From assembly GCF_005144885.1 (NCBI RefSeq), contig NZ_CP039690.1:434001-498000 (forward strand): DNA of 64,000 bases, in the 5' to 3' direction. A model generated the notes under the pieces. The model did not search any database, was not told the origin of the DNA, and worked only from the letters and a program-made list of their open reading frames with translations. The position numbers and the translations under genes are program-made. Source of the stretch: Phreatobacter stygius. Lineage in GTDB: Bacteria > Pseudomonadota > Alphaproteobacteria > Rhizobiales > Phreatobacteraceae. Positions 1-64,000 of the stretch are shown one piece after another. The number at the start of each line of letters is the position of its first letter. Position 1 is the first letter of the stretch.

Positions 1-303
1 CGCGCCTATCTCGGCGTCGGCGCCCAGCAGGTGGCGATCCCGCGCCGCGTCGCGCTGGCGCTCAATCTCGCGGTCGAGAGCGGCGCGATGATCGCTTCCG
101 TCGACACTGGCGGCCCGGCGGCCAAGGCGGGCCTGCGCGACGGCGACGTGGTGCTGTTTCTCGACGGCACGCCGGTGACCGGCGCCGACGACGTGATCCG
201 GCTGATGGTCTCGGCGCGTATCGGTCGGCCGCTCGAGGTCACCTATCTGCGCGGCGGCAAGATCGGTTATGCCAGCGTCACCCCGACCGAGCGGAAGCGG
301 TAG
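1..303 (+). CDS. PDZ-containing serine protease (DegP/HtrA-like), C-terminal fragment
   Basis: The frame is open from base 1, so the protein is cut by the window edge and only about 100 C-terminal residues remain. They form one PDZ domain: a YLGVG strand, a GMIASV strand, then GGPAAKAGLRDGDVV and LFLDGTPV, which is the usual ligand-groove and hairpin order in S1C trypsin-like proteases. The family degrades or senses misfolded envelope proteins. The catalytic triad would lie upstream and cannot be checked, so a proteolytically dead homologue is not excluded. The gene ends at a TAG and faces the next gene tail to tail. Confidence 0.75.
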   Translation, partial: RAYLGVGAQQVAIPRRVALALNLAVESGAMIASVDTGGPAAKAGLRDGDVVLFLDGTPVTGADDVIRLMVSARIGRPLEVTYLRGGKIGYASVTPTERKR

Positions 304-360
304 GGGCGGATCGCAAAAAGCACCGACAAATCAACTCTCTCCCTTTCGGAGAGGGCTCGT

Positions 361-410
361 TGCCCCTGCCCCACGGGCGCACCCACGCCGCGCCTGAGCC
401 ACTTCAGCTC
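361..410 (-). pseudogene. Remnant of a murJ 3' end (copy 1)
   Basis: These 50 bases align without gaps to 4811-4860, the last codons and stop region of the intact murJ, at about 39 of 50 identical positions by eye. On the minus strand they read AELKWLRRGVGA, against PELKRLRRGVGA in MurJ. Nothing else of murJ is present. The copy has the same orientation as the intact gene and the second remnant at 4649-4704. Confidence 0.7.
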
Positions 411-930
411 AGCGCTGCGTCGCCGGTCGCGCGGCCGCAGCTGTATTCTGCCGCGCCGGCGCCACGGCGCTGCGCGGGGCCGGCCCCGGCGTGCAGCTGA
501 TCGTGCCGATCGTGTTCGACCCATATTGGACGAAGCCGCCGCCGACCGGCGGCGAATGCGCGGCGGTGATCGGCAGATAGATGTAGCAGATCGAGCCGTC
601 GGCCGGATCGCGCCAGCGCTGGATGACGGTGTCGCGCAGCGGCCCGGCGAACTGGCGCTCGAGCTGCATGCGCGGCATCTGCCCCCATTGGGGATTGGGC
701 TGGACCTGCGGCGTCGGTTGCTGGGCGACGGGCACCGGAGGCGGGAAGCCCGGCTGCGGCGCTTGCAGCGGCGGCATGGCCTGCTGAGCGACGGCGGGCC
801 CGGCGGCGAAACCGGCAAGAGCGAGGGCGCAGCCGGCAGCCGTTAGCCACTTTTTCCAAGGTATCCCGTTTTTCCGAGGCGTCCTGTTTTTCCAAAGTGT
901 CCTGTTTTTCCAAAGTGTCCTGGCGTCCAT
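409..930 (-). CDS. Small exported proline-rich protein downstream of the adhesin
   Basis: 173 residues, family not recognised. The N-terminus is four six-residue repeats rich in Lys, Arg and Trp, then a hydrophobic stretch (WLTAAGCALALAGFAAG) ending in AVAQQ, a good signal-peptidase site. The mature part starts proline- and glutamine-rich and carries two cysteines that could form a disulfide. The start is supported by GGAGAG five bases upstream of the ATG. It begins 15 bases after the adhesin stop codon, so the two are probably co-transcribed and this may be a periplasmic partner of the adhesin; that role is inferred from position only. Confidence 0.7.
   Translation of the reverse strand: MDARTLWKNRTLWKNRTPRKNGIPWKKWLTAAGCALALAGFAAGPAVAQQAMPPLQAPQPGFPPPVPVAQQPTPQVQPNPQWGQMPRMQLERQFAGPLRDTVIQRWRDPADGSICYIYLPITAAHSPPVGGGFVQYGSNTIGTISCTPGPAPRSAVAPARQNTAAAARPATQR
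851..922 (-). repeat. Four tandem 18-bp repeats inside a signal peptide
   Basis: Four 18-bp units at 851-868, 869-886, 887-904 and 905-922. The two units nearest the start codon are identical; the others carry a few substitutions. The unit length is a multiple of three, and each encodes six residues (RTLWKN-like) of the positively charged n-region of the signal peptide, so unit gain or loss would keep the frame. Confidence 0.85.
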
Positions 931-945
931 GGGAGCTCTCCGGGA

Positions 946-3606
946 TCAGAATTCGAGGGCGGCGCCGACGCGGCCGATATGGGTGTTGCCGCCGCCATTG
1001 GCGTAGCTGCCATGGATGATCGTCTTGTAGGGTAAATCGAGATTGAGCCGATGGGCCACGGCAAGCCCGATGCCGGTCTCGCCACGGAAGAAGCCGACAT
1101 TCATGGTGATGGTGGTCTTGCCGGGCGCCGAAGGCGTCATGGCAACGGCCAATGCCGAGGCCGCGGCGATGCCGCGCCGTGCTTCGGTCCGGTTGGTGGC
1201 GATCTGATCCTGCATGCCGCTGATCTGCGACTGGAGGCCCGAGGTCGCGGCATTGAGCTGGCTGACATTCACCGCATCGGTGGCGGTAACCCCGGCGGCC
1301 ACATGGGTGATGCGCCGCTCATTGCCGGAGGAGCCGACCGAGACCGTATTCGCCGCGCTGGCGACGGAGCCGGCGCCGAGCGCCACGGCATTGGCCGCGG
1401 TCACGCTCGCGCCGGAACCGAGCGCCGTGCCGTTGGTCACCGCCGCCGAGGCGCTGCGGCCGATCGCCGTCGCGCCGGTGGCGGTGGCCGTCGCATAGTC
1501 GCCATAAGCGGAACCGCCATTGGCCGCGCTCGCCTGCACGCCGACCGCGACCGAACCCGTGGCCGAGGCGCCGGCGCCGATGGCGATGGCGTTGGTACCC
1601 GTCGACGAAGCGGAAAGGCCGATGGCGACGGCGCCGGCCTCGGTTGCCTGGGCGCCGGTGCCCAGCGCCAGCGCATGGTCGCCGCTGGCAAGGGCGCCGG
1701 AGCCGCCGGCGAAGGCCGCCCCGCCAGAGGCCGTCGCGCCGGTGCCGAGCGCGGTGGCGTTGAGGCCGGATGCCGAGGCCGAAGCACCGAAGGCGGAGGC
1801 ATTGACGCCGCTCGCCGTGCTGTTGGCGCCGACCGCGGTGGCGGCATTGCCGGCCGCGCGCGCGCCGCCACCCATCGCCACCGCCTCACTGCCCGAGGCA
1901 ACGGCCGCTGCTGCCGAGGAATTGACCCGCACATAGGCGGCGAGCGCCGTCAGGGAACTCACCGTGCTCTGCAGGCTGGAGATCGAGGTGCCGTGGCTCG
2001 ACAGGGTCGAATCAACAGCCGCGAAGGCCGTGGAAAGGTTCGTGTAGCTGGTGCCGCCGATCGTGTAGCCCGGCGTGCCGAAGGTGCCGCCGCCGGTGAG
2101 CGAGACGCCCAGCATCTGCGCCAGGGCGCTGTTGGCGGCATAAAGCTGGCTGCCATTGACCGCATCGGTGCTGGTCGCCGAGAGCGTGCCGGCGGCGACA
2201 TTGACGATGCGCCGCTCATTGCCGGTCGAGCCGACCGAGATCGTGTTCGCCTCCGCGGCGACCGAGCCTGCGCCGAGGGCGACACTGCTGCTGCCGGTCG
2301 TCCTGGAATTTGCACCGAGGGCGACGCTGTTGGCGCCGATCGCGGCGCTGGCGTAGCCGAGGGCGCTGCTGTTGGTGCCGGGCGACGACGCGGAGGCGCC
2401 GATCGCCATCGCATTGGCGCCCGCCGCGAGGCTGTTATAGCCCACCGCCAGGCTCATGTGGCCGGACGCCGTCGCCATGGTGCCGAAGGCGTTGCCATAG
2501 GCGCCGGTCGCCTGCGCCCAGGAACCGACCGCGGCCGTATGGGAGTTCGACGCCACGCTGTTGTAGCCCACCGCCAGACTGACGCTGCCGCTCGCCCATG
2601 CATAGGTGCCGAAGGCCTGGCTGGAAGAGCCGGTAGCCGACGCATCGGTGCCGACCGCTATGCTGTTGTTTCCGCTGGCCGTGCTGGAATAGCCGATGGC
2701 GTTGCTGTTGATGCCGCCGGCCGTGCTCTCATAGCCGATGGCGCTGCTGTTGTTACCGGTCGCCGAAGCGTAGGCGCCGATGGACGTGCCGTTGGTACCG
2801 GACACCGACGCGAAGGCGCCGACGGCGGTGCCGTTGTCCCCGGTTACCGTGCTGGAATAGCCGAAGGCGCCGCTGGTGGTGCCCGAGGCGGTCGCATAAG
2901 CACCGATGGCGGAACTTCCAGCGCCGCTCGCCACGCTGGAATGGCCGAAGGCGCTGCCATCGCTGCCAGTCGAGACCGACCCGGCGCCGATGGCGGAACT
3001 GTCGGAGCCGCTCGCCTGGCTGTTGTAACCAAAGGCGCTGCTGGTGACGGCGGTCGCGGCGGAGCGGTAGCCGACGGCCGTGCCATAGGCGCCGCTCGCT
3101 CGGCTGTTCGTCCCGAAGGCCGAGCCATAGGTGCCGCTCGCCACGCTGCTCGCCCCGAAGGCCATGCTGTAGTCCTGGCTCGCCTGGCTGTTCGCCCCGA
3201 AGGCCAGGCCGCTGACACCGCTGGCCGTGCTGAGATAGCCGATGGCGCTGCTGTTCTGGGCGCTCGCCGCGGCGCCGGCGCCGAGAGCTATGCTGTTGCT
3301 GCCCGTCGCCTGGCTGCTGGTGCCGATGACAAGGGCGGCGCTGCCGGATGCGATATTATTGGTTCCGCAGGCAACCGAAGAGATGGCCGTCGCGGTCGAC
3401 CCGCCGGCATAGGCGGTCGCGTCGGCGCAGACGAACTGCGCCGCGGCCCGTTGCGGCGCCCAGGCCAGACCGACGGCGGCCCCGGACAGCAGAAGAGCGA
3501 CAAGACGTGGGCGAACAACGACGGACACGGCCGGGGTCCCTGGCTGATGCCGCGGCAGACCGCGCCGCCGACGATTGTGGGCGAAGCTAAACCGCCGATC
3601 GGACAA
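946..3606 (-). CDS. YadA-like trimeric autotransporter adhesin
   Basis: 886 residues. A signal peptide near residues 33-57 ends in RAAAQF. It is followed by a long head of 14-15-residue left-handed-helix repeats of the SxAxGxxSxASG type. Two neck motifs follow the pattern ANTxSVGSxGNERRI...TDAVNxSQL (about residues 455-490 and 754-785), then a short coiled stalk and the YadA anchor (RRGIAAASALAVAM to the terminal Phe, last ~80 residues). The trimeric barrel anchors in the outer membrane and displays the head for adhesion or autoaggregation. The C-terminal Phe is the normal outer-membrane insertion signal. It is transcribed divergently from an HTH protein that may regulate it. Confidence 0.93.
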   Translation of the reverse strand: MSDRRFSFAHNRRRRGLPRHQPGTPAVSVVVRPRLVALLLSGAAVGLAWAPQRAAAQFVCADATAYAGGSTATAISSVACGTNNIASGSAALVIGTSSQATGSNSIALGAGAAASAQNSSAIGYLSTASGVSGLAFGANSQASQDYSMAFGASSVASGTYGSAFGTNSRASGAYGTAVGYRSAATAVTSSAFGYNSQASGSDSSAIGAGSVSTGSDGSAFGHSSVASGAGSSAIGAYATASGTTSGAFGYSSTVTGDNGTAVGAFASVSGTNGTSIGAYASATGNNSSAIGYESTAGGINSNAIGYSSTASGNNSIAVGTDASATGSSSQAFGTYAWASGSVSLAVGYNSVASNSHTAAVGSWAQATGAYGNAFGTMATASGHMSLAVGYNSLAAGANAMAIGASASSPGTNSSALGYASAAIGANSVALGANSRTTGSSSVALGAGSVAAEANTISVGSTGNERRIVNVAAGTLSATSTDAVNGSQLYAANSALAQMLGVSLTGGGTFGTPGYTIGGTSYTNLSTAFAAVDSTLSSHGTSISSLQSTVSSLTALAAYVRVNSSAAAAVASGSEAVAMGGGARAAGNAATAVGANSTASGVNASAFGASASASGLNATALGTGATASGGAAFAGGSGALASGDHALALGTGAQATEAGAVAIGLSASSTGTNAIAIGAGASATGSVAVGVQASAANGGSAYGDYATATATGATAIGRSASAAVTNGTALGSGASVTAANAVALGAGSVASAANTVSVGSSGNERRITHVAAGVTATDAVNVSQLNAATSGLQSQISGMQDQIATNRTEARRGIAAASALAVAMTPSAPGKTTITMNVGFFRGETGIGLAVAHRLNLDLPYKTIIHGSYANGGGNTHIGRVGAALEF

Positions 3607-3713
3607 GACAACTGGAGAAATTTGGTTCTAATTTCCGCAGGCAGCGTGCCATGCTGGCGCCGCCCGACAAATCCGGCGACGCTCGCCTCGGCAGACAGGC
3701 AATTTTGAACGGC

Positions 3714-4667
3714 ATGACGTCATCCAGGCAGGAACGACCGGCCATCGTCTCGACTGCCGCCAATGCCGAGGCGAGACTGGCTCTCGCAGCCCATCCGGGC
3801 TTTGCCCAGGCCATGCGCCAATCGGCTGATGGCATCGTCCGGCTTCATCGGGGAAGCCACCTGCTCAACTGGCTGGTGGACGACCGCAGCCGCATGCTCT
3901 TCAGCTATTTCGCGCTGCATCTGCATATGACGCGCGACCCCGCCGACCCTGCCTCCGGCATCACGCCCACCGCGATGAAGGAGATCGCGGTCGCCCAACA
4001 GATCTGCAGCCGAGGCCGCGCCGCAGTGATGCTGCAGCTGATGCGGATTGCCGGCTACCTGGCGCCCGATCCGGCCAAGACGGATCGCCGGCGACAAAGG
4101 CTCATCGCCACCGACAAGCTCGTCCAGCTGATGCAGGAGCGCTGGAGGTTCAACTTCGGGGCCATGGCGCCGCTTTTTGCCGACGGGCCCCGGTTGGTCG
4201 CCGCTCTCGACGATCCGGCCTATGTCGCCGCGCTGCTTGGCGCCATGCACGCACGTTTCAGCGCAGGCTTCCGGTTCCTCACCCATGCGCCGGAGCTCGG
4301 GCTGTTCGCCGAGCGCAGCGGCGGCATGGTGCTCCTGACCAGCCTCATCACGTCCGGCGAGGCGGACGACACCGTGCCGCCGAGCCGTCCGGTCACCGCT
4401 TCCATCTCGGCGCTGGCCCGGCGCGTCTCGGTGTCCCGTCCCCACATGCGCAAATTGCTGCGCGACGCCGAGGCACAGGGTTTCATCGCGCGCGTCGGCG
4501 CAGGCGACGAGCTCATCGTTTTCCGTCCGGTGCTCGCCGATGCGGCAAGGAGCTTCTTCGCGATGATGTTTCTGATGCTGGCCGATTGCGGCCGCGAGGC
4601 TCTGGCCGAGCGCGCCCGAACTGCCGGCCCTGCGCCCCACGCCGCAGTCGCTTCAGGCCGACCATGA
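3714..4667 (+). CDS. HTH protein, probable transcriptional regulator divergent from the adhesin
   Basis: About 317 residues from this ATG; an in-frame ATG at 3651 would add 21, but would leave only 45 bases to the divergent adhesin start, so the later start is preferred. The only motif I recognise is a helix-turn-helix near residues 225-255 (SISALARRVSVSRPHMRKLLRDAEAQGFI), laid out like a winged-helix recognition segment. The N-terminal two thirds is helical with no recognised sensor domain. It shares an intergenic region with the adhesin and may control it. Its last codons run over a degraded copy of the murJ tail on the other strand. Confidence 0.6.
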   Translation: MTSSRQERPAIVSTAANAEARLALAAHPGFAQAMRQSADGIVRLHRGSHLLNWLVDDRSRMLFSYFALHLHMTRDPADPASGITPTAMKEIAVAQQICSRGRAAVMLQLMRIAGYLAPDPAKTDRRRQRLIATDKLVQLMQERWRFNFGAMAPLFADGPRLVAALDDPAYVAALLGAMHARFSAGFRFLTHAPELGLFAERSGGMVLLTSLITSGEADDTVPPSRPVTASISALARRVSVSRPHMRKLLRDAEAQGFIARVGAGDELIVFRPVLADAARSFFAMMFLMLADCGREALAERARTAGPAPHAAVASGRP

Positions 4668-4704
4668 CGTCCTTGCCGAACAGCGCGACCAGCGCGCCGC
4701 CATA
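4649..4704 (-). pseudogene. Remnant of a murJ 3' end (copy 2)
   Basis: These 56 bases align without gaps to the 3' end of the intact murJ (4850-4905) at about 43 of 56 positions. On the minus strand they read YGGALVALFGKD followed by LKRLR, against YGGALIVLFGRE followed by LKRLR in MurJ. The frame is preserved but the upstream part of the gene is missing. It overlaps the end of the HTH gene on the opposite strand. Confidence 0.75.
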
Positions 4705-4755
4705 GACGACGCCGCACTCATTCAGCGCGGCCGACGCGCTCGCACCAGAACCACC

Positions 4756-4788
4756 CCTTCACCTCTCCCCGCCGAGGAGTGGTGAAGG
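4756..4788. terminator. Possible bidirectional terminator hairpin
   Basis: CCTTCACC at 4756-4763 pairs with GGTGAAGG at 4781-4788 around a 17-base loop that can pair further. It lies between the convergent ends of the HTH gene and murJ. No T-tract is present, so termination is only a guess. Confidence 0.35.
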
Positions 4789-4815
4789 TCAGCCCGGCCG
4801 ATCGCCCAATTGCCC

Positions 4816-6369
4816 CTACCCCTCGGTGGCGCCCACGCCCCTTCTCAACCGCTTCAGCTCGGGGATGAACTCGCGGCCGAACAGCACGATCAGCGCACCG
4901 CCATAAGCGAGCGCGCCGAGCGCCATGAGCACGACCAGCGCGATGCGGTCGGCGCCGCCGCCGGTGCCGATCAGGCTTTTCAGGCCATAGGAGCCGCCGA
5001 GCAGCACGGCTGAGAGCGTGGCGAAGGCGATGAACAGGCGCGGCAGCACACGTTTGGCCCGGTCGTCCAGGCCGATCAGGCCCTGCCGCCTGGCGAACCA
5101 GCCGAGCAGGATGAGATTGATCCAGGCCCCCACGCCGGTGGCCAGCGCCAGGCCGACATGGCCGAGCGGCTGCATCAGCACGAGCTTCAGCCCGATATTG
5201 ATCAGGATGGCGACGACCATGGCAATGACCGGCGTGCGGGTGTCGCCGCGCGAATGGAAGGTCACCGTGAAGGCGCGGATCAGCACGAAGGCGGCGAGCC
5301 CGAAGGCATAGGCCGAGAGCGCGCGGGCCGATTGCAGGGCGTCGGCGGCGGTGAACTTGCCGTGGACGAACAGGGCGCCCATCAGCGTTTCCGGCAGGAT
5401 CATGAAGGCGGCGACCGCCGGCAGCGTGAACACCAGGGTCAGCTCGATGGCGCGCAGCTGCGCGTGGCGCGCGCCGGCCTCGTCGCCGGCGGCGATCCGC
5501 CGGCTCATTTCCGACAGGAGCACGGTGCCGACCGCCACCGCGATGACGCCGATCGGCAGCTGGTTCATCCGGTCGGCGAAATAGAGCCAGGTGATCGCGC
5601 CCTCGACCAGGAAGCTCGCGATGATCGTGTCGGCGAAGACGGCGATCTGGCTGCCGGCGGAACCGGCCGCCGCCGGCACGAAAGTGGTCCAGAACTGCTT
5701 GACCTCGGGTGTCACCTTGGGCAGCCGGAATTCCAGCATGACGTTGGCGCGCAAGGCATCCGCCGCGACCAGCAGGAACTGCAGCACGCCGGAGATCAGG
5801 ACGCCCCAGGCGACCGCGTGGCCGGCGGTCGGGAAATAACCCGACAGCAGGAGCGTGCCGATCATCGCGAGATTGAGCAGGATGGCGGTCGCCGCCGGCG
5901 CCGCGAACCGCCCGACCGCGTTCAGGACGCCGCCGAGCAGCACCACCAGCGAGATGAAGGCGAGGTAGGGAAAGGTGATGCGGGTCAGCTCGACGGCAAG
6001 CCCGAAACGCGCGGGGTCGCCGACGAAACCCGGCGCCAGCAGCGACACCACCGCGGGCATGAACACCAGGGCTGCCCCCAAAAGCACCAGCTGCGCTAGC
6101 ATCAGATAGGCGAAGATCCGGTCGGCGAAGACCAGCGCCGCGTCCTGCCCGCGCTGCGCCGCGACCTTGGCGAAAGCCGGCACGAAGGCGGCGTTGAAGG
6201 CGCCTTCGGCAAAGATCGAGCGGAAATGGTTGGGGATCCGGAACGCCACGTTGAAGGCGTCGGAGATCGCGCTGGCGCCGAGAAAATTGGCGAGCATCAG
6301 GTCGCGAACGAAACCGATGACGCGGCTCACCAGCGTCAGGGCCGAGACCGAGAAGATGCTCCTGATCAA
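4816..6369 (-). CDS. murJ: MurJ, lipid II flippase
   Basis: 517 residues, the usual length for MurJ of the MOP exporter superfamily, with about 14 predicted membrane helices. It translocates lipid-linked peptidoglycan precursor across the inner membrane. Family hallmarks seen are the N-terminal SxxTLVSRVIGFVRD helix, the FRIPNHFR loop, and GAFNAAFVPAF early in the protein. It ends in basic LKRLRRG, the segment duplicated at 361-410 and 4649-4704. The transaldolase gene lies upstream on the same strand with a strong hairpin between them. Confidence 0.95.
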   Translation of the reverse strand: MIRSIFSVSALTLVSRVIGFVRDLMLANFLGASAISDAFNVAFRIPNHFRSIFAEGAFNAAFVPAFAKVAAQRGQDAALVFADRIFAYLMLAQLVLLGAALVFMPAVVSLLAPGFVGDPARFGLAVELTRITFPYLAFISLVVLLGGVLNAVGRFAAPAATAILLNLAMIGTLLLSGYFPTAGHAVAWGVLISGVLQFLLVAADALRANVMLEFRLPKVTPEVKQFWTTFVPAAAGSAGSQIAVFADTIIASFLVEGAITWLYFADRMNQLPIGVIAVAVGTVLLSEMSRRIAAGDEAGARHAQLRAIELTLVFTLPAVAAFMILPETLMGALFVHGKFTAADALQSARALSAYAFGLAAFVLIRAFTVTFHSRGDTRTPVIAMVVAILINIGLKLVLMQPLGHVGLALATGVGAWINLILLGWFARRQGLIGLDDRAKRVLPRLFIAFATLSAVLLGGSYGLKSLIGTGGGADRIALVVLMALGALAYGGALIVLFGREFIPELKRLRRGVGATEG

Positions 6370-6424
6370 GGACGGTTCCGGTGTGTTGGAGGAAGATCGT
6401 TTCGGATCGGGGCGGCGGGCAGCA

Positions 6425-6463
6425 AGGTCGGTCGTCCTTCGAGGCTCGAAGGACGACCGACCT
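6425..6463. repeat. Perfect palindrome (19-bp arms, 1-base loop)
   Basis: AGGTCGGTCGTCCTTCGAG is followed by one G and its exact reverse complement. It lies between the transaldolase stop and the murJ start. The core GTCCTTCGAGGCTCG recurs at 36801-36979, so it belongs to a repeat family, though it could also act as a terminator for the transaldolase gene. Confidence 0.8.
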
Positions 6464-6475
6464 CTCCGCGCGAGA

Positions 6476-7198
6476 CTAGACCTGCAGCGTCAGGCCCGCG
6501 GCCAGCGCGTCCGTGCGGAACCCCTTGACGGTGTCGAGCGAGATGTCCTCCGGCGCCCGGCCGAGGCCTTCGAGCTTCTTCAGGATATCTGCCGGCGCGG
6601 TGATGATGTGGCAGCCGATGCGGTCGGCCTCCAGCACGTTCCAGACCTCGCGGGTGGAGGCCCAGATGACCTCGATCGTGTCGGTGCCGCGGGCAAGCCC
6701 GACCGCATATTTCATGACCGGCATATAGTCGTGGCCGGCGTCGCCGAGACGGCCGGCGAACACCGAGATGATCGACGGCGCGCCGCCGCGCAGCGCATCG
6801 ACCGAGGCCTTCACCTGGGCTTCGGTATAGAGCGCGGTGAAATTGATCTTCACGCCCTCGTGCGACAGCTTATGGATGACGTCGTAGAGCGGCACGCCCG
6901 CCGTATTGGTCACCGGCAGCTTGACATAGACATTCTTGCCCCAGGTGGCGATGACGCGGGCCTGGGCTTCCATTTCCTTCAGGTCGTCGGAGAACACTTC
7001 GAAGGAAATGTGATGGTTCGGCACCGCCGCCACCAGGTCTTTGGCATAGGCCGCATAATCGACCACGCCGGCCTTTTTCAGGAGCGAGGGGTTGGTGGTG
7101 AAGCCCTGGATCCACGGCTTCTGCACCATTTCCAGGATCGAGGCCTTTTCCGCCCCGTCGGTGTAGAGTTTCACCTTGAGATCCGCCAGCACCGGCAT
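6476..7198 (-). CDS. Transaldolase / fructose-6-phosphate aldolase family protein
   Basis: 240 residues, the size of the short transaldolase subfamily rather than the ~320-residue classical enzyme. The fold is a TIM barrel that transfers or cleaves a dihydroxyacetone unit through a Schiff base. The motif GFTTNPSLL near residue 32 and the strand VYVKLPVTNT with the Schiff-base lysine are both present, as is NFTALYT in the middle of the chain. This places it in the non-oxidative pentose phosphate pathway or in sugar-phosphate aldol chemistry; the exact substrate cannot be told from sequence. Confidence 0.88.
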   Translation of the reverse strand: MPVLADLKVKLYTDGAEKASILEMVQKPWIQGFTTNPSLLKKAGVVDYAAYAKDLVAAVPNHHISFEVFSDDLKEMEAQARVIATWGKNVYVKLPVTNTAGVPLYDVIHKLSHEGVKINFTALYTEAQVKASVDALRGGAPSIISVFAGRLGDAGHDYMPVMKYAVGLARGTDTIEVIWASTREVWNVLEADRIGCHIITAPADILKKLEGLGRAPEDISLDTVKGFRTDALAAGLTLQV

Positions 7199-7467
7199 GA
7201 CCGCCTCCTTGAGATGTCGTTGGCGACGTGTTTAAGGAACGGGGCCGCGCCTGTCCAACGCGGAAAGCTGGATGGGTTCGGAGCGGCGCACTCAGAGGCC
7301 ATTGCAATCCGCCGGTCATCGGCCGCCAGCCCATTTGTATCTGGATGGACGCAATCGGTAACCGAGCGTGATGGCCGGCCATTTGCGCTGGCTTGGCCTC
7401 GAACTGTATACGGGTGCCGCCAGAAGGCCGTTGCCCGGCAAGCGAATCTTCGAAGGAATCGACCAGC

Positions 7468-8451
7468 ATGACCAAGATCCAGGACGGCGGGGCATCGCTG
7501 CGCGTAGGCGTTATCGGCTGCGGCGTGATGGGCAAGAACCACGCCCGGGTCTTCTCCGAACTCACCGGCGTCACCCTGGTCGGCGTCGCCGATCCCGATG
7601 TCGAACAGGTCGAATTCGTCACCAGCCGGCTCGGCTGCGGCGGTTTTGCGAGCCTGGATGCCCTGCTCGATGCCGGCATCGACGCGCTGACCATTGCCGC
7701 TCCCACCCAGCTGCACACGCCGATCGCGCTTCAAGCCATTGCCCGCGGCGTCCATGTGCTGGTCGAAAAGCCGATCGCCCAGTTGGTCGAGGAAGGCACC
7801 CGCATCATCGACGCGGCGGCGAAGGCCGGCGTGACCTTGATGGTCGGCCATGTCGAGCGGTTCAACCCGGCGGTCCAGTCGATCAAGGAGGCGCTCGCCG
7901 GCGAGGACATCCTGTCGATCCAGATCACCCGGGTCGGGCCGTTCCCGCCGCGCATGTCGGATATCGGCGTGGTCATCGATCTCGCCGTGCACGACATCGA
8001 CCTGATCCGCTGGTTCACCGGTTCGGAAATCGCCGAGATCCAGCCGCAGACCAATTCGATCCATGCGGCGCGCGAGGACATCGCGCTGTTGCAGTTCCGC
8101 ACCGCGTCCGGCGTGCTCGCCCATATCAATACGAACTGGCTGACGCCGTTCAAGGCGCGCACCGTGCATGTCGCCACCCGCAACAAATATATCACCGGCG
8201 ACCTGATCACCCGCCAGGTCACCGAGTGTTTCGACTACAAACCCGACGGCAGCTATTCCATGCGCCACCTGTCGGTGGCTTATGCCGAGCCGCTGCGCGC
8301 CGAACTGGTCGCTTTTGTTGAGGCCGTGCGCAGCAAGTCCGCGCCGGTTGTCGGCGGCGCCGACGGCCTTGCCAGCCTCGACATCGCCATGCGCTGCCTC
8401 GGCGAGCGCCCGGCGTCGCAGCCCAAGCGGGTTGCGGGGCTCAGGGGGTAA
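7468..8451 (+). CDS. Gfo/Idh/MocA-family NAD(P)-dependent sugar dehydrogenase
   Basis: 327 residues from the ATG at 7468, preceded by GAAGGAA at a suitable distance. The N-terminal Rossmann motif is VGVIGCGVMGKNHARVF; the family motif VEKPIA follows, and HDIDL supplies the catalytic-region His. Such enzymes oxidise a ring hydroxyl of a sugar or sugar nucleotide (for example UDP-GlcNAc 3-dehydrogenases). Its neighbours, once the IS element is removed, are UDP-glucose dehydrogenase and galE, which favours a sugar-nucleotide substrate, but the substrate is inferred only. Confidence 0.85.
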   Translation: MTKIQDGGASLRVGVIGCGVMGKNHARVFSELTGVTLVGVADPDVEQVEFVTSRLGCGGFASLDALLDAGIDALTIAAPTQLHTPIALQAIARGVHVLVEKPIAQLVEEGTRIIDAAAKAGVTLMVGHVERFNPAVQSIKEALAGEDILSIQITRVGPFPPRMSDIGVVIDLAVHDIDLIRWFTGSEIAEIQPQTNSIHAAREDIALLQFRTASGVLAHINTNWLTPFKARTVHVATRNKYITGDLITRQVTECFDYKPDGSYSMRHLSVAYAEPLRAELVAFVEAVRSKSAPVVGGADGLASLDIAMRCLGERPASQPKRVAGLRG

Positions 8452-8479
8452 GGGGCGCCACTAACCCTCTCCCAGAGGG

Positions 8480-9900
8480 CTACTAGATTCACACATCTTT
8501 TGCCTGGGCGAGAGCGTCCCATCCCTGCTTGGCATCGTAGAAGGATAGCCAGCCCTGTAGCATGACCATCGGGCCAGGCTTGCCGTAATATCCGGTCCAG
8601 CCACCGAGCCTTGCGCAAACCCAGGCGGCAAAGGCGAGCGAGCCCTTGGGGTGTGGATTCTTCTGCCGCTGGGTCTTGCCCTCCAGCTTGGCCGAGAGCG
8701 CCTCGAGCAAGGGCTGATCTTCCGGCTGGAAGGCATCGGTGAGCGGCCTGAGCGGGGTCTGAGGCGATGCGCCGTCACGAGCATGGACGAGTTGCTGGAC
8801 GCTGACCGCGGCCACCAGCGCTGCCATGACCAGCTTGAGACGGGGCACATCCTCGGCGATGCGCAGGCCTTCGATGTCGTAGCCCTGGGTCTTCAGGGTG
8901 CGGAACAACTGCTCGATGGCCCAACGACGCCGGTAGAGCTCGGCCACCGCCAGGGCTTCGGTGATGTCGCGGACCGCGCGCGAGATCAAGAGCCGCCAGT
9001 GAACCGCCGGCTCGCCCGCCGGTGGATCGACTTCGCGGATATCGACCAGCGTCATGCCGACGCTCGCCGGCAGGGCCTCAAGTCCTGGTGTGCCGGCCTT
9101 GGGACGTGCCAATTGCGCCGCCATGAAGCGGACCGCCAGTCGCGCCTGGCGCGCCTTGCGGCCGGGCTTGGCCGGCAGGTCCAGCAGGGTCCGGCCGGCC
9201 TCAGGCAAGGCATCCACGGTGGCAAACAGCCGACCGCCATCGCCGAGGCTGCGATCTTGGGCCGCCCTGACCAGAAGCTCGATGTCCTTCGGGCGTCGTG
9301 CAAAGGCCTCGAAGATATCGCCCTCGCGATCGGCGATCACCGTCACGCTACGAGCCAGCGCCCCGATCCTGGCCGCGTCTTCGCCCCCTTCCAGCCAGCG
9401 CCGGCTCTCTTTCGCCGCCAATGGGCGGGATTTCCGCTCCCCACGCAAGCCTTTGTCGCGGCTCATGAATTGAGCATGCGCCAACCCCAGGATGGCGCCG
9501 TCCTCGGCATCCACCGCGATCATCGCATGCAACATAAGCCCACCGCCGCCGCTCGACTTGATGCTGGTGGTGTCCTGGATCGCCAGCACCGGCCGGCCGA
9601 TACACCGTTCCGCCGTGCGCTCTTGCGCCGTCGCCGCCATCTCTTCGACCGTCACCGCCGGATTGCGCAGCAAACGGGTCAGGCGCATCTCGCCTCGCCG
9701 GTTGCCGCCCAGCGGCCGAATCCGAATGCCACGACCACCCCACTCGACCAGCCGGCGGTGCAAAAAGACCCCCCTTTTTCCAGCCGGCGGTCGCCAAACC
9801 GCCCCAGCCCATGCTCCTGCATCTGCTTCCTCCCGCTAGCTGCGGATCAAGGAATCAGAGCCGCATCCTCCTCGCAACCCACGATGTGTGAATGTCGTAG
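8480..9900 (-). mobile_element. Complete IS4-family insertion sequence with 9-bp target duplication
   Basis: The ends are CTACTAGATTCACACATC at 8480-8497 and, reading inward from the other side, CTACGACATTCACACATC at 9883-9900: 15 of 18 positions match. CCCAGAGGG stands directly outside both ends (8471-8479 and 9901-9909), as expected for a 9-bp target duplication. The element is 1421 bp and holds a single transposase. It landed in a copy of a CTCTCCCAGAGGGAGAG palindrome that also occurs near 10030-10050. Confidence 0.9.
8489..9822 (-). CDS. IS4-family DDE transposase, read through a -1 frameshift
   Basis: The catalytic body (from 9763 down) has IQDTTS and VIADREGDIF for the two Asp residues, and YRRRW-IEQLF-LK for the Y-(2)-R-(3)-E-(6)-K signature. 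The natural start appears to be the ATG at 9822, seven bases after GGGAGGAAG, giving MQEHGLGRFGDRRLEK, typical of this family's N-terminus. That frame must shift by -1 at the A5G6 tract (9769-9779 on the plus strand) to continue as RGVFLHRRLVEW. Either programmed slippage or a one-base deletion explains this. Total length would be about 444 residues. Confidence 0.85.
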
Positions 9901-10051
9901 CCCAGAGGGAGAGGGTGGCGCCGTCAGGCGCCGGGTGAGGGGCGTAAGGTCCAAGGCCTGCTGCCGACGCTCACGCCGCATACAGCCCCATCCTGATATG
10001 GACGCCCCCTCACCCGGCAGCTGACGCTGCCACCCTCTCCCTCTGGGAGAG
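9901..10051. repeat. Palindromic intergenic repeat hit by the IS
   Basis: GAGAGGGTGGCGCCGTCAGG at the left (next to the IS) mirrors CAGCTGACGCTGCCACCCTC at the right, and both are joined to CCGGGTGAGGGG-type arms. CTCTCCCTCTGGGAGAG at 10036-10052 is the intact form of the palindrome split by the IS. It precedes the UDP-glucose dehydrogenase gene and nothing coding was found in it. Confidence 0.65.
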
Positions 10052-10171
10052 GGTCAGTGGACCGTCGTCTCCCCCTGTCGTTTGCCTGTCATGGCTTGCT
10101 GCCACTGACTTTCGGACCAGCCTTCGGGCCGACTCGCCGCGAAGCGCTGGCAGCGCCGGGGGTCGGATGCC

Positions 10172-11551
10172 ATGAAGATCACCATTGTCGGAGCCGGTTA
10201 TGTCGGTCTGGTCACCGGGGCCTGCCTGGCCGCCATTGGCCATGACGTCGTGGTGGTCGACCGCGACGGGCCGAAGATCGCGGCGCTGAGGCGTGGCGTC
10301 ATGCCGATCTACGAGGCCGGGCTCGACCGCCTGGTCGCCGAGACGGCCGCCGCCGGCCGCTTGAGCTTCGAAACCAGCCTCGCCCCGGCGGTCGCCACGT
10401 CGCAGGCCGTGTTCATTTGCGTCGGCACGCCGCCGCGCCCCGCCGACGGCCATGCCGATCTTGCAAGCGTCTATGCTGTCGCCGCCGAGATCGCCCAGGC
10501 TTTGGCCGGCTTCACACTGGTCGTCACCAAATCCACCGTGCCGGTCGGCACCGGCGACGAGGTCGAGGCGATCATCCGCGAGGTCGCGCCTGACGCGCGG
10601 GTCGCCGTCGTGTCCAATCCGGAATTCCTGCGCGAGGGCGTCGCCATCGCCGATTTCATGCGGCCCGACCGCATCGTCGTCGGCGGCGAGGACGACGGGG
10701 CGCTCGGTCTCATGGCCGCGCTCTACGCGCCGATCACCGATGCCGGCAGCCCGCTGGTGACGACCAACCGGCGCACCGCCGAACTGATCAAATATGCCGC
10801 CAACTGCTTCCTGGCCTTGAAGATCACCTACATCAACGAGATCGCCAATCTCTGCGAGGAGGTCGGCGCGGATGTCGAGGATGTCTCCCGCGGCATCGGG
10901 CTCGACAGCCGCATCGGCGCGAAATTCCTCAAAGCCGGCCCGGGTTTCGGCGGTTCCTGTTTCCCCAAGGACATGCTGGCCTTGATGAAGACCGCCCAGG
11001 ACCATGGCGTGCCCCTGCGTTCGGTCGAGACCGCGGTTGCGGTCAACGATGCCCGCAAGGGCGAGATGGTGCGCAAGATCATCCGCGCCGCCGGCGGCTC
11101 GGTCCAGGGCAAGTCCATTGCGGTGCTCGGCCTCACCTTCAAGCCCGACACCGACGACATGCGCTCGGCGGCTTCGCTCATCATCCTGCCGCGGCTGATC
11201 AAGGCCGGCGCCAGCATCCGCGCCTATGACCCGGCCGGCATGGCCCACGCCGCGCCGCTGCTGCCCGGTGTCGTGATGGCGGCAAGCGCGCTCGAGGCGG
11301 CCGAAGGCGCCGATCTCGCCGTGCTGGTCACCGAATGGGCCGAGTTCAGCACGCTCGACCTCGGCGCGCTGGGCCGCGTGCTGAAAAACCCTTTGCTGGT
11401 CGACCTGCGCAACCTGTTCGACCCGCTGGCGGCCGAACGATCAGGGCTGCGTTATGTCTCGGTCGGCCGCGGCGACAGCCCCGAGGCCATGCCCCTGACC
11501 GGGCACCAGCCATTCGCTGCAATGCAACAAAAGCTCTTGGCGGTTTCTTGA
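10172..11551 (+). CDS. UDP-glucose 6-dehydrogenase
   Basis: 459 residues, the usual length. It oxidises UDP-glucose twice to UDP-glucuronate using NAD+. The N-terminal Rossmann motif is ITIVGAGYVGLVTG; VVTKSTVPVGTG and NPEFLREG follow; the catalytic cysteine lies in FGGSCFPKD near residue 263; the C-terminal domain has LGLTFKPDTDDMRSA. UDP-glucuronate feeds capsule, exopolysaccharide or lipid A decoration. It stands 67 bases before galE on the same strand. Rhizobial homologues are called rkpK or exo-type genes; I cannot choose a symbol from sequence alone. Confidence 0.95.
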   Translation: MKITIVGAGYVGLVTGACLAAIGHDVVVVDRDGPKIAALRRGVMPIYEAGLDRLVAETAAAGRLSFETSLAPAVATSQAVFICVGTPPRPADGHADLASVYAVAAEIAQALAGFTLVVTKSTVPVGTGDEVEAIIREVAPDARVAVVSNPEFLREGVAIADFMRPDRIVVGGEDDGALGLMAALYAPITDAGSPLVTTNRRTAELIKYAANCFLALKITYINEIANLCEEVGADVEDVSRGIGLDSRIGAKFLKAGPGFGGSCFPKDMLALMKTAQDHGVPLRSVETAVAVNDARKGEMVRKIIRAAGGSVQGKSIAVLGLTFKPDTDDMRSAASLIILPRLIKAGASIRAYDPAGMAHAAPLLPGVVMAASALEAAEGADLAVLVTEWAEFSTLDLGALGRVLKNPLLVDLRNLFDPLAAERSGLRYVSVGRGDSPEAMPLTGHQPFAAMQQKLLAVS

Positions 11552-11618
11552 CCTCTCATGGCTATCGGGTGATGGAAGGGCCGCCACGACAGGCTGGGTG
11601 GCCAAGCGGGAGTAACGC

Positions 11619-12605
11619 ATGACAGTGCTCGTCACCGGCGGCGCCGGTTATATCGGCAGCCACATGGTCCTCGAACTGCTGGATGCCGGCGAGCCGGTCA
11701 TCGTCCTCGACAATCTGTCCACCGGTTTTGCCTGGGCGGTCGACAAGCGCGCCACCCTGGTGGTCGGCGACATGGGCGACCAGGACTTCGTCGAGCGGGT
11801 GATCCGCCATCACGGCGCCGACGCCATCATCCATTTCGCCGCGCGCATCGTCGTGCCGGATTCGGTTGCCGACCCGCTCGGTTATTACCTCGCCAACACG
11901 GTGAAGACCCGCGCGGTGATGGCCGCCGCGGTGGCGACCGGGGTGAAGAACTTCATCTTTTCCTCGACCGCCGCGGTCTATGGCACGCCCGAGGTCATGC
12001 CGGTCAACGAGGACGCGGCGACCCGGCCGGAAAGCCCCTATGGCACCTCCAAGCTGATCACCGAATGGATGCTGCGCGACGCGGCGGCAGCCCATGACAT
12101 CCGTTATGTCGTGCTGCGTTATTTCAACGTCGCCGGCGCCGACCCGAAAGGCCGCACCGGCCAGTCGACGCCGAACGCCACCCATCTGATCAAGGTGGCG
12201 GTGCAGACCGCCCTGGGCCTGCGCGACAAGATGGACGTCTTCGGCACGGATTATCCGACCCCCGACGGCACCTGCGTGCGCGACTATATCCACGTCACCG
12301 ACCTGGTCCGCGCCCATTCCGCGGCGCTCGCCTATCTCAGGGCCGGCGGAACCAGCATGGTGGCCAATTGTGGCTATGGCCGGGGCTATTCGGTGCAGGA
12401 GGTGATCGACACCGTGCGCGAGGTCACCCGCGTGCAGTTCCGCACCGATTATGCGCCGCGCCGGCCGGGCGATGCCGCGGCCGTGGTCGCCGATCCCTCG
12501 CGCGTCAAGGCGACGCTGGCCTGGGTGCCCGCGCATGAAAACCTCGGCGAGATCGTCGAGCACGCCTATGCCTGGGAGCGGCGGCTCGCCAACGGCCCGA
12601 AATAG
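11619..12605 (+). CDS. galE: UDP-glucose 4-epimerase
   Basis: 328 residues, short-chain extended dehydrogenase. It interconverts UDP-glucose and UDP-galactose with tightly bound NAD+. The glycine motif VTGGAGYIGSH begins at residue 5, the catalytic SPYGTSK gives Tyr-x3-Lys, STAAVYG supplies the Ser/Thr, and GTCVRDYIHVTDL is the GalE-type motif near residue 220. With the preceding UDP-glucose dehydrogenase it makes two activated sugars from one UDP-glucose pool, consistent with surface polysaccharide synthesis. Confidence 0.93.
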   Translation: MTVLVTGGAGYIGSHMVLELLDAGEPVIVLDNLSTGFAWAVDKRATLVVGDMGDQDFVERVIRHHGADAIIHFAARIVVPDSVADPLGYYLANTVKTRAVMAAAVATGVKNFIFSSTAAVYGTPEVMPVNEDAATRPESPYGTSKLITEWMLRDAAAAHDIRYVVLRYFNVAGADPKGRTGQSTPNATHLIKVAVQTALGLRDKMDVFGTDYPTPDGTCVRDYIHVTDLVRAHSAALAYLRAGGTSMVANCGYGRGYSVQEVIDTVREVTRVQFRTDYAPRRPGDAAAVVADPSRVKATLAWVPAHENLGEIVEHAYAWERRLANGPK

Positions 12606-12655
12606 CGGGCCAAAGGCCCCGCGAGCCCAACGCGGCGCGCGCCTGAAGCAGCGTG

Positions 12656-12719
12656 CGTCATCCCCGGCGGAGCCCAGGCAGAAGCAGGGGCTTCTGCCTG
12701 GGCTCCGCCGGGGATGACG
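12656..12719. repeat. Perfect 30-bp inverted repeat
   Basis: Arms 12656-12685 and 12690-12719 are exact reverse complements around AGGG. The arms read CGTCATCCCCGGCGGAGCCC outward to inward. It follows galE and could terminate it, but a damaged copy inside another repeat at 30430-30470 shows it is a dispersed element. Confidence 0.85.
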
Positions 12720-12749
12720 TAGGACGCTCGACGCCGTCGATGCACCCCC

Positions 12750-13142
12750 TCACCGCCCCTGCCGGTCACTCCCGACAATCAGGCAGCCTGCCGCCGCCAC
12801 CCCGACCGGAAAGCCGCTCGGCTCGATCACCAGGGCGGCGACCGTCAGCCAGGCCGCCAGCGACCAGCCAATGAAGGCCGGCACCGGCAGGCCGCGCCGG
12901 TCGAGCCAGAGCACCAGTTGCGCCAGGATCAAAAGCGGCACGGCGAAACTGCCGACGGTCGTCCAGAACGACAGGTTGCTGTCGAGGACCGGGCGCGGCT
13001 GGCCGGCCGGCGGCTGCCAGTGCTCAAGCGTCCAGAGCCCGAGCCTCAGCCAGCCCGGCATGTCGGCCGCGGCATCGAGGCCGAGCACACCGAGATGCAG
13101 GAGGCCGAGCGCGATCATCGCCCGGGCGCTCCAGCGGATCAT
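12750..13142 (-). CDS. Small four-helix membrane protein
   Basis: 130 residues with about four hydrophobic segments (residues 6-24, 57-79, 86-107, 110-124). No catalytic motif is visible and no function is assigned; the layout resembles DUF6463-type membrane proteins, but only loosely. The ATG overlaps the stop of the upstream SnoaL-like gene by four bases (ATGA), so it is translationally coupled to it. Confidence 0.7.
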   Translation of the reverse strand: MIRWSARAMIALGLLHLGVLGLDAAADMPGWLRLGLWTLEHWQPPAGQPRPVLDSNLSFWTTVGSFAVPLLILAQLVLWLDRRGLPVPAFIGWSLAAWLTVAALVIEPSGFPVGVAAAGCLIVGSDRQGR

Positions 13143-13579
13143 GCCGCCGCCTCCGGGCGCCAGTCCGCGGCATCGACCTGCCGCAACAGGCCGGCGAGGT
13201 CGTAATAGAACCGCTCGCCGGCCATCAGCCCGTCGCGGAACCCGACAAAGACGCAGAACCGGTAGCTGACCAGCTTGCCGGTCGGCGGAATGCCGAGGAA
13301 AGTGCCGACATGCCGGCCCTCGAACCGGCCTTGCCCGACATAGCTGCCGTCCTCGGTCCAATGGCCGCGGTCTTCCGCGCCGCGCGAAAAGGTCAGGCCG
13401 AAAGCGTCCCACCACTGGCGGTAATGGGCCTCCGCGCCAGCCCGGCCATGGAACACCTGGCCCGTCGCCATGTCCTCGAACAGGCAGTCCTGGTGCAGGG
13501 TGGCGAGCGTTTCCGCCATGCGATGGGCATTCTCGGCGGCGACATGGGCGTTCAACAGGGCCATTCGTTCGGTCTGCAT
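13139..13579 (-). CDS. SnoaL/NTF2-like protein
   Basis: 146 residues with the order expected for the SnoaL-like fold: a long N-terminal helix (HVAAENAHRMAETLATLHQDCLFEDM), then TGQVFHGRAGAEAHYRQWWDAF and four strands including YVGQGRFEGRHVGTFLGIPPTGK. The fold forms a cone-shaped pocket used by small isomerases, cyclases and binding proteins, so a precise activity cannot be given. It is divergent from a MocR regulator, which may control it and the coupled membrane gene. Confidence 0.75.
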   Translation of the reverse strand: MQTERMALLNAHVAAENAHRMAETLATLHQDCLFEDMATGQVFHGRAGAEAHYRQWWDAFGLTFSRGAEDRGHWTEDGSYVGQGRFEGRHVGTFLGIPPTGKLVSYRFCVFVGFRDGLMAGERFYYDLAGLLRQVDAADWRPEAAA

Positions 13580-13679
13580 GGGTGGTTCTCCGGCTGGCTG
13601 ACATCGGGATCATCGGCCATATTGGCTCGTCAGGAAGATCCATTTAGAGATTTTTGACTGGACCAATCCGGAGCCGTCC

Positions 13680-15161
13680 ATGCGCCAGGCCGATGACCGC
13701 ATGCTGGTGCTGGCGCCGCCCGGCGCCGGCCTCACCCGCCAGGACTGGCTCACCCGGGAGATCCGCCGGGCCATTCTCGACGGACGGCTCATCGCCGGCG
13801 CGCTTCTGCCGGCAAGCCGGGACCTGGCCCGCCTTCACGGCGTTTCGCGCGGCACGGTGGTCGCGGCCTATGGCCAGCTCGCCGACGAGGGGTATGTCCG
13901 GGGCCAGGTTGGCCGCGGCACGGTGGTGGCGGCAAGGCTCGCCGAACCGCCGCGCGCCCGCCGGCCGCAGCCGGTGCCGGCGCTCGACCCGGGGCTGTCG
14001 GCCCGCGGCGAGGCGCTGGCCCGCCCGCGCTTTCCCATGGTCCCGCCGGCGGCCGGGACCCAGGCCTTTCGCGCCGGCCAGCCGGATCTCGAAGCCTTTC
14101 CCTTGGGCCTCTGGACCCGGCTTGCCGCCAGGCGGTCGCGGCTCAACCAGCGCGGCCTGCTGGCCGATGGCGACCCGCGCGGTTACCGGCCGCTGCGCGA
14201 GGCGATTGCCGCCCATGTCGCGGCAAGCCGCGGTTTTGCCTGCGGGCCCGACGATGTCGTGGTGGTCGGCAGCGTCCAGCAAGCGCTGGATCTCGCCGCC
14301 CGCCTGACGCTGGATCCCGGCGACCAGGCCGTCGTCGAGGACCCCGGCTACCCCGCCGCCGCCCAGGTGCTGGCCGCCGCCGGTGCGGTGCTGGTGCCGG
14401 TTTCCGTCGATGCCGAAGGCCTGGATGTCGCTGACGCGCTCGCCCGCGCGCCGTCTGCCCGTTTCGTCCATGTCACGCCGGCGCGCCAGGCGCCGCTCGG
14501 CGTGCCGCTCAGCCTCGCCCGCCGCATGCGCCTCATCGCCTGGGCGGCCGAGACCGGCGCCATCGTCTTCGAGGATGATTATGACGGCGAATACCGTTTC
14601 GCCGGCCGGCCGCTCGCCGCGCTGAAGAGCCTCGATCGCGCCGACAAGGTCATCTATGCCGGCACCTTCAGCAAGCTGATGTTTCCGGGCCTCCGGCTCG
14701 CCTTCGTTGTGCTGCCCGATCGGCTGCGCGAGCCCTTCGCCGCGGCGCTTTCGCTGACCGCCCGCCACGCGCCGCTGATGACCCAGGTCGTGCTGGCCGA
14801 TTTCATCACCGAAGGCCATTTCGGCCGCCATGTCAGGCGCATGCGGGTCATCTATGGCGAACGCGCCGAGGCCCTGAACGCCGCGGCGCGCGACTATTGG
14901 ACGGGCCTCGTCGCCGTGCCGCCGATCGAGGCCGGGCTCGATATTGCCGCCCGGCTCCTCCGCCATGGCGACGATGTCGCGATAACCCGCCGCGCCGCCG
15001 CGGCCGGCATCGAGACCCGCCCGCTGTCGGTCTGGCGCCAGGATCGCAAGGGGCCTGCAACGCCCGGCCTGATCCTCGGTTTCGCCACCACCCCGCCGGC
15101 CATGATCCGCGCCGCCGCCGCCGGCCTCGCCCGTGTGCTGGAGGCGGCGCCGCGGCAGTGA
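13680..15161 (+). CDS. MocR/PdxR-type GntR regulator with aminotransferase domain
   Basis: 493 residues. Residues ~15-80 are a GntR winged helix (LARLHGVSRGTVVAAYGQLADEGYV), joined by a proline-rich linker to a fold-type I aminotransferase domain. The PLP lysine sits in YAGTFSKLMFPGLRLAF and the Asp in FEDDYDGEYRF. MocR proteins bind PLP as effector, usually with no transamination, and control vitamin B6 or amino-acid genes. The target here is probably the divergent SnoaL/membrane-protein pair 100 bases away; that is inferred from position. Confidence 0.9.
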   Translation: MRQADDRMLVLAPPGAGLTRQDWLTREIRRAILDGRLIAGALLPASRDLARLHGVSRGTVVAAYGQLADEGYVRGQVGRGTVVAARLAEPPRARRPQPVPALDPGLSARGEALARPRFPMVPPAAGTQAFRAGQPDLEAFPLGLWTRLAARRSRLNQRGLLADGDPRGYRPLREAIAAHVAASRGFACGPDDVVVVGSVQQALDLAARLTLDPGDQAVVEDPGYPAAAQVLAAAGAVLVPVSVDAEGLDVADALARAPSARFVHVTPARQAPLGVPLSLARRMRLIAWAAETGAIVFEDDYDGEYRFAGRPLAALKSLDRADKVIYAGTFSKLMFPGLRLAFVVLPDRLREPFAAALSLTARHAPLMTQVVLADFITEGHFGRHVRRMRVIYGERAEALNAAARDYWTGLVAVPPIEAGLDIAARLLRHGDDVAITRRAAAAGIETRPLSVWRQDRKGPATPGLILGFATTPPAMIRAAAAGLARVLEAAPRQ

Positions 15162-15174
15162 GCCGGACGAGGCT

Positions 15175-15345
15175 CGCACCTGAACCACCGACGTCACCCC
15201 CGGGCGACGGGAAGGGGGTCCAGGAGTTGCAGGGCACCTGCCCCCAACGTCGAGAAACCAGCTCGACGAACATGCACTGGGCGGGCCGCCTTGTTGGCTG
15301 CTGGACCCCTTCCCTCGCTTCGCTCGCCGGGGGTGACGTAGCTCG
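15175..15345. repeat. Long palindromic repeat, family B
   Basis: Left arm: ACCTGAACCACCGACGTCAC, then CCGGGCGACGGGAAGGGGGTCC. Right arm: GGACCCCTTCCCTCGCTTCG, then CCGGGGGTGACGT. About 70 bases of variable sequence separate them. Further copies lie at 20232-20297, 30288-30482 and 30935-31155. This fills the whole gap between the MocR gene and the molybdenum-enzyme genes. Confidence 0.8.
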
Positions 15346-15462
15346 CCCCGCAACGCCCCGCCCCTACAACTCTTCGCGAGCATCACCCGGCGCCCGCTGC
15401 CATCGGGCGATCATGGTCCTATGTTGGAGCGCTTCCAATCTCCACACCTCCGCGAGGCAGCC

Positions 15463-15915
15463 ATGGCGATCACCCTCACCATCAACGGAACCGCCCACAG
15501 CGTCGATGTCGACGGCGACACGCCGCTGCTCTGGGTGCTGCGCGACGTGCTTGGACTGACCGGCACCAAATTCGGCTGCGGCGCGGCGCTCTGCGGCGCC
15601 TGCACCGTGCATGTCGACGGGGTTGCGACGCGCTCCTGCGTCACCCCGGTGGAGAGCCTGGGCACCGCCAAGGTCACCACCATCGAGGCCTTGAGCGAGA
15701 CATCCCAGGGCAAAGCCCTCCAGAAAGCCTGGCTCGATCTCGAAGTGGTGCAATGCGGTTATTGCCAGTCGGGCCAGCTGATGGCGGCGGCGGCCCTGCT
15801 CGCCGAGACGCCGAAACCGGACGATGCCGCGATCGACGCCGCCATGTCCAGCAATGTCTGCCGCTGCGGCACCTATCAGCGCATCCGCGCCGCCATTCAC
15901 CAAGCCGCCGCTTAA
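15463..15915 (+). CDS. Isoquinoline 1-oxidoreductase-like [2Fe-2S] subunit
   Basis: 150 residues from the ATG at 15463, which has GAGG just upstream. The plant-type ferredoxin cluster motif is [17 protein letters not shown] (residues ~38-54) and the second cluster domain has [10 protein letters not shown] and [11 protein letters not shown]. This is the electron-transfer subunit of xanthine-oxidase-family hydroxylases of the two-subunit IorAB type, which pass electrons to an external acceptor instead of a FAD subunit. The molybdopterin subunit follows 13 bases downstream. Confidence 0.92.
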
Positions 15916-15928
15916 GGGGGAGAGCACC

Positions 15929-18088
15929 ATGTCGAACGCAACACTCGCCCCTGCTCTCGACCGCCGCGCCCTCCTGAAAACCGGCGCCGGCCTGGTCGTC
16001 GCCGTCGTCCTGCCCACGGGCCTCGGCCCGGCCTTGGCCCAGCCCCAGCGGAACTTCACCCCCGATGCCTTCATCCGCATCGACAACCAGGGCGGCATCA
16101 CCCTGGTCATGCCGATGATCGAGATGGGCCAGGGCACCTATACCTCGCTCGCCATGCTGATCGCCGAGGAGCTGGAGGTCGATCTCGACGAGGTCACCGT
16201 CGCCCATGCCCCGCCCGACGACAAGCTCTACGCCAATGCCTTGCTCGGCGCCCAGATGACCGGCGGCTCCACCTCGATCCGCGGCTTCTGGACGCCCTTG
16301 CGCCAGGCCGGCGCCACCGCCCGCGGCCTGCTGATCGCGGCCGCCGCCAAGGAATGGGGCGTCGACCCCGCGACCTGCAAGGCCAGCCATGGCGTCGTCT
16401 CGGACGGCGGCTCGCGCCGGCTCGGTTATGGCGAACTGGCGGCCGCCGCCGCGGCCCTGCCGGTGCCGGCGCCGGCCAGCGTCACCTTGAAACAGCCGAA
16501 AGACTTCACCTTGATCGGCACGCCGGCGAAACGCGTGGATGCGCCCGACAAGGTCACCGGCCGCGCCGCCTTCGGCATCGACGTCAAGCTGCCCGGCATG
16601 GGCATCGCGGCGATCGCCGTCTCGCCGGTCTTCGGCGGCAAGCCGAAAACGGTGAACCAGGCCGCTGCCCGCGCGGTCAAAGGCGTGCGCCAGGTCGTCA
16701 TCATCGACGAGGCCGTGGCTGTCGTCGCCGACCATATGGGCGCCGCCAAGAAGGGGCTCGCGGCCGCCGCCATCCAGTGGGACGACGGGCCGAATGCCAG
16801 GCTCTCCAGCGCCGACATCATCCGCCAGCTCGACGAGGCCTCGAAACAGCCGGGCGCGGTGGCGCGCAACGAAGGCGATGCGGCCAAGGCGCTGGCCGGC
16901 GCCGCGCAACGCATCGAGGCGATCTATCAATTGCCCTTCCTGGCGCATGCCACGATGGAGCCGATGAACTGCACCGTGCATGTCCGCCCCGACGCCTGCG
17001 ACATCTGGGTCGGCACGCAGGTGCCGACCTTCACCGTGGCCGCCGCGGCCGCCGTCACCGGCCTGCCGCCGGCCAGGATCACCGTGCACAACCACCTGCT
17101 CGGCGGCGGTTTCGGCCGCCGGCTCGATGTCGACGGCACCATTCTCGCCGTGAAGATCGCTTTGGCAGTGCGAGGGCCGGTGAAAGTGGTCTGGAGCCGC
17201 GAGGAAGACATCCAGCACGACATGTACCGGCCCTATTATTACGACCGGCTGGCCGCCGGCCTGGACGCCCAGGGCAAGCCGGTGGCCTGGACCCACCGGG
17301 TCTCCGGCTCATCCATCATGGCGCGCTACGTGCCGGCCGCCTTCGTCAATGGCCTCGACCCCGACGCGGTGGAGGGCGCGGCCGAGCCGCCCTATGCCTT
17401 CCCCAATATCCATGTCGATTATGTCCGGGTCGAACCGCCGGGCATTCCCACCTCCTGGTGGCGTGGCGTTGGCCCCACCCACAATGTCTTCGTGGTCGAA
17501 AGCTTCATCGACGAGCTGGCGGCCGCGGCGAAACAGGACCCGGTGGCCTATCGCCGCGCCCTGCTCGGCCACAATCCACGGGCGCTGGCCGTGTTGAACC
17601 TGGCGGCTGAAAAGGCCGGCTGGGGTTCGGCTCTGCCGGCCAGGCGCGGCCGCGGCATCTCCCTGCAATTCGCCTTCGGCAGTTATCTCGCGCTGGTCGC
17701 CGAGGTCGAGGTGGCGCCCGACGGCCAGGTGCGGGTGCACCGCATCGTCGCGGCCGTCGATTGCGGCATCGTGGTCAATCCCGACACGCTGGAAGCCCAG
17801 GTCCAGGGCGGCGCGCTGTTCGGCCTCACCGCCGCGCTTTACGGCGCCATCACGCTGAAGGACGGCCGGGTGGAACAGGGCAATTTCGACAGCTACCGGC
17901 CGATGCGCATCGACGAGGTGCCGGTCATCGAGACCCATGTGGTGAAAAATACCGAAGCCCCCGGCGGGCTCGGCGAGGTGGCGACCTCGGCCGTCAGCCC
18001 GGCGGTGACCAATGCCATCTTCGCCGCCACGGCCAAACGCATCCGCACCTTGCCGATCGATCCGGGGCTCTTGAAATCCGGGGCGTGA
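15929..18088 (+). CDS. Isoquinoline 1-oxidoreductase-like molybdopterin subunit
   Basis: 719 residues from the ATG after GGGGGAGAG. The N-terminus is a Tat signal (DRRALLKTGAGLVVAVVLP, cleavage after ALA), so the complex is periplasmic. Molybdenum-cofactor motifs include MGQGTYTSLAMLIAEEL, HLLGGGFGRRLDVDG, WWRGVGPTHN, VDCGIVVNPDT and the C-terminal GGLGEVATSAVSPAVTNAI, which carries the catalytic Glu in the GE pair. It hydroxylates an N-heterocycle or aldehyde next to a ring nitrogen; the true substrate is unknown. It forms an operon with the [2Fe-2S] subunit. Confidence 0.92.
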   Translation: MSNATLAPALDRRALLKTGAGLVVAVVLPTGLGPALAQPQRNFTPDAFIRIDNQGGITLVMPMIEMGQGTYTSLAMLIAEELEVDLDEVTVAHAPPDDKLYANALLGAQMTGGSTSIRGFWTPLRQAGATARGLLIAAAAKEWGVDPATCKASHGVVSDGGSRRLGYGELAAAAAALPVPAPASVTLKQPKDFTLIGTPAKRVDAPDKVTGRAAFGIDVKLPGMGIAAIAVSPVFGGKPKTVNQAAARAVKGVRQVVIIDEAVAVVADHMGAAKKGLAAAAIQWDDGPNARLSSADIIRQLDEASKQPGAVARNEGDAAKALAGAAQRIEAIYQLPFLAHATMEPMNCTVHVRPDACDIWVGTQVPTFTVAAAAAVTGLPPARITVHNHLLGGGFGRRLDVDGTILAVKIALAVRGPVKVVWSREEDIQHDMYRPYYYDRLAAGLDAQGKPVAWTHRVSGSSIMARYVPAAFVNGLDPDAVEGAAEPPYAFPNIHVDYVRVEPPGIPTSWWRGVGPTHNVFVVESFIDELAAAAKQDPVAYRRALLGHNPRALAVLNLAAEKAGWGSALPARRGRGISLQFAFGSYLALVAEVEVAPDGQVRVHRIVAAVDCGIVVNPDTLEAQVQGGALFGLTAALYGAITLKDGRVEQGNFDSYRPMRIDEVPVIETHVVKNTEAPGGLGEVATSAVSPAVTNAIFAATAKRIRTLPIDPGLLKSGA

Positions 18089-18200
18089 GCTGAAGGTGTC
18101 GCCGGCGTGGAGCCGGCGGCACCGGCTCTCCACCGGGGCGCTGCTTGGCACGAGACCCGGCACCTTCGCCTCTCCCCGGCGGGGCTAGCGGAGCGCTCAT

Positions 18201-18287
18201 CGTCCTGGCCGGGCTTGTCCCGGCCATCCACGACTTGCTTCGGCCCAAAACATGCGTGGATGGCCGGTACAAGCCCGGCCAGGACGA
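18201..18287. repeat. Palindromic repeat, family A
   Basis: CGTCCTGGCCGGGCTTGTCC plus CGGCCATCCACGA (18201-18233) mirrors GCGTGGATGGCCGGTACAAG plus CCCGGCCAGGACG (18254-18286). The same GTGGATGGCCGGGACAAGCC core recurs at 28534-28685, 29650-29685 and 32094-32180. It lies in the 360-base gap between convergent genes, where no coding sequence was seen. Confidence 0.8.
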
Positions 18288-18447
18288 AGTGCTGGGCATG
18301 CGAGGTCAGGCCTGGGCCGGATCAGTCCATTCGCCATCGGCCGCAGCTTCTGGGCGGCGCCCGGCGAGGTGCGTTAGCCCATCACGAGGCGGCGCCCGCC
18401 ATGGTGGGCGGGCGCGGTCAGGCCTGGACAGGACGCCCGCCGCGGGA

Positions 18448-18717
18448 TCAGGCGCTGCCTTCGATCTCGATATAGATCTCGACCGGGTCGATGACGGTAT
18501 GTTTGGCCTTGGCCGCCGCGGTTTCGGCCGCGCCGAGTGTCGCCTGCATCTTGGCGAGGTCGACATCCTCCCAGACGATCGAGACCTTGCTGGCGTCGCT
18601 GTGCCGGAAAATCCGGTAGCGCGAGCAGAATGTCGCGAACACCGCCTTGCGGCTCTCCCCGCCGCCGAGCCAGGTGTCCATATTGCCCACCGCGTGGGTC
18701 CCGACCACTGTCGTCAT
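18448..18717 (-). CDS. Small conserved-looking protein of unknown function
   Basis: 89 residues from the ATG at 18717, which has GGGGAGG eleven bases upstream; an earlier start at 18801 lacks such a site. The sequence alternates strands and helices (MTTVVGTHAVGN, VFATFCSRYRIFRHS, VSIVWEDVDLAKM, HTVIDPVEIYIEIEG) and resembles a small alpha-beta ferredoxin-like domain, with no signal peptide. The family is not recognised and no partner is obvious; it is divergent from a small exported protein. Confidence 0.6.
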   Translation of the reverse strand: MTTVVGTHAVGNMDTWLGGGESRKAVFATFCSRYRIFRHSDASKVSIVWEDVDLAKMQATLGAAETAAAKAKHTVIDPVEIYIEIEGSA

Positions 18718-18947
18718 GCCCGTCCTCCCCTTGGTTTGCTTAAAAAACCGGAGCCGAGAACGCCCCGGACCGGGCAATTTTACCACAAGAGGCATGGGCA
18801 ATCTTGGGCGCGAAGGGGGTAACGCGGCCTTCGCGGCCGCTCAAAAATACCCGACATTCCCTTACGTCACCTTTTTGCCGATTTCGCCCGGCACACAGCC
18901 CGCCCGGCGGCCGCGCCGCCGACCGACACGCGACCAGACGAAAAGGC

Positions 18948-19292
18948 ATGACTTCGATGAAAACCCCTCTTCTCGCCGCCCTTGGCCTCACGGCCCTCGC
19001 CGCCGTTCCGGCGCTCGCCCAGGAGCGCCAGGGCGAGATCGGCGCCGGCGTCTATGGCTGCCCGACCGCCGCGCCGGTGGCGCAAATGATGGCCTGGCGC
19101 AGCCTGCAGCTCTCCAAGGGCCCGACTATCAGCGCCGCCGACCAGGAGGAGGCGCGCGGCTTCCTCTATGTCCGCTGCCAGCCCATCGCCGCCGGCACCC
19201 GCGTCACCTATGTCGAGGCCGGCCCGGACCGCGCCATCAAGGTGACCCATGACGGCAGGACCTTCTGGGTGGCGCCGGGCGAAGTGCGCTGA
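18948..19292 (+). CDS. Small secreted protein
   Basis: 114 residues from the ATG at 18948; a second ATG at 18957 is equally possible. The signal peptide is MKTPLLAALGLTALAAVPALAQ. The mature part of about 90 residues has two cysteines (GVYGCPTAA and YVRCQPIA) that could form one disulfide, and it ends in a strand-rich region (TRVTYVEAG, AIKVTHDGRTFWVAPGEV). Family not recognised; likely periplasmic. Confidence 0.65.
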   Translation: MTSMKTPLLAALGLTALAAVPALAQERQGEIGAGVYGCPTAAPVAQMMAWRSLQLSKGPTISAADQEEARGFLYVRCQPIAAGTRVTYVEAGPDRAIKVTHDGRTFWVAPGEVR

Positions 19293-19373
19293 CGGCCACG
19301 AGGTGCGGGCCCGCCAATGACCCGATGCCGCGCTTCATGGTACCATCCGTCCCCTCGGATCGACGGGTGCGCC

Positions 19374-20180
19374 ATGGAGCCTGCATCGACCTTCCAAGCC
19401 AGCGATGGCGACGGTTATGAGCTGCTGATGGGCCGGTGGAGCCGCCGGCTCGCGGTGCCCTTCCTGGCCTTTGCCGGCACCGCCGGCGGCGAGCGGGTGC
19501 TGGATGTCGGCTGCGGCACCGGCAGCCTGGCCTTTCTGCTGGCGGGCCAAGCGGGCCTTGGCGAGATCTGCGGGGTCGATTATGCCGCGCCCTATGTCGC
19601 GCACGCCGCGCGGCTGAATGTCGATCCCCGGCTCTCCTTCCAGGTGGCCGACGCCTGCGCCCTGCCCTTTCCCGATGCCGCCTTCGACCGGGTCCTATCG
19701 CTGCTGATGCTGCACTTCGTCGCCACGCCGGACCGGGCGGTCGCCGAGATGCGCCGCGTCGCCCGTCCCGGCGCCACGGTTGCGGCCGCCGTCTGGGACG
19801 CCCGTGGCGGCTTCGTCGCCAACCGCATGTTCTACGACACCGCGGCCGCCCTCGATCCCGCCGCGGCGGTCAGGCGCGCCCACCACCTGACCCGCCCGAT
19901 GACCCGGCAGGGCGAACTGCTCGCCGCCTGGCACCAGGCCGGCTTCGCCGACATCCGCGCCACCGAACTGACCATCCGCATGGATTTCGCCTCTTTCGAC
20001 GATTATTGGGCGCCCTATACCGGCAAGGACGGGCCGGTCGCCGACTATGTCGCGACCCTCGACGCGCCGGCCTATGCCAGGCTCCACGAAGCGGTCCGCG
20101 CGGCCTATCTCGACGGTGAAACCGACGGCGCCCGCTCCTACGTGGCGGTGGCCCGTGCGGTGAAGGGAACCGCGCCGTGA
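19374..20180 (+). CDS. Class I SAM-dependent methyltransferase (UbiE/Methyltransf_11 type)
   Basis: 268 residues from the ATG at 19374. Motif I is VLDVGCGTGSLAFLL, motif II the acidic CGVDYAAPYV, motif post-II VADACALPFPDAAFDRV and motif III VARPGATVAAAVWD. This is the architecture of small-molecule methyltransferases acting on lipids, quinones or secondary metabolites. No neighbour suggests a substrate; the gene stands alone between small secreted-protein genes. Confidence 0.85.
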   Translation: MEPASTFQASDGDGYELLMGRWSRRLAVPFLAFAGTAGGERVLDVGCGTGSLAFLLAGQAGLGEICGVDYAAPYVAHAARLNVDPRLSFQVADACALPFPDAAFDRVLSLLMLHFVATPDRAVAEMRRVARPGATVAAAVWDARGGFVANRMFYDTAAALDPAAAVRRAHHLTRPMTRQGELLAAWHQAGFADIRATELTIRMDFASFDDYWAPYTGKDGPVADYVATLDAPAYARLHEAVRAAYLDGETDGARSYVAVARAVKGTAP

Positions 20181-20231
20181 CGGGAAGCGGCGCCGTGAAG
20201 AGGCCCGAGCCGTGAAGGGAACCCGGCCGGG

Positions 20232-20297
20232 CTGGTGCACCACTACGTCACCCCCGGCGGAGCGAAGCGACGGGAAGGGGGTCCAGGAGTTGCAGAA
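20232..20297. repeat. Half of a family-B palindromic repeat
   Basis: CACCACTACGTCACCCCCGG, then CGGAGCGAAGCGACGGGAAG and GGGGTCCAGGAGTTGCAG, match the left arm of the repeat at 30935-31155. The right arm is missing. The remaining ~240 bases up to the lipoprotein gene hold nothing I can identify. Confidence 0.75.
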
Positions 20298-20536
20298 TGC
20301 TACTTCAACCCTGCGAAATCATATCCACGACATGCGCCGAGAGCGCGGGTGAAGCCCCCGCGCCCTGCTCAGCAGAAACATAGGAGCGCACGTACATCCC
20401 CGCCCCCAATCCCACAACGTCAATCCCGGTTCTACGCACAACCGCCCTCCCCGTTTCCTCTTGACGCACCCCCTTCATCCTTTGCTAACCTTCCGGTAGC
20501 GGAGCGCGAAAGACGCACGCTTGGGGGGAAGTGTTC

Positions 20537-21079
20537 ATGCGTAAACTCTTGGCCGTCGCGCTCGGCGCGACGATGCTTGGCGGCTGTGCCACAGCCATCC
20601 GCGGCACAACCAATCAGGTCCATTTCACCAGCGAACCCAGCGGCGCCGTCGTCACCACCTCGCTCGGCCACAGCTGCACCGCGCCCTGCACCATGCCGAT
20701 GGACCGCAACAAGGAATTCCAGGTCACCTTCACCCGCGACGGCTTCCAGCCGGCCATTATCGACGTCAAGACAACCGTTTCGCGCGAAGGCGGCACCAGC
20801 TTCGCCGGCAACCTGCTGCTCGGCGGCCTCGTCGGCATGGGCGTCGACGCCGTCTCGGGCGCGGCGCTGGATCACACGCCCAACCCGGTGATCGGGAGGC
20901 TGGCGGCGATCATTCCGGTGCCGGCGGTGCAGGTGCCTGCTCGCGAGCGGCAGAGGGCGAGGCCCCGTGCGAGGGTTCCGGTGGCGGGGTTGCCGGGCGC
21001 CTTCGCTGCGGCTGGGCCGGCGACGCCGACGATAGTTGCGGCCACGACAGCGCCGGTGCCTGTCGGCCAGCGGCCGTGA
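20537..21079 (+). CDS. Lipoprotein with PEGA-like domain
   Basis: 180 residues from the ATG after a GGGGGGAAG ribosome-binding site; a GTG six bases earlier is an alternative. The lipobox is MLGGC at the end of a 17-residue signal peptide. Residues ~25-75 resemble a PEGA domain: VHFTSEPSGAVVTTSLG, CTAPCTMPM and FTRDGFQPAIIDV. A short glycine-rich membrane-like segment (NLLLGGLVGMGVDAVSGAAL) and a disordered proline-alanine-arginine tail follow. Probably anchored to the outer or inner membrane; function unknown. Confidence 0.75.
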   Translation: MRKLLAVALGATMLGGCATAIRGTTNQVHFTSEPSGAVVTTSLGHSCTAPCTMPMDRNKEFQVTFTRDGFQPAIIDVKTTVSREGGTSFAGNLLLGGLVGMGVDAVSGAALDHTPNPVIGRLAAIIPVPAVQVPARERQRARPRARVPVAGLPGAFAAAGPATPTIVAATTAPVPVGQRP

Positions 21080-21112
21080 AAGCGAGCCCCCTTAGACAGC
21101 GAAATCAGGGCC

Positions 21113-21172
21113 TGCTGGATTGTCTCAGCCGCCGATTGCGGCGTAGTGGTCAATCCGGAGACGACGCAAGCT
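21113..21172 (+). pseudogene. Remnant of a molybdenum-hydroxylase large-subunit gene
   Basis: The plus strand reads IVSAADCGVVVNPETTQAH without interruption, against IVAAVDCGIVVNPDTLEAQ in the IorB-like protein at 17747-17803. DCGxVVNP is a hallmark of the xanthine-dehydrogenase family. Only about 20 codons survive and the sequence turns into the restriction-gene region directly afterwards, so a paralogue was probably broken here by arrival of the defence island. Confidence 0.65.
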
Positions 21173-21253
21173 CATCGCCGTTCGTCGACTTACTTTGATC
21201 TTGGCCTTAATGCTGTGTCGGTAGGCATCGGCGATTCATCCACCAGGAATGAC

Positions 21254-22102
21254 ATGTACGGCCCGGAAATCCTCATCCGCACACTATCGAAGACGACACG
21301 TGAAGATCGTTACGGCAATCGCTGGCAATACCATTCCCGCAGCGATCATCATTCCAAGGTGGCCTGCTGGGGCATCGTCTTCGATCTGTTGCGAACCGCC
21401 CCGCTACTACGCCGCCACGTCGAGACCGGCCGTGTGCATTTCGGTATCAATCACGAGATGCGCGACTTCGTGCACGATAGGAAGAAGAATCTGGATCTCG
21501 TCCTGTGCGCGGCTTCGGGCGCCGGCGGCAAGCCTTCAGATCGGACCTTGCACTCGATGGCAGAGGGCTACGGGATCGAGCTCACCGAAAAGGAACGAAC
21601 GGAGCTCGCCGGGCTGCCGGTGTTGCACCAAGCTCCGGTCGGCAGTGTCCTCATGGCCCTCGAGGCCAAGGCTTGCATGACCGCCCACCAGCGTGCCCTG
21701 CCCCGTCTCTACGACGAACTCAACTCTTCGCATCTGACTGTGCACGGTGCGACGGATCAGGCGATCGCCGCGGGCTTCGCCATGGTCAACATCGCGAGCC
21801 GCTATCTCAGCCCGGATCTCAACAAGAAGAACCGCGCGGCCGATCCCGAATGGAGCACACACAACCAGCCGCGTGACGCGAGCCTCGCCGTCGACAAGAT
21901 CCGTCAATTGCCCAAGCGGTCGAAGACCGGCGAGACCGGCTATGATGCCTTATCGATCGTTGTCGTCGATTGTGTGAACGATGGCTCCCCAGTGGAGCTC
22001 ATCGGGGCGCCCCCGGCACCGCAGCCCGGTGACATCTATCATTACGCCTCAATGATCGACCGGCTTGGGCATATCTACGCGACGCGATTCAAGGATCTTT
22101 GA
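21254..22102 (+). CDS. Putative type II restriction endonuclease
   Basis: 282 residues from the ATG at 21254, which has AGGAAT at a suitable distance; an upstream in-frame GTG at 21146 falls inside a gene remnant and is rejected. I recognise no named enzyme. Two features fit a PD-(D/E)xK nuclease: Asp81 in KKNLDLVLC and Glu137-Ala-Lys139 in VLMALEAKACMTAH. The gene sits tail to tail with a Vsr gene and a cytosine methyltransferase, overlapping Vsr by 54 bases, so it is most likely the cutting partner of that methyltransferase. The function is inferred mainly from context. Confidence 0.55.
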   Translation: MYGPEILIRTLSKTTREDRYGNRWQYHSRSDHHSKVACWGIVFDLLRTAPLLRRHVETGRVHFGINHEMRDFVHDRKKNLDLVLCAASGAGGKPSDRTLHSMAEGYGIELTEKERTELAGLPVLHQAPVGSVLMALEAKACMTAHQRALPRLYDELNSSHLTVHGATDQAIAAGFAMVNIASRYLSPDLNKKNRAADPEWSTHNQPRDASLAVDKIRQLPKRSKTGETGYDALSIVVVDCVNDGSPVELIGAPPAPQPGDIYHYASMIDRLGHIYATRFKDL

Positions 22103-22495
22103 CAGTCTGGCGGCCAGCGCCTCGCCATCGGCGATCTCGCACTCCCAGACGATCGCGACTCGAAATCCGACGCCACGCAGCGCCCGGAGCGCCCTGGCGT
22201 CGCGACGACGGTTGGCCCCGAACTTGTCCCGCCAGAACGCTTCGTTCGCTTTGGGAATCGTCGCGCGTTTGCATCCGGTGTGCTGATGCCAGAAGCAACC
22301 GTGGACGAAGATCGCCCATTTCCGCTTGCGGTTGGCGAAGTCGGGCGATCCCGGAAGCGACCTGACATTGAGGCGGTAGGCGTGTCCCGCGCTTCTGAGT
22401 GCGGCGGCGACAGTAAGTTCGGCCGCGGTACCCTGTTGACGAACCCGCGCCATGAGCGCACGGCGTTTCGGATCGCCGGGCTTCGGCAGCCTCAT
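22049..22495 (-). CDS. vsr: Very short patch repair endonuclease (Vsr)
   Basis: 148 residues. It nicks next to T:G mismatches made when 5-methylcytosine deaminates. Diagnostic motifs are ELTVAAALRSAGHAYRLNV, then GSPDFANRKRKWAIFVHGCF with the catalytic Asp, then WHQHTGCKRATIPKAN with zinc-binding His and Cys residues, and GFRVAIVWECEI. It starts by four-base overlap with the methyltransferase stop codon, the normal pairing. It implies that the methylated site has mutation pressure worth repairing. Confidence 0.95.
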   Translation of the reverse strand: MRLPKPGDPKRRALMARVRQQGTAAELTVAAALRSAGHAYRLNVRSLPGSPDFANRKRKWAIFVHGCFWHQHTGCKRATIPKANEAFWRDKFGANRRRDARALRALRGVGFRVAIVWECEIADGEALAARLSKILESRRVDMPKPVDH

Positions 22496-23673
22496 TCGGC
22501 CGCGACGGCCGAGAGCTCATAGCTCGGCGCAAAGAGGCCACCTCCACCTTCCATGTAATCGAGGTGTCGGCGCAACCGCTCCAGGAAATCGGGCAGGAAG
22601 CGGAGCGTGCTTCGGTCCGTCCGCGAGAGAAATCCTCGCGTGGCGCGCTCGGACAGCGGTTTCCCGTCGAAACGCAAGAACTCCACGAGCGCAGGGCGTT
22701 CTCGCCAGACGGGGAACTTGCCGATCTCCACTCCCCGCCGCCGATCGCCATCGAAGCGTGCGGCCTTCGGCCAACGCCCGTCGCTTGCGAGATCGCGATC
22801 ACGATGCGCGTCGTAGGAGCCAGGGTTCGCCAGCTGTTCGCCGAGCCACTTCGCGACAGGTACCGTCACAGCATTGCCGACGAGCGACCACCGCAAGGAA
22901 GCGCGTCCGACAGTCGTCGCCGGCTCTGTCCAACCGGCCTCGAATCCCTGTAGCCGCTCGGCATCGCGAATGTCGGGCGTCACCACTTCGCCGCTCGGAA
23001 GCATGATCGCCGGCGGCGAAGCGATGCCGACCGTCGAGCCGTTCTTGAGCGTCGGGATCGCATCCGGCGCCCAGCCGAGGCCGCGGATGCCCTCCGTCCA
23101 GTAGAAGCCGTGCGCATGCGTCGAGAGCGTCGTATCGGGGTCGTGAGCTGCCGCATCGCTCGAGAACAGAACCGCGGCCGGATCGACATCGGTCGTCGTC
23201 GCGACGAAGAGAACGCGCTCCCGCCGCTGCGGCAGGAAGGCCAGAGAATTCACCACCCGATAGGCCCACCGGTAGCCCCGCTCCTCGAATGCCTCGATCA
23301 GCGTTCGCAACCCTCGTCCCTTGTCGAGGTGGAGCATGAAGGAGACGTTCTCGAGCACGACCCAAGGCACTGGGCGTTGGTCCAACAGCCTGAAAACATG
23401 ACCGACGAGGCCTGAGCGCTTGCCGGCGATACCGGCCGTCATACCCGCCTGGCTCAGGTCCTGGCAGGGGAATCCGCCGACGACGACTTCGGTCTCCGTG
23501 GGCAGCGCCTTGAGGTCGACAACATCCGTCTCGATCGGCACGTCTGGAAATCTAGCCGACAAGACCGCGCGGGCAGGCGCCCAGATCTCGCAGAGCATCA
23601 GCGACTCATGGCCGGCCGCTGCCAATCCCGATTCAAGACCGCCAATTCCCGCGAAGAGCCCCGCGACTTTCAT
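22492..23673 (-). CDS. DNA (cytosine-5)-methyltransferase
   Basis: 393 residues from the ATG at 23673, chosen because motif I starts at once (MKVAGLFAGIGGLESGL) and GGAAGGGA lies upstream; the longer frame to 23907 adds no domain. The catalytic cysteine is Cys70 in GGFPCQDLSQAG, motif VI is VLENVSF, motif VIII QRRERVLFV, and motifs IX-X are ERLQGFEAGWTE and SLVGNAVTVPVAKWL. The target-recognition region lies between motifs VIII and IX (about residues 175-260). It protects the host site of the restriction enzyme encoded nearby; the site is not known. Confidence 0.95.
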   Translation of the reverse strand: MKVAGLFAGIGGLESGLAAAGHESLMLCEIWAPARAVLSARFPDVPIETDVVDLKALPTETEVVVGGFPCQDLSQAGMTAGIAGKRSGLVGHVFRLLDQRPVPWVVLENVSFMLHLDKGRGLRTLIEAFEERGYRWAYRVVNSLAFLPQRRERVLFVATTTDVDPAAVLFSSDAAAHDPDTTLSTHAHGFYWTEGIRGLGWAPDAIPTLKNGSTVGIASPPAIMLPSGEVVTPDIRDAERLQGFEAGWTEPATTVGRASLRWSLVGNAVTVPVAKWLGEQLANPGSYDAHRDRDLASDGRWPKAARFDGDRRRGVEIGKFPVWRERPALVEFLRFDGKPLSERATRGFLSRTDRSTLRFLPDFLERLRRHLDYMEGGGGLFAPSYELSAVAAE

Positions 23674-24009
23674 TCCGTCCCTTCCCGTTTCGTTCTGCTT
23701 CGTCAGCCGTTCCGAATCGATTTCGCCACTGTGGGCGAGAGGATCGAGTATGAGAAGGCTAAGGAAAATGTTCCCATATTGTTCCCGGCTATGGAAGAGG
23801 AGAATTTCAGGATGGCGATCTTTTTCCACTACCCGCGCGCCCCATCGGGTCGCCGCCAGCATTAAAATGTCCGACGCGAACAACGACTTTGGGCCGGGAA
23901 GGGGCATTCACCGTGCCGACCTTCCACGCTCATGCCGTATCTTTAGCTGACTTCTGTAATTACGGTGACACATACCGCATTCCCCATTTTCCCCAACGAA
24001 ACCCCTCCA

Positions 24010-25620
24010 TCAAATCTGAAGCCGGCCGTTATATGCTGGTAGGTCGATAGCAAAAGCCGAACGCTGATCCACCTCCGCGCGCGCCTCCTCTTCCTGATGA
24101 ACGGCAAATGAGAGGTACAACAAAGATGCGCGAGCCAGCTTCATCATCTTCAGCGTTTGCCTAAGAAACACCTCGACGGTTTCGGTCTCGACGACGCCGA
24201 ACCGCTGAGCGGTGTCGATCTCGCGAAGAACAAGACAGCGGTGCTCCAGTGCGTTCCGAAGGCGGTGCAGCTCGGATGCCTCCGGCGTGATCGCGTCCAC
24301 GTCGGTCGGCCTTTCGCCGACGACGTCCAGAGCAAGCCAATATAGCCCCCGCAGGGCGAGGTTCGGGCGCTCTAGAAACTCGGATCGGATTGACCTGCCG
24401 TTTCGATTTAGCCAAACGCCGCGAAGATTAACGCGCTCCGGATTCAAACCGAGCTGGAAATACGCATTGATAAAGCCTGCGACCTTATCGAGCAGACTAT
24501 AGGCGATGCGAAACGCAGATCGCATCTTTTCGAGTGACAAACCGAAGGCTGGGCTGTCTAGCGTATCAACCAGCGCCAGTTCGCGATCGGCAAAATGATT
24601 GGCTGGCAACTCGGTGGATTCAAAGAAGAACAACCGCGCGGCTACGTACTCTTGCATAAGCTGATTATACCAAGCCACGAACTGAGGTGGGTCGTTTCTC
24701 GGGGCCCGATAACCCGGAAGACCGAAATGGTCGGTCGCCGCAATCGTGTGCGGGCCCAAAACATTTAACGGGCTCAAGAACAACCGATTGTCTAGCGCCC
24801 ACCGCCTGTATGCTTTCTCACGATTCGACCGTCCCAAATTATGGCCTTCCAGTCTGGTCTCCGCGCGTACCGCCGAAACGTCCATGACGGCTTCTATCTC
24901 GCGTATCTTGACAATGAAGTTGTCCCGCATGCCTGGGTAAAGGCCGTCCCAGACGGCCTGCGGCGAAGCTGCCGCCGTCAAATCGTGATGGGCCGCGAGC
25001 AGAATTGGAGCGACATAGCCAGAGTCGCGAAGGCACCGCGCCAAGTCGATCAGAGCCCGGCCACGGTTGGCGAGTGCCATCGCGAAATCTGGATGATGAT
25101 CAAGGGCCATCTCGTAGATTTCGATGGCCTCGACGCCTCGGCCAAGGCTGTTGAGGCTATTGGCAAGATTGGTCGTTATTTGCGCGCGAATCAAAGAGGA
25201 GAGCTCCGAAAAGCCGAGTTCGGCACGCGCGCGCCGAAGATAGAGGATCTGGCGCTCGCGATCAGGTTGTCGCCATTTCCAGCTTCGCGGGTCAGTTAAA
25301 TTCTGAAGAGAACTGTAAATATTGCTGCGATAATACCATATTCTTGAGGCGTTGCGGCTGTCGGCAATCGACAAAATGCGCACACAACGCTCATCCAATT
25401 CTTTTAGAACTGTAGTATCACTTAGTTTAGGCGCGCTATCAATCTGCTGCGCAAGACTCTTGATCTCCCTGTCCAGATCGCTCATTTCATCAGAGTTCAA
25501 AGTGACAGCTCCCATGAGCGGCTTACAGCCTGCGATATGCAACCCTGGGATGTCCAGATCGAATTTGATGAAATTGCGCAGAGACAGGGATATATCGATC
25601 CCCTCGCCCGCCTTACCCAC
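24010..25620 (-). CDS. HEPN-domain protein resembling the LA2681 family
   Basis: 536 residues from a GTG at 25620; ATGs at 25515 and 25485 are also possible starts. Residues ~45-235 are helical and TPR-like (ATTNLANSLNSLGRGVEAIEIYEMALDHHP). The C-terminal third contains helices with FINAYFQLGL and, near residues 454-466, HRLRNALEHRCLV, a match to the HEPN RxxxxH motif used by RNase toxins and defence proteins. It borders the restriction genes and is richer in A+T than the surrounding genes, indicating shared transfer. An RNA-targeting defence role is likely by family, but the trigger is unknown. Confidence 0.7.
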   Translation of the reverse strand: MGKAGEGIDISLSLRNFIKFDLDIPGLHIAGCKPLMGAVTLNSDEMSDLDREIKSLAQQIDSAPKLSDTTVLKELDERCVRILSIADSRNASRIWYYRSNIYSSLQNLTDPRSWKWRQPDRERQILYLRRARAELGFSELSSLIRAQITTNLANSLNSLGRGVEAIEIYEMALDHHPDFAMALANRGRALIDLARCLRDSGYVAPILLAAHHDLTAAASPQAVWDGLYPGMRDNFIVKIREIEAVMDVSAVRAETRLEGHNLGRSNREKAYRRWALDNRLFLSPLNVLGPHTIAATDHFGLPGYRAPRNDPPQFVAWYNQLMQEYVAARLFFFESTELPANHFADRELALVDTLDSPAFGLSLEKMRSAFRIAYSLLDKVAGFINAYFQLGLNPERVNLRGVWLNRNGRSIRSEFLERPNLALRGLYWLALDVVGERPTDVDAITPEASELHRLRNALEHRCLVLREIDTAQRFGVVETETVEVFLRQTLKMMKLARASLLYLSFAVHQEEEARAEVDQRSAFAIDLPAYNGRLQI

Positions 25621-25669
25621 TCACCAGTTACTTACTTGGTTGACGCTCCCCGCCCCTCCTGACTATCGT
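25613..25669 (+). promoter_or_regulatory. Promoter with possible TetR operator half-site
   Basis: ACTCACCAGTTACTTAC at 25619-25635 is identical to 38925-38941. It abuts a -35-like TTGACG (25640-25645) with a -10-like TATCGT 18 bases further on. This would drive the Bug receptor gene and probably the isomerase and TetR genes behind it. The upstream half of the palindrome seen at the other site is degenerate here. Confidence 0.5.
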
Positions 25670-25763
25670 CCTTACCAAGCGTGAGAACGGGCCGCCGTCA
25701 CACCCAGGCCCGCCTCGCGAGACCGATGGGCGTCAAGCCCGCGTTATCCGATGGGAGGATCCC

Positions 25764-26747
25764 GTGACACTGATCAGGCTGGCGTTTGCCGCTGCCGTTA
25801 CCACCCTGTTTGCCGGCACGATCGAGAGCCGGGCGCAGACCTTCCCGAACCGGCCGATCACCATGGTCGTGCCCTTTGCCCCCGGCGGGCCCACCGACAT
25901 TGTCGCGCGCATCGTCGCCGAGCGCATGTCGCAGACGCTCGGCCAGCAGGTGGTGATCGAGAATGTCGCAGGCGCCGCCGGCACCACCGGCGCCACCCGC
26001 GTGGCGCGCGCGGCGCCCGACGGCTACACCATCCTGATGGGGCCGATGAGCACCATGAGCTTCTCGCCGGCGCTCTATCCGCGCCTCGGCTTCGATCCGC
26101 TGACCGATTTCGAGCCGGTCGGCATCGTCGCCTCGGCGCCGATCATGCTGGTCGCCTCGAACCGCAGCCCGGGCACCACGCTGCAGGACTTCTCAGCGCA
26201 TCTGAAGGCCAATGCCCAGAGCGTCAACAATGGCAATGCCGGCATCGGCTCGACCTCGCATCTCGCCTGCGTGCTCTACAACAACCGGGTCGGCGTGACG
26301 CCGACGCTGGTGCCCTATCGCGGCACCGGGCCGGCGCTGCAGGACCTGGTGGCCGGCCAGATCGGCTATCTCTGCGACCAGGTCACCAGCCTGATGGGCC
26401 AGATCCAGGCCGGCGCGGTGAAGCCGCTCGCCGTGCTGGCGCCGACCCGCTCGGCGGTGCTGCCGAATGTGCCGACGTCAGCCGAAGCCGGTTTGCCGGG
26501 CGTCGAAATGGTGGTGTGGAATTCGGTCTTCGCGCCCAAGGCCACCCCGGCCGAGATCGTCAATGCGCTGAATGCGGCGATCCAGAAGGCGATCGACGAT
26601 CCGGGAGCGCGGCAGAGCTTCCTGCAGCTCGGCGCCGAGCCGCCCACCGCCGCCCAGCGTTCGCCCGCGGCGCTGCGCGCGACCCATGCGGCCGATGTCG
26701 CCAAATGGGGCCAGATCATCCGCGACGCCAATATCAAGGTCGAGTGA
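25764..26747 (+). CDS. Bug/TctC-family periplasmic solute receptor
   Basis: 327 residues. The signal peptide ends near SRAQTFPNRPITMVVPF; the family motif PITMVVPFAPGGPTDIVAR follows directly, then DGYTILMGPMSTMS and the late PTSAEAGLPG motif typical of Bug proteins. These receptors bind carboxylates or similar ligands for a tripartite tricarboxylate transporter. No TctA/TctB membrane partner is present nearby, so it is an orphan receptor, as is common in this family. It heads a short plus-strand operon with an isomerase and a TetR regulator. Confidence 0.9.
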   Translation: MTLIRLAFAAAVTTLFAGTIESRAQTFPNRPITMVVPFAPGGPTDIVARIVAERMSQTLGQQVVIENVAGAAGTTGATRVARAAPDGYTILMGPMSTMSFSPALYPRLGFDPLTDFEPVGIVASAPIMLVASNRSPGTTLQDFSAHLKANAQSVNNGNAGIGSTSHLACVLYNNRVGVTPTLVPYRGTGPALQDLVAGQIGYLCDQVTSLMGQIQAGAVKPLAVLAPTRSAVLPNVPTSAEAGLPGVEMVVWNSVFAPKATPAEIVNALNAAIQKAIDDPGARQSFLQLGAEPPTAAQRSPAALRATHAADVAKWGQIIRDANIKVE

Positions 26748-26826
26748 GGGGAGCCGCCGGCGGTGCAAGGTGGGGGCCTTGCACCGCAGCGGGCCGTTGC
26801 CACGACCGGAACATTCGAGACCACCC

Positions 26827-27657
26827 ATGCGGCTATCCCTGTGCAACGAAGTGCTGCGGCCGATGGATCTCGCCCAGCAATGCGCCTTCGCAAACCAAGT
26901 CGGTTATGATGGCTTGGAAATCGCGCCCTTCACCCTGTCGGCCGAACCGCAGCTGATCACCCCGGCCGAGGCCACGCGGCTGCGGACCATCGTCGAAGAC
27001 CATGGCCTTGTCGTCACCGGCCTGCATTGGCTCCTGGTGACGCCCGAGGGGCTCTCCATCACCTCACCCGACGCCGCCGTCCGCCGGCGCACGCTGGATG
27101 TCATGCTGGGCCTCGTCGACCTCTGCGCAGCGCTCGGTGGCCGGGTGCTGGTGCATGGCTCGCCGGCGCAACGCAAGCCCGTTCCCGGCCAGCCGGCGGA
27201 AGAGGCCTTCGCCTTTGCCCGCGAGATCTTCGCCGAGATCGCGCCGGCCTGCGCCAGCCGCGGCCTCACCTATTGCCTGGAGCCGCTGGCGCGGCCCGAC
27301 AACAGCTTCATCACCACGGTGGCCGAGGCGGTCGAGATGGTGGAAGCGATCGGCAATCCCGCCTTCAAAACCATGATCGATGCCTCCGCCGCGGGCCAGG
27401 AAGAGGCCGAACCGGTGGCCGATCTCATCCGGCGCTGGATGCCCACGGGCCATATTGGCCATATCCAGCTGAACGACCGCAACCGCCGGGGCCCGGGCGA
27501 AGGCGACGACCGGTTTTTCGCCGTGCTGCGGGCGCTGGCCGACACCGGTTATGCCGGCGACATCGCCATCGAGCCGTTCATCTACCAGCCCGACGGCCCG
27601 GCCTGCGCGGCGCGCGCCGCCGGCTATGTCAGGGGCCTTTTCGAAGCCATGGCATGA
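26827..27657 (+). CDS. TIM-barrel sugar phosphate isomerase/epimerase
   Basis: 276 residues of the AP-endonuclease-2 (xylose-isomerase-like TIM barrel) family, starting MRLSLCNEVLRPMDLAQQC. Likely metal ligands are the Glu in YCLEPLARPDN, the Asp in KTMIDASAAG, the His in GHIGHIQLNDRN and the Glu in IAIEPFIY. Such enzymes isomerise or epimerise sugars or their keto derivatives, as in inositol and rare-sugar breakdown. A second member is encoded at 31195-32061, so the locus carries two related activities. Substrate not determined. Confidence 0.85.
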   Translation: MRLSLCNEVLRPMDLAQQCAFANQVGYDGLEIAPFTLSAEPQLITPAEATRLRTIVEDHGLVVTGLHWLLVTPEGLSITSPDAAVRRRTLDVMLGLVDLCAALGGRVLVHGSPAQRKPVPGQPAEEAFAFAREIFAEIAPACASRGLTYCLEPLARPDNSFITTVAEAVEMVEAIGNPAFKTMIDASAAGQEEAEPVADLIRRWMPTGHIGHIQLNDRNRRGPGEGDDRFFAVLRALADTGYAGDIAIEPFIYQPDGPACAARAAGYVRGLFEAMA

Positions 27658-27760
27658 CGCTTCGCCTGCTCCGTGCCACTGTGCGAGATCGCTCGAATCG
27701 GCAATCGGACAGGTCCGCAAGGCGGCTCAAGCCGGACGACACCCAGGAAGGGCCGACAGC

Positions 27761-28429
27761 ATGCGCGAGGACGACGTGAAGCCCGACGAGGCCGCGGCGG
27801 CGCCCAGGCTGGTGCGCAAGCGCGACAGCGCCGGCACGCGCGCCCGCATCCTCAATGTCGCCACCCGGGAATTCGCCAACAAGGGGTTCGAGGGCGCCAA
27901 GACCGACGACATCGCGGACCGTGCGCGCATCAACAAGCGCATGATCTACCACTATTTTTCGTCGAAGGAGCAGCTCTACCTGGCGGTCCTCGAGGCGGTC
28001 TATGACCAGGCCCGCTCGGCCGAGCACCGGCTCGACCTGGAGCGGCTGGAGCCGCTCGATGCGCTGGCCCGTTTTGTCGAATTCACCTTCGACAGTTTCG
28101 TGCGCGACCGCACCTTCATCAACCTGCTCGCCACCGAAAACCGCCAGCGCGCCAAGGTGCTGAAGAAATCGGACCGGGTGAACACCATGAACTCGCCGAT
28201 CATCGCGGCCATCGACGGCATCCTGAAGGCCGGCGTCGACAAGGGCACGATCCGCCCGGGGCTGGATGCCCTGCAGCTCTGGATCACCATTACCGGGGTC
28301 TGTTATTTCTTCTTCTCCAACATCTACACGCTGTCGGTGATCTTCGACACGGACTTCGAAAAGCCGGATGTGATTTCCGAGCGACGGGCGCATGTGGTCG
28401 ATTTCGTGCTGCGCGGCGTGAAGGCGTGA
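27761..28429 (+). CDS. TetR/AcrR-family transcriptional regulator
   Basis: 222 residues from the ATG at 27761. The N-terminal TetR helix-turn-helix spans about residues 25-70: GTRARILNVATREFANKGFEG, DIADRARINKRMIYHYFSSKEQLYLAVL. The C-terminal ligand-binding part contains a hydrophobic helix (ITITGVCYFFFSNIY) typical of the DUF6285/TetR_C_41-like groups controlling catabolic genes. It sits at the end of the Bug-isomerase operon and faces the ABC-transporter operon. It is the best candidate to bind the shared sites at 25619 and 38922. Confidence 0.9.
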   Translation: MREDDVKPDEAAAAPRLVRKRDSAGTRARILNVATREFANKGFEGAKTDDIADRARINKRMIYHYFSSKEQLYLAVLEAVYDQARSAEHRLDLERLEPLDALARFVEFTFDSFVRDRTFINLLATENRQRAKVLKKSDRVNTMNSPIIAAIDGILKAGVDKGTIRPGLDALQLWITITGVCYFFFSNIYTLSVIFDTDFEKPDVISERRAHVVDFVLRGVKA

Positions 28430-28533
28430 GTTGAGAGATTGATTCCGGTGTGGCGGCCAAGTGTTTGATCTTGGGCGCTTAGGCCGCTGACCCGGCGCCT
28501 TGATAGGACGAGGCAAGGCCGTCGAATGCGAGG

Positions 28534-28685
28534 ATATCTGGGACAAGCCGGGCATGACGGGGTGGCGCCACGCCGGCTTCGGCCCGCCCCATCCGTCATG
28601 GCCGGCCTTTGGGCCGGCCATCCACGACTTGATGACGGAGACGACGAGATGCGTGGCTACCCGGGACAAGCCCGGGCATGACGAA
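28534..28685. repeat. Cluster of three family-A palindromes
   Basis: Three copies: GGGACAAGCCGGGCATGACG (28541-28560), CGTCATGGCCGGCCTTTGGG extended to CCGGCCATCCACGAC (28594-28628), and CGTGGCTACCCGGGACAAGC extended to CCGGGCATGACGA (28651-28684). They fill most of the 500-base gap after the TetR gene. The rest of that gap is the isomerase remnant. Confidence 0.75.
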
Positions 28686-28700
28686 GTGGCGAGGGAGGCG

Positions 28701-28807
28701 CCCCTCACACCAGCGTCTTGCGCCCGGCGTTGCAGGTCCGAAACACCGCGCCATCAGCCGCTGCCACCGGTCGAGCCCTGAGACAATCTCGACCTCGGAA
28801 AGCACAG
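28701..28807 (-). pseudogene. Remnant of the 3' end of an isomerase gene
   Basis: This stretch aligns with 31191-31300, the last ~34 codons and stop region of the intact isomerase. The first ten bases (CCCCTCACAC) are identical, and SEVEIVSGLDRWQRLM on the minus strand matches SEVEIFSELDWWQRPM. A one-base gap near 28755 breaks the frame. Orientation is the same as in the intact gene 2.4 kb away. Confidence 0.75.
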
Positions 28808-28935
28808 GTCCCCTTCGGCCTCCCGAGATCCTGAGATATCGATCCCGCATTGCTACCCTGGCGATCATCCGACTGCCCGCAAACCACGCGCCGTTGTATA
28901 AGCGCGCACAAGAGGAAATGGGCCGGGGGGCTTGC

Positions 28936-29640
28936 ATGCGCATGGGGAAGAGGTTGCTCGGGGTCACGACGCTGGTCGCGGCCATGGCGAGCCCGCTCGC
29001 CGCAACGGCCGAGCCGTTGTCCTGGACCGGACCGTGGGTGGGCGTCACGGCCGGTGTCCGGCGGGATGTCGGCGCGACCGGCAGTCGCCTCATCTATGTC
29101 GACCCTCTATTGTCAGGGCATCAGCATCAGAATCAGAGCGCCGTGACAGGCGGAACCCTCGGGTTTAGCGCCGGCTACGATGTCCAGTTCGGCAGCTTTG
29201 TCGGCGGCCCGATCGCCGGCATCGACTTCAGCCGCTCGCGGCTTGCCGGCAATATCCCCTATTTCGGGGCGCGCGCCGGCTTCCTGGCCACCGACCGGAT
29301 CTTGCTGTTTGTCACAGGCGGCATCCAGAGCATGCAGAATGCTCCGGATACGGCGATCTGGTACCAGGTGGCGCCTTTTTGGAACGATCTTTTCCGGCAC
29401 GATTTCGGCGCCAAGGCCGGTCGCTTATGGGGCGCCTTTGTCGGCGCTGGCGCCGAATACCGGCTCGCCGGCAACTGGTCGGTCACGGCGGATTACAGCT
29501 ATGCCCAGACGCGTGGCCACTTCAATGATCTGGTCAGCCTGCCGGTGCCGGCGCCGGCGGTGGCCCCGCTCGTGCGCGTCAACCTGAATACGACGGTCTC
29601 GACGCACACGTTCCGGATCGGCGTGAAATATCGGCTGTGA
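28936..29640 (+). CDS. Omp25/Omp31-type outer-membrane beta-barrel protein
   Basis: 234 residues from the ATG at 28936; the signal peptide ends ASPLAATAEPL. The mature protein opens with SWTGPWVGVTAGVR, the hallmark start of rhizobial eight-strand Omp25-like barrels (WTGxYVGxxxGxx), and ends in a strand HTFRIGVKYRL with aromatic and Leu terminus. Central strands such as GFSAGYDVQFGSFVGG and GAFVGAGAEYRLAGNWSVTADYSY alternate inward and outward residues. A structural or adhesive porin-family role is likely. Confidence 0.85.
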   Translation: MRMGKRLLGVTTLVAAMASPLAATAEPLSWTGPWVGVTAGVRRDVGATGSRLIYVDPLLSGHQHQNQSAVTGGTLGFSAGYDVQFGSFVGGPIAGIDFSRSRLAGNIPYFGARAGFLATDRILLFVTGGIQSMQNAPDTAIWYQVAPFWNDLFRHDFGAKAGRLWGAFVGAGAEYRLAGNWSVTADYSYAQTRGHFNDLVSLPVPAPAVAPLVRVNLNTTVSTHTFRIGVKYRL

Positions 29641-29649
29641 TGGGGATAA

Positions 29650-29685
29650 GACGTGGGTGCCCGGGACAAGCCCGGGCATGACGAA
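29650..29685. repeat. Single family-A palindrome
   Basis: ACGTGGGTGCCCGGGACAAG followed by CCCGGGCATGACGAAG, the same core as at 28651-28684. It follows the Omp gene, where it could act as a terminator hairpin. Confidence 0.7.
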
Positions 29686-29769
29686 GGGGTGCGAAAGACG
29701 AGCGCGCGGCCGATGCCATTGCCCAATCGGAGCCGCGAGGGCCACCGCCAACGCGGCCCGCCAGCCTGC

Positions 29770-30102
29770 CTATCGGGCGGGTTTGTAGATCTTGACCACC
29801 GCCTCCGCCTTCTTCATGCCGGCCACCGCCTCGGCCCCGGACATCAGCACGGTGGTCTTCGCCGACTTGAGGGCGCCCCCCGCGGCAATGCCCAGAGCGA
29901 TGGCGGCCATGCTCTGATTGTCCGGCACGTCGGCGACGAGGGTGATGTCATAGTCGCCGAAGCAATACCAGCCGCCGATGAACTTGCCTCCGACGGCCTC
30001 GCACACCGCCCGGCCGACGGCCTCGACGCGGTTCTGCGGATTCTTGAGCTGGGCGGCAATCGATTCTGCGGTGTAGGCAGCCTGATACATGTAGAGTGCC
30101 AT
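29770..30102 (-). CDS. GYD-domain protein
   Basis: 110 residues from the ATG at 30102, which has AGGGAG seven bases upstream; a TTG six bases earlier is the only other start. The GYD motif is WYCFGDYDITLVADVPDN, after the helix SIAAQLKNPQNRVEAVGRAVCEAVGG. The fold is a ferredoxin-like alpha-beta barrel of about 100 residues; the family is widespread in rhizobia and its function is unknown. No signal peptide is present. Confidence 0.85.
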   Translation of the reverse strand: MALYMYQAAYTAESIAAQLKNPQNRVEAVGRAVCEAVGGKFIGGWYCFGDYDITLVADVPDNQSMAAIALGIAAGGALKSAKTTVLMSGAEAVAGMKKAEAVVKIYKPAR

Positions 30103-30287
30103 GTTCAATCTCCCTGGTTACCGTTCGGCGTGTCAGTGGAAAGCCGCCGGGCGGGGGCTGGGCGTCGGCCATGTCTTGATGGCAATGTTCCCCGGCTGCG
30201 GCGCCCGGTTACTGTGCGCGCGAGATCTACATTGATCAAATGCGAATTAGGGGTATGGCGGGGGCCTGACGGCACCGGAACGCACCT

Positions 30288-30482
30288 GAACCACTGACGT
30301 CACCCCCGGCGGAGCGAAGCGACGGGAAGGGGGTCCAGGGCGGCCTCACCGGCGCTCTCGGCGCAAGTGGGCGAGGTGGTTTCCCAACGGCAAGGGACGA
30401 GCTCTGCAACTCCTGGCCCCCTTTCCTCGCCCCAGGCAGAAGCAAGGGCTTCCGCCTGGGCTCGCCGGGGGGGGACGTCGGT
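30288..30482. repeat. Family-B palindrome carrying a fragment of the 12656 repeat
   Basis: The left arm (CACCTGAACCACTGACGTCA... GGGGGTCCAGG) begins at 30288. The right arm (GCAACTCCTGGCCCCCTTTC... GGGGGGACGTCGGTG) ends near 30482 but is split by GCCCCAGGCAGAAGCAAGGG, the core of the palindrome at 12656-12719. One repeat therefore sits inside another. The 490-base gap between the GYD and GIY-YIG genes holds nothing else. Confidence 0.7.
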
Positions 30483-30599
30483 GCGGGTCGATTCGCTCGG
30501 CGCGAGCCACCCGCGAGCGCCTAAAACCAGCTTGCTTCCACCCAACCTGAACCCGGATGATGTCCGGCGGATCAGCCAGCGGCGGAGGCACGTCCGGCC

Positions 30600-30884
30600 A
30601 TGTATTACGTGTACATGATGGCCAGCGACCGGAACGGCACGCTTTATGTCGGCGTGACCAACGACATTGCGCGGCGCTCCTATCAGCACCGCACCGGCAC
30701 GGGCGCCGCCTTCACGCGAAAATACGGCGTCGTGAAGCTGGTCTGGATGGAGCCGCACGACAGCATCGTCGAGGCGATCGGCCGGGAGAAACAGATCAAG
30801 GGCTGGAATCGGGCCTGGAAGCTCAAGCTGATCGAACGGGACAATCCGCACTGGGAGGATTTGTACGAAAGGCTGAATGGGTAG
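30600..30884 (+). CDS. GIY-YIG nuclease-fold protein (UPF0213-like)
   Basis: 94 residues, the usual size of single-domain GIY-YIG proteins. Motifs are MYYVYMMASDRNGTLYVGVT (GIY and YIG halves), ARRSYQHRTG with the catalytic-region Arg and His, the basic FTRKYGVVKLVW, and EAIGREKQIKGWNRAWK with the metal-binding Glu. The C-terminus NPHWEDLYERL is common in the family. It is framed on both sides by family-B repeats and might act on their hairpins; that is speculative. Confidence 0.9.
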   Translation: MYYVYMMASDRNGTLYVGVTNDIARRSYQHRTGTGAAFTRKYGVVKLVWMEPHDSIVEAIGREKQIKGWNRAWKLKLIERDNPHWEDLYERLNG

Positions 30885-30934
30885 CGCGGGTGGAATGGCG
30901 CTGCACGAGGAGGTTCGCCGTGGCCTCGCCAAAG

Positions 30935-31155
30935 CCCACCTGAACCACTACGTCACCCCCGGCCGAGCGCACCTGAACCACTACGTCACCCCCGGCGGAG
31001 CGAAGCGACGGGAAGGGGGTCCAGGGGTTGCAGAGCCCGGCCGTCAGCGCCCGCGAGACCATCTGACCGCATGCGCCGAGGGCCCGGCCTGATGGCTCCT
31101 GGACCCCCTTCCCCTCGCTGCGCTCGGCCGGGGGTGACGTCGGTGGTTCAGGAGC
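30935..31155. repeat. Complete family-B palindrome with a duplicated tip
   Basis: CACCTGAACCACTACGTCAC appears twice in tandem at the left end (30939 and 30970). The left arm runs on to GGGGGTCCAGG near 31024; the right arm, CCTGGACCCCCTTCCCCTCG to GGGGGTGACGTCGGTGGTTC, ends near 31151. The loop of about 70 bases differs between copies. It fills the gap between the GIY-YIG and isomerase genes. Confidence 0.8.
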
Positions 31156-31194
31156 GCACCGGGCATCACAATTCCCCATTTCCCACTCGCCCCC

Positions 31195-32061
31195 TCACAC
31201 CGCCGTCTTGTGCCTGGCGATACAGGTCTCCAGCACCTCGTCCATCGGGCGCTGCCACCAGTCGAGTTCGGAGAAGATCTCGACCTCGGAGAAGCCTGAA
31301 AAGCCCTCGGCCTCGACCGCCCGGCGGATCGCGGGGATGTCGATCACCCCGTCACCCATCATGCCGCGGTCGGTCAGCAGGTCGCGGGTCGGCACCAGCC
31401 AGTCGCAGACATGGAAGGCGAGCAGGCGCTTGTCGCCTGCCCGCCTGATGTCGCGATAGAGGTTCGGGTCCCACCAGACGTGATAGACATCCGCCGCCAC
31501 GCCCAGCGCGCCGGTCATGTCAGGATCGAGCCGGTCGCAAATGTCGAGCGCATGGGCAAGCGTGTTCACGCAGGCCCGGTCGGCGGCATAGATCGGATGC
31601 AAAGGTTCGATGGCGAGCGGCATGCCGACGCCACGCGCATAGTCGAGCAATTCGCCAATGCCGTCCTCGACCTGGGCGCGCGCCGCGCCGAGATCCTTCG
31701 AGACGGCCGAACCGGCGCGCGAAAATTGCGGCAGGCCGCCGACCACCAGCACCAGGCAGGGCGCGCCGAAGGCCTTGGCCTCGTCGACCGCCCGGCGGTT
31801 GTCGTCGCGCGCCTCCTGCCGGCGCGCGCCGTCGGCCGGGAACATGCCGCCCCGGCAATAACCCGAGAGCTTCAGCCCGGCGTCTTTTGCGGCCGTCACC
31901 GCGGCGTCGAGCCCGACCAGCGCCACCTGGTCGCGCCAGGGCGCGATCGCGCGGATCTGGTGGCGGGCGCAAGCTTCGATGATGTCGAGGAGATTGCCTT
32001 GTTTGCGCACCGTCGCGGTGTTGAGGGAGAGCTGCGAGTGATCGCCTGAAAAGTCACGCAT
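31195..32061 (-). CDS. TIM-barrel sugar phosphate isomerase/epimerase (second copy)
   Basis: 288 residues of the AP-endonuclease-2 family. Starts MRDFSGDHSQLSLNTATV; likely metal-site residues are the Glu in PLAIEPLHPIY, the Asp in GVAADVYHVWWDPN, the His in RLLAFHVCDWL and the Glu in GFSEVEIFSEL. It is the last gene of the minus-strand catabolic operon, separated from the DUF993 gene by a family-A repeat. Its 3' end is duplicated at 28701-28807. The homologue at 26827 belongs to the same TIM-barrel family but is only distantly similar. Confidence 0.85.
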   Translation of the reverse strand: MRDFSGDHSQLSLNTATVRKQGNLLDIIEACARHQIRAIAPWRDQVALVGLDAAVTAAKDAGLKLSGYCRGGMFPADGARRQEARDDNRRAVDEAKAFGAPCLVLVVGGLPQFSRAGSAVSKDLGAARAQVEDGIGELLDYARGVGMPLAIEPLHPIYAADRACVNTLAHALDICDRLDPDMTGALGVAADVYHVWWDPNLYRDIRRAGDKRLLAFHVCDWLVPTRDLLTDRGMMGDGVIDIPAIRRAVEAEGFSGFSEVEIFSELDWWQRPMDEVLETCIARHKTAV

Positions 32062-32093
32062 GAAGGCCGCCGGAAAATGGGGCTCTCCTCATC

Positions 32094-32180
32094 GCGTCAT
32101 GCCCGGCCTTGGGCCGGGCATCCACGATTTCGAGAGCCATGACAAGAAGACGTGGATGGCCGGGACAGGCTCGGTCATGG
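32094..32180. repeat. Family-A palindrome inside the catabolic operon
   Basis: CGTCATGCCCGGCCTTGGGC and CGGGCATCCACGA at the left mirror CGTGGATGGCCGGGACAGGC and TCGGTCATGG at the right. It separates the DUF993 and isomerase genes and could reduce expression of the latter or protect the upstream transcript end. Confidence 0.75.
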
Positions 32181-32191
32181 GAAGGGTGGGC

Positions 32192-33373
32192 TCACCCGAC
32201 ACCCCTGACCGCCATGACCGCCGCCATGCGGGCGGCCGCCCGTTCGGGATCGCGCAGGATGCCGGCCTTGTCGGCGAGCCGGAACAGTTCAGCCAGATGC
32301 TGGGTCGAGCGTGTGCTCTCCTGGCCGCCGACCATGGTGAAATGGTCCTGGTGCCCGTTCAGATAGGCAACAAACACCACGCCGGTCTTGTAGAAGCGGG
32401 TCGGCGCCTTGAAGATATGGCGCGACAGCGGCACGGTCGGCGCGAAGATCGCGTGGAAGGTCTCGAGATCATCATCGGCGAGTGCCGACAACGCACCGGC
32501 GGCGGCCGGCGCGATGGCGTCGAAAATGCCGAGCAGCGCGTGGGAATAGCCTTGTGCATCGCCGGCGATCAGCTCGGCATAATTGAAGTCGTCGCCGGTA
32601 TACATCAGCACCCGTTTGTCCAGGCGCCGGCGCATGGCGATCTCCTTGTCCTTGTCGAGGAGCGAGACCTTGACGCCGTCTATTCTTGCCGCATTGGCAT
32701 TGATCACGCCGACCGCCGTATCCATGGCGGCGTCGAGATCGGCGGTGCCCCAATAACCCGACAGGGCCGGATCGAACATGTCGCCGAGCCAGTGGATGAT
32801 CACCGGCTCAGCCGACTGACCGAGGATCCGGTCATAAACCCTGGCATAATCAGCCGGGCCCTTGGCGACCCGGGCGAGCGCCCGCGAGGCCATCATGATG
32901 ATCCGCCCGCCGGCCGCCTCGATGGCCTCGAACTGGGTTTCGTAAGCCCTGATCACGTCGTCGAGCGAACCGGCCTCGGCCGGATCGAGATGATCGGTGC
33001 CGGCACCCGAAAACACCACCGCGCCGGGGGTGGCTTTCGCCGCCCTGACCGAGCGCTGGATCAATTCCAGCGCCATCGGCCAGTCGAGCCCCATGCCGCG
33101 CTGGGCGGTGTCCATGGCCTCGGCGACGCCGAGGCCGAGGCCCCAGAGATAGTCGCGATAGGCCATGGTCCGGTCCCAGTCGATGGCAACGCCCAGCCAG
33201 GGATCGACCTCGGCGAGCGGATCGGCAACCATGTGGGCGGCGGCCAGTGCCACCCGGTTGAGCGGCGTCGCCGTGCGCGGGAAGCTTTTCGGCGCCGAGA
33301 GCTTGTAATGCTCGAGCCCGCGGCTGGCCGTCGGCAGAACAACGGATGCCTGGCTGTGCGGTTTGTCCAGCAT
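32192..33373 (-). CDS. DUF993-family protein (aldolase-like TIM barrel)
   Basis: 393 residues from the ATG at 33373, preceded by AAAGAGGGAGA. DUF993 proteins are distant relatives of dihydrodipicolinate synthase/N-acetylneuraminate lyase. Seen here are AGTDHLDP, GGRIIMMASRALA, PVIIHWLGDMFDP, VKVSLLDKDKE with a lysine at the position expected for the Schiff base, and VLMYTGDDFNY. A retro-aldol or dehydratase step in sugar catabolism fits the neighbours. The reaction has not been established from the sequence. Confidence 0.85.
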   Translation of the reverse strand: MLDKPHSQASVVLPTASRGLEHYKLSAPKSFPRTATPLNRVALAAAHMVADPLAEVDPWLGVAIDWDRTMAYRDYLWGLGLGVAEAMDTAQRGMGLDWPMALELIQRSVRAAKATPGAVVFSGAGTDHLDPAEAGSLDDVIRAYETQFEAIEAAGGRIIMMASRALARVAKGPADYARVYDRILGQSAEPVIIHWLGDMFDPALSGYWGTADLDAAMDTAVGVINANAARIDGVKVSLLDKDKEIAMRRRLDKRVLMYTGDDFNYAELIAGDAQGYSHALLGIFDAIAPAAAGALSALADDDLETFHAIFAPTVPLSRHIFKAPTRFYKTGVVFVAYLNGHQDHFTMVGGQESTRSTQHLAELFRLADKAGILRDPERAAARMAAVMAVRGVG

Positions 33374-33396
33374 GGTCGTGTCTCCCTCTTTCGCGT

Positions 33397-34548
33397 TCAA
33401 ATGGTCAGGGCGGGAACGTCGACCCAGCGGCGTTCCTTCCAGCTCTGCAAGGCGCATTCGACCAGCTGCACGCCCTTGGCGCCTTCCACCAGCGTGTAGG
33501 AATAGGGCGTGTCCTCGACCACGTGGCGAATGAACATTTCCCACTGGACCTTGAAGCCGTTGTCGTACTGGACGTTGTCGGGAACCTTCTGCCAGGTCGA
33601 GCGGAAGTCGATGGCCTGTTTCTGGTCGGGGTTCCACACCGGGCGGGGCGTGGCGGCGCGCGGCTGGATCATGCAGTCATGCAGCCCGGCGACCGCCGAC
33701 CCAAGCGTGCCGTCGACATTGAAGGTGACCAGGTCGTCGCGATAGACGCGGGTGGCCCAGGACATGTTCATATGCGCAATCACGCCGCCTTCGAGCTCGA
33801 AGGTGGCATAGGCCGCATCGTCGGCGGTCGCCTTGTAGCGCCGCCCGTTTTCGTCGACACGCTCGGGGATATGGGTGGCGCCGAGGCAGGAGACCGACTT
33901 CACCTGGCCGAACAGGTTGTCGAGCACGTAACGCCAGTGGCAGACCATATCGAGGATCATGCCGCCGCCGTCCTCGTTGCGGTAGTTCCACGAGGGTCGC
34001 TGCGCCTCCTGCCAGTCGCCTTCGAACACCCAGTAGCCGAACTCGCCGCGCACCGAGAGCATCTGGCCGAAAAAGCCGGAATCCCGGAGCATTTTCAGCT
34101 TCTGCAGGCCGGGCAGGAACAGCTTGTCCTGCACCGTGCCGTTCTTCACGCCCTTGTCGCGGGCGAGCCGGCAAATGCGCAGCGCCTCGGGCAGGTTGGT
34201 CGAGATCGGCTTCTCGCAATAGATATGTTTGCCGGCATTGATCGCCTGTTCCAAGAGCGTCGGACGCATCTGGGTGGTCGCCGCATCGAAGAAGATCTGG
34301 TTTTTCGGATCGGCTATTGCCGCGTCGAGATCGGTGCCCCAGCGCTCCACGCCATTGGCCTTGGCAAGTGCCGCCACCTTGTCGGCATTGCGCCCGATCA
34401 GGATCGGGTCGAGCTGCACCTTCGAGCCATCGGACATGGTGACGCCGCCCTCAGCCCGGATGGCGGCGACCGAGCGCACCAGGTGCTGGTTGGTGCCCAT
34501 GCGGCCGGTGACGCCGTTCATCACGACACCAAGGGTCTTTGTGCTCAT
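33397..34548 (-). CDS. Gfo/Idh/MocA-family dehydrogenase of the catabolic operon
   Basis: 383 residues. The Rossmann motif is atypical (LGVVMNGVTGRMGTNQHL), but the family CEKPIS motif and ILDMVCHWRYVL region are present. Such enzymes oxidise sugars or polyols with NAD(P)+, often at C3. It is preceded by the enolase-superfamily gene with a four-base ATGA overlap and followed by DUF993 after 23 bases, so the three are co-expressed. It likely makes the keto-sugar used by the isomerases. Confidence 0.88.
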   Translation of the reverse strand: MSTKTLGVVMNGVTGRMGTNQHLVRSVAAIRAEGGVTMSDGSKVQLDPILIGRNADKVAALAKANGVERWGTDLDAAIADPKNQIFFDAATTQMRPTLLEQAINAGKHIYCEKPISTNLPEALRICRLARDKGVKNGTVQDKLFLPGLQKLKMLRDSGFFGQMLSVRGEFGYWVFEGDWQEAQRPSWNYRNEDGGGMILDMVCHWRYVLDNLFGQVKSVSCLGATHIPERVDENGRRYKATADDAAYATFELEGGVIAHMNMSWATRVYRDDLVTFNVDGTLGSAVAGLHDCMIQPRAATPRPVWNPDQKQAIDFRSTWQKVPDNVQYDNGFKVQWEMFIRHVVEDTPYSYTLVEGAKGVQLVECALQSWKERRWVDVPALTI

Positions 34549-35951
34549 GAGGGTAGTCCTTCAGTTGAATTCGCAAGTGGTGAAAGAGACGCCCAATCGG
34601 GCATGGCGCCGGAAGCGAAGCCCGGGCCGAACAGCGAGGAGGTGGCGAGCCGGCCGCGCGCGGCGGCGAGCCGGATGCGGCCTTGGTCCCGCGTGTAGAG
34701 ATCGGGGTGAGCCGCCAGGAAGGCTTCGGCTTCGCTTGCCGGCGCCTGGCCGAAACCATCGACATAATGGTGGCCGTTGCGCTCGACATGACCCAGGCCG
34801 AGCGCCGCGACCAGGGCGGTGTCCTGCTGCACGGCGAGGCCCGGCTGGCAGGTGAGGTCTTCGGCCGACAGCACGAAGGGCGCGCCGGCCGCATCGGCTT
34901 GCGCATTCGCGACCGCGACGCGGGCGGCATTGAGCAGCGCCTTGTAGAGGCCCTTGCAGGATTTCGCGGAGACGCCGCGATAACCGAGCGCCAGCGCGCG
35001 CGGGAAAGCGTCATAAGCGTCATCGGCCTCGTCGATGATGACGGTGCGGGCGGCGAGCCGGGGGTCGAGCGGACTGTCGAAGGTGATCCGCCGGTCAAAG
35101 GGCTGTTCGACCAGGAGCAGCCGTCCGATGAACCGGCCGAGCTTGGGGTCGGCCTCGATCAGCGCGAACAAGGCCAGCAGGTCGGCCGGGGCATATTGTT
35201 CATTGGCGTCGACCGTGACCTGGTAATCGATGCCGCGACGGTCGATCAGGCCGGCTATGGCCGAGAGCCTGAGATGGTCGGCCGCCGGATCGCCTGACAG
35301 TTTGATCTTGAAGAAGCGCAGGTCCGACGCGTCGAGCTCGGCGGCCAGCCCGCCCTCCCCGTCGATCTCGTCGTTCAGCCCGATGGTGTGGCGGATGGCG
35401 ATCGACGGGTGCGGTTTCAGGCCGGCGAGCATCCGGTGGATCGCCGCCTGGTCGAGATCCGGCGTCAGCCTGGTGTCGAGCCCGACGGCATTGCCGTTGA
35501 GCATTTCGACGAAGCTTGCGCCGAGCGCCTTGGCGAGCCCGTCGAGAATGGCCTTGTCGATCAGCGCCACGCCGAAACCGGCGCTGAGCGCGGTAATGTC
35601 GGAGGCGTGCGCCCAGGCGCCCTGGGCGCCGTGATGGGCGGCATGAAGGCCAAAGGCGGTGTCGGGCGGGCGTGGTTCCGAGCCGGTCGAAACCGCATGG
35701 GCGAGGCTGGCGCGCAGGTCCGCGACGGTTGCGGCGGCGCTGCGCTCGGCTCGTTTGTCGAACCATTTCGGCGGCATCAGCTCGGCCGAAGCGCCGGTCG
35801 CCCGGGCGCCGCCTTCGACCTCGACGCCAAGCCTGACGAAGGCCTGCCACGCACCCTCCACCGTCACCGCGCCGAAACGGAACGGCCGGGCGAACGGCGT
35901 CCAGCGCTCGAAGGCTTCGATGTCGTGGAGGCGGATCAGCGGCGCCGTCAT
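34545..35951 (-). CDS. Enolase-superfamily protein (mandelate racemase/muconate lactonizing-like)
   Basis: 468 residues, long for the superfamily. The barrel end strands carry FFKIKLSG (base lysine), VTVDANEQY (metal Asp), LLLVEQPFD (metal Glu), TVIIDEADD (metal Asp/Glu) and GVSAKSCKGLYKALLN with a second lysine opposite the first. These residues suit abstraction of a proton alpha to a carboxylate, giving dehydration, racemisation or cycloisomerisation of an acid sugar. The stop overlaps the next gene's start, and the ATP-binding gene ends two bases upstream. Confidence 0.85.
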   Translation of the reverse strand: MTAPLIRLHDIEAFERWTPFARPFRFGAVTVEGAWQAFVRLGVEVEGGARATGASAELMPPKWFDKRAERSAAATVADLRASLAHAVSTGSEPRPPDTAFGLHAAHHGAQGAWAHASDITALSAGFGVALIDKAILDGLAKALGASFVEMLNGNAVGLDTRLTPDLDQAAIHRMLAGLKPHPSIAIRHTIGLNDEIDGEGGLAAELDASDLRFFKIKLSGDPAADHLRLSAIAGLIDRRGIDYQVTVDANEQYAPADLLALFALIEADPKLGRFIGRLLLVEQPFDRRITFDSPLDPRLAARTVIIDEADDAYDAFPRALALGYRGVSAKSCKGLYKALLNAARVAVANAQADAAGAPFVLSAEDLTCQPGLAVQQDTALVAALGLGHVERNGHHYVDGFGQAPASEAEAFLAAHPDLYTRDQGRIRLAAARGRLATSSLFGPGFASGAMPDWASLSPLANSTEGLPS

Positions 35952-35952
35952 G

Positions 35953-36768
35953 TCAGTCGATATTGCCCTGGGAGTAGAAGTGCGAACGCACCTGTCTGGC
36001 GAGCTCGGTGAAAACAGGCGCGCCCATCATGTCGAGGGTGCGCGGGCGCGGCAGCGGCACGTCATAGATCGCCGCGATCGCACCGGGCCGGTCGGTCATG
36101 ACCACCACCCGGTCGGCCAGGAACACCGATTCCGGGATCGAATGGGTGATCAGCAGAATGGTCTTTCTGGTCTCATGATGAATGCGTTGCAGCTGCAGGT
36201 TCATCCGTTCGCGGGTCAGCGCATCGAGCGCGCCAAAAGGTTCGTCCATCAGCACGATCTTCGGATCATGGACCAGCGCCCGGCAGATCGCCGCGCGCTG
36301 CTGCATGCCACCCGACAACTGCCAGGGATATTTGTTCTCGAAACCGGTGAGGCCGGCGGTCTTGATCAGCGCTTGGGCGCGGGCGAGATGGCTCGCGTGG
36401 TCGAGGCGCCTGACCTCCACCGGCATCATGATGTTGCGGATGACGCTGCGCCAGGCGAGCAGCACCGGGTTCTGGAACACGATGCCGACATCGTCGGGCG
36501 GTTCGACCACCGGCTTGCCGGCCACCGTGACGCCGCCGCTGGATGGCTGGATCAGGCCGGCGATCAGCTTCAGAAGCGTCGACTTGCCACAACCCGACGG
36601 ACCGACCACCGCGACGAATTCGCCGTCGCGGATGTCGAGGTCGATCGGGGTCAGCGAGGGCACGTCGCCATCCGCCGTGCGATAGGTCTTGGTCAGCTTT
36701 TCGATCGCGATCGCCGGCGGCCCGGCGGTTTTCGCTTCATCGACAAGGCGGAGCTTGGGTGCGGTCAT
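35953..36768 (-). CDS. ABC importer ATP-binding protein (nitrate/sulfonate/taurine type)
   Basis: 271 residues from the ATG at 36768. Walker A is GPSGCGKSTLLKL, the Q-loop VFQNPVLLAW, the signature LSGGMQQRAAICRAL, Walker B IVLMDEPFGALD and the H-loop ITHSIPES. It energises the permease encoded at 38064. A 240-base gap with family-C palindromes separates it from the receptor gene; it is two bases from the enolase-superfamily gene, so transport and catabolism are genetically linked. Confidence 0.93.
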   Translation of the reverse strand: MTAPKLRLVDEAKTAGPPAIAIEKLTKTYRTADGDVPSLTPIDLDIRDGEFVAVVGPSGCGKSTLLKLIAGLIQPSSGGVTVAGKPVVEPPDDVGIVFQNPVLLAWRSVIRNIMMPVEVRRLDHASHLARAQALIKTAGLTGFENKYPWQLSGGMQQRAAICRALVHDPKIVLMDEPFGALDALTRERMNLQLQRIHHETRKTILLITHSIPESVFLADRVVVMTDRPGAIAAIYDVPLPRPRTLDMMGAPVFTELARQVRSHFYSQGNID

Positions 36769-36800
36769 CGCGAGGTCCACATGGGATTTGCAGTTCGGTT

Positions 36801-36979
36801 GGCCGTCCTTCGAGGCTCGCAAGAGCTCGCACCTTAGGATGAGGAAGGTTGTGTTTTGCAGCAGGGGCGGCGCCGGATGCGCGCTGAACGCGACGCCTCA
36901 TGAGCAAGGGACGTGCAGATCTTCACCGCCCTCATCCTGAGGTGCGAGCGCCCTTGCGCGAGCCTCGAAGGACGACCGA
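36801..36979. repeat. Family-C palindromic pair inside the operon
   Basis: GGCCGTCCTTCGAGGCTCGC through CTCGCACCTTAGGATGAGG (36801-36844) mirrors CCTCATCCTGAGGTGCGAGC through GCGAGCCTCGAAGGACGACC (36930-36977), with about 85 bases between. The GTCCTTCGAGGCTCG core is the palindrome of 6425-6463. The spacer is not obviously coding. Confidence 0.75.
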
Positions 36980-37007
36980 GCCCCGCGCAAGCCACTCGCA
37001 CCCCTCT

Positions 37008-38012
37008 CTAATTCGTCGCCCTCCCGGGCAGGAAATCGGTGGTGTAGAACGACTGCACCCGGGTTTTCGCCACCGGATCGACACCGCCGAACTCGACCAG
37101 GATATCGACCGTGTCGGCGACCGCCTTCGGCTGGGTCTGGAACGGCCTTTGGTCCGGGGTCAGGCGATAGAGCCCGGCCGAAATGGTGAAGCCCTCGGTC
37201 AGCGTGTCCTTCTTGCCGGCCTTCGGATCGGCCTCCAGCATGGCCTCGGCCGCTGCCGCCGGGGCCTTTTCGGCAGCCTCCGCTGCAAGCGTCGCGGCCT
37301 TCATGAAGCGGCGCACCAGGTCCGGGTTCGCGGTCAGCGTGTCGCGATGGGTGATGACCCCGGTCGCCACCGAATTCAGCCCGTAATCGGCGAACATGAT
37401 CGGATAGACCGACTTGCCGGTGACATCCTTGATCTTCATCGACTGGTCGTGGGAATAACCGAGCAGCACGTCGGCCTGGCCGGAAATGACAGCATTGAGC
37501 TTGGTCTGGGCGTCGCCGGCGACGATCTTGACGTCGGCCTCGGTGAGGCCCGCCTTTTTCAGGAAGGCCGGCCAGACCTGCGAGAGCGCATCGCCCGGCG
37601 TGGTGGCGACCGTCTTGCCCTTCAGGTCGGCGGCGGTGCGAATGTTCTTTTCGGCAAAACCCATGGCGCTGGCCGGGTTCTTCTGCAGCAGCACGCCGGT
37701 GGAAATGACCGGCGCGCCGCGCACCGCGCCGCGCACGATGGCCGACATGTCGGAATATCCGAACAGCGCGGATCTGGCGGCGACCGCCTGCAGCGTCACC
37801 GCCGAGCCGCGGCCTTCCATGATCTCGAGATCGATGCCTTCGGCGGCGAACAGGCCGAGCTTCTTGCCGAGGAAGAACGGCGCGTGTTCGCCGTAGAGAT
37901 ACCAGTTGAGCAGGAACTGCACCTTGTCGGCGGGGCGGCTCGACTGCCCGAGCGCCGGGCTGGCGACCAGGCCGGAGGCGGCGAGGCCTGTGAGAAAATG
38001 ACGGCGATGCAT
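37008..38012 (-). CDS. ABC importer substrate-binding protein (NMT1/SsuA-like)
   Basis: 334 residues. Signal peptide MHRRHFLTGLAASGLVASPALG, with an RR pair that could be read by Tat. The mature protein starts with KVQFLLNWYLYGEHAPFFLGKKLGLFAAEGIDLEI, the standard opening of NMT1/THI5-type periplasmic receptors, followed by DLKGKTVATTPGDA and SGQADVLLGYSHDQ. This group binds pyrimidines, sulfonates or small aromatic and sugar-like molecules. The ligand cannot be read from sequence. It is encoded between the permease and ATPase genes. Confidence 0.92.
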   Translation of the reverse strand: MHRRHFLTGLAASGLVASPALGQSSRPADKVQFLLNWYLYGEHAPFFLGKKLGLFAAEGIDLEIMEGRGSAVTLQAVAARSALFGYSDMSAIVRGAVRGAPVISTGVLLQKNPASAMGFAEKNIRTAADLKGKTVATTPGDALSQVWPAFLKKAGLTEADVKIVAGDAQTKLNAVISGQADVLLGYSHDQSMKIKDVTGKSVYPIMFADYGLNSVATGVITHRDTLTANPDLVRRFMKAATLAAEAAEKAPAAAAEAMLEADPKAGKKDTLTEGFTISAGLYRLTPDQRPFQTQPKAVADTVDILVEFGGVDPVAKTRVQSFYTTDFLPGRATN

Positions 38013-38063
38013 GGTCTTCCTCCCTCGGTTTGGCGGACCGTTCGAGCGGCCGCCTTTGCTTGA

Positions 38064-38876
38064 TCAGGCGGTGAACTGGAAGTCCTGCCGCCGGCTCGCG
38101 TGCCAGGGCAAAGCCAGGCGCTCGATGAGGTCGACGATCCAGAACAGGATGACGCCGATCACCGCCAGCAGCACGAGGGCCGCGAACATGGTCGGCAGTT
38201 CGAAATTGCCGATCGAGCGCTGCAGCACGAAACCGATGCCGGAATTCGAGCCGACGAATTCGCCGACCACCGCGCCGACCACGGCGAGCGTCACCGAGAC
38301 CTTCAGGCCGGAAAAGATGGCGGGCAGCGCGTTCGGCAGGCTGACCATGGTGAACATTTGCCAGCGCGAACATTTCATCGAGCGCGCCAGGTCGCGCATT
38401 TCGGTGTCGAGCGACTTGAAGCCCTGGACGCCGGCGACCACCACGGGGAAGAACCCGAGCAGGAAGGCGGTGATGATCTTCGGCGCAATGCCGAAACCGA
38501 ACCAGACGACGAACAAGGGCGCGATCGCCACCTTCGGGATCGACTGGGAGAACACCAGCAGGGGATAAAAATAGGATTCGACCGTGCGCGAGCCGGCGAT
38601 CAGCATGGCGGTGGGAATGCCGAACAGCGCCGACAGCACGAAGCCGCCAAGGGTCGCGATCGTCGTGGGAACGGACTGGGCGATCAGCATGGCGCCTTCG
38701 GTGCGGAAGGTTTTCACCACCTCCCAGGGCGCCGGCACCAGATAGGGCGGGATATCCAGGAGCCGGATCACCAGGTCCCACAGCACCAGCAGCATGACGA
38801 GCAGCGCGAAGGGGCGGAGCCATGAGGCGCGCTTCAGCGCCCTGGTCCAGGCGTTCGGCTTGCCTGTGTCCGCCAT
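38064..38876 (-). CDS. ABC importer permease (BPD inner-membrane component)
   Basis: 270 residues from the ATG at 38876, with about six membrane helices. The coupling-loop motif is ARSMKCSRWQMFTMVSLPNALPAIFSGLKVS, an EAA-type loop of the SsuC/TauC family. IPPYLVPAPWEV near residue 42 is typical of this group. It is first in the minus-strand operon and follows directly on the promoter with the palindromic site at 38922-38937. Confidence 0.92.
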   Translation of the reverse strand: MADTGKPNAWTRALKRASWLRPFALLVMLLVLWDLVIRLLDIPPYLVPAPWEVVKTFRTEGAMLIAQSVPTTIATLGGFVLSALFGIPTAMLIAGSRTVESYFYPLLVFSQSIPKVAIAPLFVVWFGFGIAPKIITAFLLGFFPVVVAGVQGFKSLDTEMRDLARSMKCSRWQMFTMVSLPNALPAIFSGLKVSVTLAVVGAVVGEFVGSNSGIGFVLQRSIGNFELPTMFAALVLLAVIGVILFWIVDLIERLALPWHASRRQDFQFTA

Positions 38877-38921
38877 CGTCCGCTCCCGGTGACATCGGGC
38901 CCTCTGAGGCGGGGCTCTTGT

Positions 38922-38964
38922 GTAACTCACCAGTTACTTACCTGCGGGAGGCGCAAGCTGTCAA
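38922..38964 (-). promoter_or_regulatory. Promoter overlapped by a palindromic operator
   Basis: On the minus strand TTGACA (38959-38964) stands 17 bases before GTAAGT (38936-38941), a weak -10. GTAACTCACCAGTTAC at 38922-38937 is a 6-4-6 palindrome covering that -10, the usual place for a repressor. It lies about 45 bases before the permease ATG. The 17 bases 38925-38941 are identical to 25619-25635 in front of the Bug operon. Confidence 0.6.
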
Positions 38965-39040
38965 GCCGCGGCGGCGGTCGAAACCCGCTCCGGTCACGCC
39001 ACCGGCGCCGGCCGGGCAAGCTGTCAATGGGACGCGCGGC

Positions 39041-40177
39041 TCACCCCCTGCCGCCGGCCTTGGCGACAAGCCGCCGGTAAGCCGCGACAACGGTCTCGGC
39101 CACCGTCTCGACCGAATAGCCGTCGACCACGCGGGCGCGCGCCTTCAGGCCCATGGCGTCGACGTCGGCCGAAGCGAGCCGCCGCAAGGCTTCCGCCAGA
39201 GCCGCGACGTCATCGGCCCGGACAACCAGGCCGGTCTCGCCATCACGGACGAATTCACGGCAACCGGGGACATCGGTGACAACAGCCGGCAGCCCGCCCG
39301 CCGCCGCCTCCAAAAGCGCCTTCGGCAACCCCTCGCCGCCACGCGACGGCAGAATGAAGGCGTGGTGTTCGGCAAGGATCCTGGCGACGTCGTCGCGCGC
39401 GCCGAGCATGGTGACGCCCGGCGTCGCGGCAAAACCCGCGAGCTCGTCGGCCGTATAGGCGCGCGGGTTGCGCGGGTCGCCGGCGCCGATCAGCGTCAGC
39501 GTCACGTCGAGACCCTGGCCGCGTGCTTGCGCCACCGCCGCCACCGCCAAGTCGACACCCTTGGAGCGGATCATCCGCGCCACCAGCGCCAGCTTCATCG
39601 GCGGCCGCGCCAGCGGCGCGCGCGGGCTGAAGGCGGTGACATCGACGCCGGCGCCGCCGAGCTGGACGACCCGCCCCGCCTTGATCGCGCGCGACAGTCC
39701 CATGGCCGGTCCGTCCGACGGGTTCTCGGTCAGCCAGACCGTGGCGGGCCCGTCGAGCGCCGCGCGAGCGGCAAAAGCCAGCGCGCCGGCGGCGAGCTTC
39801 CGGCCGTTCGCCGCGAGAAAGCCGAGGCCGGTCACGCTGACCACGGTCGGAAATCGGCCGGACAGGGTGCGCGCGAGTGCCGCGATCGCCATGCCATGCA
39901 GGCCGAAGGCATGGACGATGGTCGGCCGCCCGGGATCGATCAGCCCGATCGCCTGGCGTGCCGCCGGCACCAGGTTTTTCGGCGCGAGCCCGGCGCGCGC
40001 CGCCTTGGCCGCGACGACATGAATGCCCTCGGCCTCGATCCGTTCGGAAGCCGGGCCGCGCGCCGCAAGCAGCGTGACGTCGAAGCCGGCCGCGCGCGCC
40101 GCCACACCCCAGGGCAGGAAATGCGACCGGAAGAACCAATCCTCGTTGATGATGACGAGAATCCTGGGCGCGCTCAT
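39041..40177 (-). CDS. GT4-family glycosyltransferase
   Basis: 378 residues from the ATG at 40177; the frame is open further upstream but MSAPRILVIINEDWFFRSHF is the normal GT4 start. The N-terminal domain has the glycine-rich acceptor loop, and the C-terminal domain has LALVARMIRSKGVDL, LIGAGDP and the donor-binding PSRGGEGLPKALLEAAAGGLPAVVTDVPGC with the E-x7-E motif. Predicted to add a sugar from a nucleotide donor to a lipid-linked glycan at the inner membrane face. Near WbpM-like and exporter genes, so probably in surface polysaccharide synthesis. Confidence 0.9.
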   Translation of the reverse strand: MSAPRILVIINEDWFFRSHFLPWGVAARAAGFDVTLLAARGPASERIEAEGIHVVAAKAARAGLAPKNLVPAARQAIGLIDPGRPTIVHAFGLHGMAIAALARTLSGRFPTVVSVTGLGFLAANGRKLAAGALAFAARAALDGPATVWLTENPSDGPAMGLSRAIKAGRVVQLGGAGVDVTAFSPRAPLARPPMKLALVARMIRSKGVDLAVAAVAQARGQGLDVTLTLIGAGDPRNPRAYTADELAGFAATPGVTMLGARDDVARILAEHHAFILPSRGGEGLPKALLEAAAGGLPAVVTDVPGCREFVRDGETGLVVRADDVAALAEALRRLASADVDAMGLKARARVVDGYSVETVAETVVAAYRRLVAKAGGRG

Positions 40178-40343
40178 GGCTGCGTCCCGGAACCCGAGAC
40201 CCCCGCCGCCTGTGGAGAGGTTCCATCGAGCCACGCCTTCGCCATGTTCCTTGCCTTTATCCTCAGCCAGTGAGACAAATCGCCGGTTCGCCGGCATCGC
40301 CAAGGCGGCCCGGGCGAAGGGCGCCCCGATTTTAAGAAATCCT

Positions 40344-40679
40344 ATGCCAACAATCGCCGAAGAAGTTGAACGTTGCCTTCCCTACTTCGTCCGGCTCTGC
40401 GTTAACAGCGTCATCGTGACCGGCGCCGGCCTGGATGAATCGGCCCGCATCGTCGCGCAGGAACTGGCGGACAGAATGAAGCGCGAACCAGGCATGGGCC
40501 TGGACCTGCAGGACCATTTCGCCGCCACCCTCGAGGACCTGATCCAGCTGGTGTCGACGCTGGCGCCCCGGCTGCCGGCGCAGATGCTCACCGAGTTCGC
40601 CGAGAAAGCGTCACAGGCCCAGGTCGCTTCCACACTCGAACGGTCGCTGATCGGTGCGCTGCGCGCGGCCCAAGCCTGA
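40344..40679 (+). CDS. Small soluble helical protein, function unknown
   Basis: 111 residues from the ATG at 40344. No signal peptide or membrane segment; nearly all predicted helix (IAEEVERCLPYFVRLCVNSV, ESARIVAQELADRMKRE, FAATLEDLIQLVSTLAPRLPAQMLTEFAEKAS). I do not recognise the family. It lies divergent from the GT4 gene and just before a MITE-like element. The codon pattern matches its neighbours, which supports a real gene. Confidence 0.55.
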   Translation: MPTIAEEVERCLPYFVRLCVNSVIVTGAGLDESARIVAQELADRMKREPGMGLDLQDHFAATLEDLIQLVSTLAPRLPAQMLTEFAEKASQAQVASTLERSLIGALRAAQA

Positions 40680-40706
40680 TCCCGAACCATCAACTCCCCG
40701 GCGCGC

Positions 40707-40817
40707 GCTACGACATTCACACATCTCGAGAACATGCGGCCTTTCAATGCCTTGCGCGCGGCTCTGTCGTGCAAGGCATTGGAAATACTACCGTTTCGAA
40801 ATGTGTGAATCCGCTGG
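40707..40817. mobile_element. MITE-like element with IS4-type ends
   Basis: About 111 bp. The left end GCTACGACATTCACACATC contains the exact 18-base end of the IS4 element at 9883-9900; the right end, inverted, is CCAGCGGATTCACACATT, matching over the GATTCACACAT core. CCGGCGCGC flanks it at 40698-40706 and 40818-40826, a 9-bp direct repeat like the one made by the IS. Inside, TTTCAATGCCTTGC pairs with GCAAGGCATTGGAAA. It has no open frame, so it would depend on an IS4-type transposase. Confidence 0.7.
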
Positions 40818-41009
40818 CCGGCGCGCCCGGGGTGCCTGTGGCATGAAGGCATGGGGCGGCCATTCGAGCGTGGAATTCCCACGACCAGCCGCCCCGGGAA
40901 ACTTGACCGGCCGGGGAAACGATGGTTTGTCGTAGCGCTTGTGCAGCTTGCCTGCCGATGTCACGGGATCGAACTCCGCCAAGCCATCCCACGCAAAACC
41001 CTCAGCGCC

Positions 41010-42974
41010 GTGAACAGTCATTTGAAGAAGATTCCGTTCAAGACCTATTGGGTTGCGCTGCATGATTTCGGCGTGACCTTTCTGGCGTTGGCTCTTGCCA
41101 TCTCGCTGCGCGGTGAACCCCATATCCCTGATTTCGGGCGTCGATTCGAGATATTCGCCGGGCTGGCCTTCGCCGCCTTCGCGCTTTTCGTCTATTATAT
41201 CTGTTCGCTCTACGCGTCGCGCTGGCGCTTTGCCTCGCTTTTCGACCTGTTCGGCATCTTCAAGGCGGTCTCGATCCTGACCGCGACGCTGCTGATCGCC
41301 GACTACATGATCTCGCCGCGCTATATCGACGCCAACAAATTTTTCGGCGGCCGGACACTGGCGATCTATTGGTCGGTGCAGATCATCCTGCTCGGCGGTC
41401 CCCGCGTCGCCTACCGCGCCTTCCGCAACTGGCGCCGCGCCAATGTCCACAATGCCGACATGCTGGCGGCCATTGCGATCGGCCGTGCCTCGGATGCCGA
41501 GGGCGTCATCAAGCTCGCCGAAGCGGGTCTTGCCGGCCCGATCCGCATTTTCGGCATCGTCACGACGGTGCCGCAGGAGGTCCACCAGGTGGTCCGCGGC
41601 GTGCCGGTCTGGGGTCTGATCGACAGCGTGGAGGGCATCGTCCGGGACGCGGCCGAGCGCGGCATCGCCATCCAGCGAGCGCTGATCGCGCCGGAGGCGC
41701 TGAAGGAGGTCCGCCAGATCGAAGAGGTGGTCGGCACGTTCCGGCGCCTCGGCATCCCGGCGATCCGGCTCGACATCGCCCATTCGACCGATATGGCGCG
41801 CCCGGCAAAACTGCATGCGGTGATCGACGACGACCTCCTGATCCGGCCCCTGGTCGAGGTCGATGAGGAACCGCTGCAGGCCTATGTCCAGGGCAAGAGG
41901 GTGGTGGTGACCGGCGGCGGCGGCTCGATCGGCGCGGAGCTGGCGCTGCGCAGCGCCGAGATCGGCGCCGCCCGGGTGCTGGTGATCGACCATTCGGAAG
42001 CGGCGCTGCACGCCGTGCTCGAGCGCGCCGAATTGACGCTGGAAGACAAGGCGGAGGTGGTCGAAGGCCGCCTTTGCGACATCCGCGACCGCGCGCGCAT
42101 TGCCGAACTGATCCAGGCCTTCGCTCCCGACGTGGTGTTCCATGCCGCGGCGCTGAAACACGTGCCGCATCTGGAGCGCGAGGTGGCCGAAGCGGTGCGC
42201 ACCAATGTGCTCGGCACGGTCAACACGGCGGATGCGGCGATCGCCGCGGGCGTCGGCGTCTTCGTGCTGATCTCCACCGACAAGGCCACCAAGCCGGCCT
42301 CGATCCTCGGCGCCACCAAGCGGATCGCCGAACTCTACACCCAGTCGATCGACGCGGCGCCGGCCCTGGTCGGCGGACATGTGCGACATGCCACCCGGCT
42401 CGTCGCGGTGCGCTTCGGCAATGTCATCGGCACGGCCGGCTCGGTGGTGCCCCGCTTCCGCGCGCAGATCGAGGCGGGCGGCCCGGTGACGGTCACCGAT
42501 CCGGCGATGGTGCGCTATTTCATGACCAAGCGCGAGGCGACCGATCTCTTGTGGACGGCCGCGCGCGTCACCACTGCCCAGGGCACCGGCTGCCAGTCCG
42601 CGGTGCTGGTGCTGAACATGGGCCAGCCGGTGAGGATCGATGATCTCGCCCGGCGGATGATCCGGCTCGCCGGTTTCGAGCCCGACCACGGCATGCAGAT
42701 CGTCTATACCGGCAAGCGGCCGGGCGAGCGCATGGCCGAATTCCTGTTCGAAGATCGCGAGCCGCAATTCGATATTGGCGTGCGCGGCATCGTCGCCGCC
42801 GAATCCCAATCGATCCCGCTGCCGCGCCTGCATGCCATCATCGCAGAACTCGCCAGCGCTGCCGAACAGGGCGACGACGAGACCGTACGCGACCTGGTGG
42901 CCGATCTGGTACCGGAGATCCGCAAGCCGAAAAACGTCATCGCGATTGGCCAGGCGCGCGGCCAGGCCGTCTGA
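41010..42974 (+). CDS. WbpM/FlaA1-like NDP-sugar 4,6-dehydratase (membrane form)
   Basis: 654 residues from the GTG at 41010; earlier frame extension covers the MITE and is rejected. The N-terminus has about four membrane helices (FGVTFLALALAISL, FAAFALFVYYICSLY, ILTATLLIADYM, IYWSVQIILLGG), then a CoA-like domain, then a dehydratase domain with VVVTGGGGSIGAELAL, FHAAALKHVPHLE, ISTDKATKPASILGATK and AVRFGNVIGTAGSVV. These enzymes convert UDP-GlcNAc-type sugars to 4-keto-6-deoxy sugars at the start of O-antigen or capsule synthesis. No Tyr-x3-Lys; the long form uses the STDKA motif. Confidence 0.92.
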   Translation: MNSHLKKIPFKTYWVALHDFGVTFLALALAISLRGEPHIPDFGRRFEIFAGLAFAAFALFVYYICSLYASRWRFASLFDLFGIFKAVSILTATLLIADYMISPRYIDANKFFGGRTLAIYWSVQIILLGGPRVAYRAFRNWRRANVHNADMLAAIAIGRASDAEGVIKLAEAGLAGPIRIFGIVTTVPQEVHQVVRGVPVWGLIDSVEGIVRDAAERGIAIQRALIAPEALKEVRQIEEVVGTFRRLGIPAIRLDIAHSTDMARPAKLHAVIDDDLLIRPLVEVDEEPLQAYVQGKRVVVTGGGGSIGAELALRSAEIGAARVLVIDHSEAALHAVLERAELTLEDKAEVVEGRLCDIRDRARIAELIQAFAPDVVFHAAALKHVPHLEREVAEAVRTNVLGTVNTADAAIAAGVGVFVLISTDKATKPASILGATKRIAELYTQSIDAAPALVGGHVRHATRLVAVRFGNVIGTAGSVVPRFRAQIEAGGPVTVTDPAMVRYFMTKREATDLLWTAARVTTAQGTGCQSAVLVLNMGQPVRIDDLARRMIRLAGFEPDHGMQIVYTGKRPGERMAEFLFEDREPQFDIGVRGIVAAESQSIPLPRLHAIIAELASAAEQGDDETVRDLVADLVPEIRKPKNVIAIGQARGQAV

Positions 42975-42999
42975 GCCCGACCGCTCTTCGCCACCCGCG

Positions 43000-44337
43000 T
43001 CAATTCTCCCGGAAGGCGCGGTTGAGCTGATCGGCGATCGGTTTCATCAGATAGGCGAGTGCCGTGCGGTCCTGGGTGCGGACAAAGACTTCCGCTGGCA
43101 TGCCCGAGACCAGCCGATGGGTGCCGATCTTGGCGAGCTCACCATCCAGCACCGCGACGCGGGCGGTGAAATAGACCGCGTTGGTCTGCTGCTCACGCAC
43201 GACATCGGCCGACACGCGCGTCACCTTGCCCTGCACTTCGGGCGTGGTGCCATGGGGCAAGGCGCTGAAGCGGATATGGGCCGGCTGGCCAATGGCGACC
43301 TTTTCGATGTCTTGCGGCTGGATGCGGATTTCGATGACCAGGAGGTCGTCACCGGGCACGATCTGCATGATCGGCTGGCCCGGCGGAATGACGCCGCCGA
43401 CGGTGTGATAGTTGAGCTGATGCACCAGGCCGCTTTGCGGTGCGCGGATCTCGATCCGCTTCAGCGTGTCTTCCGCCTGGATCCGGCGCTCGACGAACTC
43501 GCCGATGCGCCCCTGCACGTCACGCAGCTCGGTCGACACCTCGCGGCGCAGATCCTGGCCGATCTGCAGGATCAGCAATTCGGTCTCGGTGATGCGCGCC
43601 TCGGCCCGGGCGCGCTCGGCGACGAACTGGCCGACGTCGCCGGTGAGCCGCGCCTGCTCGCGTTCCAGCTCGACCATGCGGGTGCGCGGCACGAGGTTGC
43701 GCCGGTAGAGATCGCCGACATCGGCGACCTCGCGGTCGATCAGCTCGACCTGGCGGCGGCGGGCCTTCTCCTGGGCGCTGATGCCGGCGATCTCTTCGCG
43801 GATCTGGCCGATCCGCTCGCGCATCTGCCGGGCCTGGCCGTCGCGGGTCTCGAGCCGCGCCAGAAACAGGCTCTTCTCGCTGGCGACAGCACGCGCCACA
43901 TCGGGCAGGCCCATGATGGCCGCCAGATCGGCCGGCACGGCGAATTCGCGCAGGCCGTCGCGTTCGGCCTCCAATCGCGCCAGCCGCGCCTGCATCTCGT
44001 TGAGCTGCTTGACCACGACCTGCAGATTGGCCCGGGTCACCGTATCGTCGAGCCGGACCAGCAGATCGCCTTCGCCGACCCGCGCGCTGTCGCGCACGTG
44101 GATCTCGCCGATCACCCCGCCGGTCGGATGCTGCACCGTCTTGACATTGGTATCGGCGACAATGGTGCCGCTGGCCACCACCGCTCCGGAGAGCGGCACG
44201 GTGGCGGCCCAGGTGCCGACGCCGCCGACCAGCGCGACGACGATGACCAGCCCGGCGATGACCAGCCGGCGCATGGATGTCTCCGGCGTGGCCTGACGAT
44301 GATCCATCGCGCCGGGTCTCTGCGTCTCGTCGGTCAT
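43000..44337 (-). CDS. HlyD-family type I secretion periplasmic adaptor (PrsE-like)
   Basis: 445 residues. One membrane helix at residues ~22-44 (LVIAGLVIVVALVGGVGTW), then the lipoyl half-motif VKTVQHPTGGVIGEIHVRDSARVGEGDLL, a long coiled-coil hairpin (~100-280) and the second half-motif RIEIRAPQSGLVHQLNYHTVGGVIPPG. It links the inner-membrane ABC exporter to a TolC-like channel. Its start overlaps the stop of the ABC gene by four bases. No TolC and no RTX-type substrate gene is nearby. Confidence 0.93.
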   Translation of the reverse strand: MTDETQRPGAMDHRQATPETSMRRLVIAGLVIVVALVGGVGTWAATVPLSGAVVASGTIVADTNVKTVQHPTGGVIGEIHVRDSARVGEGDLLVRLDDTVTRANLQVVVKQLNEMQARLARLEAERDGLREFAVPADLAAIMGLPDVARAVASEKSLFLARLETRDGQARQMRERIGQIREEIAGISAQEKARRRQVELIDREVADVGDLYRRNLVPRTRMVELEREQARLTGDVGQFVAERARAEARITETELLILQIGQDLRREVSTELRDVQGRIGEFVERRIQAEDTLKRIEIRAPQSGLVHQLNYHTVGGVIPPGQPIMQIVPGDDLLVIEIRIQPQDIEKVAIGQPAHIRFSALPHGTTPEVQGKVTRVSADVVREQQTNAVYFTARVAVLDGELAKIGTHRLVSGMPAEVFVRTQDRTALAYLMKPIADQLNRAFREN

Positions 44338-46055
44338 GATCTCGCCCCCTTCGGCGGCGGCGCCAGCACCCGCTTCAAAACCTCGTCGCGCGGGCCGAAG
44401 GCGGCAAGCCGGCCCTCGCGCATCACGGCGACGACATCCACCGCCGCGATGGCGCTCGGCCTGTGGGCAATGACGATGGCGATGCCGCCGCGCTCGCGGA
44501 CATGACGGATCGCCTGGGTGACGGCCGCCTCGCCCTCCATGTCGAGATTGGCATTGGGCTCGTCGAGCAACACGAGGAAGGGATCGCCGAACACCGCGCG
44601 GGCCAGCGCCACCCGTTGCCGCTGGCCGCCGGACAAGGCCGTGCCGCCATCACCGATCCGGGTCTCGTAGCCTTCCGGCAGGCCGCGGATCATGCCGTCG
44701 GCGCCGGCGACGCGTGCCGCCGCGACCACTTGCTCCGGATCGGCGCCGGGCCGGAAACGCGCGATGTTCTCGGCGATGGTGCCGTCGAACAGGCCAATAT
44801 CCTGGGGCAGATAGCCAATGAAATCGCCGCGCGCCTCGGCCGACCATTGCGACAGTTCCGAGCCGTCGAGCCGGATCGAGCCGCGCAGCGGCGCCCAGAC
44901 GCCGGCGAGCGTGCGCGCCAGGGTCGACTTGCCCGAGGCCGACGGCCCGATGACACCCAGCGCCTGGCCGGCGAGCAGCGACAGCGAGATGCCCTGGATG
45001 ATCGGGTTCTGTGTAGCGGGAGCGCCGGTGAACACCTGATCGAGCGTCAACATTTGCCTGGGCGACGCGAGCGGCATGGGCAAGGCGGCGGGCGGCAGCG
45101 CCCGCATCGCATGGCGCAGCCGAGCCCAGGCTTGGCGCGCGGCGATGAAGGCCTTCCAATGGCCGACCGCGAGTTCGATCGGCGCCAGCGCCCGCCCCAT
45201 GAGGATGGACGAGGCGATCATCACGCCGGCCGTCGCCTGGTCTGACAGCACCAGGAAGGCGCCGAGCCCGAGAATGCCCGACTGCATGGCCATGCGGAAG
45301 GTGCGCGACACCGTGCCGTAAAGCGTGACGGCATCGGTCGCCGCCTCGTTGGCGGCGAGGTAGCGGCCATTGATCGCGGCATAACGGCCTGACAGCGCCG
45401 CCTGCATGCCCATGGCGGCGACGGCTTCGGCATTGCGCCTGGAGGTTTCGGCCATCGCCGCGCGCGCCGCCGCCTCGCGCGAAAAGGTTTGCGTCGGCGC
45501 GCGGGTGGCGCGCTCGGTGAGCCAGGTCATGGCAAACAGCACCACGCAGCCGCCGAGCACGGCCCAGCCGATGAGCGGATGCAGCAGGAAGCAGAGGATG
45601 ACGAAGACCGGCATCCAGGGCAGATCGAAAAAGGCCGTCGGGCCGAGCCCTGAGACGAAGGCGCGCACGGTGTCGAGATCACGGCTCGGCTGCAGCGCAT
45701 CGGCCCCCGCCCCCGCCTTCAGCGGGATCGCCAGGATCATCTGGTAGATCCGGTCCGCCAGCCGGCGGTCGACCGCGACACCGACCCGGGTGAGCAGGCG
45801 CTGCCGGATGACATCGAGCACCGCCTGCACCAGGAAGACGCCGGCGAGCAGCACGGTGAGCCCGACCAGGGTCTGCACGCTGCGGCTGCCCAGCACCCGG
45901 TCATAGACCTGCAGCATGTAGAGCGCGCCGGCGAGCATCAGCACGTTGAGCACGCCGGAGAACAGCGCCGCCGCCCAGAGCGGACCACGGCAGGCCCGCA
46001 GGGCTTCGCCAACAGGATCTGCCGTCGTGGTGGCGGTGCGATGAAACAAGGGCAT
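44334..46055 (-). CDS. Type I secretion ABC transporter (PrsD-like)
   Basis: 573 residues from the ATG at 46055; the extra 72 residues of the longest frame extend toward the IS element and look non-coding. The membrane half has about six helices (ALFSGVLNVLMLAGALYML, VGLTVLLAGVFLVQ), and the ATPase half has Walker A GPSASGKSTL, signature LSGGQRQRVALARAV, Walker B LVLLDEPNANLD and the H-loop VIAHR. No N-terminal C39 peptidase domain, so it handles C-terminal-signal proteins such as proteases, lipases or exopolysaccharide-modifying enzymes. Confidence 0.93.
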   Translation of the reverse strand: MPLFHRTATTTADPVGEALRACRGPLWAAALFSGVLNVLMLAGALYMLQVYDRVLGSRSVQTLVGLTVLLAGVFLVQAVLDVIRQRLLTRVGVAVDRRLADRIYQMILAIPLKAGAGADALQPSRDLDTVRAFVSGLGPTAFFDLPWMPVFVILCFLLHPLIGWAVLGGCVVLFAMTWLTERATRAPTQTFSREAAARAAMAETSRRNAEAVAAMGMQAALSGRYAAINGRYLAANEAATDAVTLYGTVSRTFRMAMQSGILGLGAFLVLSDQATAGVMIASSILMGRALAPIELAVGHWKAFIAARQAWARLRHAMRALPPAALPMPLASPRQMLTLDQVFTGAPATQNPIIQGISLSLLAGQALGVIGPSASGKSTLARTLAGVWAPLRGSIRLDGSELSQWSAEARGDFIGYLPQDIGLFDGTIAENIARFRPGADPEQVVAAARVAGADGMIRGLPEGYETRIGDGGTALSGGQRQRVALARAVFGDPFLVLLDEPNANLDMEGEAAVTQAIRHVRERGGIAIVIAHRPSAIAAVDVVAVMREGRLAAFGPRDEVLKRVLAPPPKGARS

Positions 46056-46175
46056 CCCGGCGCTCAAGCTCTCGATCTCTCCGGCCTTCTGCTGGCGTGG
46101 CGTTGCGGGGCTGCGACGGCGAAGCCTTGAGAATGTTTCCGGCACTAATATGCACACAAGTGGCACCGATGGGAT

Positions 46176-47535
46176 GTCGTGTCCCGATTGGTGGTGTAAC
46201 TGACGGGTGGTCATCGGCGGTTGCCGGTTAGGTTTGGGTTGCGACGACCAACCCCGAACCGAGAGATCCACCGATGACCGACGAGATGATGAACCTGCGC
46301 GGGCTGCTGGAGAAGAGCCCCGACGCCGATTTGCTGCGCGAGATGATCGGCTTTGCCGCCGGGCGGCTGATGGAGCTCGAGGTCAGCGGCCTTGCCGGCG
46401 CCGGCTTCGGCGAGAAGAGCCCGGACCGCCTGGCCCAGCGCAATGGCTATCGCGAGCGGGATTGGGAGACCCGCGCCGGCACGGTCGAGCTGCGCATCCC
46501 GAGGCTACGCAAAGGCTCCTACTTTCCGGGCTTTCTGGAGCCGCGCCGGCTGGCCGAGAAGGCGCTGACCGCGGTGATCCAAGAGGCTTACATCCAGGGT
46601 ATCTCGACCCGCTCGGTCGATGACCTGGTCAAGGCGATGGGCATGAGCGGCATCTCGAAGAGCCAAGTCAGCCGGCTCTGCGAGGAAATCGACCAGCGCG
46701 TCCATGCCTTCCTCGACCGGCCGATCGAGGGCGACTGGCCCTATCTGTGGATCGACGCGACCTATGTGAAGGTCCGCCAGGCCGGCCGGATCGTCTCGGT
46801 GGCGGTGATCGTGGCGGTCGGTGTAAGCGGCGACGGTCGGCGCGAGGTGCTGGGCATGGATATCGGCCCCTCCGAGGCAGAGACCTTCTGGACGGCGTTC
46901 TTGCGCAAACTGGCCAGACGCGGCCTGCGCGGCGTAAAACTCGTCGTCTCCGACAGCCACGAAGGCATCAAGGCGGCGGTCTCCAAGGTGCTCACCGCGA
47001 CCTGGCAGCGCTGCCGCGTGCACTTCATGAGGAATGCGCTCGCCCATGCCGGCCGCAGCGGGCGGCGCGTTGTCTCAGCCTTCATCGCCACCGCTTTCGC
47101 CCAAGACAATGCAACGGCCGCCAGCCAGCAATGGCGCCGGGTCGCCGACCAGCTCAGGCCAACGGTGCCGAAACTGGCGGCTCTGATGGATACCGCCGAG
47201 ACCGACGTGCTGGCCTATATGACCTTCCCGACGCAGCATCGGGCGAAGCTCCACAGCACCAATCCGCTGGAGCGCGTCAACGGCGAGATCAAGCGCAGGA
47301 CCGAGGTGGTCGGCATCTTCCCCAACGAGGCCGCCATCGCCCGGCTCGTCGGCGCGATCCTGCTCGAACAGAACGATGAATGGGCCGTCCAGCGGGCCCG
47401 CTACATGACCCTGGAAACCATGGCCGGCCTGAGCGATGATCCTAGTGTCGGCCTGCCAGCCGTGGCAGCCTGACCAGCCCGGCCTATGCCGGTGATCGTG
47501 GGGCCTTGCGCCAGCTACACCACGCTACGGGACAT
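46176..47535 (+). mobile_element. IS256-family insertion sequence
   Basis: GTCGTGTCCCGATTGGTGGT begins at 46176; the inverted right end, rising to about 47535-47538, reads GTCATGTCCCGTAGCGTGGT. About 24 of 30 terminal positions match. GGGATGTC occurs at 46171-46178 and again at 47545-47552, but the second copy is nine bases too far out for a simple 8-bp target duplication, so exact ends are uncertain. It lies just upstream of the type I secretion ABC gene, transcribed away from it. Confidence 0.8.
46274..47473 (+). CDS. IS256-family transposase
   Basis: 399 residues, standard length, intact. The mutator-type DDE motifs are [11 protein letters not shown] (first Asp), [14 protein letters not shown] (second Asp) and [29 protein letters not shown] (Glu region, with the family's LERxNxEIKRR). 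An N-terminal zinc-free DNA-binding part with [21 protein letters not shown] precedes the catalytic core. With no frameshift or stop, the element may still be active. Confidence 0.97.
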
Positions 47536-47962
47536 GACCCCGGTGGGATGTCGCCGAGGACTCCATAGCCCTAGTTCGACAGGCAGAAGGAGCTGTCGTG
47601 GCCGAGACGATCAATCGGCAAATTCACAGGAAATCGCCGCAAAAAACTTCCGCGATATCAACCGGATACCCGAACCGCCTACGTCTGGCGGAGCAATATG
47701 TGACCGCCCCGGCATTCGCTCGGCCCCCGCCAAGCAGAACTACTACGCAGCGGATAAATTTCAATGGCGGCGTCAAATGATGCCCACGGACCCAAAAAAA
47801 CTGCGCCTCGCCACCGCGCAGGCCTATTCTTTCTGATTTTTGTCGATTTGACGGAAAATCGTCAACAACCTGGAGGCTGTCGACGACTCCAGATGTCAAC
47901 ATACAGCAACGGTCACGAAATCAGGCATTGCAGGTGTGGCTCGATACGATCGAGCGCTCCTC
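47536..47962. other. Spacer without recognised gene
   Basis: Between the IS256 right end and the first gene of the glycan locus the sequence is richer in A+T than the IS and has no open frame with a protein-like composition. The short frames present lack ribosome-binding sites. This is the boundary between the secretion pair and the glycan locus. Confidence 0.5.
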
Positions 47963-48643
47963 TTACCTGCGCCTACCAGCGCCGACAGCAAAAATATAGT
48001 GCGCCATCTTGTGAAAACCCGTATGCACCACTTCGTCATTCATGCTGAACATGAATACGTTATAGAAATATTTTTGCATTAGGCGCTTTAGGTCAGGCGC
48101 AGTCTTGCAGTTAACATGCCCCGCTTTCGACTGTGTAGAGGCATAGACTTGGCTTTCCAGCGACGGAAGCCCGATTATCCCGACGCCTTCGACATCGAGC
48201 GGCGCAAAAGAGTTGTGCAGGAAGAGTTCCTCCTGTTCTGGCTCGATATGCTCCAGCACGTCGAGGGCATAGACTGCGTCGAATTCACCGGGAACCGGGC
48301 CGTCGAGCATATCGTGGACGAACACGTCGAATGTCCATCGTGGCACCATGCGCGACTTGACGTCGTCAATAAACACCGGATCGAAGTCGATGCCCGTAAG
48401 CTTATCGACCTCCGCCTGCACGATGCGCGTGCCGAACGCGTCACCACAGCCAACCTCAAGCGCATGCTTTCGACCAGCCAGCATTTTCGAAACGAATTTA
48501 TAGCGCGAAAAGCGAAACACGATATGCTTCGGGTCTTCATACCAGCTCTCGCTGCTACGTAACCCCATAGACTCAACACCACGCTCTGTCGCCGCCTCGA
48601 CAATAACCTGGTATTGAGCTTCTTTGGTCTTGGCTTTATCCAT
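47963..48643 (-). CDS. Class I SAM-dependent methyltransferase of the glycan locus
   Basis: 226 residues. Motif I is HALEVGCGDAFGTRIVQ near residue 60, motif II LTGIDFDPVFI, then EFDAVYALDVLEHIEPEQEELF with the typical DVLEHI core, and the late IGLPSLESQVYASTQSKAGHVN. This type methylates sugar hydroxyls or lipid-linked sugars. It is last in a minus-strand group with a C-methyltransferase, an NDP-sugar reductase and a large transferase-like protein. The start is taken at the MDKAKTKEA ATG. Confidence 0.85.
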   Translation of the reverse strand: MDKAKTKEAQYQVIVEAATERGVESMGLRSSESWYEDPKHIVFRFSRYKFVSKMLAGRKHALEVGCGDAFGTRIVQAEVDKLTGIDFDPVFIDDVKSRMVPRWTFDVFVHDMLDGPVPGEFDAVYALDVLEHIEPEQEELFLHNSFAPLDVEGVGIIGLPSLESQVYASTQSKAGHVNCKTAPDLKRLMQKYFYNVFMFSMNDEVVHTGFHKMAHYIFAVGAGRRR

Positions 48644-48685
48644 CTCGTGGAATCTCCGACACTCTTGTGGCAGCAGCGCTCTGAT

Positions 48686-49951
48686 CTAGAGCTTGATATC
48701 TCCATCCCTGCCGACGACTCGCGTCTCCGGACAAAGGACGACGAAATGTCCGCCATTGTTTAGGTATTCTTGGTTACTTTCGATGATCTTCTGCGAATGC
48801 ACCCAAGCAAGGATCACTGCATAATCGGGCATACGCTTTAGAAGTTCTGCAGTCGGAACGATCGGGATGCCATCACCAGACGCAAGCTTTCCAACCTTCT
48901 GCGGATGATCATCGACAATGAAGTCGATTGTTCCGGCCAGGCCAAGCTGTGCAATAAGGGTGGGGCCACTGCGCGCGGCTCCGTATCCTGCAATCGTCTT
49001 CCCCTCGTTTCGCCACTTGGATGCGAGGCCGGCGGTTTGTTCGCGCAACTGCTTCAACTTGGCGTCGAACGCACGCAGGACATCAAGATCGTCCAACCGG
49101 CGCTCATCCTCCAGTGCCACCAGTTGCTGCACCGAGGCCTCGACCGGCCGGCCTCCACCCTTGAGCTGCACGGTGCCGATCAGAGAGCCATGCTGGATCC
49201 GTGCACGCTCTGCGGCAACCAGCTCCAGGCCATGTTGGTCAAGAAACCGCACCATGGGTTTCACAGAGTGATGGCTCATGTGCTCATGGAAGATCGTAGC
49301 GATAAGCACGCCATCGATAATATCCATAAGGTACTGCGCCTCGAAAAAGAAGAGGCCGTCCGGCGCAAGCATGATGCGCACGCACTCCGCTATCTCGCCA
49401 AGATCGTCGGCGTGAGCGAAGACATTGAAGGCACAAATGATATGCGCCGGCCCATGTTCTTCGCGGATTTTTTTTGCAAGATCGAGCGTCATCAGCGACG
49501 TGATCGTTGGAATGCCGGCATCGTTCGCGCGCTGGGCGGCGTCCTTGGCCGGGTCGATGCCGAGGACGCGGTAGCCCGCATTCTTGAAAGGCTTCAAGAG
49601 CGAACCGTCATTGCTCCCGATATCGATGACGAGCGCGCCCGCAGGCGGCTCGGCCTTGCGGATGAACTTGTCCGACATCTGCCCGAAATGCTCGGGCATC
49701 CCCTTCGCTTCGCCGGAGTAATATGTATAGGAATCCCAGAGAAATTTCGGGTCGATGACGTCCAGCTGCTGCACGTGGCCACAATCGGCGCACATGTAGA
49801 CATCGATGGGAAATCTGGGAGCTTGCGCCGCAACACTGGGATCAGTGGTGTAGTTTTCCGACAGCGGGATCGGCTCGAGATTGACAACTCGTTCCACGTT
49901 CTTTGAATCGCACAGACGGCAGCTCGTCCGACGGGTAACAATCGCGGTCAT
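48686..49951 (-). CDS. NDP-hexose C-methyltransferase (TylCIII/TcaB9-like)
   Basis: 421 residues with the three-part layout of sugar C-methyltransferases: an N-terminal zinc-binding pair (CRLCDS and CADCGH), a SAM-binding core with VIDIGSNDGSLLKPF, and a C-terminal domain starting GYGAARSGPTLIAQLG. FHEHMSHHSVKP supplies the catalytic His-Glu-His region and the QYLMDII segment lies before it. The family adds a methyl to C3 of 4-keto-deoxy sugars, so the glycan may contain a branched sugar. It follows the reductase by 16 bases. Confidence 0.9.
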   Translation of the reverse strand: MTAIVTRRTSCRLCDSKNVERVVNLEPIPLSENYTTDPSVAAQAPRFPIDVYMCADCGHVQQLDVIDPKFLWDSYTYYSGEAKGMPEHFGQMSDKFIRKAEPPAGALVIDIGSNDGSLLKPFKNAGYRVLGIDPAKDAAQRANDAGIPTITSLMTLDLAKKIREEHGPAHIICAFNVFAHADDLGEIAECVRIMLAPDGLFFFEAQYLMDIIDGVLIATIFHEHMSHHSVKPMVRFLDQHGLELVAAERARIQHGSLIGTVQLKGGGRPVEASVQQLVALEDERRLDDLDVLRAFDAKLKQLREQTAGLASKWRNEGKTIAGYGAARSGPTLIAQLGLAGTIDFIVDDHPQKVGKLASGDGIPIVPTAELLKRMPDYAVILAWVHSQKIIESNQEYLNNGGHFVVLCPETRVVGRDGDIKL

Positions 49952-49967
49952 AATCGGTGTCCTCGGA

Positions 49968-50846
49968 TTAGTCGCCTAGATCTGCAATGAGATCGTCGAG
50001 CTTTTGCGGCTCAATACCGGTCAGTTGTGTCGTCCTCGTCATCCCAAGGCCGCTGTAGCGCGGCTTGAACGCGATGTGGATGCCCTTCTCCGCCGCGGAC
50101 GAGGGCGAAATCAACGCCGCATCGACGCCGGCGCGACGCGCAAGAGCATGTGCGAAAGTGACATAGTCGACATTCTCCGCGCCCGAAAGGTGCAGGTTGC
50201 CCGATACGCGCCTCTCGCCAATAGTGACGAGCGCTTCGCCAACGAACCGCACGGAGATTGGCGCGAAGATCAAGTCCGAAAAGGGCTGGACAGGCTCGCC
50301 ACGCCGCCAGGCGTCGAACCAGGCCGGCAGCGGCGACACCGCCCCATTCATGATCTTCGTCAGACGCACGATGTTGAGTCGATCCGTGGCACCCAGTCGT
50401 TCGGCGGCGGCGCGAACCGCCAGCTCCCCGTCCGATTTCTGCTGCGCGTATGCGATCTGAGGCGCGTGAGCATCGTCTTCCCCGGGCCATGGGCGCTCGC
50501 CACCAAAGACCGAATTGGTCGAGATGAACGTCACAAAGAGGCCCTGCTCGAGCAACGAAGCCACCGTGCGAGGAATGAGCTCGACATTGATCACCCGTGC
50601 CATAGGGTCCGTCTCGCAACGATCGTAGTTCGTCGCAGCCGCGATAACGAAGGCGTAACCGACCCCGTCCGGGGCCTTGAACGGTTCCGTGCTCTCGAAA
50701 TCGAGAAAGGTCCGGCCGACCGTCAGGTTGCTGTGCCGACGTGTCGTCGTGAAGAAAGAATGTCCCCGGCGCCTGAGCGCAGCGGTCACGCCGCCGCCAA
50801 CGAGACTGTCTCCTCCGACAACCAGAAATCCCGCCTCATCCGTCAT
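49968..50846 (-). CDS. RmlD-like NDP-sugar reductase/epimerase
   Basis: 292 residues from the ATG at 50846. The N-terminal FLVVGGDSLVGGGVTAAL is an altered glycine motif, and VTFISTNSVFGGERPW and YAQQKSDGE give the Ser and Tyr-x3-Lys of extended short-chain dehydrogenases of the dTDP-4-dehydrorhamnose reductase type. It probably reduces the keto-deoxy sugar after C-methylation. It stands in the same transcriptional group as the C-methyltransferase gene. Confidence 0.85.
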   Translation of the reverse strand: MTDEAGFLVVGGDSLVGGGVTAALRRRGHSFFTTTRRHSNLTVGRTFLDFESTEPFKAPDGVGYAFVIAAATNYDRCETDPMARVINVELIPRTVASLLEQGLFVTFISTNSVFGGERPWPGEDDAHAPQIAYAQQKSDGELAVRAAAERLGATDRLNIVRLTKIMNGAVSPLPAWFDAWRRGEPVQPFSDLIFAPISVRFVGEALVTIGERRVSGNLHLSGAENVDYVTFAHALARRAGVDAALISPSSAAEKGIHIAFKPRYSGLGMTRTTQLTGIEPQKLDDLIADLGD

Positions 50847-50995
50847 CTGTGGGCAAACCTGTCTTGGGTACGAGAGTCGAAATCGCGCCTGACGTTTGAG
50901 CCGCATGTCATCGGGGCCACATCGCGACCAAAATCGCGCTCGTGATCGCCCCCCTGACAGCGCCACAGGACGCCGGCCTGCCGCCGCAACTTCAT

Positions 50996-53056
50996 TTAGC
51001 GAGGCTGTCTACTGGGACGACTGAAAGATGCGAGAAAACTGCTGCAGAATTGTGGGCATTTCTTCGTCAGATTCCTGTTGCGCAGATTGCTGACCGACAT
51101 CATGGCGGCGACGCCGAACCATGACAGGACAGCGGCCGCGACAAGCGGCAGCCGCCAGACGGATGAGGGCCACAGGTACCGAAAAAGGCGCCTCTCCACA
51201 AGCCGAAGCCGCCGCTTCGTTGCACCGCCAGCGAACCGCGCCGATACACGATAGCCGACCCAGTCCGATGGCAGCAGTTGATCCACATACTGAGCCAGTT
51301 CGATAGAAAAATTGCTGGGATCGATCTCGGATTGCACATGGTCGACATAGACGGACAGCGTGCCGTCGCGCTTGATCAGACGCTCGGCCTTCTCCAGCAT
51401 CTTTCGCATCTCGCGGACATTCGATCGATACATGTGAATGAGAACGTTGTCGTAGCTCCCATCCGGATGGGTGGGCCCGCCCGTACCGGCGTCGCCGCTC
51501 TCAGCGAGCCAGGCCTCCAGTCCCAGGTCGACGTCGAACGTCGGCAATTTGCTAAAGTAGGAGGCGAGAGAACCAGCTTCACTGCAGATCAGCAGGTTGC
51601 GCTGGCCGGGTCTCGTCGATACCCCGCCGAGCCAATCGAGCACCAGCCGGCAATCGAGCCACAGATAATGCCATATCGGTACATTCGGCCGACGCTGCGC
51701 GAGCATCCGCGCCCGTCCAAGCATGCTGGCATACAGGCTGGCAGCAACCCTTCTCGTCCGGCCGACGAGACTGCCTTTCGGAGCGACCGCTGTGGTCTCA
51801 GCGGAGGGAGCACTCAGCTCAGATCGTCTGGCAATCTCCAGAGGCAGGTCGCTGTCAGCGTTCCCCCCGAACCTGAGAGACGCCCACGCTTGAACCCCGA
51901 ACACCCAGTAGAAGTGATCGACATGGTCCAGCGGCGTAGTGCTCATCTCGCGCTGCATCACCCCCATGAAATCAGAAAGCCCGGTGCGAGCGCTCGCGAG
52001 GTCGGCCGGCAGGTCTTCCGCATGAAACAGAACATCAACCTCGGCGAAACGCCGATGCTCTCGCGTCGTCCAGACCGACAGCTCCGACGCGATCTCCCGC
52101 GGCGTTGACGAACCGCCGGTAAGCAACTCCCTTTCTTGCGCGACCGATTGGAGCTCGAGCATGAAAAAGTCGTCGGAGTCGTCCAAAATGGTGAACTCTC
52201 CGCTCGGCACCAACTCTGGAACAAACCCGTAATCGCAGTACGAATTGATGCTCCCCAATGGCACTTCCGGCTTGATCGCCAACATGAAAATCAAGTGGTA
52301 GCGGGCCAAAAGCGTTGAGCGGTCCACCTGCCAATAGATCTGGTTGTGCGTCTTGCAGGTCACCAATTCCTGCGTGACGGTCTTGGCCATCACTGTTGGA
52401 TGGAGATGGTCAAACGCGAGCTTGACCAATTGCCGCGACGACATGCGAAGCACGCCGTCTTTCGGATCGATCGCTGCGCTCAATTCAGGGAGAACGCTCT
52501 CCGTGCCCGCCCTCAGGGACGGCGCCATGACGCACCGCCTGCCCTTCTGGAGTTCGCCCACCAATTTGCGCAGGGCGCCGTCGGAAAGGACGAAATCGGA
52601 ATTCATGAAGATGAAATGCGTGTTCGTTTGCTCCGAACCGCTGTCGAGTATGCCGCGGGCAAATGCCAGCGTTAAAGTCACTCCATAGACGCCGATCGAA
52701 ATCAGGTCGTCGATAAAAATATAACGAATGTTACAAAGCTCGCTAAGCCTGGAAAAAGCCGGCTCTTCGTCGAATGTCGCCCGGCTATCTCTCGACGTCA
52801 TGATCAGGATTTCCAGATCCGTCTCGGACGCCACGTAAGGAAGATTACCCTCGGCGAGATAGGACGGGATCGAAACCCTTGCGAACTCCTCAATGTATCT
52901 GGCGCCCCAAATCGCGGCGAGGAATTTAACCTTCAATCGTTCAGTCAAATTTTTGGTCCAGACTTGAGGGAACCCAATCCCGCAATTAAACACGTGACGG
53001 CGCTGCAGCCCCGTCGGCTCCAATGCCGCCCACCACGAAGCCCTGAGACAAGGCAA
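50996..53056 (-). CDS. Large two-part protein: GT-like N-terminus, methyltransferase-like middle
   Basis: 686 residues from a TTG, but the true start may be near residue 37-43 (TTG codons before KVKFLAAIWGARYIEEF). Residues ~43-330 look like a GT-A type glycosyltransferase: FLAAIWGARY, ILIMTSRDS, HFIFMNSDFVLSDGALRKL resembling a donor-binding acidic motif, and CVMAPSLRAG. Residues ~470-600 resemble a methyltransferase fold without its glycine motif (YDNVLIHMYRSNVREMRKMLEKAERLIKRDGTLSVYV). A single helix near 640-660 (LPLVAAAVLSWFGVAAMM) could anchor it. No family named; functions are inferred from fold features. Confidence 0.55.
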   Translation of the reverse strand: MPCLRASWWAALEPTGLQRRHVFNCGIGFPQVWTKNLTERLKVKFLAAIWGARYIEEFARVSIPSYLAEGNLPYVASETDLEILIMTSRDSRATFDEEPAFSRLSELCNIRYIFIDDLISIGVYGVTLTLAFARGILDSGSEQTNTHFIFMNSDFVLSDGALRKLVGELQKGRRCVMAPSLRAGTESVLPELSAAIDPKDGVLRMSSRQLVKLAFDHLHPTVMAKTVTQELVTCKTHNQIYWQVDRSTLLARYHLIFMLAIKPEVPLGSINSYCDYGFVPELVPSGEFTILDDSDDFFMLELQSVAQERELLTGGSSTPREIASELSVWTTREHRRFAEVDVLFHAEDLPADLASARTGLSDFMGVMQREMSTTPLDHVDHFYWVFGVQAWASLRFGGNADSDLPLEIARRSELSAPSAETTAVAPKGSLVGRTRRVAASLYASMLGRARMLAQRRPNVPIWHYLWLDCRLVLDWLGGVSTRPGQRNLLICSEAGSLASYFSKLPTFDVDLGLEAWLAESGDAGTGGPTHPDGSYDNVLIHMYRSNVREMRKMLEKAERLIKRDGTLSVYVDHVQSEIDPSNFSIELAQYVDQLLPSDWVGYRVSARFAGGATKRRLRLVERRLFRYLWPSSVWRLPLVAAAVLSWFGVAAMMSVSNLRNRNLTKKCPQFCSSFLASFSRPSRQPR

Positions 53057-53471
53057 CAGATAGGGCGGAAGCGCTCGTCAAACCCGCGCCCCTTTCGCCG
53101 ACTAGACGTCCAGCGCTCCAAGGCTCACGATGAAATCCCAAATTGATCGAGGCCCACTCTGCCCTCTCTAGGGCGCCCCACAGGTGCTCAGTACCAGCCG
53201 TTTCGGAGCCAGAGGAATTCTGAGGACGACACGGGATGTATCGTGGTGGTTGCTCGCGGGTCAAGACCACACTGCCCCGGCGCCCCACCTGCCAAGCGCA
53301 CGCCCGTCTTATAGGCACCCTCGCAGATCCCGAAATGCTCATCGGGCGCGGTAGCGGGAATTCAACGTCAGCTGATGGAATATGTTTATTGGCGCGGGAT
53401 TGCGAGTATATTTACCGCTGCGAGAGCCGGAGATCACAAATGCAAAGTGTAGCGAATACAAGGAAACGAGC
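53057..53471. other. Divergent intergenic region, no gene seen
   Basis: A 415-base divergent gap between the large minus-strand gene and the WbuC gene. It becomes richer in A+T near 53380-53470 and holds no open frame with convincing composition. Promoters for both directions presumably lie here, but I see no strong -35/-10 pair. Confidence 0.4.
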
Positions 53472-53981
53472 TTGAAGCAGATTTCACAGGAGGTTTTCTA
53501 CTCCAATGGCGACTTCCTTGCGGTCGACAGCGCCACCATAACGCTATTGCGCGAGAATGCCGCGAGGTCGCCACGGCGCCGCTGCCGACTGTGCTTCCAC
53601 GCGGACGCAGCTTCAGCCCAGCAAGAAATGTTGATCGTCATGCACCGCAGTTCCTACGTGCGACCTCACCGGCACTTCGGAAAGGTCGAGACCCTTGGCA
53701 TTGTGGAGGGTGCTTGCGATGCTCTGCTGTTCGACGAAGCTGGAAATGTGACCCGGACGATCAACATGTCGCCGGCCGCCGACGGGGGCAGCTTTTTCTA
53801 TCGTATGCCCGACAGGGTGTTCCATACTCTGAGATTCAGGTCGGAATGGCTGACCTTCATCGAGACGACCATTGGTCCCTTCGATCCCGCCGCGACCGAA
53901 GCGGCGACATGGGCGCCGCCCGAGACGGATCCGGTAGCCGGCCACGCCTTCCTTGCCAATCTGGCCAAACCAGCGATCTGA
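53472..53981 (+). CDS. wbuC: WbuC-family cupin
   Basis: 169 residues from the TTG at 53472, chosen because AAGGAAAC lies seven bases upstream and LKQISQEVFYSNGDF is the standard WbuC start; an ATG at 53382 gives an unlikely extension. The cupin core carries VRPHRHFGKVETLGIVEGACDALLFDEAGNV, with His-x-His metal ligands, and HTLRFRSEWLTFIET as the second cupin motif. WbuC is found in O-antigen clusters and is thought to act on NDP-sugars or their transfer; the exact step is unsettled. Confidence 0.85.
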   Translation: MKQISQEVFYSNGDFLAVDSATITLLRENAARSPRRRCRLCFHADAASAQQEMLIVMHRSSYVRPHRHFGKVETLGIVEGACDALLFDEAGNVTRTINMSPAADGGSFFYRMPDRVFHTLRFRSEWLTFIETTIGPFDPAATEAATWAPPETDPVAGHAFLANLAKPAI

Positions 53982-54122
53982 TTCGCCCATCGACCATAGG
54001 CAGCCGACGACGCCGGGCTGCACGGTATACAAAATCGAAGCTTTCACCGACGCGCCAGATGCGATACATCGCGCCCACCGTCGAATTCAGGTGTTAACGG
54101 ATAGAGATTTGGAAGGCTAAGC

Positions 54123-55328
54123 GTGGCTTGTCTGATTTGTGCGTCGGGGGCTGTCCGGGAACAGCTTGACGTCGGTTGTCACCCCGTCTCGACATTCTTC
54201 CTTCAAGAATCGAATGCGCCGGAGCGTGATTTCCGTCTTGCGCTGGGACAGTGCGAAGACTGCGGCACGATCCAAAGCATGGAGCCTGTTCCCCACGACG
54301 CGCTCGTACCGCCCTATGATTGGCTATTCGCGCGCGAGCCGGAAGAGCACCTCGATGGCGTGGTCGAGCAGATCCTGGCTTTGCCCGGCGTCAACACCAA
54401 CAGCGTGATCGGAGCCCTGACGTCGAAGGATGACACCACCGTCGAGCGCTTCCGGCGGAAGGGCTTCCTGAACACCTGGCGCGTGAAGCTCGACGAGGAT
54501 CTCGGCGTCGCCAATCCGGCTGCCAATATCGAAACCGTGCAGAAGCTCACGACACCGGACCGCATGGCGACAATCGCCGCGCGGCGGGGTGCGGCCGATG
54601 TCCTGATTGTCAGGCACATCATGGAGCATGCCGAGGACCCGCGTTCGTTTATCCAGGGTATCGCCGCGCTGGTGAAGCCGGGCGGGATTGTCATGGTGGA
54701 AGTACCCGACTGCACCACCAGCCTCAGGCTTCACGACTACTGCATGCTCTGGGAGGAGCATTCGCTTTATTTGACGCCGGAGACGTTCGAGCCAATGCTA
54801 TCGATCGGTGGCTTGGAGCCGATCCGCACGGATGTGTATCAATTGCCGTTCGAAAACTCTCTTGTGCAGCTCGCGCGCAAGACGGGAACCCCGGGCCCGA
54901 TCCGCAAAAGCCCGGCTGCGCGCGCGCAGGTTGGGCTGCTTGAGAGCTATGCCCAGGCCTACCAGCCTGCACGGCACACCCTGCGCGCCTCGTTGGAGCG
55001 GTTCAGGGCAGAGAGAGGGCCGATCGCACTTTTCGGCGCCGGACACCTTGCCTGCGCGTTCGCCAACTATATGGGCGTGGCTGACCTCATCGATTTCGTC
55101 GCGGACGACACGCCACAAAAGCAGGGTAAATTTCTGCCCGGAGGGCGGCTGCCTATCCTTCCATCGGCGGCCCTCGTGGACAAGGGGATCAACCTCGCGC
55201 TGCTTGCTCTTTCGATCAACAACGAGGACGCTGTCATAGCGCGCAATGAAGCTTTTGTTCACGCAGGCGGCACGTTCCGATCCATTTTCCGGGCCAGCCC
55301 GCGTTCGGTCTTCGCTGGTGGGTTGTAG
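54123..55328 (+). CDS. C-methyltransferase-like protein with altered SAM site
   Basis: 401 residues from a GTG with GGAAGG seven bases upstream. The layout copies the sugar C-methyltransferase at 48686: N-terminal CLICAS and CEDCGT cysteines, RHIMEHAEDPRSFIQGI, LHDYCMLWEEHSLYLTPE as the catalytic region and a C-terminal GAGHLACAFANYMGVADLID domain. The glycine-rich motif I is replaced by SVIGALTSKDDTTVERF, so SAM binding may be lost or changed. It precedes the Wzm/Wzt genes and may instead be a structural or amide-forming relative. Confidence 0.75.
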   Translation: MACLICASGAVREQLDVGCHPVSTFFLQESNAPERDFRLALGQCEDCGTIQSMEPVPHDALVPPYDWLFAREPEEHLDGVVEQILALPGVNTNSVIGALTSKDDTTVERFRRKGFLNTWRVKLDEDLGVANPAANIETVQKLTTPDRMATIAARRGAADVLIVRHIMEHAEDPRSFIQGIAALVKPGGIVMVEVPDCTTSLRLHDYCMLWEEHSLYLTPETFEPMLSIGGLEPIRTDVYQLPFENSLVQLARKTGTPGPIRKSPAARAQVGLLESYAQAYQPARHTLRASLERFRAERGPIALFGAGHLACAFANYMGVADLIDFVADDTPQKQGKFLPGGRLPILPSAALVDKGINLALLALSINNEDAVIARNEAFVHAGGTFRSIFRASPRSVFAGGL

Positions 55329-55419
55329 CGGCTAACGAGCCTTCACCGCCAGTCTTGCCCCAGTTGCCGGATCCTGAGTCGGGCAATCGGGGCGCCGGAG
55401 CATTGAGGAACAAAGCGAT

Positions 55420-56286
55420 ATGACGATCCCCACAATGCCCGACCTCGAGACGAAAAGGGGTCCGGACAAAAAGGTGCTCGTATCGCCGGCCCCCGGCGGC
55501 CCGTTCGCCATCGCGTTGCGTGATCTAGCCGAGGCGGTGCGGCTTGCGCCTGTGTGGCTGCATGCAGGGTGGATCGACGTGGTCTGGCGCTTCCGGCGCA
55601 CCTGGATCGGGCCATTCTGGCACACGCTCGGGCTTGCCGCGTTCGTACTGACGATGGGCGTGGTCTGGAGCACGATTTTGCGTCAAGATCCCTTGCAGTA
55701 TTTTCGTTATGTCACTGTAAGCCTGATCGTCTGGGCCCTGATCGCATCGTTTGTCACCGAAGGCACGGGCATACTGGTCGCAGGCCAGTCGACTGCACTA
55801 TCCATGCGCTTCCCATTCTTTGCCTTCGCCTTCGCTCATGTCTGGCGCGCGTTGCTCTTGTTCGCACATCATTTTCTTCTCTATGTCCTCGTGATGGTGG
55901 GCACGCTACACTCGCCGGGGTGGCCGTCTCTCCTCGCGATTCCAGGGCTGCTGCTGCTGACGGCGAACGGTGTGTGGATGAGCCTGCTTTCCGGGCTTCT
56001 GTGCCTTCGCTGGCGGGATCTCGCCCCGGCCACCGGGACTGCGATGCAGATAGCGCTGTTCGTGACGCCGGTCTTCTGGCCCAAGGAAATGCTGGGCCCC
56101 CAACTGGCCTTCGCTGCCGAGTTGAATCCTTTGTTTCACATGGTCCGCATCGTACGGGAACCGTTGCTCGGCATCACGCCCCCTTTGGTGAGCTGGGTGT
56201 GGGTCGCGAGCACGCTTGCTGCCGGCTCAGCAGTGACGCTATGGGCCTACGGTCGGCATCGCGACCGCATACCCTATTGGTACTGA
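55420..56286 (+). CDS. wzm: Wzm-type ABC permease for polysaccharide export
   Basis: 288 residues with an amphipathic N-terminal segment and about six membrane helices. Typical elements are VWRFRRTWIGPFWHTLGLAAFVLTMGVVWS (start of the ABC2 domain), the loop TALSMRFPFFAFAFAHVWRAL, and LFVTPVFWPKEMLG followed by LNPLFHMVRIVREPLLG, the conserved export-permease motif. It forms the channel for lipid-linked glycan across the inner membrane. The ATPase gene begins 12 bases later. Confidence 0.93.
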   Translation: MTIPTMPDLETKRGPDKKVLVSPAPGGPFAIALRDLAEAVRLAPVWLHAGWIDVVWRFRRTWIGPFWHTLGLAAFVLTMGVVWSTILRQDPLQYFRYVTVSLIVWALIASFVTEGTGILVAGQSTALSMRFPFFAFAFAHVWRALLLFAHHFLLYVLVMVGTLHSPGWPSLLAIPGLLLLTANGVWMSLLSGLLCLRWRDLAPATGTAMQIALFVTPVFWPKEMLGPQLAFAAELNPLFHMVRIVREPLLGITPPLVSWVWVASTLAAGSAVTLWAYGRHRDRIPYWY

Positions 56287-56298
56287 AGGGACATCCCC

Positions 56299-57393
56299 GT
56301 GGCACGTCTGACGGTTGAAGGCGCTTGGGTAGAGTTCCGCGTATCGCTGGCGCGAGGACGCCGCGCAGGCTTGTCACGGACGGGCGGTCAGATCGACCTC
56401 GAGCGCGGCATGGTGACGGCGCTTCGCGACATATCCTTCGAATTGCGCGAAGGCGACAGGCTCGGCCTGATGGGTCACAACGGTGCGGGCAAGTCGACCA
56501 TGCTGCGGCTACTAGCCGGAGTCTATCCGCCGACCCGCGGCCGGATCACCAGCATCGGCACGATATCAACCCTTTTCAACGCCACTCCTGGTCTCAACAT
56601 CGATGGCACCGGTCGCGAGAACCTCATCACGTGCGGACTGCATCTCGGCCTGACCAGACGCCAGATCGCTGCAAAAATGGATGAGATCATCGATTTCGCT
56701 GAACTCGGCGACTATATCGACCTGCCGGTGCGCATCTATTCTTCTGGCATGATGACCCGCCTTGGTTTCTCGATTGCCACGGCGGTCGAGCCCGAGATCC
56801 TTCTCCTCGATGAGGGCCTGGCGACCGGCGACGCGCAGTTCGCGCAGAAGGCCGAGCGCAAGATGAACGAGCTCATCACCCGTTCGTCGATCCTCGTCAT
56901 CGCGTCGCATTCTGAAGCGCTTCTAGCCAGCATGTGCACTCGCTGTCTGCTGTTGGAGCACGGGCGCGTTATCTCAGATGGTCCGGCCGAGACACTCGTA
57001 GCGTCCTATCGCGCCTCGGTGATCGAGGCCGCTCGGACCGACGACTTGAACGGACTGAAACGTGCGTACGAGATGGCGACCGACATGGCGCGTCGTGGCG
57101 AGAGGCCGCCTCTGGAACTGGAGGAACAGGGACTTCGTCATGCTCTGACCATCGCGCCCGATGATGCCGGCATGTGGCAACGTTATGTAAGTGTGCTTAC
57201 CATGCAGGGTAGATCGGTTGCGCCGCAGATCGAAGTGCGAATGATTCTCGCTATTCTGGCAAACGATCCTTCGCGCCTCGACCTGAGAAACCGCCTTGAC
57301 GCGATCCTCGCCGCCTCCGCCGATGACATCGGCGAAGACATTCGTGCGCTTGCTCGCGAGGCGGCGCGGCAGACGGCATCGTTGCCAAACTGA
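56299..57393 (+). CDS. wzt: Wzt-type export ATPase with an unusual repeat tail
   Basis: 364 residues from a GTG. Residues 1-240 are a standard polysaccharide-export ATPase: Walker A GHNGAGKSTMLRL, signature IYSSGMMTRLGFSIA, Walker B ILLLDEGLATGD and H-loop ASHSEAL. Instead of the beta-sandwich carbohydrate-binding domain found in Wzt of the O9a type, the tail holds two 37-residue helical repeats (266-302 and 303-339; consensus QGRxVPIxxExRxLxAxL). The same repeat opens the TylF-like protein at 58640-59782. Those repeats may recruit that methyltransferase. Confidence 0.9.
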   Translation: MARLTVEGAWVEFRVSLARGRRAGLSRTGGQIDLERGMVTALRDISFELREGDRLGLMGHNGAGKSTMLRLLAGVYPPTRGRITSIGTISTLFNATPGLNIDGTGRENLITCGLHLGLTRRQIAAKMDEIIDFAELGDYIDLPVRIYSSGMMTRLGFSIATAVEPEILLLDEGLATGDAQFAQKAERKMNELITRSSILVIASHSEALLASMCTRCLLLEHGRVISDGPAETLVASYRASVIEAARTDDLNGLKRAYEMATDMARRGERPPLELEEQGLRHALTIAPDDAGMWQRYVSVLTMQGRSVAPQIEVRMILAILANDPSRLDLRNRLDAILAASADDIGEDIRALAREAARQTASLPN

Positions 57394-57414
57394 CCAGCGC
57401 CGCCACGGCGCCTG

Positions 57415-58236
57415 TCATCTGTTGTAGCTTCCGAGCACCTCCGCGGGGACGGAGCCCACGCTAGTGCTGGTTTCCACGGTGCCCATGAAGGGGACATTCT
57501 TTTGCTTCCGGTAGACGATCTGGAGGGCGATCACCGGGATCCCTGTCCGATCAAGCACCGTTTCGCGCTCGACCTGCCCGATCAATTCGAGGCGCTTGGT
57601 GAGGGCTGGAAAATAGGATTGATACTGGCGGGCCGATGCGAAGATGTTTTCGTTTGAAACCGGCCCATCAAACCACATATCGACAACTTCATATTGGTTA
57701 TAGCCCGCCAGATCGAAGAAAAATCGGCTCGTATAGCAATAGTAGCCGTGATCGACGAAGCCGACGCTAGGCACGGAGTGCATGATCAGCCCGCCCTCCT
57801 TCGTCGCGGCGTGAATCGTCGCAAACACGTTCATCTGGTTGAGAATGTGCTCGCTCGTACCGAAATTGAGCACCGTGTCGTAGGCGCCGACCATATTTTC
57901 GGGCAGGCGGCTGGTGTTCAGGTCGACGACTGTGGTCTTATACCCAACCGCGATGTCGATCGCGTCGTAACCCATGCCGGCCTCCTCGAACATCTCGCCG
58001 ACGAAGGACTGGTTGAGCGCGCTCCCGGAGGCATCGGCAAGCGAGCCCGCTGCAAATCGTTCCGCCCACGTGTCGAGGTCGGCGCGCGGCCGGGGATTGT
58101 GACGCCGAACGAAAGCCGCGACTTCTTCCGCAGTGGCGGTGTAAAGGTTAGAGCTGCCGTAATCCAGCACCTTTCGCCCTGCTGAAAGCAATCCGTAGCG
58201 CTCCATTACGTGAACGCTCCCCATGCTAATTCCCAT
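57415..58236 (-). CDS. SAM methyltransferase-like protein
   Basis: 273 residues from the ATG at 58236, with GGAG eight bases upstream; longer frames lack support. The core has VLDYGSSNLYTATAEEV as a degraded motif I (GSSN instead of GxGxG), VGYKTTVVDLNTSRL and YDTVLNFGTSEHILNQMNVF, and MHSVPSVGFVDHGYYCYTSRFF, a layout of class I methyltransferases of glycan loci. The gene is convergent with wzt and shares no repeat with the TylF-like protein. SAM use is likely but not certain. Confidence 0.65.
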   Translation of the reverse strand: MGISMGSVHVMERYGLLSAGRKVLDYGSSNLYTATAEEVAAFVRRHNPRPRADLDTWAERFAAGSLADASGSALNQSFVGEMFEEAGMGYDAIDIAVGYKTTVVDLNTSRLPENMVGAYDTVLNFGTSEHILNQMNVFATIHAATKEGGLIMHSVPSVGFVDHGYYCYTSRFFFDLAGYNQYEVVDMWFDGPVSNENIFASARQYQSYFPALTKRLELIGQVERETVLDRTGIPVIALQIVYRKQKNVPFMGTVETSTSVGSVPAEVLGSYNR

Positions 58237-58639
58237 AGTAATAACTCCGTTTATTGCGAGTGGGTGGCGAACACAGTATCGATCGCGGCAGGCGTGGGCG
58301 GGCGCTGATAACACATCCCCGGAGGGCCTGCTATCGATCGCCCTCGATTGCTCGACTGCCAGCATGTTCCTGGAGAGGTGGGGGCCCACTCCGAAAAGAT
58401 CGCCAACTGGCCGGCATCGCCGCCAACAATGGCCGCAGCAGCTACGGTTGGAGATCAGAGACCACGGATGAACTCCGCCCCGCAAACCTAGCGCCGAAGA
58501 CCGTACCCCGCCCCGGCTTCAGCGACAAGATCATCTTCTTACGCGGGCAGAGCGCGAGACCCCGATAGCTCTTCGCCAACTCGCGACGAGGAAGGCGAAA
58601 TTCGCAAAATTGGCTGGACCTCTCGTGGAAAATCCATTG
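58237..58639. other. Intergenic region, no gene seen
   Basis: About 400 bases upstream of the methyltransferase gene and downstream of the TylF-like gene, both on the minus strand. No frame with start, ribosome-binding site and protein-like composition was found. The size suggests the downstream gene has its own promoter. Confidence 0.4.
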
Positions 58640-59782
58640 TCAGCCACCACTTCTCCCGAGAAACCACGACCATTTCGACGGCACAGGCCTTTCCTCCGAA
58701 GCTATTTTGATCCCCAAGCGCCCTGAATAGTCGATGCGATTGAGCAACAACGGCACCTTTTGTTCGGCGATGTACTCGTCGATGGCTTGCCGCGCCCCGA
58801 GGAAATGCCCGTAGTCATCGATGATCAGGACGCCACCTGCACACAAGCGCGGGAAAAGATGGATCATCTCGTGCCGCGTCGATGCGTACCAGTCGGTGTC
58901 GAGACGTAGGAGCGCGATGGATTCCGGCGCCGCGGCCGGCAGGGTATCCTCGACCATGCCTTTGACGAAATGGATCCGCTCCATCGGATACCCTGTCCGC
59001 GCAACGTTGGCGCGGACGTCGTCGAGGCTCGCATAGGCCCAATTGCTCTGCGTCTCACCGCGAGAATGGGGCAGCCAGCCATCGATTGCGCGGTTGCCGA
59101 ACATGTCGACATCCTTCGCCGCGTCGGGCTGAGGCAAGCCTTCAAAAGTGTCGAACAAATAGATGTCGCGCTCGGTGCGACCGAGCGCCTTGAGGGCCGC
59201 CAGGGCAACCATGATGCTGCCGCCGCGCCAAACTCCACACTCCACGATCGCACCAGGTATGGCGGCGCTTTCGATATATTCTATCGCCTTGTAGAGCGCG
59301 TACATGCGCTCGACCGACGTCATGGTGTAGCGTCGCGCGCTCTCGAGGATGGGAGCGAAGTCCGGGTCGAAATCGCCGAACTTCGAGCGCTGGTCATAGT
59401 TTTCCGCCTCGGACTGGAAGTCGACATCGGTCTGCGAAGCCTCTTCGCCGGCCAGACCAAGGATGGGCGGCGGCGGCGGCTTCTTGCCGAGGCCCACCTG
59501 GACGATGCGGAGACGCTCCTTCAGATCGGCCCGATCGGGCTCAAGCTCCATCAGCGCCAGCAGCGCACGCTCCTCGAGATCGATCGGCACCAGCCTTCCT
59601 TGCTCGGCAAGCACAGCGCAAAGGCGCTGCAGAAGGTCCGAACGCGTGGGGTGGGCGCGCAGATGAATTCGCAGGCTGCGCTCCTCCATGTCGATGGGGA
59701 CCGGCTTTCCCTCGCTCAGGAGAGCCGCGACCTCGTGGAGGATCCTGTCGTCGTCTGCCGAAGTGCTGGAAGTGTTGGTCAT
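58640..59782 (-). CDS. TylF/MycF-like O-methyltransferase with N-terminal repeats
   Basis: 380 residues from the ATG at 59782. Residues 24-97 are two exact-length 37-residue repeats (EGKPVPIDMEERSL..., QGRLVPIDLEERAL...), the same repeat found at the end of Wzt. A proline linker (KKPPPPPI) leads to the TylF methyltransferase domain: GAIVECGVWRGGSIMVALAAL, DIYLFDTFEGLP, RLDTDWYASTRHEM and GVLIIDDYGHFLGARQA with the metal-binding Asp residues. These enzymes methylate sugar hydroxyls using Mg2+; here they may cap the glycan before export. Confidence 0.9.
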   Translation of the reverse strand: MTNTSSTSADDDRILHEVAALLSEGKPVPIDMEERSLRIHLRAHPTRSDLLQRLCAVLAEQGRLVPIDLEERALLALMELEPDRADLKERLRIVQVGLGKKPPPPPILGLAGEEASQTDVDFQSEAENYDQRSKFGDFDPDFAPILESARRYTMTSVERMYALYKAIEYIESAAIPGAIVECGVWRGGSIMVALAALKALGRTERDIYLFDTFEGLPQPDAAKDVDMFGNRAIDGWLPHSRGETQSNWAYASLDDVRANVARTGYPMERIHFVKGMVEDTLPAAAPESIALLRLDTDWYASTRHEMIHLFPRLCAGGVLIIDDYGHFLGARQAIDEYIAEQKVPLLLNRIDYSGRLGIKIASEERPVPSKWSWFLGRSGG

Positions 59783-59915
59783 GATGGACCTTGAACTGTC
59801 GTTGAGAGATGGCCAATGCGCGTCGCCGCACGGACATGATCGAGGGGACCGGCCTGGACAGATCGGCGAGGCGCAAATGCGCTTCGGGTCTTGGGCCGGG
59901 CCAGCGTGAAGCGAG

Positions 59916-60986
59916 TCACGGTATGCGCGGCTTCGCGCTCGACGCCAGACGTCCCAACCGCGGCGCAAAGCCCCGCCGGGACAGCCACGTCGTCGCGAGC
60001 CCGGTGAACGAGGTCGGCCGCTCTCTGAGAGTGAGCCAGGCGAGGGCGACCAATCGGCCGAGCGGGCCACTGAGGGAGGCGGCCGCGGCAAGGACCACCC
60101 GCCCGATGGGACCGCGGCCGCCCATCTGCACCAGCACCTCTGAGTTCATTGGCCGCGCCTGCACAGCCAGGCGGCTAACCGCGAAGCGCCAGCGCCGTTC
60201 GAATGACTCCGGATACCAATCCGGGAAAGCAGGGTCAGCGCGCATCATTTCGCGTGCGAGGATGAGCCCCCTCAGGGCCCCCTCCGCATCGGCGGCCTGC
60301 CCTCGCGACAGTCCGGTCGCGCGAATCTGCCAAATCACGCCCGTGACGGGGGCAAAGCAACAGCCATGGAGGAAGGCCAGCCGCCGTAACGCATAGCCGT
60401 CTGCCATCGGGCCAAGCGCGGGGTCGAAGCCGCCTGCCTCAACGATTCGATCCCGACGCACCACGGCAGCCCCGGTCACGATCCAGTTGTCAAACCGCTC
60501 GAAAAGGCCCGCCACCTCGGCGGGCGTGAAATGTTTCGGGTGAAGCGACGGACGCACCGGCGGGCGGCAGCTGATCTCCCCGGTGTCCATATCGACGACC
60601 TCACCCTCGGCGCAGGCGAAGGCTGCGCCCGGGAAGCTCGCAAGCAGATCAAGCGTGGCCTTGAAAAGGCCCGGCTTGGTCAGGTCGTCGGCGGCGCCAA
60701 AATAGACACAGGCTCCGCGAGCCTCCTGCAAACCGCGATTGAGGGCCCGGATGGCGCCGCCATTTTCCGGCAGGGCGACGATGCGAAGCTGGGGGTAACT
60801 ATTGCGCAGGCGCTCGAGGACACCAAGACTGTCATCAGTCGAGCCATCATCGACGACTATGATCTCATCGGGAGGCGGTACTTGCTCCGCAGCAGCCCGA
60901 ACGGCCGCGCCGATATGGGCGCCGTGGTTGAAATTAGGAATGACGACCGAGAGGATGATAGCATCTTCCGCGCTTACGGATGTCAT
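59916..60986 (-). CDS. GT2-family glycosyltransferase
   Basis: 356 residues. The GT-A core is SVVIPNFNHGAHIGAAVRAAAEQ, EIIVVDDGSTDDSLGVLE, then NRGLQEARGACVYFGAADDLTKP with the DxD-like Asp pair, and AAVVRRDRIVEAGGFDPALGP, the usual acceptor-domain step. The C-terminus has an amphipathic stretch (GRVVLAAAASLSGPLGRLVALAWL) that may touch the membrane. It uses a nucleotide sugar to extend the glycan; donor and linkage are not deducible. It is transcribed upstream of the TylF-like gene, 133 bases away. Confidence 0.92.
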   Translation of the reverse strand: MTSVSAEDAIILSVVIPNFNHGAHIGAAVRAAAEQVPPPDEIIVVDDGSTDDSLGVLERLRNSYPQLRIVALPENGGAIRALNRGLQEARGACVYFGAADDLTKPGLFKATLDLLASFPGAAFACAEGEVVDMDTGEISCRPPVRPSLHPKHFTPAEVAGLFERFDNWIVTGAAVVRRDRIVEAGGFDPALGPMADGYALRRLAFLHGCCFAPVTGVIWQIRATGLSRGQAADAEGALRGLILAREMMRADPAFPDWYPESFERRWRFAVSRLAVQARPMNSEVLVQMGGRGPIGRVVLAAAASLSGPLGRLVALAWLTLRERPTSFTGLATTWLSRRGFAPRLGRLASSAKPRIP

Positions 60987-61395
60987 AGGACCGCACTCGT
61001 CGATAGTCCGACCGACCGAGCGGTGAAACCGAGCCCGCGTTCAGCCCGCATTGCGCTGTTCCACCGACAAACTTCGTCGCAGCCTGCTTCGCAGCAAACG
61101 ATCTGTGAGGTACGCCACGACCGCCAATGCCTAATTGGTGCCTTAGTAGATGACTGGCCGAGACTTAGCAACGTGGATAAGCGATCGAAGCGACTCGGCA
61201 ATCCACGCAGGCTCGAGAAAATGCCAGAATATTGGCAGTCTGGACGACTAGCGGACCTGAATACCGCTGCACGTCGGGCGGGCGGCTCCGAACGAGCATC
61301 TTCCATCGACCAGCCCCTTGTTGCTGACAGGGAGAGCGTCTATTGGGCAGCCAATCAACCGGGTCCCTTCTTGAAGGCACCTGCAATACGAGTTC
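60987..61395. other. Divergent intergenic region, no gene seen
   Basis: 409 bases between the divergent GT2 and nucleotidyltransferase-kinase genes. The composition is mixed and the short frames present show no ribosome-binding site. Promoters for both directions are expected here. Confidence 0.4.
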
Positions 61396-62919
61396 GTGGC
61401 CGACGATAGCCCGGCCTCTCGCCAATTCGGAGTGATGCGATTGCAGTCCAGCGCCGATCGAATCAGGTTGAATGTCCCGAACGGCAGCCGCGTGGCGTTC
61501 GTTTCCGGCAATTTCAACATCCTTCATCCTGGACATCTGCGGCTATTGCGCTTTGCGTCGGATCTCGCCGACGTGCTTGTCGTAGGCCTCAACCCGGACG
61601 GCACGTCAGGAGTGACCGTTCCCGGGGAGATGCGCATCGAGAGTATTCTGGCGCTGTCGTTTGTACAGAATGCCGTGCTCCTGTCGGAAAGCCCAACACA
61701 GTTCATTTCCCGCCTGAAGCCTGATTTCGTGGTCAAGGGCAAGGAATTCGAGCAACTGAATAATCCCGAGGCCAAGGCTGTCGTGGGCTATGGCGGCAAG
61801 CTCATCTTCTCGTCAGGCGAAATGCGGTTCGCCTCGATGGAGTTACTGCAGAAAGAATACACCGATACCGTCTTTTCGACCATTCACAAGCCGCCGAACT
61901 TTCACGCCCGACATCGCTTCGAAATGGCTGACCTCCACAGGCTGCTCGGAGATTTTGAGAAAGTTCGCGTCACTGTCATCGGCGACATCATCATCGACGA
62001 CTACATTACCTGCGAGCCGCTGGGCATGTCCCAGGAGGACCCGACGATCGTCGTGACGCCGCTCGAAACCAAGACTTTCGTCGGCGGAGCCGGTGTCGTT
62101 GCGGCACACGCGCGAAATCTCGGGGCGCAGACCCGCTTCTTCAGTGTGTTCGGCGCGGATGACGCCGCGGACTATGCCTGCGCAGCCTTGAAAGACATGA
62201 ATGTCGAGGTCCATGCTTTTCGAGACGAGACCAGACCGACGACCCGCAAGCAGCGCTATCGTGCCCATAACAAGACCCTGTTGAGGGTCAACCATTTGCG
62301 GCAGCACGCGGTGAGCGCGGAGATCAGCGATACGATGCTGGATCAGTTGACGGCAGTCTTGAACGATACCGACCTCATCATGTTCTCCGACTTCAACTAC
62401 GGCTGCCTGCCCCAGCGCTTCGTCGACCAGGTCACCAAGCTGGCGAGAGAGCGCGGCATTCCCATGACCGCCGACAGCCAGGCATCGTCGCAGATGTCGG
62501 ACATCTCCCGCTTCCGCGGCATGGCGCTGGTCACGCCCACCGAGCGCGAAGCGCGCCTGGCGCTCCACGACTCGAACTCGGGCCTCGCTTTCCTCGCGCA
62601 GGACCTGCACGAAAAGGCGATGGCCGAGAGCGTCATCATTACGCTCGGCGGCGAGGGCATGCTGATTCTCGGCCGCGGCGAGGACGGCCAGCCGCTAACG
62701 GACAGGCTCCCTGCGATGAATAAGGCCCCGAAGGATGTCGCGGGAGCCGGCGACAGCCTTTTCACCGCAGCCTCCATCGCGCTTTGCACCGGGGCAGACA
62801 TTTGGCGCAGCGCCTATCTGGGCGGCATAGCTGCCGCCTGCCAGATCTCCCGCGTCGGAAACTCGCCCTTGAAGGCCAGCGACATTCTCATTGAACTCGA
62901 CCAGCCCGATATCGAGTAG
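61396..62919 (+). CDS. Fused nucleotidyltransferase-PfkB kinase (HldE-like, reversed order)
   Basis: 507 residues from a GTG; an ATG at 61435 is an alternative. Residues ~25-165 are a cytidylyltransferase-like domain (VAFVSGNFNILHPGHLRLL with the HxGH motif, VVKGKEFEQLNNPEAKAVV). Residues ~185-500 are a PfkB kinase (VTVIGDIIIDDYI, FVGGAGVVAAHARNLGA, VITLGGEGMLIL, DVAGAGDSLFTAA with the catalytic Asp). In HldE the kinase comes first, so the order is inverted. Activation of a sugar phosphate by phosphorylation then nucleotidylation is likely; heptose is one candidate substrate. Confidence 0.88.
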   Translation: MADDSPASRQFGVMRLQSSADRIRLNVPNGSRVAFVSGNFNILHPGHLRLLRFASDLADVLVVGLNPDGTSGVTVPGEMRIESILALSFVQNAVLLSESPTQFISRLKPDFVVKGKEFEQLNNPEAKAVVGYGGKLIFSSGEMRFASMELLQKEYTDTVFSTIHKPPNFHARHRFEMADLHRLLGDFEKVRVTVIGDIIIDDYITCEPLGMSQEDPTIVVTPLETKTFVGGAGVVAAHARNLGAQTRFFSVFGADDAADYACAALKDMNVEVHAFRDETRPTTRKQRYRAHNKTLLRVNHLRQHAVSAEISDTMLDQLTAVLNDTDLIMFSDFNYGCLPQRFVDQVTKLARERGIPMTADSQASSQMSDISRFRGMALVTPTEREARLALHDSNSGLAFLAQDLHEKAMAESVIITLGGEGMLILGRGEDGQPLTDRLPAMNKAPKDVAGAGDSLFTAASIALCTGADIWRSAYLGGIAAACQISRVGNSPLKASDILIELDQPDIE

Positions 62920-62944
62920 CGGCATCCAGAGGAGTAGACGGAAG

Positions 62945-63691
62945 ATGCGGGCATTGCTCCTTGCAGCCGGCCTCGGGACACGGCTGAGACCACTCACCCT
63001 CACCGTGCCCAAGTGCCTCGTTCCTGTGCACGGCAAGCCCTTGCTCGGCTATTGGCTGGAGCATCTCTTTGCTGGTGGAATCGAGCGCGTGCTCATCAAC
63101 ACGCATTGGCTCGCCTTGCCGGTGCGCGACTATGTAGCCGCCTCGCCTTGGCGCTCTCGGATCGATCTGGTCCACGAGGAGGAGCTCCTGGGGACCGGCG
63201 GCACGGTCCTCGCGAATCGCGACTGGCTGAACGGCGCGCCTTTCCTGCTCGCCCACGCGGACAATCTCACCGACTTCGACGTTTCAACGTTCCGGCGCCG
63301 TCACGAGGATCGGCCGAAGGGGTGCGCCATGAGCATGCTGGCCTTCAGGACCGACGACCCGAGATCCTGCGGAGTATTGGAGCTGGATGCCGCCTGCGTG
63401 CTTCAAGCGTTCCACGAGAAAGTTCCGGATCCTCCGGGCAATTTGGCCAACGCGGCTGTTTATATCTGCGAGCCCGAGATAGCCGAGTTCATCGCGAGCC
63501 TGGGCAAGCCGATCGTCGACTTTTCCACGGAAGTCATCCCCAGATTCATCGGCGAGACTCTGGCCGTGGAGACCTCAGGATATCACCGTGATATAGGCTC
63601 GCCCGCGAGCCTCAAGGCCGCAGAGAGAGAGTATCGGCCACATCGGGACGCGGCCGATAAATCCGGCCCCGGTTGGTTGACATCGAATTGA
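62945..63691 (+). CDS. Sugar-1-phosphate nucleotidyltransferase
   Basis: 248 residues from the ATG at 62945, behind a GGAGTAGACGGAAG stretch. The signature MRALLLAAGLGTRLRPLTLTVPK with the phosphate-gripping Arg and Lys is at the N-terminus, then PLLGYWLEHLFAGG, FLLAHADNLTDFD with the metal Asp, and NAAVYICEPEI. Members make NDP-sugars such as GDP-mannose or GDP-heptose (HddC-like). It follows the fused kinase by 25 bases, which makes a common pathway likely. Confidence 0.9.
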   Translation: MRALLLAAGLGTRLRPLTLTVPKCLVPVHGKPLLGYWLEHLFAGGIERVLINTHWLALPVRDYVAASPWRSRIDLVHEEELLGTGGTVLANRDWLNGAPFLLAHADNLTDFDVSTFRRRHEDRPKGCAMSMLAFRTDDPRSCGVLELDAACVLQAFHEKVPDPPGNLANAAVYICEPEIAEFIASLGKPIVDFSTEVIPRFIGETLAVETSGYHRDIGSPASLKAAEREYRPHRDAADKSGPGWLTSN

Positions 63692-63772
63692 AAACGAGCG
63701 AGTTCGACCGTGGGCATATCTCTACTGCTGTCGCTCGGCGGCGCGTTTGAGTTGCCTTGGGAGTAGGTGCTT

Positions 63773-64000
63773 ATGAAACTGTTCGTGACGGGTGCATGCG
63801 GTTACAAGGGCACTGTTCTCGTGCCAAAATTGCTCGAAAAGGGCCACGAAGTTGTGGCTTTCGACATCCAGTGGTTCGGGAACAATCTTCGCCCCCATCC
63901 GATGCTTACAGTTGTCAAAGGAGACGTCTGCAACCCTGAGGAATATGACCTCACCGGCATCGACGCAATTATTCACCTCTCGTCCATCGCGAACGACCCG
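63773..64000 (+). CDS. NAD-dependent epimerase/dehydratase, N-terminal part
   Basis: 76 residues are inside the window; the frame runs off the right edge. MKLFVTGACGYKGTVLVPKL is a short-chain dehydrogenase glycine motif (GACGYKG, with Lys where Ile is usual), followed by VVAFDIQWFG, then GDVCNPEEY and DAIIHLSSIANDP, the standard NAD-binding sequence. GGGAG lies upstream of the ATG. It continues the NDP-sugar pathway of the locus; the exact reaction needs the missing C-terminus. Confidence 0.88.
   Translation, partial: MKLFVTGACGYKGTVLVPKLLEKGHEVVAFDIQWFGNNLRPHPMLTVVKGDVCNPEEYDLTGIDAIIHLSSIANDP

Follow-up and report, generated by a model that had tools for sequence, protein, structure and literature searches.

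A TPR-derived helical module shared by a Wzt-type export ATPase and a TylF-family O-methyltransferase in a glycan locus of Phreatobacter stygius

Analysis of a 64,000-nt window of the Phreatobacter stygius genome (contig NZ_CP039690.1, positions 434,001 to 498,000) uncovered a helical repeat module carried by two proteins of the same glycan locus, the ATPase Wzt of a galactan/RfbE-type exporter and a TylF-family O-methyltransferase. By sequence comparison the similarity of the two modules is real homology, and at E < 0.1 these proteins, encoded 2.2 kb apart, are the only matches to the module in the 7.35 Mb genome. We put the chance at about even (roughly 0.5) that the module is a recruitment domain that places the O-methyltransferase in the export complex, with the Wzt tail contacted directly or a shared partner bridging the two proteins; neither route is ranked above the other.

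Table 1 Features of the locus, in window coordinates.
Feature	Coordinates	Strand	Basis or details
C-methyltransferase	54123..55328	+	Pfam Methyltransf_13/14
Wzm, permease partner of Wzt	55420..56286	+	NCBIfam galactan Wzm, 197 bits (below cut-off 380)
Wzt, galactan/RfbE-type export ATPase with helical tail, 364 aa	56299..57393	+	Pfam ABC_tran, 72.6 bits
Wzt helical module, residues 250–339	57046..57315	+	Predicted helices 250–265, 272–285, 290–302, 309–322, 327–339
Unit W1, Wzt 266–302	57094..57204	+	Unit alignment
Unit W2, Wzt 303–339	57205..57315	+	Unit alignment
Second methyltransferase-like gene, between Wzt and TylF	57415..58245	-	Pfam Methyltransf_23, 24 bits (below cut-off 27)
TylF-family O-methyltransferase with N-terminal module, 380 aa	58640..59782	-	Pfam TylF, 171 bits (cut-off 23), best stretch 151–354
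Unit T2, TylF 61–97	59492..59602	-	Unit alignment
TylF helical module, residues 4–97	59492..59773	-	Predicted helices 4–23, 30–43, 48–60, 67–80, 85–97
Unit T1, TylF 24–60	59603..59713	-	Unit alignment
Glycosyltransferase family 2, upstream of TylF	59916..60986	-	Pfam Glycos_transf_2, 84.7 bits

Wzt contains a Wzt-type ATPase domain and its gene adjoins that of the permease Wzm, with both proteins scoring below the NCBIfam equivalog cut-offs. The galactan Wzt/RfbE model is still the best NCBIfam match of Wzt (244 bits against a cut-off of 400), and Wzm scores 25.3 against Pfam ABC2_membrane, slightly under the cut-off of 26.9. The galactan type of Wzm-Wzt includes the Klebsiella O1/O2 system. 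The closest ATPase is that of M. abscessus (9qhj, 44% identical), but its chain has 262 residues and the NCBIfam model 244 positions, while Wzt here extends about 115 residues over the model. These additional residues form a tail C-terminal to the ATPase domain, whose module comprises two ungapped 37-residue units. In a Pfam scan of full-length Wzt at E ≤ 1, nothing was found outside the ATPase domain. The AlphaFold model (mean pLDDT 90.1; means per ten residues 89–97 over residues 251–340) predicts an all-helical tail rather than a beta-rich carbohydrate-binding domain, and whole-Wzt structure searches returned mainly ABC and other ATPases among the matches listed.

In TylF the module is N-terminal to a predicted TylF-type catalytic domain, assigned from the Pfam score and the PDB relatives 4cdz, NovP and MycF. 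The likeliest start codon is the ATG at 59782, judging from an AAGG six bases upstream and from an alternative, longer TTG-started reading frame that runs into the next gene. The predicted structure of residues 1–110 has a mean pLDDT of 85.6. The closest plasmid-encoded TylF proteins (57% and 53% identical; 228 and 230 aa) align only from residue 137 onward, indicating that TylF, like Wzt, acquired the module as an extra domain. The catalytic domain is held in common with the TylF/MycF/NovP O-methyltransferases, but among the relatives listed the N-terminal module is found on this TylF only. A plasmid search using the TylF module gave no matches, and no TylF relatives were found in the viral contigs searched.

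The first-pass annotation had described four 37-residue units that align without gaps, and their coordinates are exact (Wzt codon 266 at 57094; TylF codon 24 at 59713 on the minus strand). The consensus it offered for them fits T1, T2 and W2, but fits W1 less well (RGERPPLELEEQGLRHAL). A profile comparison is significant: a profile built from three Wzt tails, with TylF excluded, gives the TylF module 42.5 bits, compared with 9.1 bits for the best of 500 shuffles, which rules out chance similarity. When the six unit pairs were each compared with 20,000 shuffles, four were reached by none, W1/T2 by one, and W1/W2, the two Wzt units (6/37 identical), by 30. BLASTP of the Wzt tail against the TylF N-terminus aligns 67 residues ungapped at 39% identity (E = 8e-13 for a single comparison), and a whole-genome search with the TylF module recovers the Wzt tail at 6.5e-9. 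In each module the structure prediction places five helices in the order A-B-A-B-A, and their spacing agrees between the two: once the start of helix 1 is set aside, all helix boundaries differ by a constant offset of 242 residues. In the predicted structures the module slightly exceeds two units, as it includes the helix that precedes unit 1.

Homologous modules can bind unrelated partners, so their likeness alone is no proof that the two proteins meet. An unlikely but serious alternative is that the modules serve dimerisation or folding of their own protein, with no cross-talk, the TylF copy being a product of domain shuffling within the locus. It gains from the codon usage, since only 1 of the 14 residues identical between W2 and T2 uses the same codon (5.2 expected), indicating that the likeness is not kept by recent copying; the same evidence rules out that wzt and tylF recently exchanged the module by gene conversion or duplication. 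It sits less easily with both carriers of the genome lying in one glycan locus. In addition, W2 shares 14 of 37 residues with each TylF unit but 8 with the second unit of each of the other two Wzt tails (bootstrap 0.95), weakly hinting at a common constraint.

The other tailed Wzt bear on the same question. Two were found, one in the same genus and one in another family of the order, and in a tree of 83 sequences the three tailed proteins form a single clade (support 100/99). The first-pass annotation had suggested searching other Wzt and TylF genes for co-occurrence of the repeat, but no module-bearing TylF was found in either of these two genomes (both drafts, ~99% complete), as would be expected if the tail acts within its own protein; the pair is thus found in one genome only. 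Therefore, the tail probably had some other first partner than TylF, and coupling to TylF is unlikely to have been its original job. Module searches covered at most 1113 of 97,973 genomes, with the best 13–14 candidates per genome scored in the order, class and phylum searches, and figures from the contig-level genome scan refer to the matches listed; two further searches, of 22 genomes and of one, gave no module match.

The module is a TPR-derived repeat with a period three residues longer than canonical. As in the TPR superfamily, helices are paired, two per repeat in a regular array in the predicted structures, the turn G and P are conserved, and TPR proteins give the best profile matches and, at weak significance, the best fold matches. 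All units nevertheless have a period of 37 rather than 34 residues, and none reaches a Pfam TPR cut-off: the best score is 19.5 bits for TPR_19 (cut-off 25) on the Wzt tail from genome G029, the tail studied here scores 13.6 bits at best (TPR_CcmH_CycH, cut-off 42), and the TylF module gives no hits to the Pfam TPR models. The 50 Foldseek matches listed for the module have probabilities of up to 1.00 but a best E of 0.022, with none at E ≤ 0.001, and align at a TM of ~0.38 and an rmsd of ~7 Å; those that could be recognised are TPR proteins or designs on TPR scaffolds.

These affinities raise the question of whether the two modules are simply degenerate ordinary TPRs, alike through the TPR consensus and sharing nothing more specific, a reading that we consider improbable. 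Its best evidence is that designed and natural TPRs head the PDB profile matches (E = 4e-5), and that the phylum search matched 18 of 398 genomes at E ≤ 0.001, own genome included, with a TPR protein (35.7 bits) as the best match outside it. Among 21 such matching ORFs inspected, 18 carry ordinary Pfam TPRs above cut-off, the other three being unrelated (two response regulators and one cNMP-binding protein); some phylum-search matches lay outside these 21. However, the 37-residue period holds throughout, and the canonical two-repeat TPR matches shown require a three-residue gap against the module. With the TylF-free profile, the TylF module's best domain scores 35.6 bits, ~12 bits more than any ordinary TPR in the scanned loci (23.9 bits at best), and the genome has ten TPR_19 matches, yet at E < 0.1 the module is still confined to Wzt and TylF. 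The objection that the repeat is a common TPR is therefore half justified: the fold is TPR-derived, but a generic genome-wide TPR is rejected as the full explanation.

It is more doubtful still that the module recognises glycans or lipids as a helical domain in the role of the O9a jelly-roll, with TylF holding the same chain: the tail's position matches that of the carbohydrate-binding domain in other Wzt and both carriers lie in one glycan locus, but the fold matches point to TPR proteins, known as peptide or protein binders, and 55 of the 80 Wzt relatives fetched lack such a domain, ending at most 40 residues past the ATPase domain. The first-pass annotation's remark that this domain is absent here thus does not set this Wzt apart. 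The tail joined a type of Wzt that often works without a C-terminal domain, and the relatives' C-termini indicate that it is an addition; together with the tree, they reject replacement of a carbohydrate-binding domain among the nearest Wzt relatives.

TPR-type modules usually bind peptides or proteins, making a shared assembly role for the Wzt and TylF modules reasonable. In the recruitment reading, the repeat would have a single origin, among sampled Wzt, in a clade that lacks a carbohydrate-binding domain; there the tail would tether part of the glycan machinery to the ATPase. The same module would then draw TylF into the complex by binding the Wzt tail or its usual partner, and chain methylation, perhaps at the chain end, would occur at the exporter. 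We infer protein binding, a common complex and the place of methylation from these features. What survives of the coupling first proposed is the homology and a reasonable shared assembly role, although TylF is unlikely to have been the tail's original partner; that TylF caps the chain was an assumption of that annotation. A stronger form, that the exporter couples modification to export by docking rather than glycan recognition, with the two modules pairing directly or on one scaffold, Wzt carrying TylF and chains methylated on entry, is proposed tentatively. The solenoid, at 2.5 repeats, is small, which we count against recruitment, as we do the opposite strands of the two genes, the lack of charge complementarity, the occurrence of the pair in one genome and the other tailed-Wzt genomes, where no module-bearing TylF was found.

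Export of finished chains only is understood where Wzt reads a chemical cap; to our knowledge, coordination with chain modification is less clear for exporters without a carbohydrate-binding domain. The Wzt clade whose tail probably docks proteins, together with a methyltransferase that shares the predicted module, offers a specific candidate, simple to test, for contact-based coordination, in which a rare helical add-on may join exporter motor and methyltransferase in one machine. Published accounts offer precedents: a non-catalytic region of WbdD recruits the WbdA polymerase (PMC3482155), and the K. pneumoniae O4 chain terminator contains a TPR-like helical bundle (PMC11231755). E. coli O9a Wzm-Wzt/WbdD and Aquifex Wzt resemble the present system in ABC export of a lipid-linked glycan, a C-terminal domain on Wzt and a methyltransferase in the pathway (PMC3482155, PMC9445017), but their tail is a jelly-roll and the one here is predicted to be all-helical and TPR-like. 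The O4 enzyme ORF7 is likewise a glycan-modifying enzyme of an ABC-export system; however, it is a Kdo transferase with a coiled coil, and a carbohydrate-binding module is predicted for its Wzt (PMC11231755). Among the papers listed for Wzt or TylF with tetratricopeptide, O-antigen export or Wzt C-terminal extension, the module is undescribed.

The opposite orientation of the Wzt and TylF genes indicates that they do not form one operon, and the net charges of the modules (-2 and -4) provide no electrostatic complementarity. The C-methyltransferase upstream of Wzm is common to all three tailed-Wzt loci (67% and 62% identity to the other two), and the methyltransferase-like gene between Wzt and TylF has two homologues in the locus of genome G011 (55% and 47%).

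The tail of Wzt, the export ATPase, and the N-terminus of TylF, an O-methyltransferase, carry the same two-unit helical repeat (the module); this domain sharing between an exporter ATPase and an O-methyltransferase is real and rare, and the pair is seen in a single genome. The first-pass annotation had placed all four units correctly, and they align without gaps. The four Wzt-TylF unit pairs are identical at 11 to 14 of 37 residues, T1 and T2 at 16/37, and W1 and W2 at just 6/37. With 20,000 shuffles per pair, the score was never reached in four pairs, once for W1/T2, and 30 times for W1/W2. The proposed relatedness was borne out by profile comparison: the TylF module scores 42.5 bits with a TylF-free profile of three Wzt tails, versus 9.1 bits for the highest of 501 controls (500 shuffles and one reversal, of which the program reported 485).

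Features of the shared module and its surroundings (L116, glycan locus with a module-carrying, or tailed, Wzt in genome G011 of the same genus; L125, stretch of the own genome beyond the window)
Feature	Residues	Position	Strand	Remark
Wzt units W1 + W2	266-302, 303-339	window 57094-57315	+	
TylF units T1 + T2	24-60, 61-97	window 59713-59492	-	
Wzt tail helices	250-265, 272-285, 290-302, 309-322, 327-339, last 346-360			AlphaFold
Helices in TylF 1-110	4-23, 30-43, 48-60, 67-80, 85-97			predicted structure, mean pLDDT 85.6
Methyltransferase-like gene		window 57415-58245		sub-threshold Pfam match only
Methyltransferase-like family, two copies		L116 11375-12331, 12382-13209		47%, 55% identical to own
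686-aa protein		window 50999-53056		
644-aa protein		L116 8771-10702		
Transposase, two direct copies		window 46176-47540; L125 15859-17223 (G000:C1 512859-514223)		Mutator family, PF00872
Cytidylyltransferase-PfkB fusion		window 61396-62919		
Sugar nucleotidyltransferase		window 62891-63691		
Isomerase-like gene		L125 1636-2310		by eye

Queried with the TylF module, the single-contig own genome of 7,354,671 bases gave no match other than TylF and Wzt at E values up to 10. A profile search ranked the same two proteins, both used to build the profile, at the top (1.8e-44 and 1.3e-42), followed by two others at 0.25 and 0.63. Ten ordinary TPR_19 matches occur in this genome (E up to 0.001), none within Wzt or TylF, and a unit-profile scan of the window found no third open frame above the inclusion threshold (next E 1.4).

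The AlphaFold model of Wzt (20 sequences, three with the tail; mean pLDDT 90.1) places a helical tail, predicted with confidence, after an ordinary ATPase domain. TylF 1-110 was predicted from two sequences, both window-derived, and in the predicted structures helix boundaries of the two proteins differ by a constant 242 residues from the C-terminal end of helix 1 onward. Designed and natural TPRs are the top solved-structure matches of the profile (best E 4e-5), and the listed hits of the fold search are TPR proteins and TPR-scaffold designs, some presumably so (best E 0.022, TM about 0.38, rmsd near 7 Å). Since the printed two-repeat alignments to solved TPRs contain a three-residue gap and the superposition is weak, the predicted module resembles a TPR derivative whose inter-helix link is longer and whose curvature differs. 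It reaches none of the Pfam TPR cut-offs.

Wzt relatives were taken as the best 80 of at least 573 confirmed in a genome_contigs search. After the point equal to Wzt residue 245, 55 of these 80 have at most 40 residues, five have 41-140 and 20 have more than 140; the printed long tails are beta-rich and carbohydrate-binding-domain-like, as judged by eye and not by a Pfam test. With 55 of 80 short-ended, the tail is an addition and does not stand in for a carbohydrate-binding domain, which amends the contrast with O9a-type systems first drawn. It is also present on the Wzt of G011 and of G029, from another family of the order. Among 83 ATPase domains in the tree, these three tailed proteins group as a single clade (support 100/99), placed beside short Wzt of Magnetospirillum, Rhizobium, and a Bradyrhizobiaceae bacterium (94/88), a topology that argues for a single gain of the tail among the sampled Wzt, on a type without that domain.

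In the loci of the 80 relatives, extended by up to 10 kb per side, no open frame matches the module (best E 0.17). Ten other genomes of the genus lack one at E<=0.01. The sets searched at the level of family, order, class, and phylum comprised 12, 397, 385, and 398 genomes and overlapped. The remaining matches reach 35.7 bits (E 2.9e-8) with a profile that includes TylF; 18 of 21 such open frames checked with Pfam are ordinary TPR proteins and three are unrelated.

By family and PDB matches, the catalytic domain of TylF is a plain TylF/MycF/NovP enzyme. None of 21 plasmid records with a TylF relative has a match covering 80% of the protein, and all matches among the 20 records listed leave the module untouched; the two closest among the matches listed, at 57% and 53% identity, are enzymes 228 and 230 residues long. 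When 13 genomes (G029 and twelve of the genus, the own one included) were searched with whole TylF, other TylF-like matches appeared only in G011 and a further genome of the genus, G007, both confined to the catalytic part. Module-bearing TylF is thus found in the own genome only, among these plasmid records and 13 genomes. Co-occurrence of tailed Wzt with module-bearing TylF, suggested as a check, did not extend beyond the own genome: the draft genomes G011 and G029 have the tail, and no module-bearing TylF was found in them.

W1 clusters with unit 1 of both other tails. W2 shares 14/37 residues with each of T1 and T2 and 8 with each second unit of the other tails; its grouping with the TylF units has a bootstrap of 0.95 and tree support of about 0.7-0.8. 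These 37 columns hint that a shared constraint may act on W2 and the TylF units, although rapid divergence of the other tails' second units would be expected to give the identical pattern. Codon use at identical residues speaks against recent copying between W2 and TylF units: the codon is the same in 1/14 for W2/T2 (5.2 expected) and 5/14 for W2/T1 (4.8 expected).

In capped systems, the carbohydrate-binding domain of Wzt reads the modified chain end (PMC9445017, PMC3482155). Here a protein-binding module would gather components of the glycan machinery. Terminators can double as scaffolds, as in the account of WbdD, whose non-catalytic region recruits WbdA (PMC3482155), and a TPR-like bundle is described on the K. 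pneumoniae O4 terminator (PMC11231755). Passages of an S-layer glycan review place TPR motifs on other glycan enzymes and mention none for Wzt (PMC2943079). Under the proposed mechanism, the module would have been first on Wzt, serving with some locus partner, and the methyltransferase would later have acquired it and joined the same assembly. There the two modules would either touch or share a partner, and TylF may cap chains, modify internal sugars, or act on a sugar nucleotide. Such a role is plausible and testable.

All three tailed-Wzt loci share Wzm (50% and 39% identical to the own copy) and a C-methyltransferase (67% and 62%), and the own and G011 loci also share a WbuC-type cupin (53%); Wzt itself is 51% and 47% identical. 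The methyltransferase-like gene next to Wzt has two homologues in the G011 locus. For the original partner of the tail, these shared genes are stronger candidates than TylF. Both tailed-Wzt loci of the genus also encode a large protein with no Pfam family above cut-off, 34% identical over 357 residues.

The two transposase copies, which we take to be IS256-type, flank the glycan locus and are 98.9% identical over 1365 bases. GC content between them is 0.555-0.658 (2-kb steps) versus 0.671 in window 1-46000, and the glycan locus may be an acquired island. The cytidylyltransferase-PfkB fusion, the sugar nucleotidyltransferase, and a gene that by eye resembles an isomerase gene, presumably GmhA-like, in the G011 locus suggest a precursor pathway of the heptose type.
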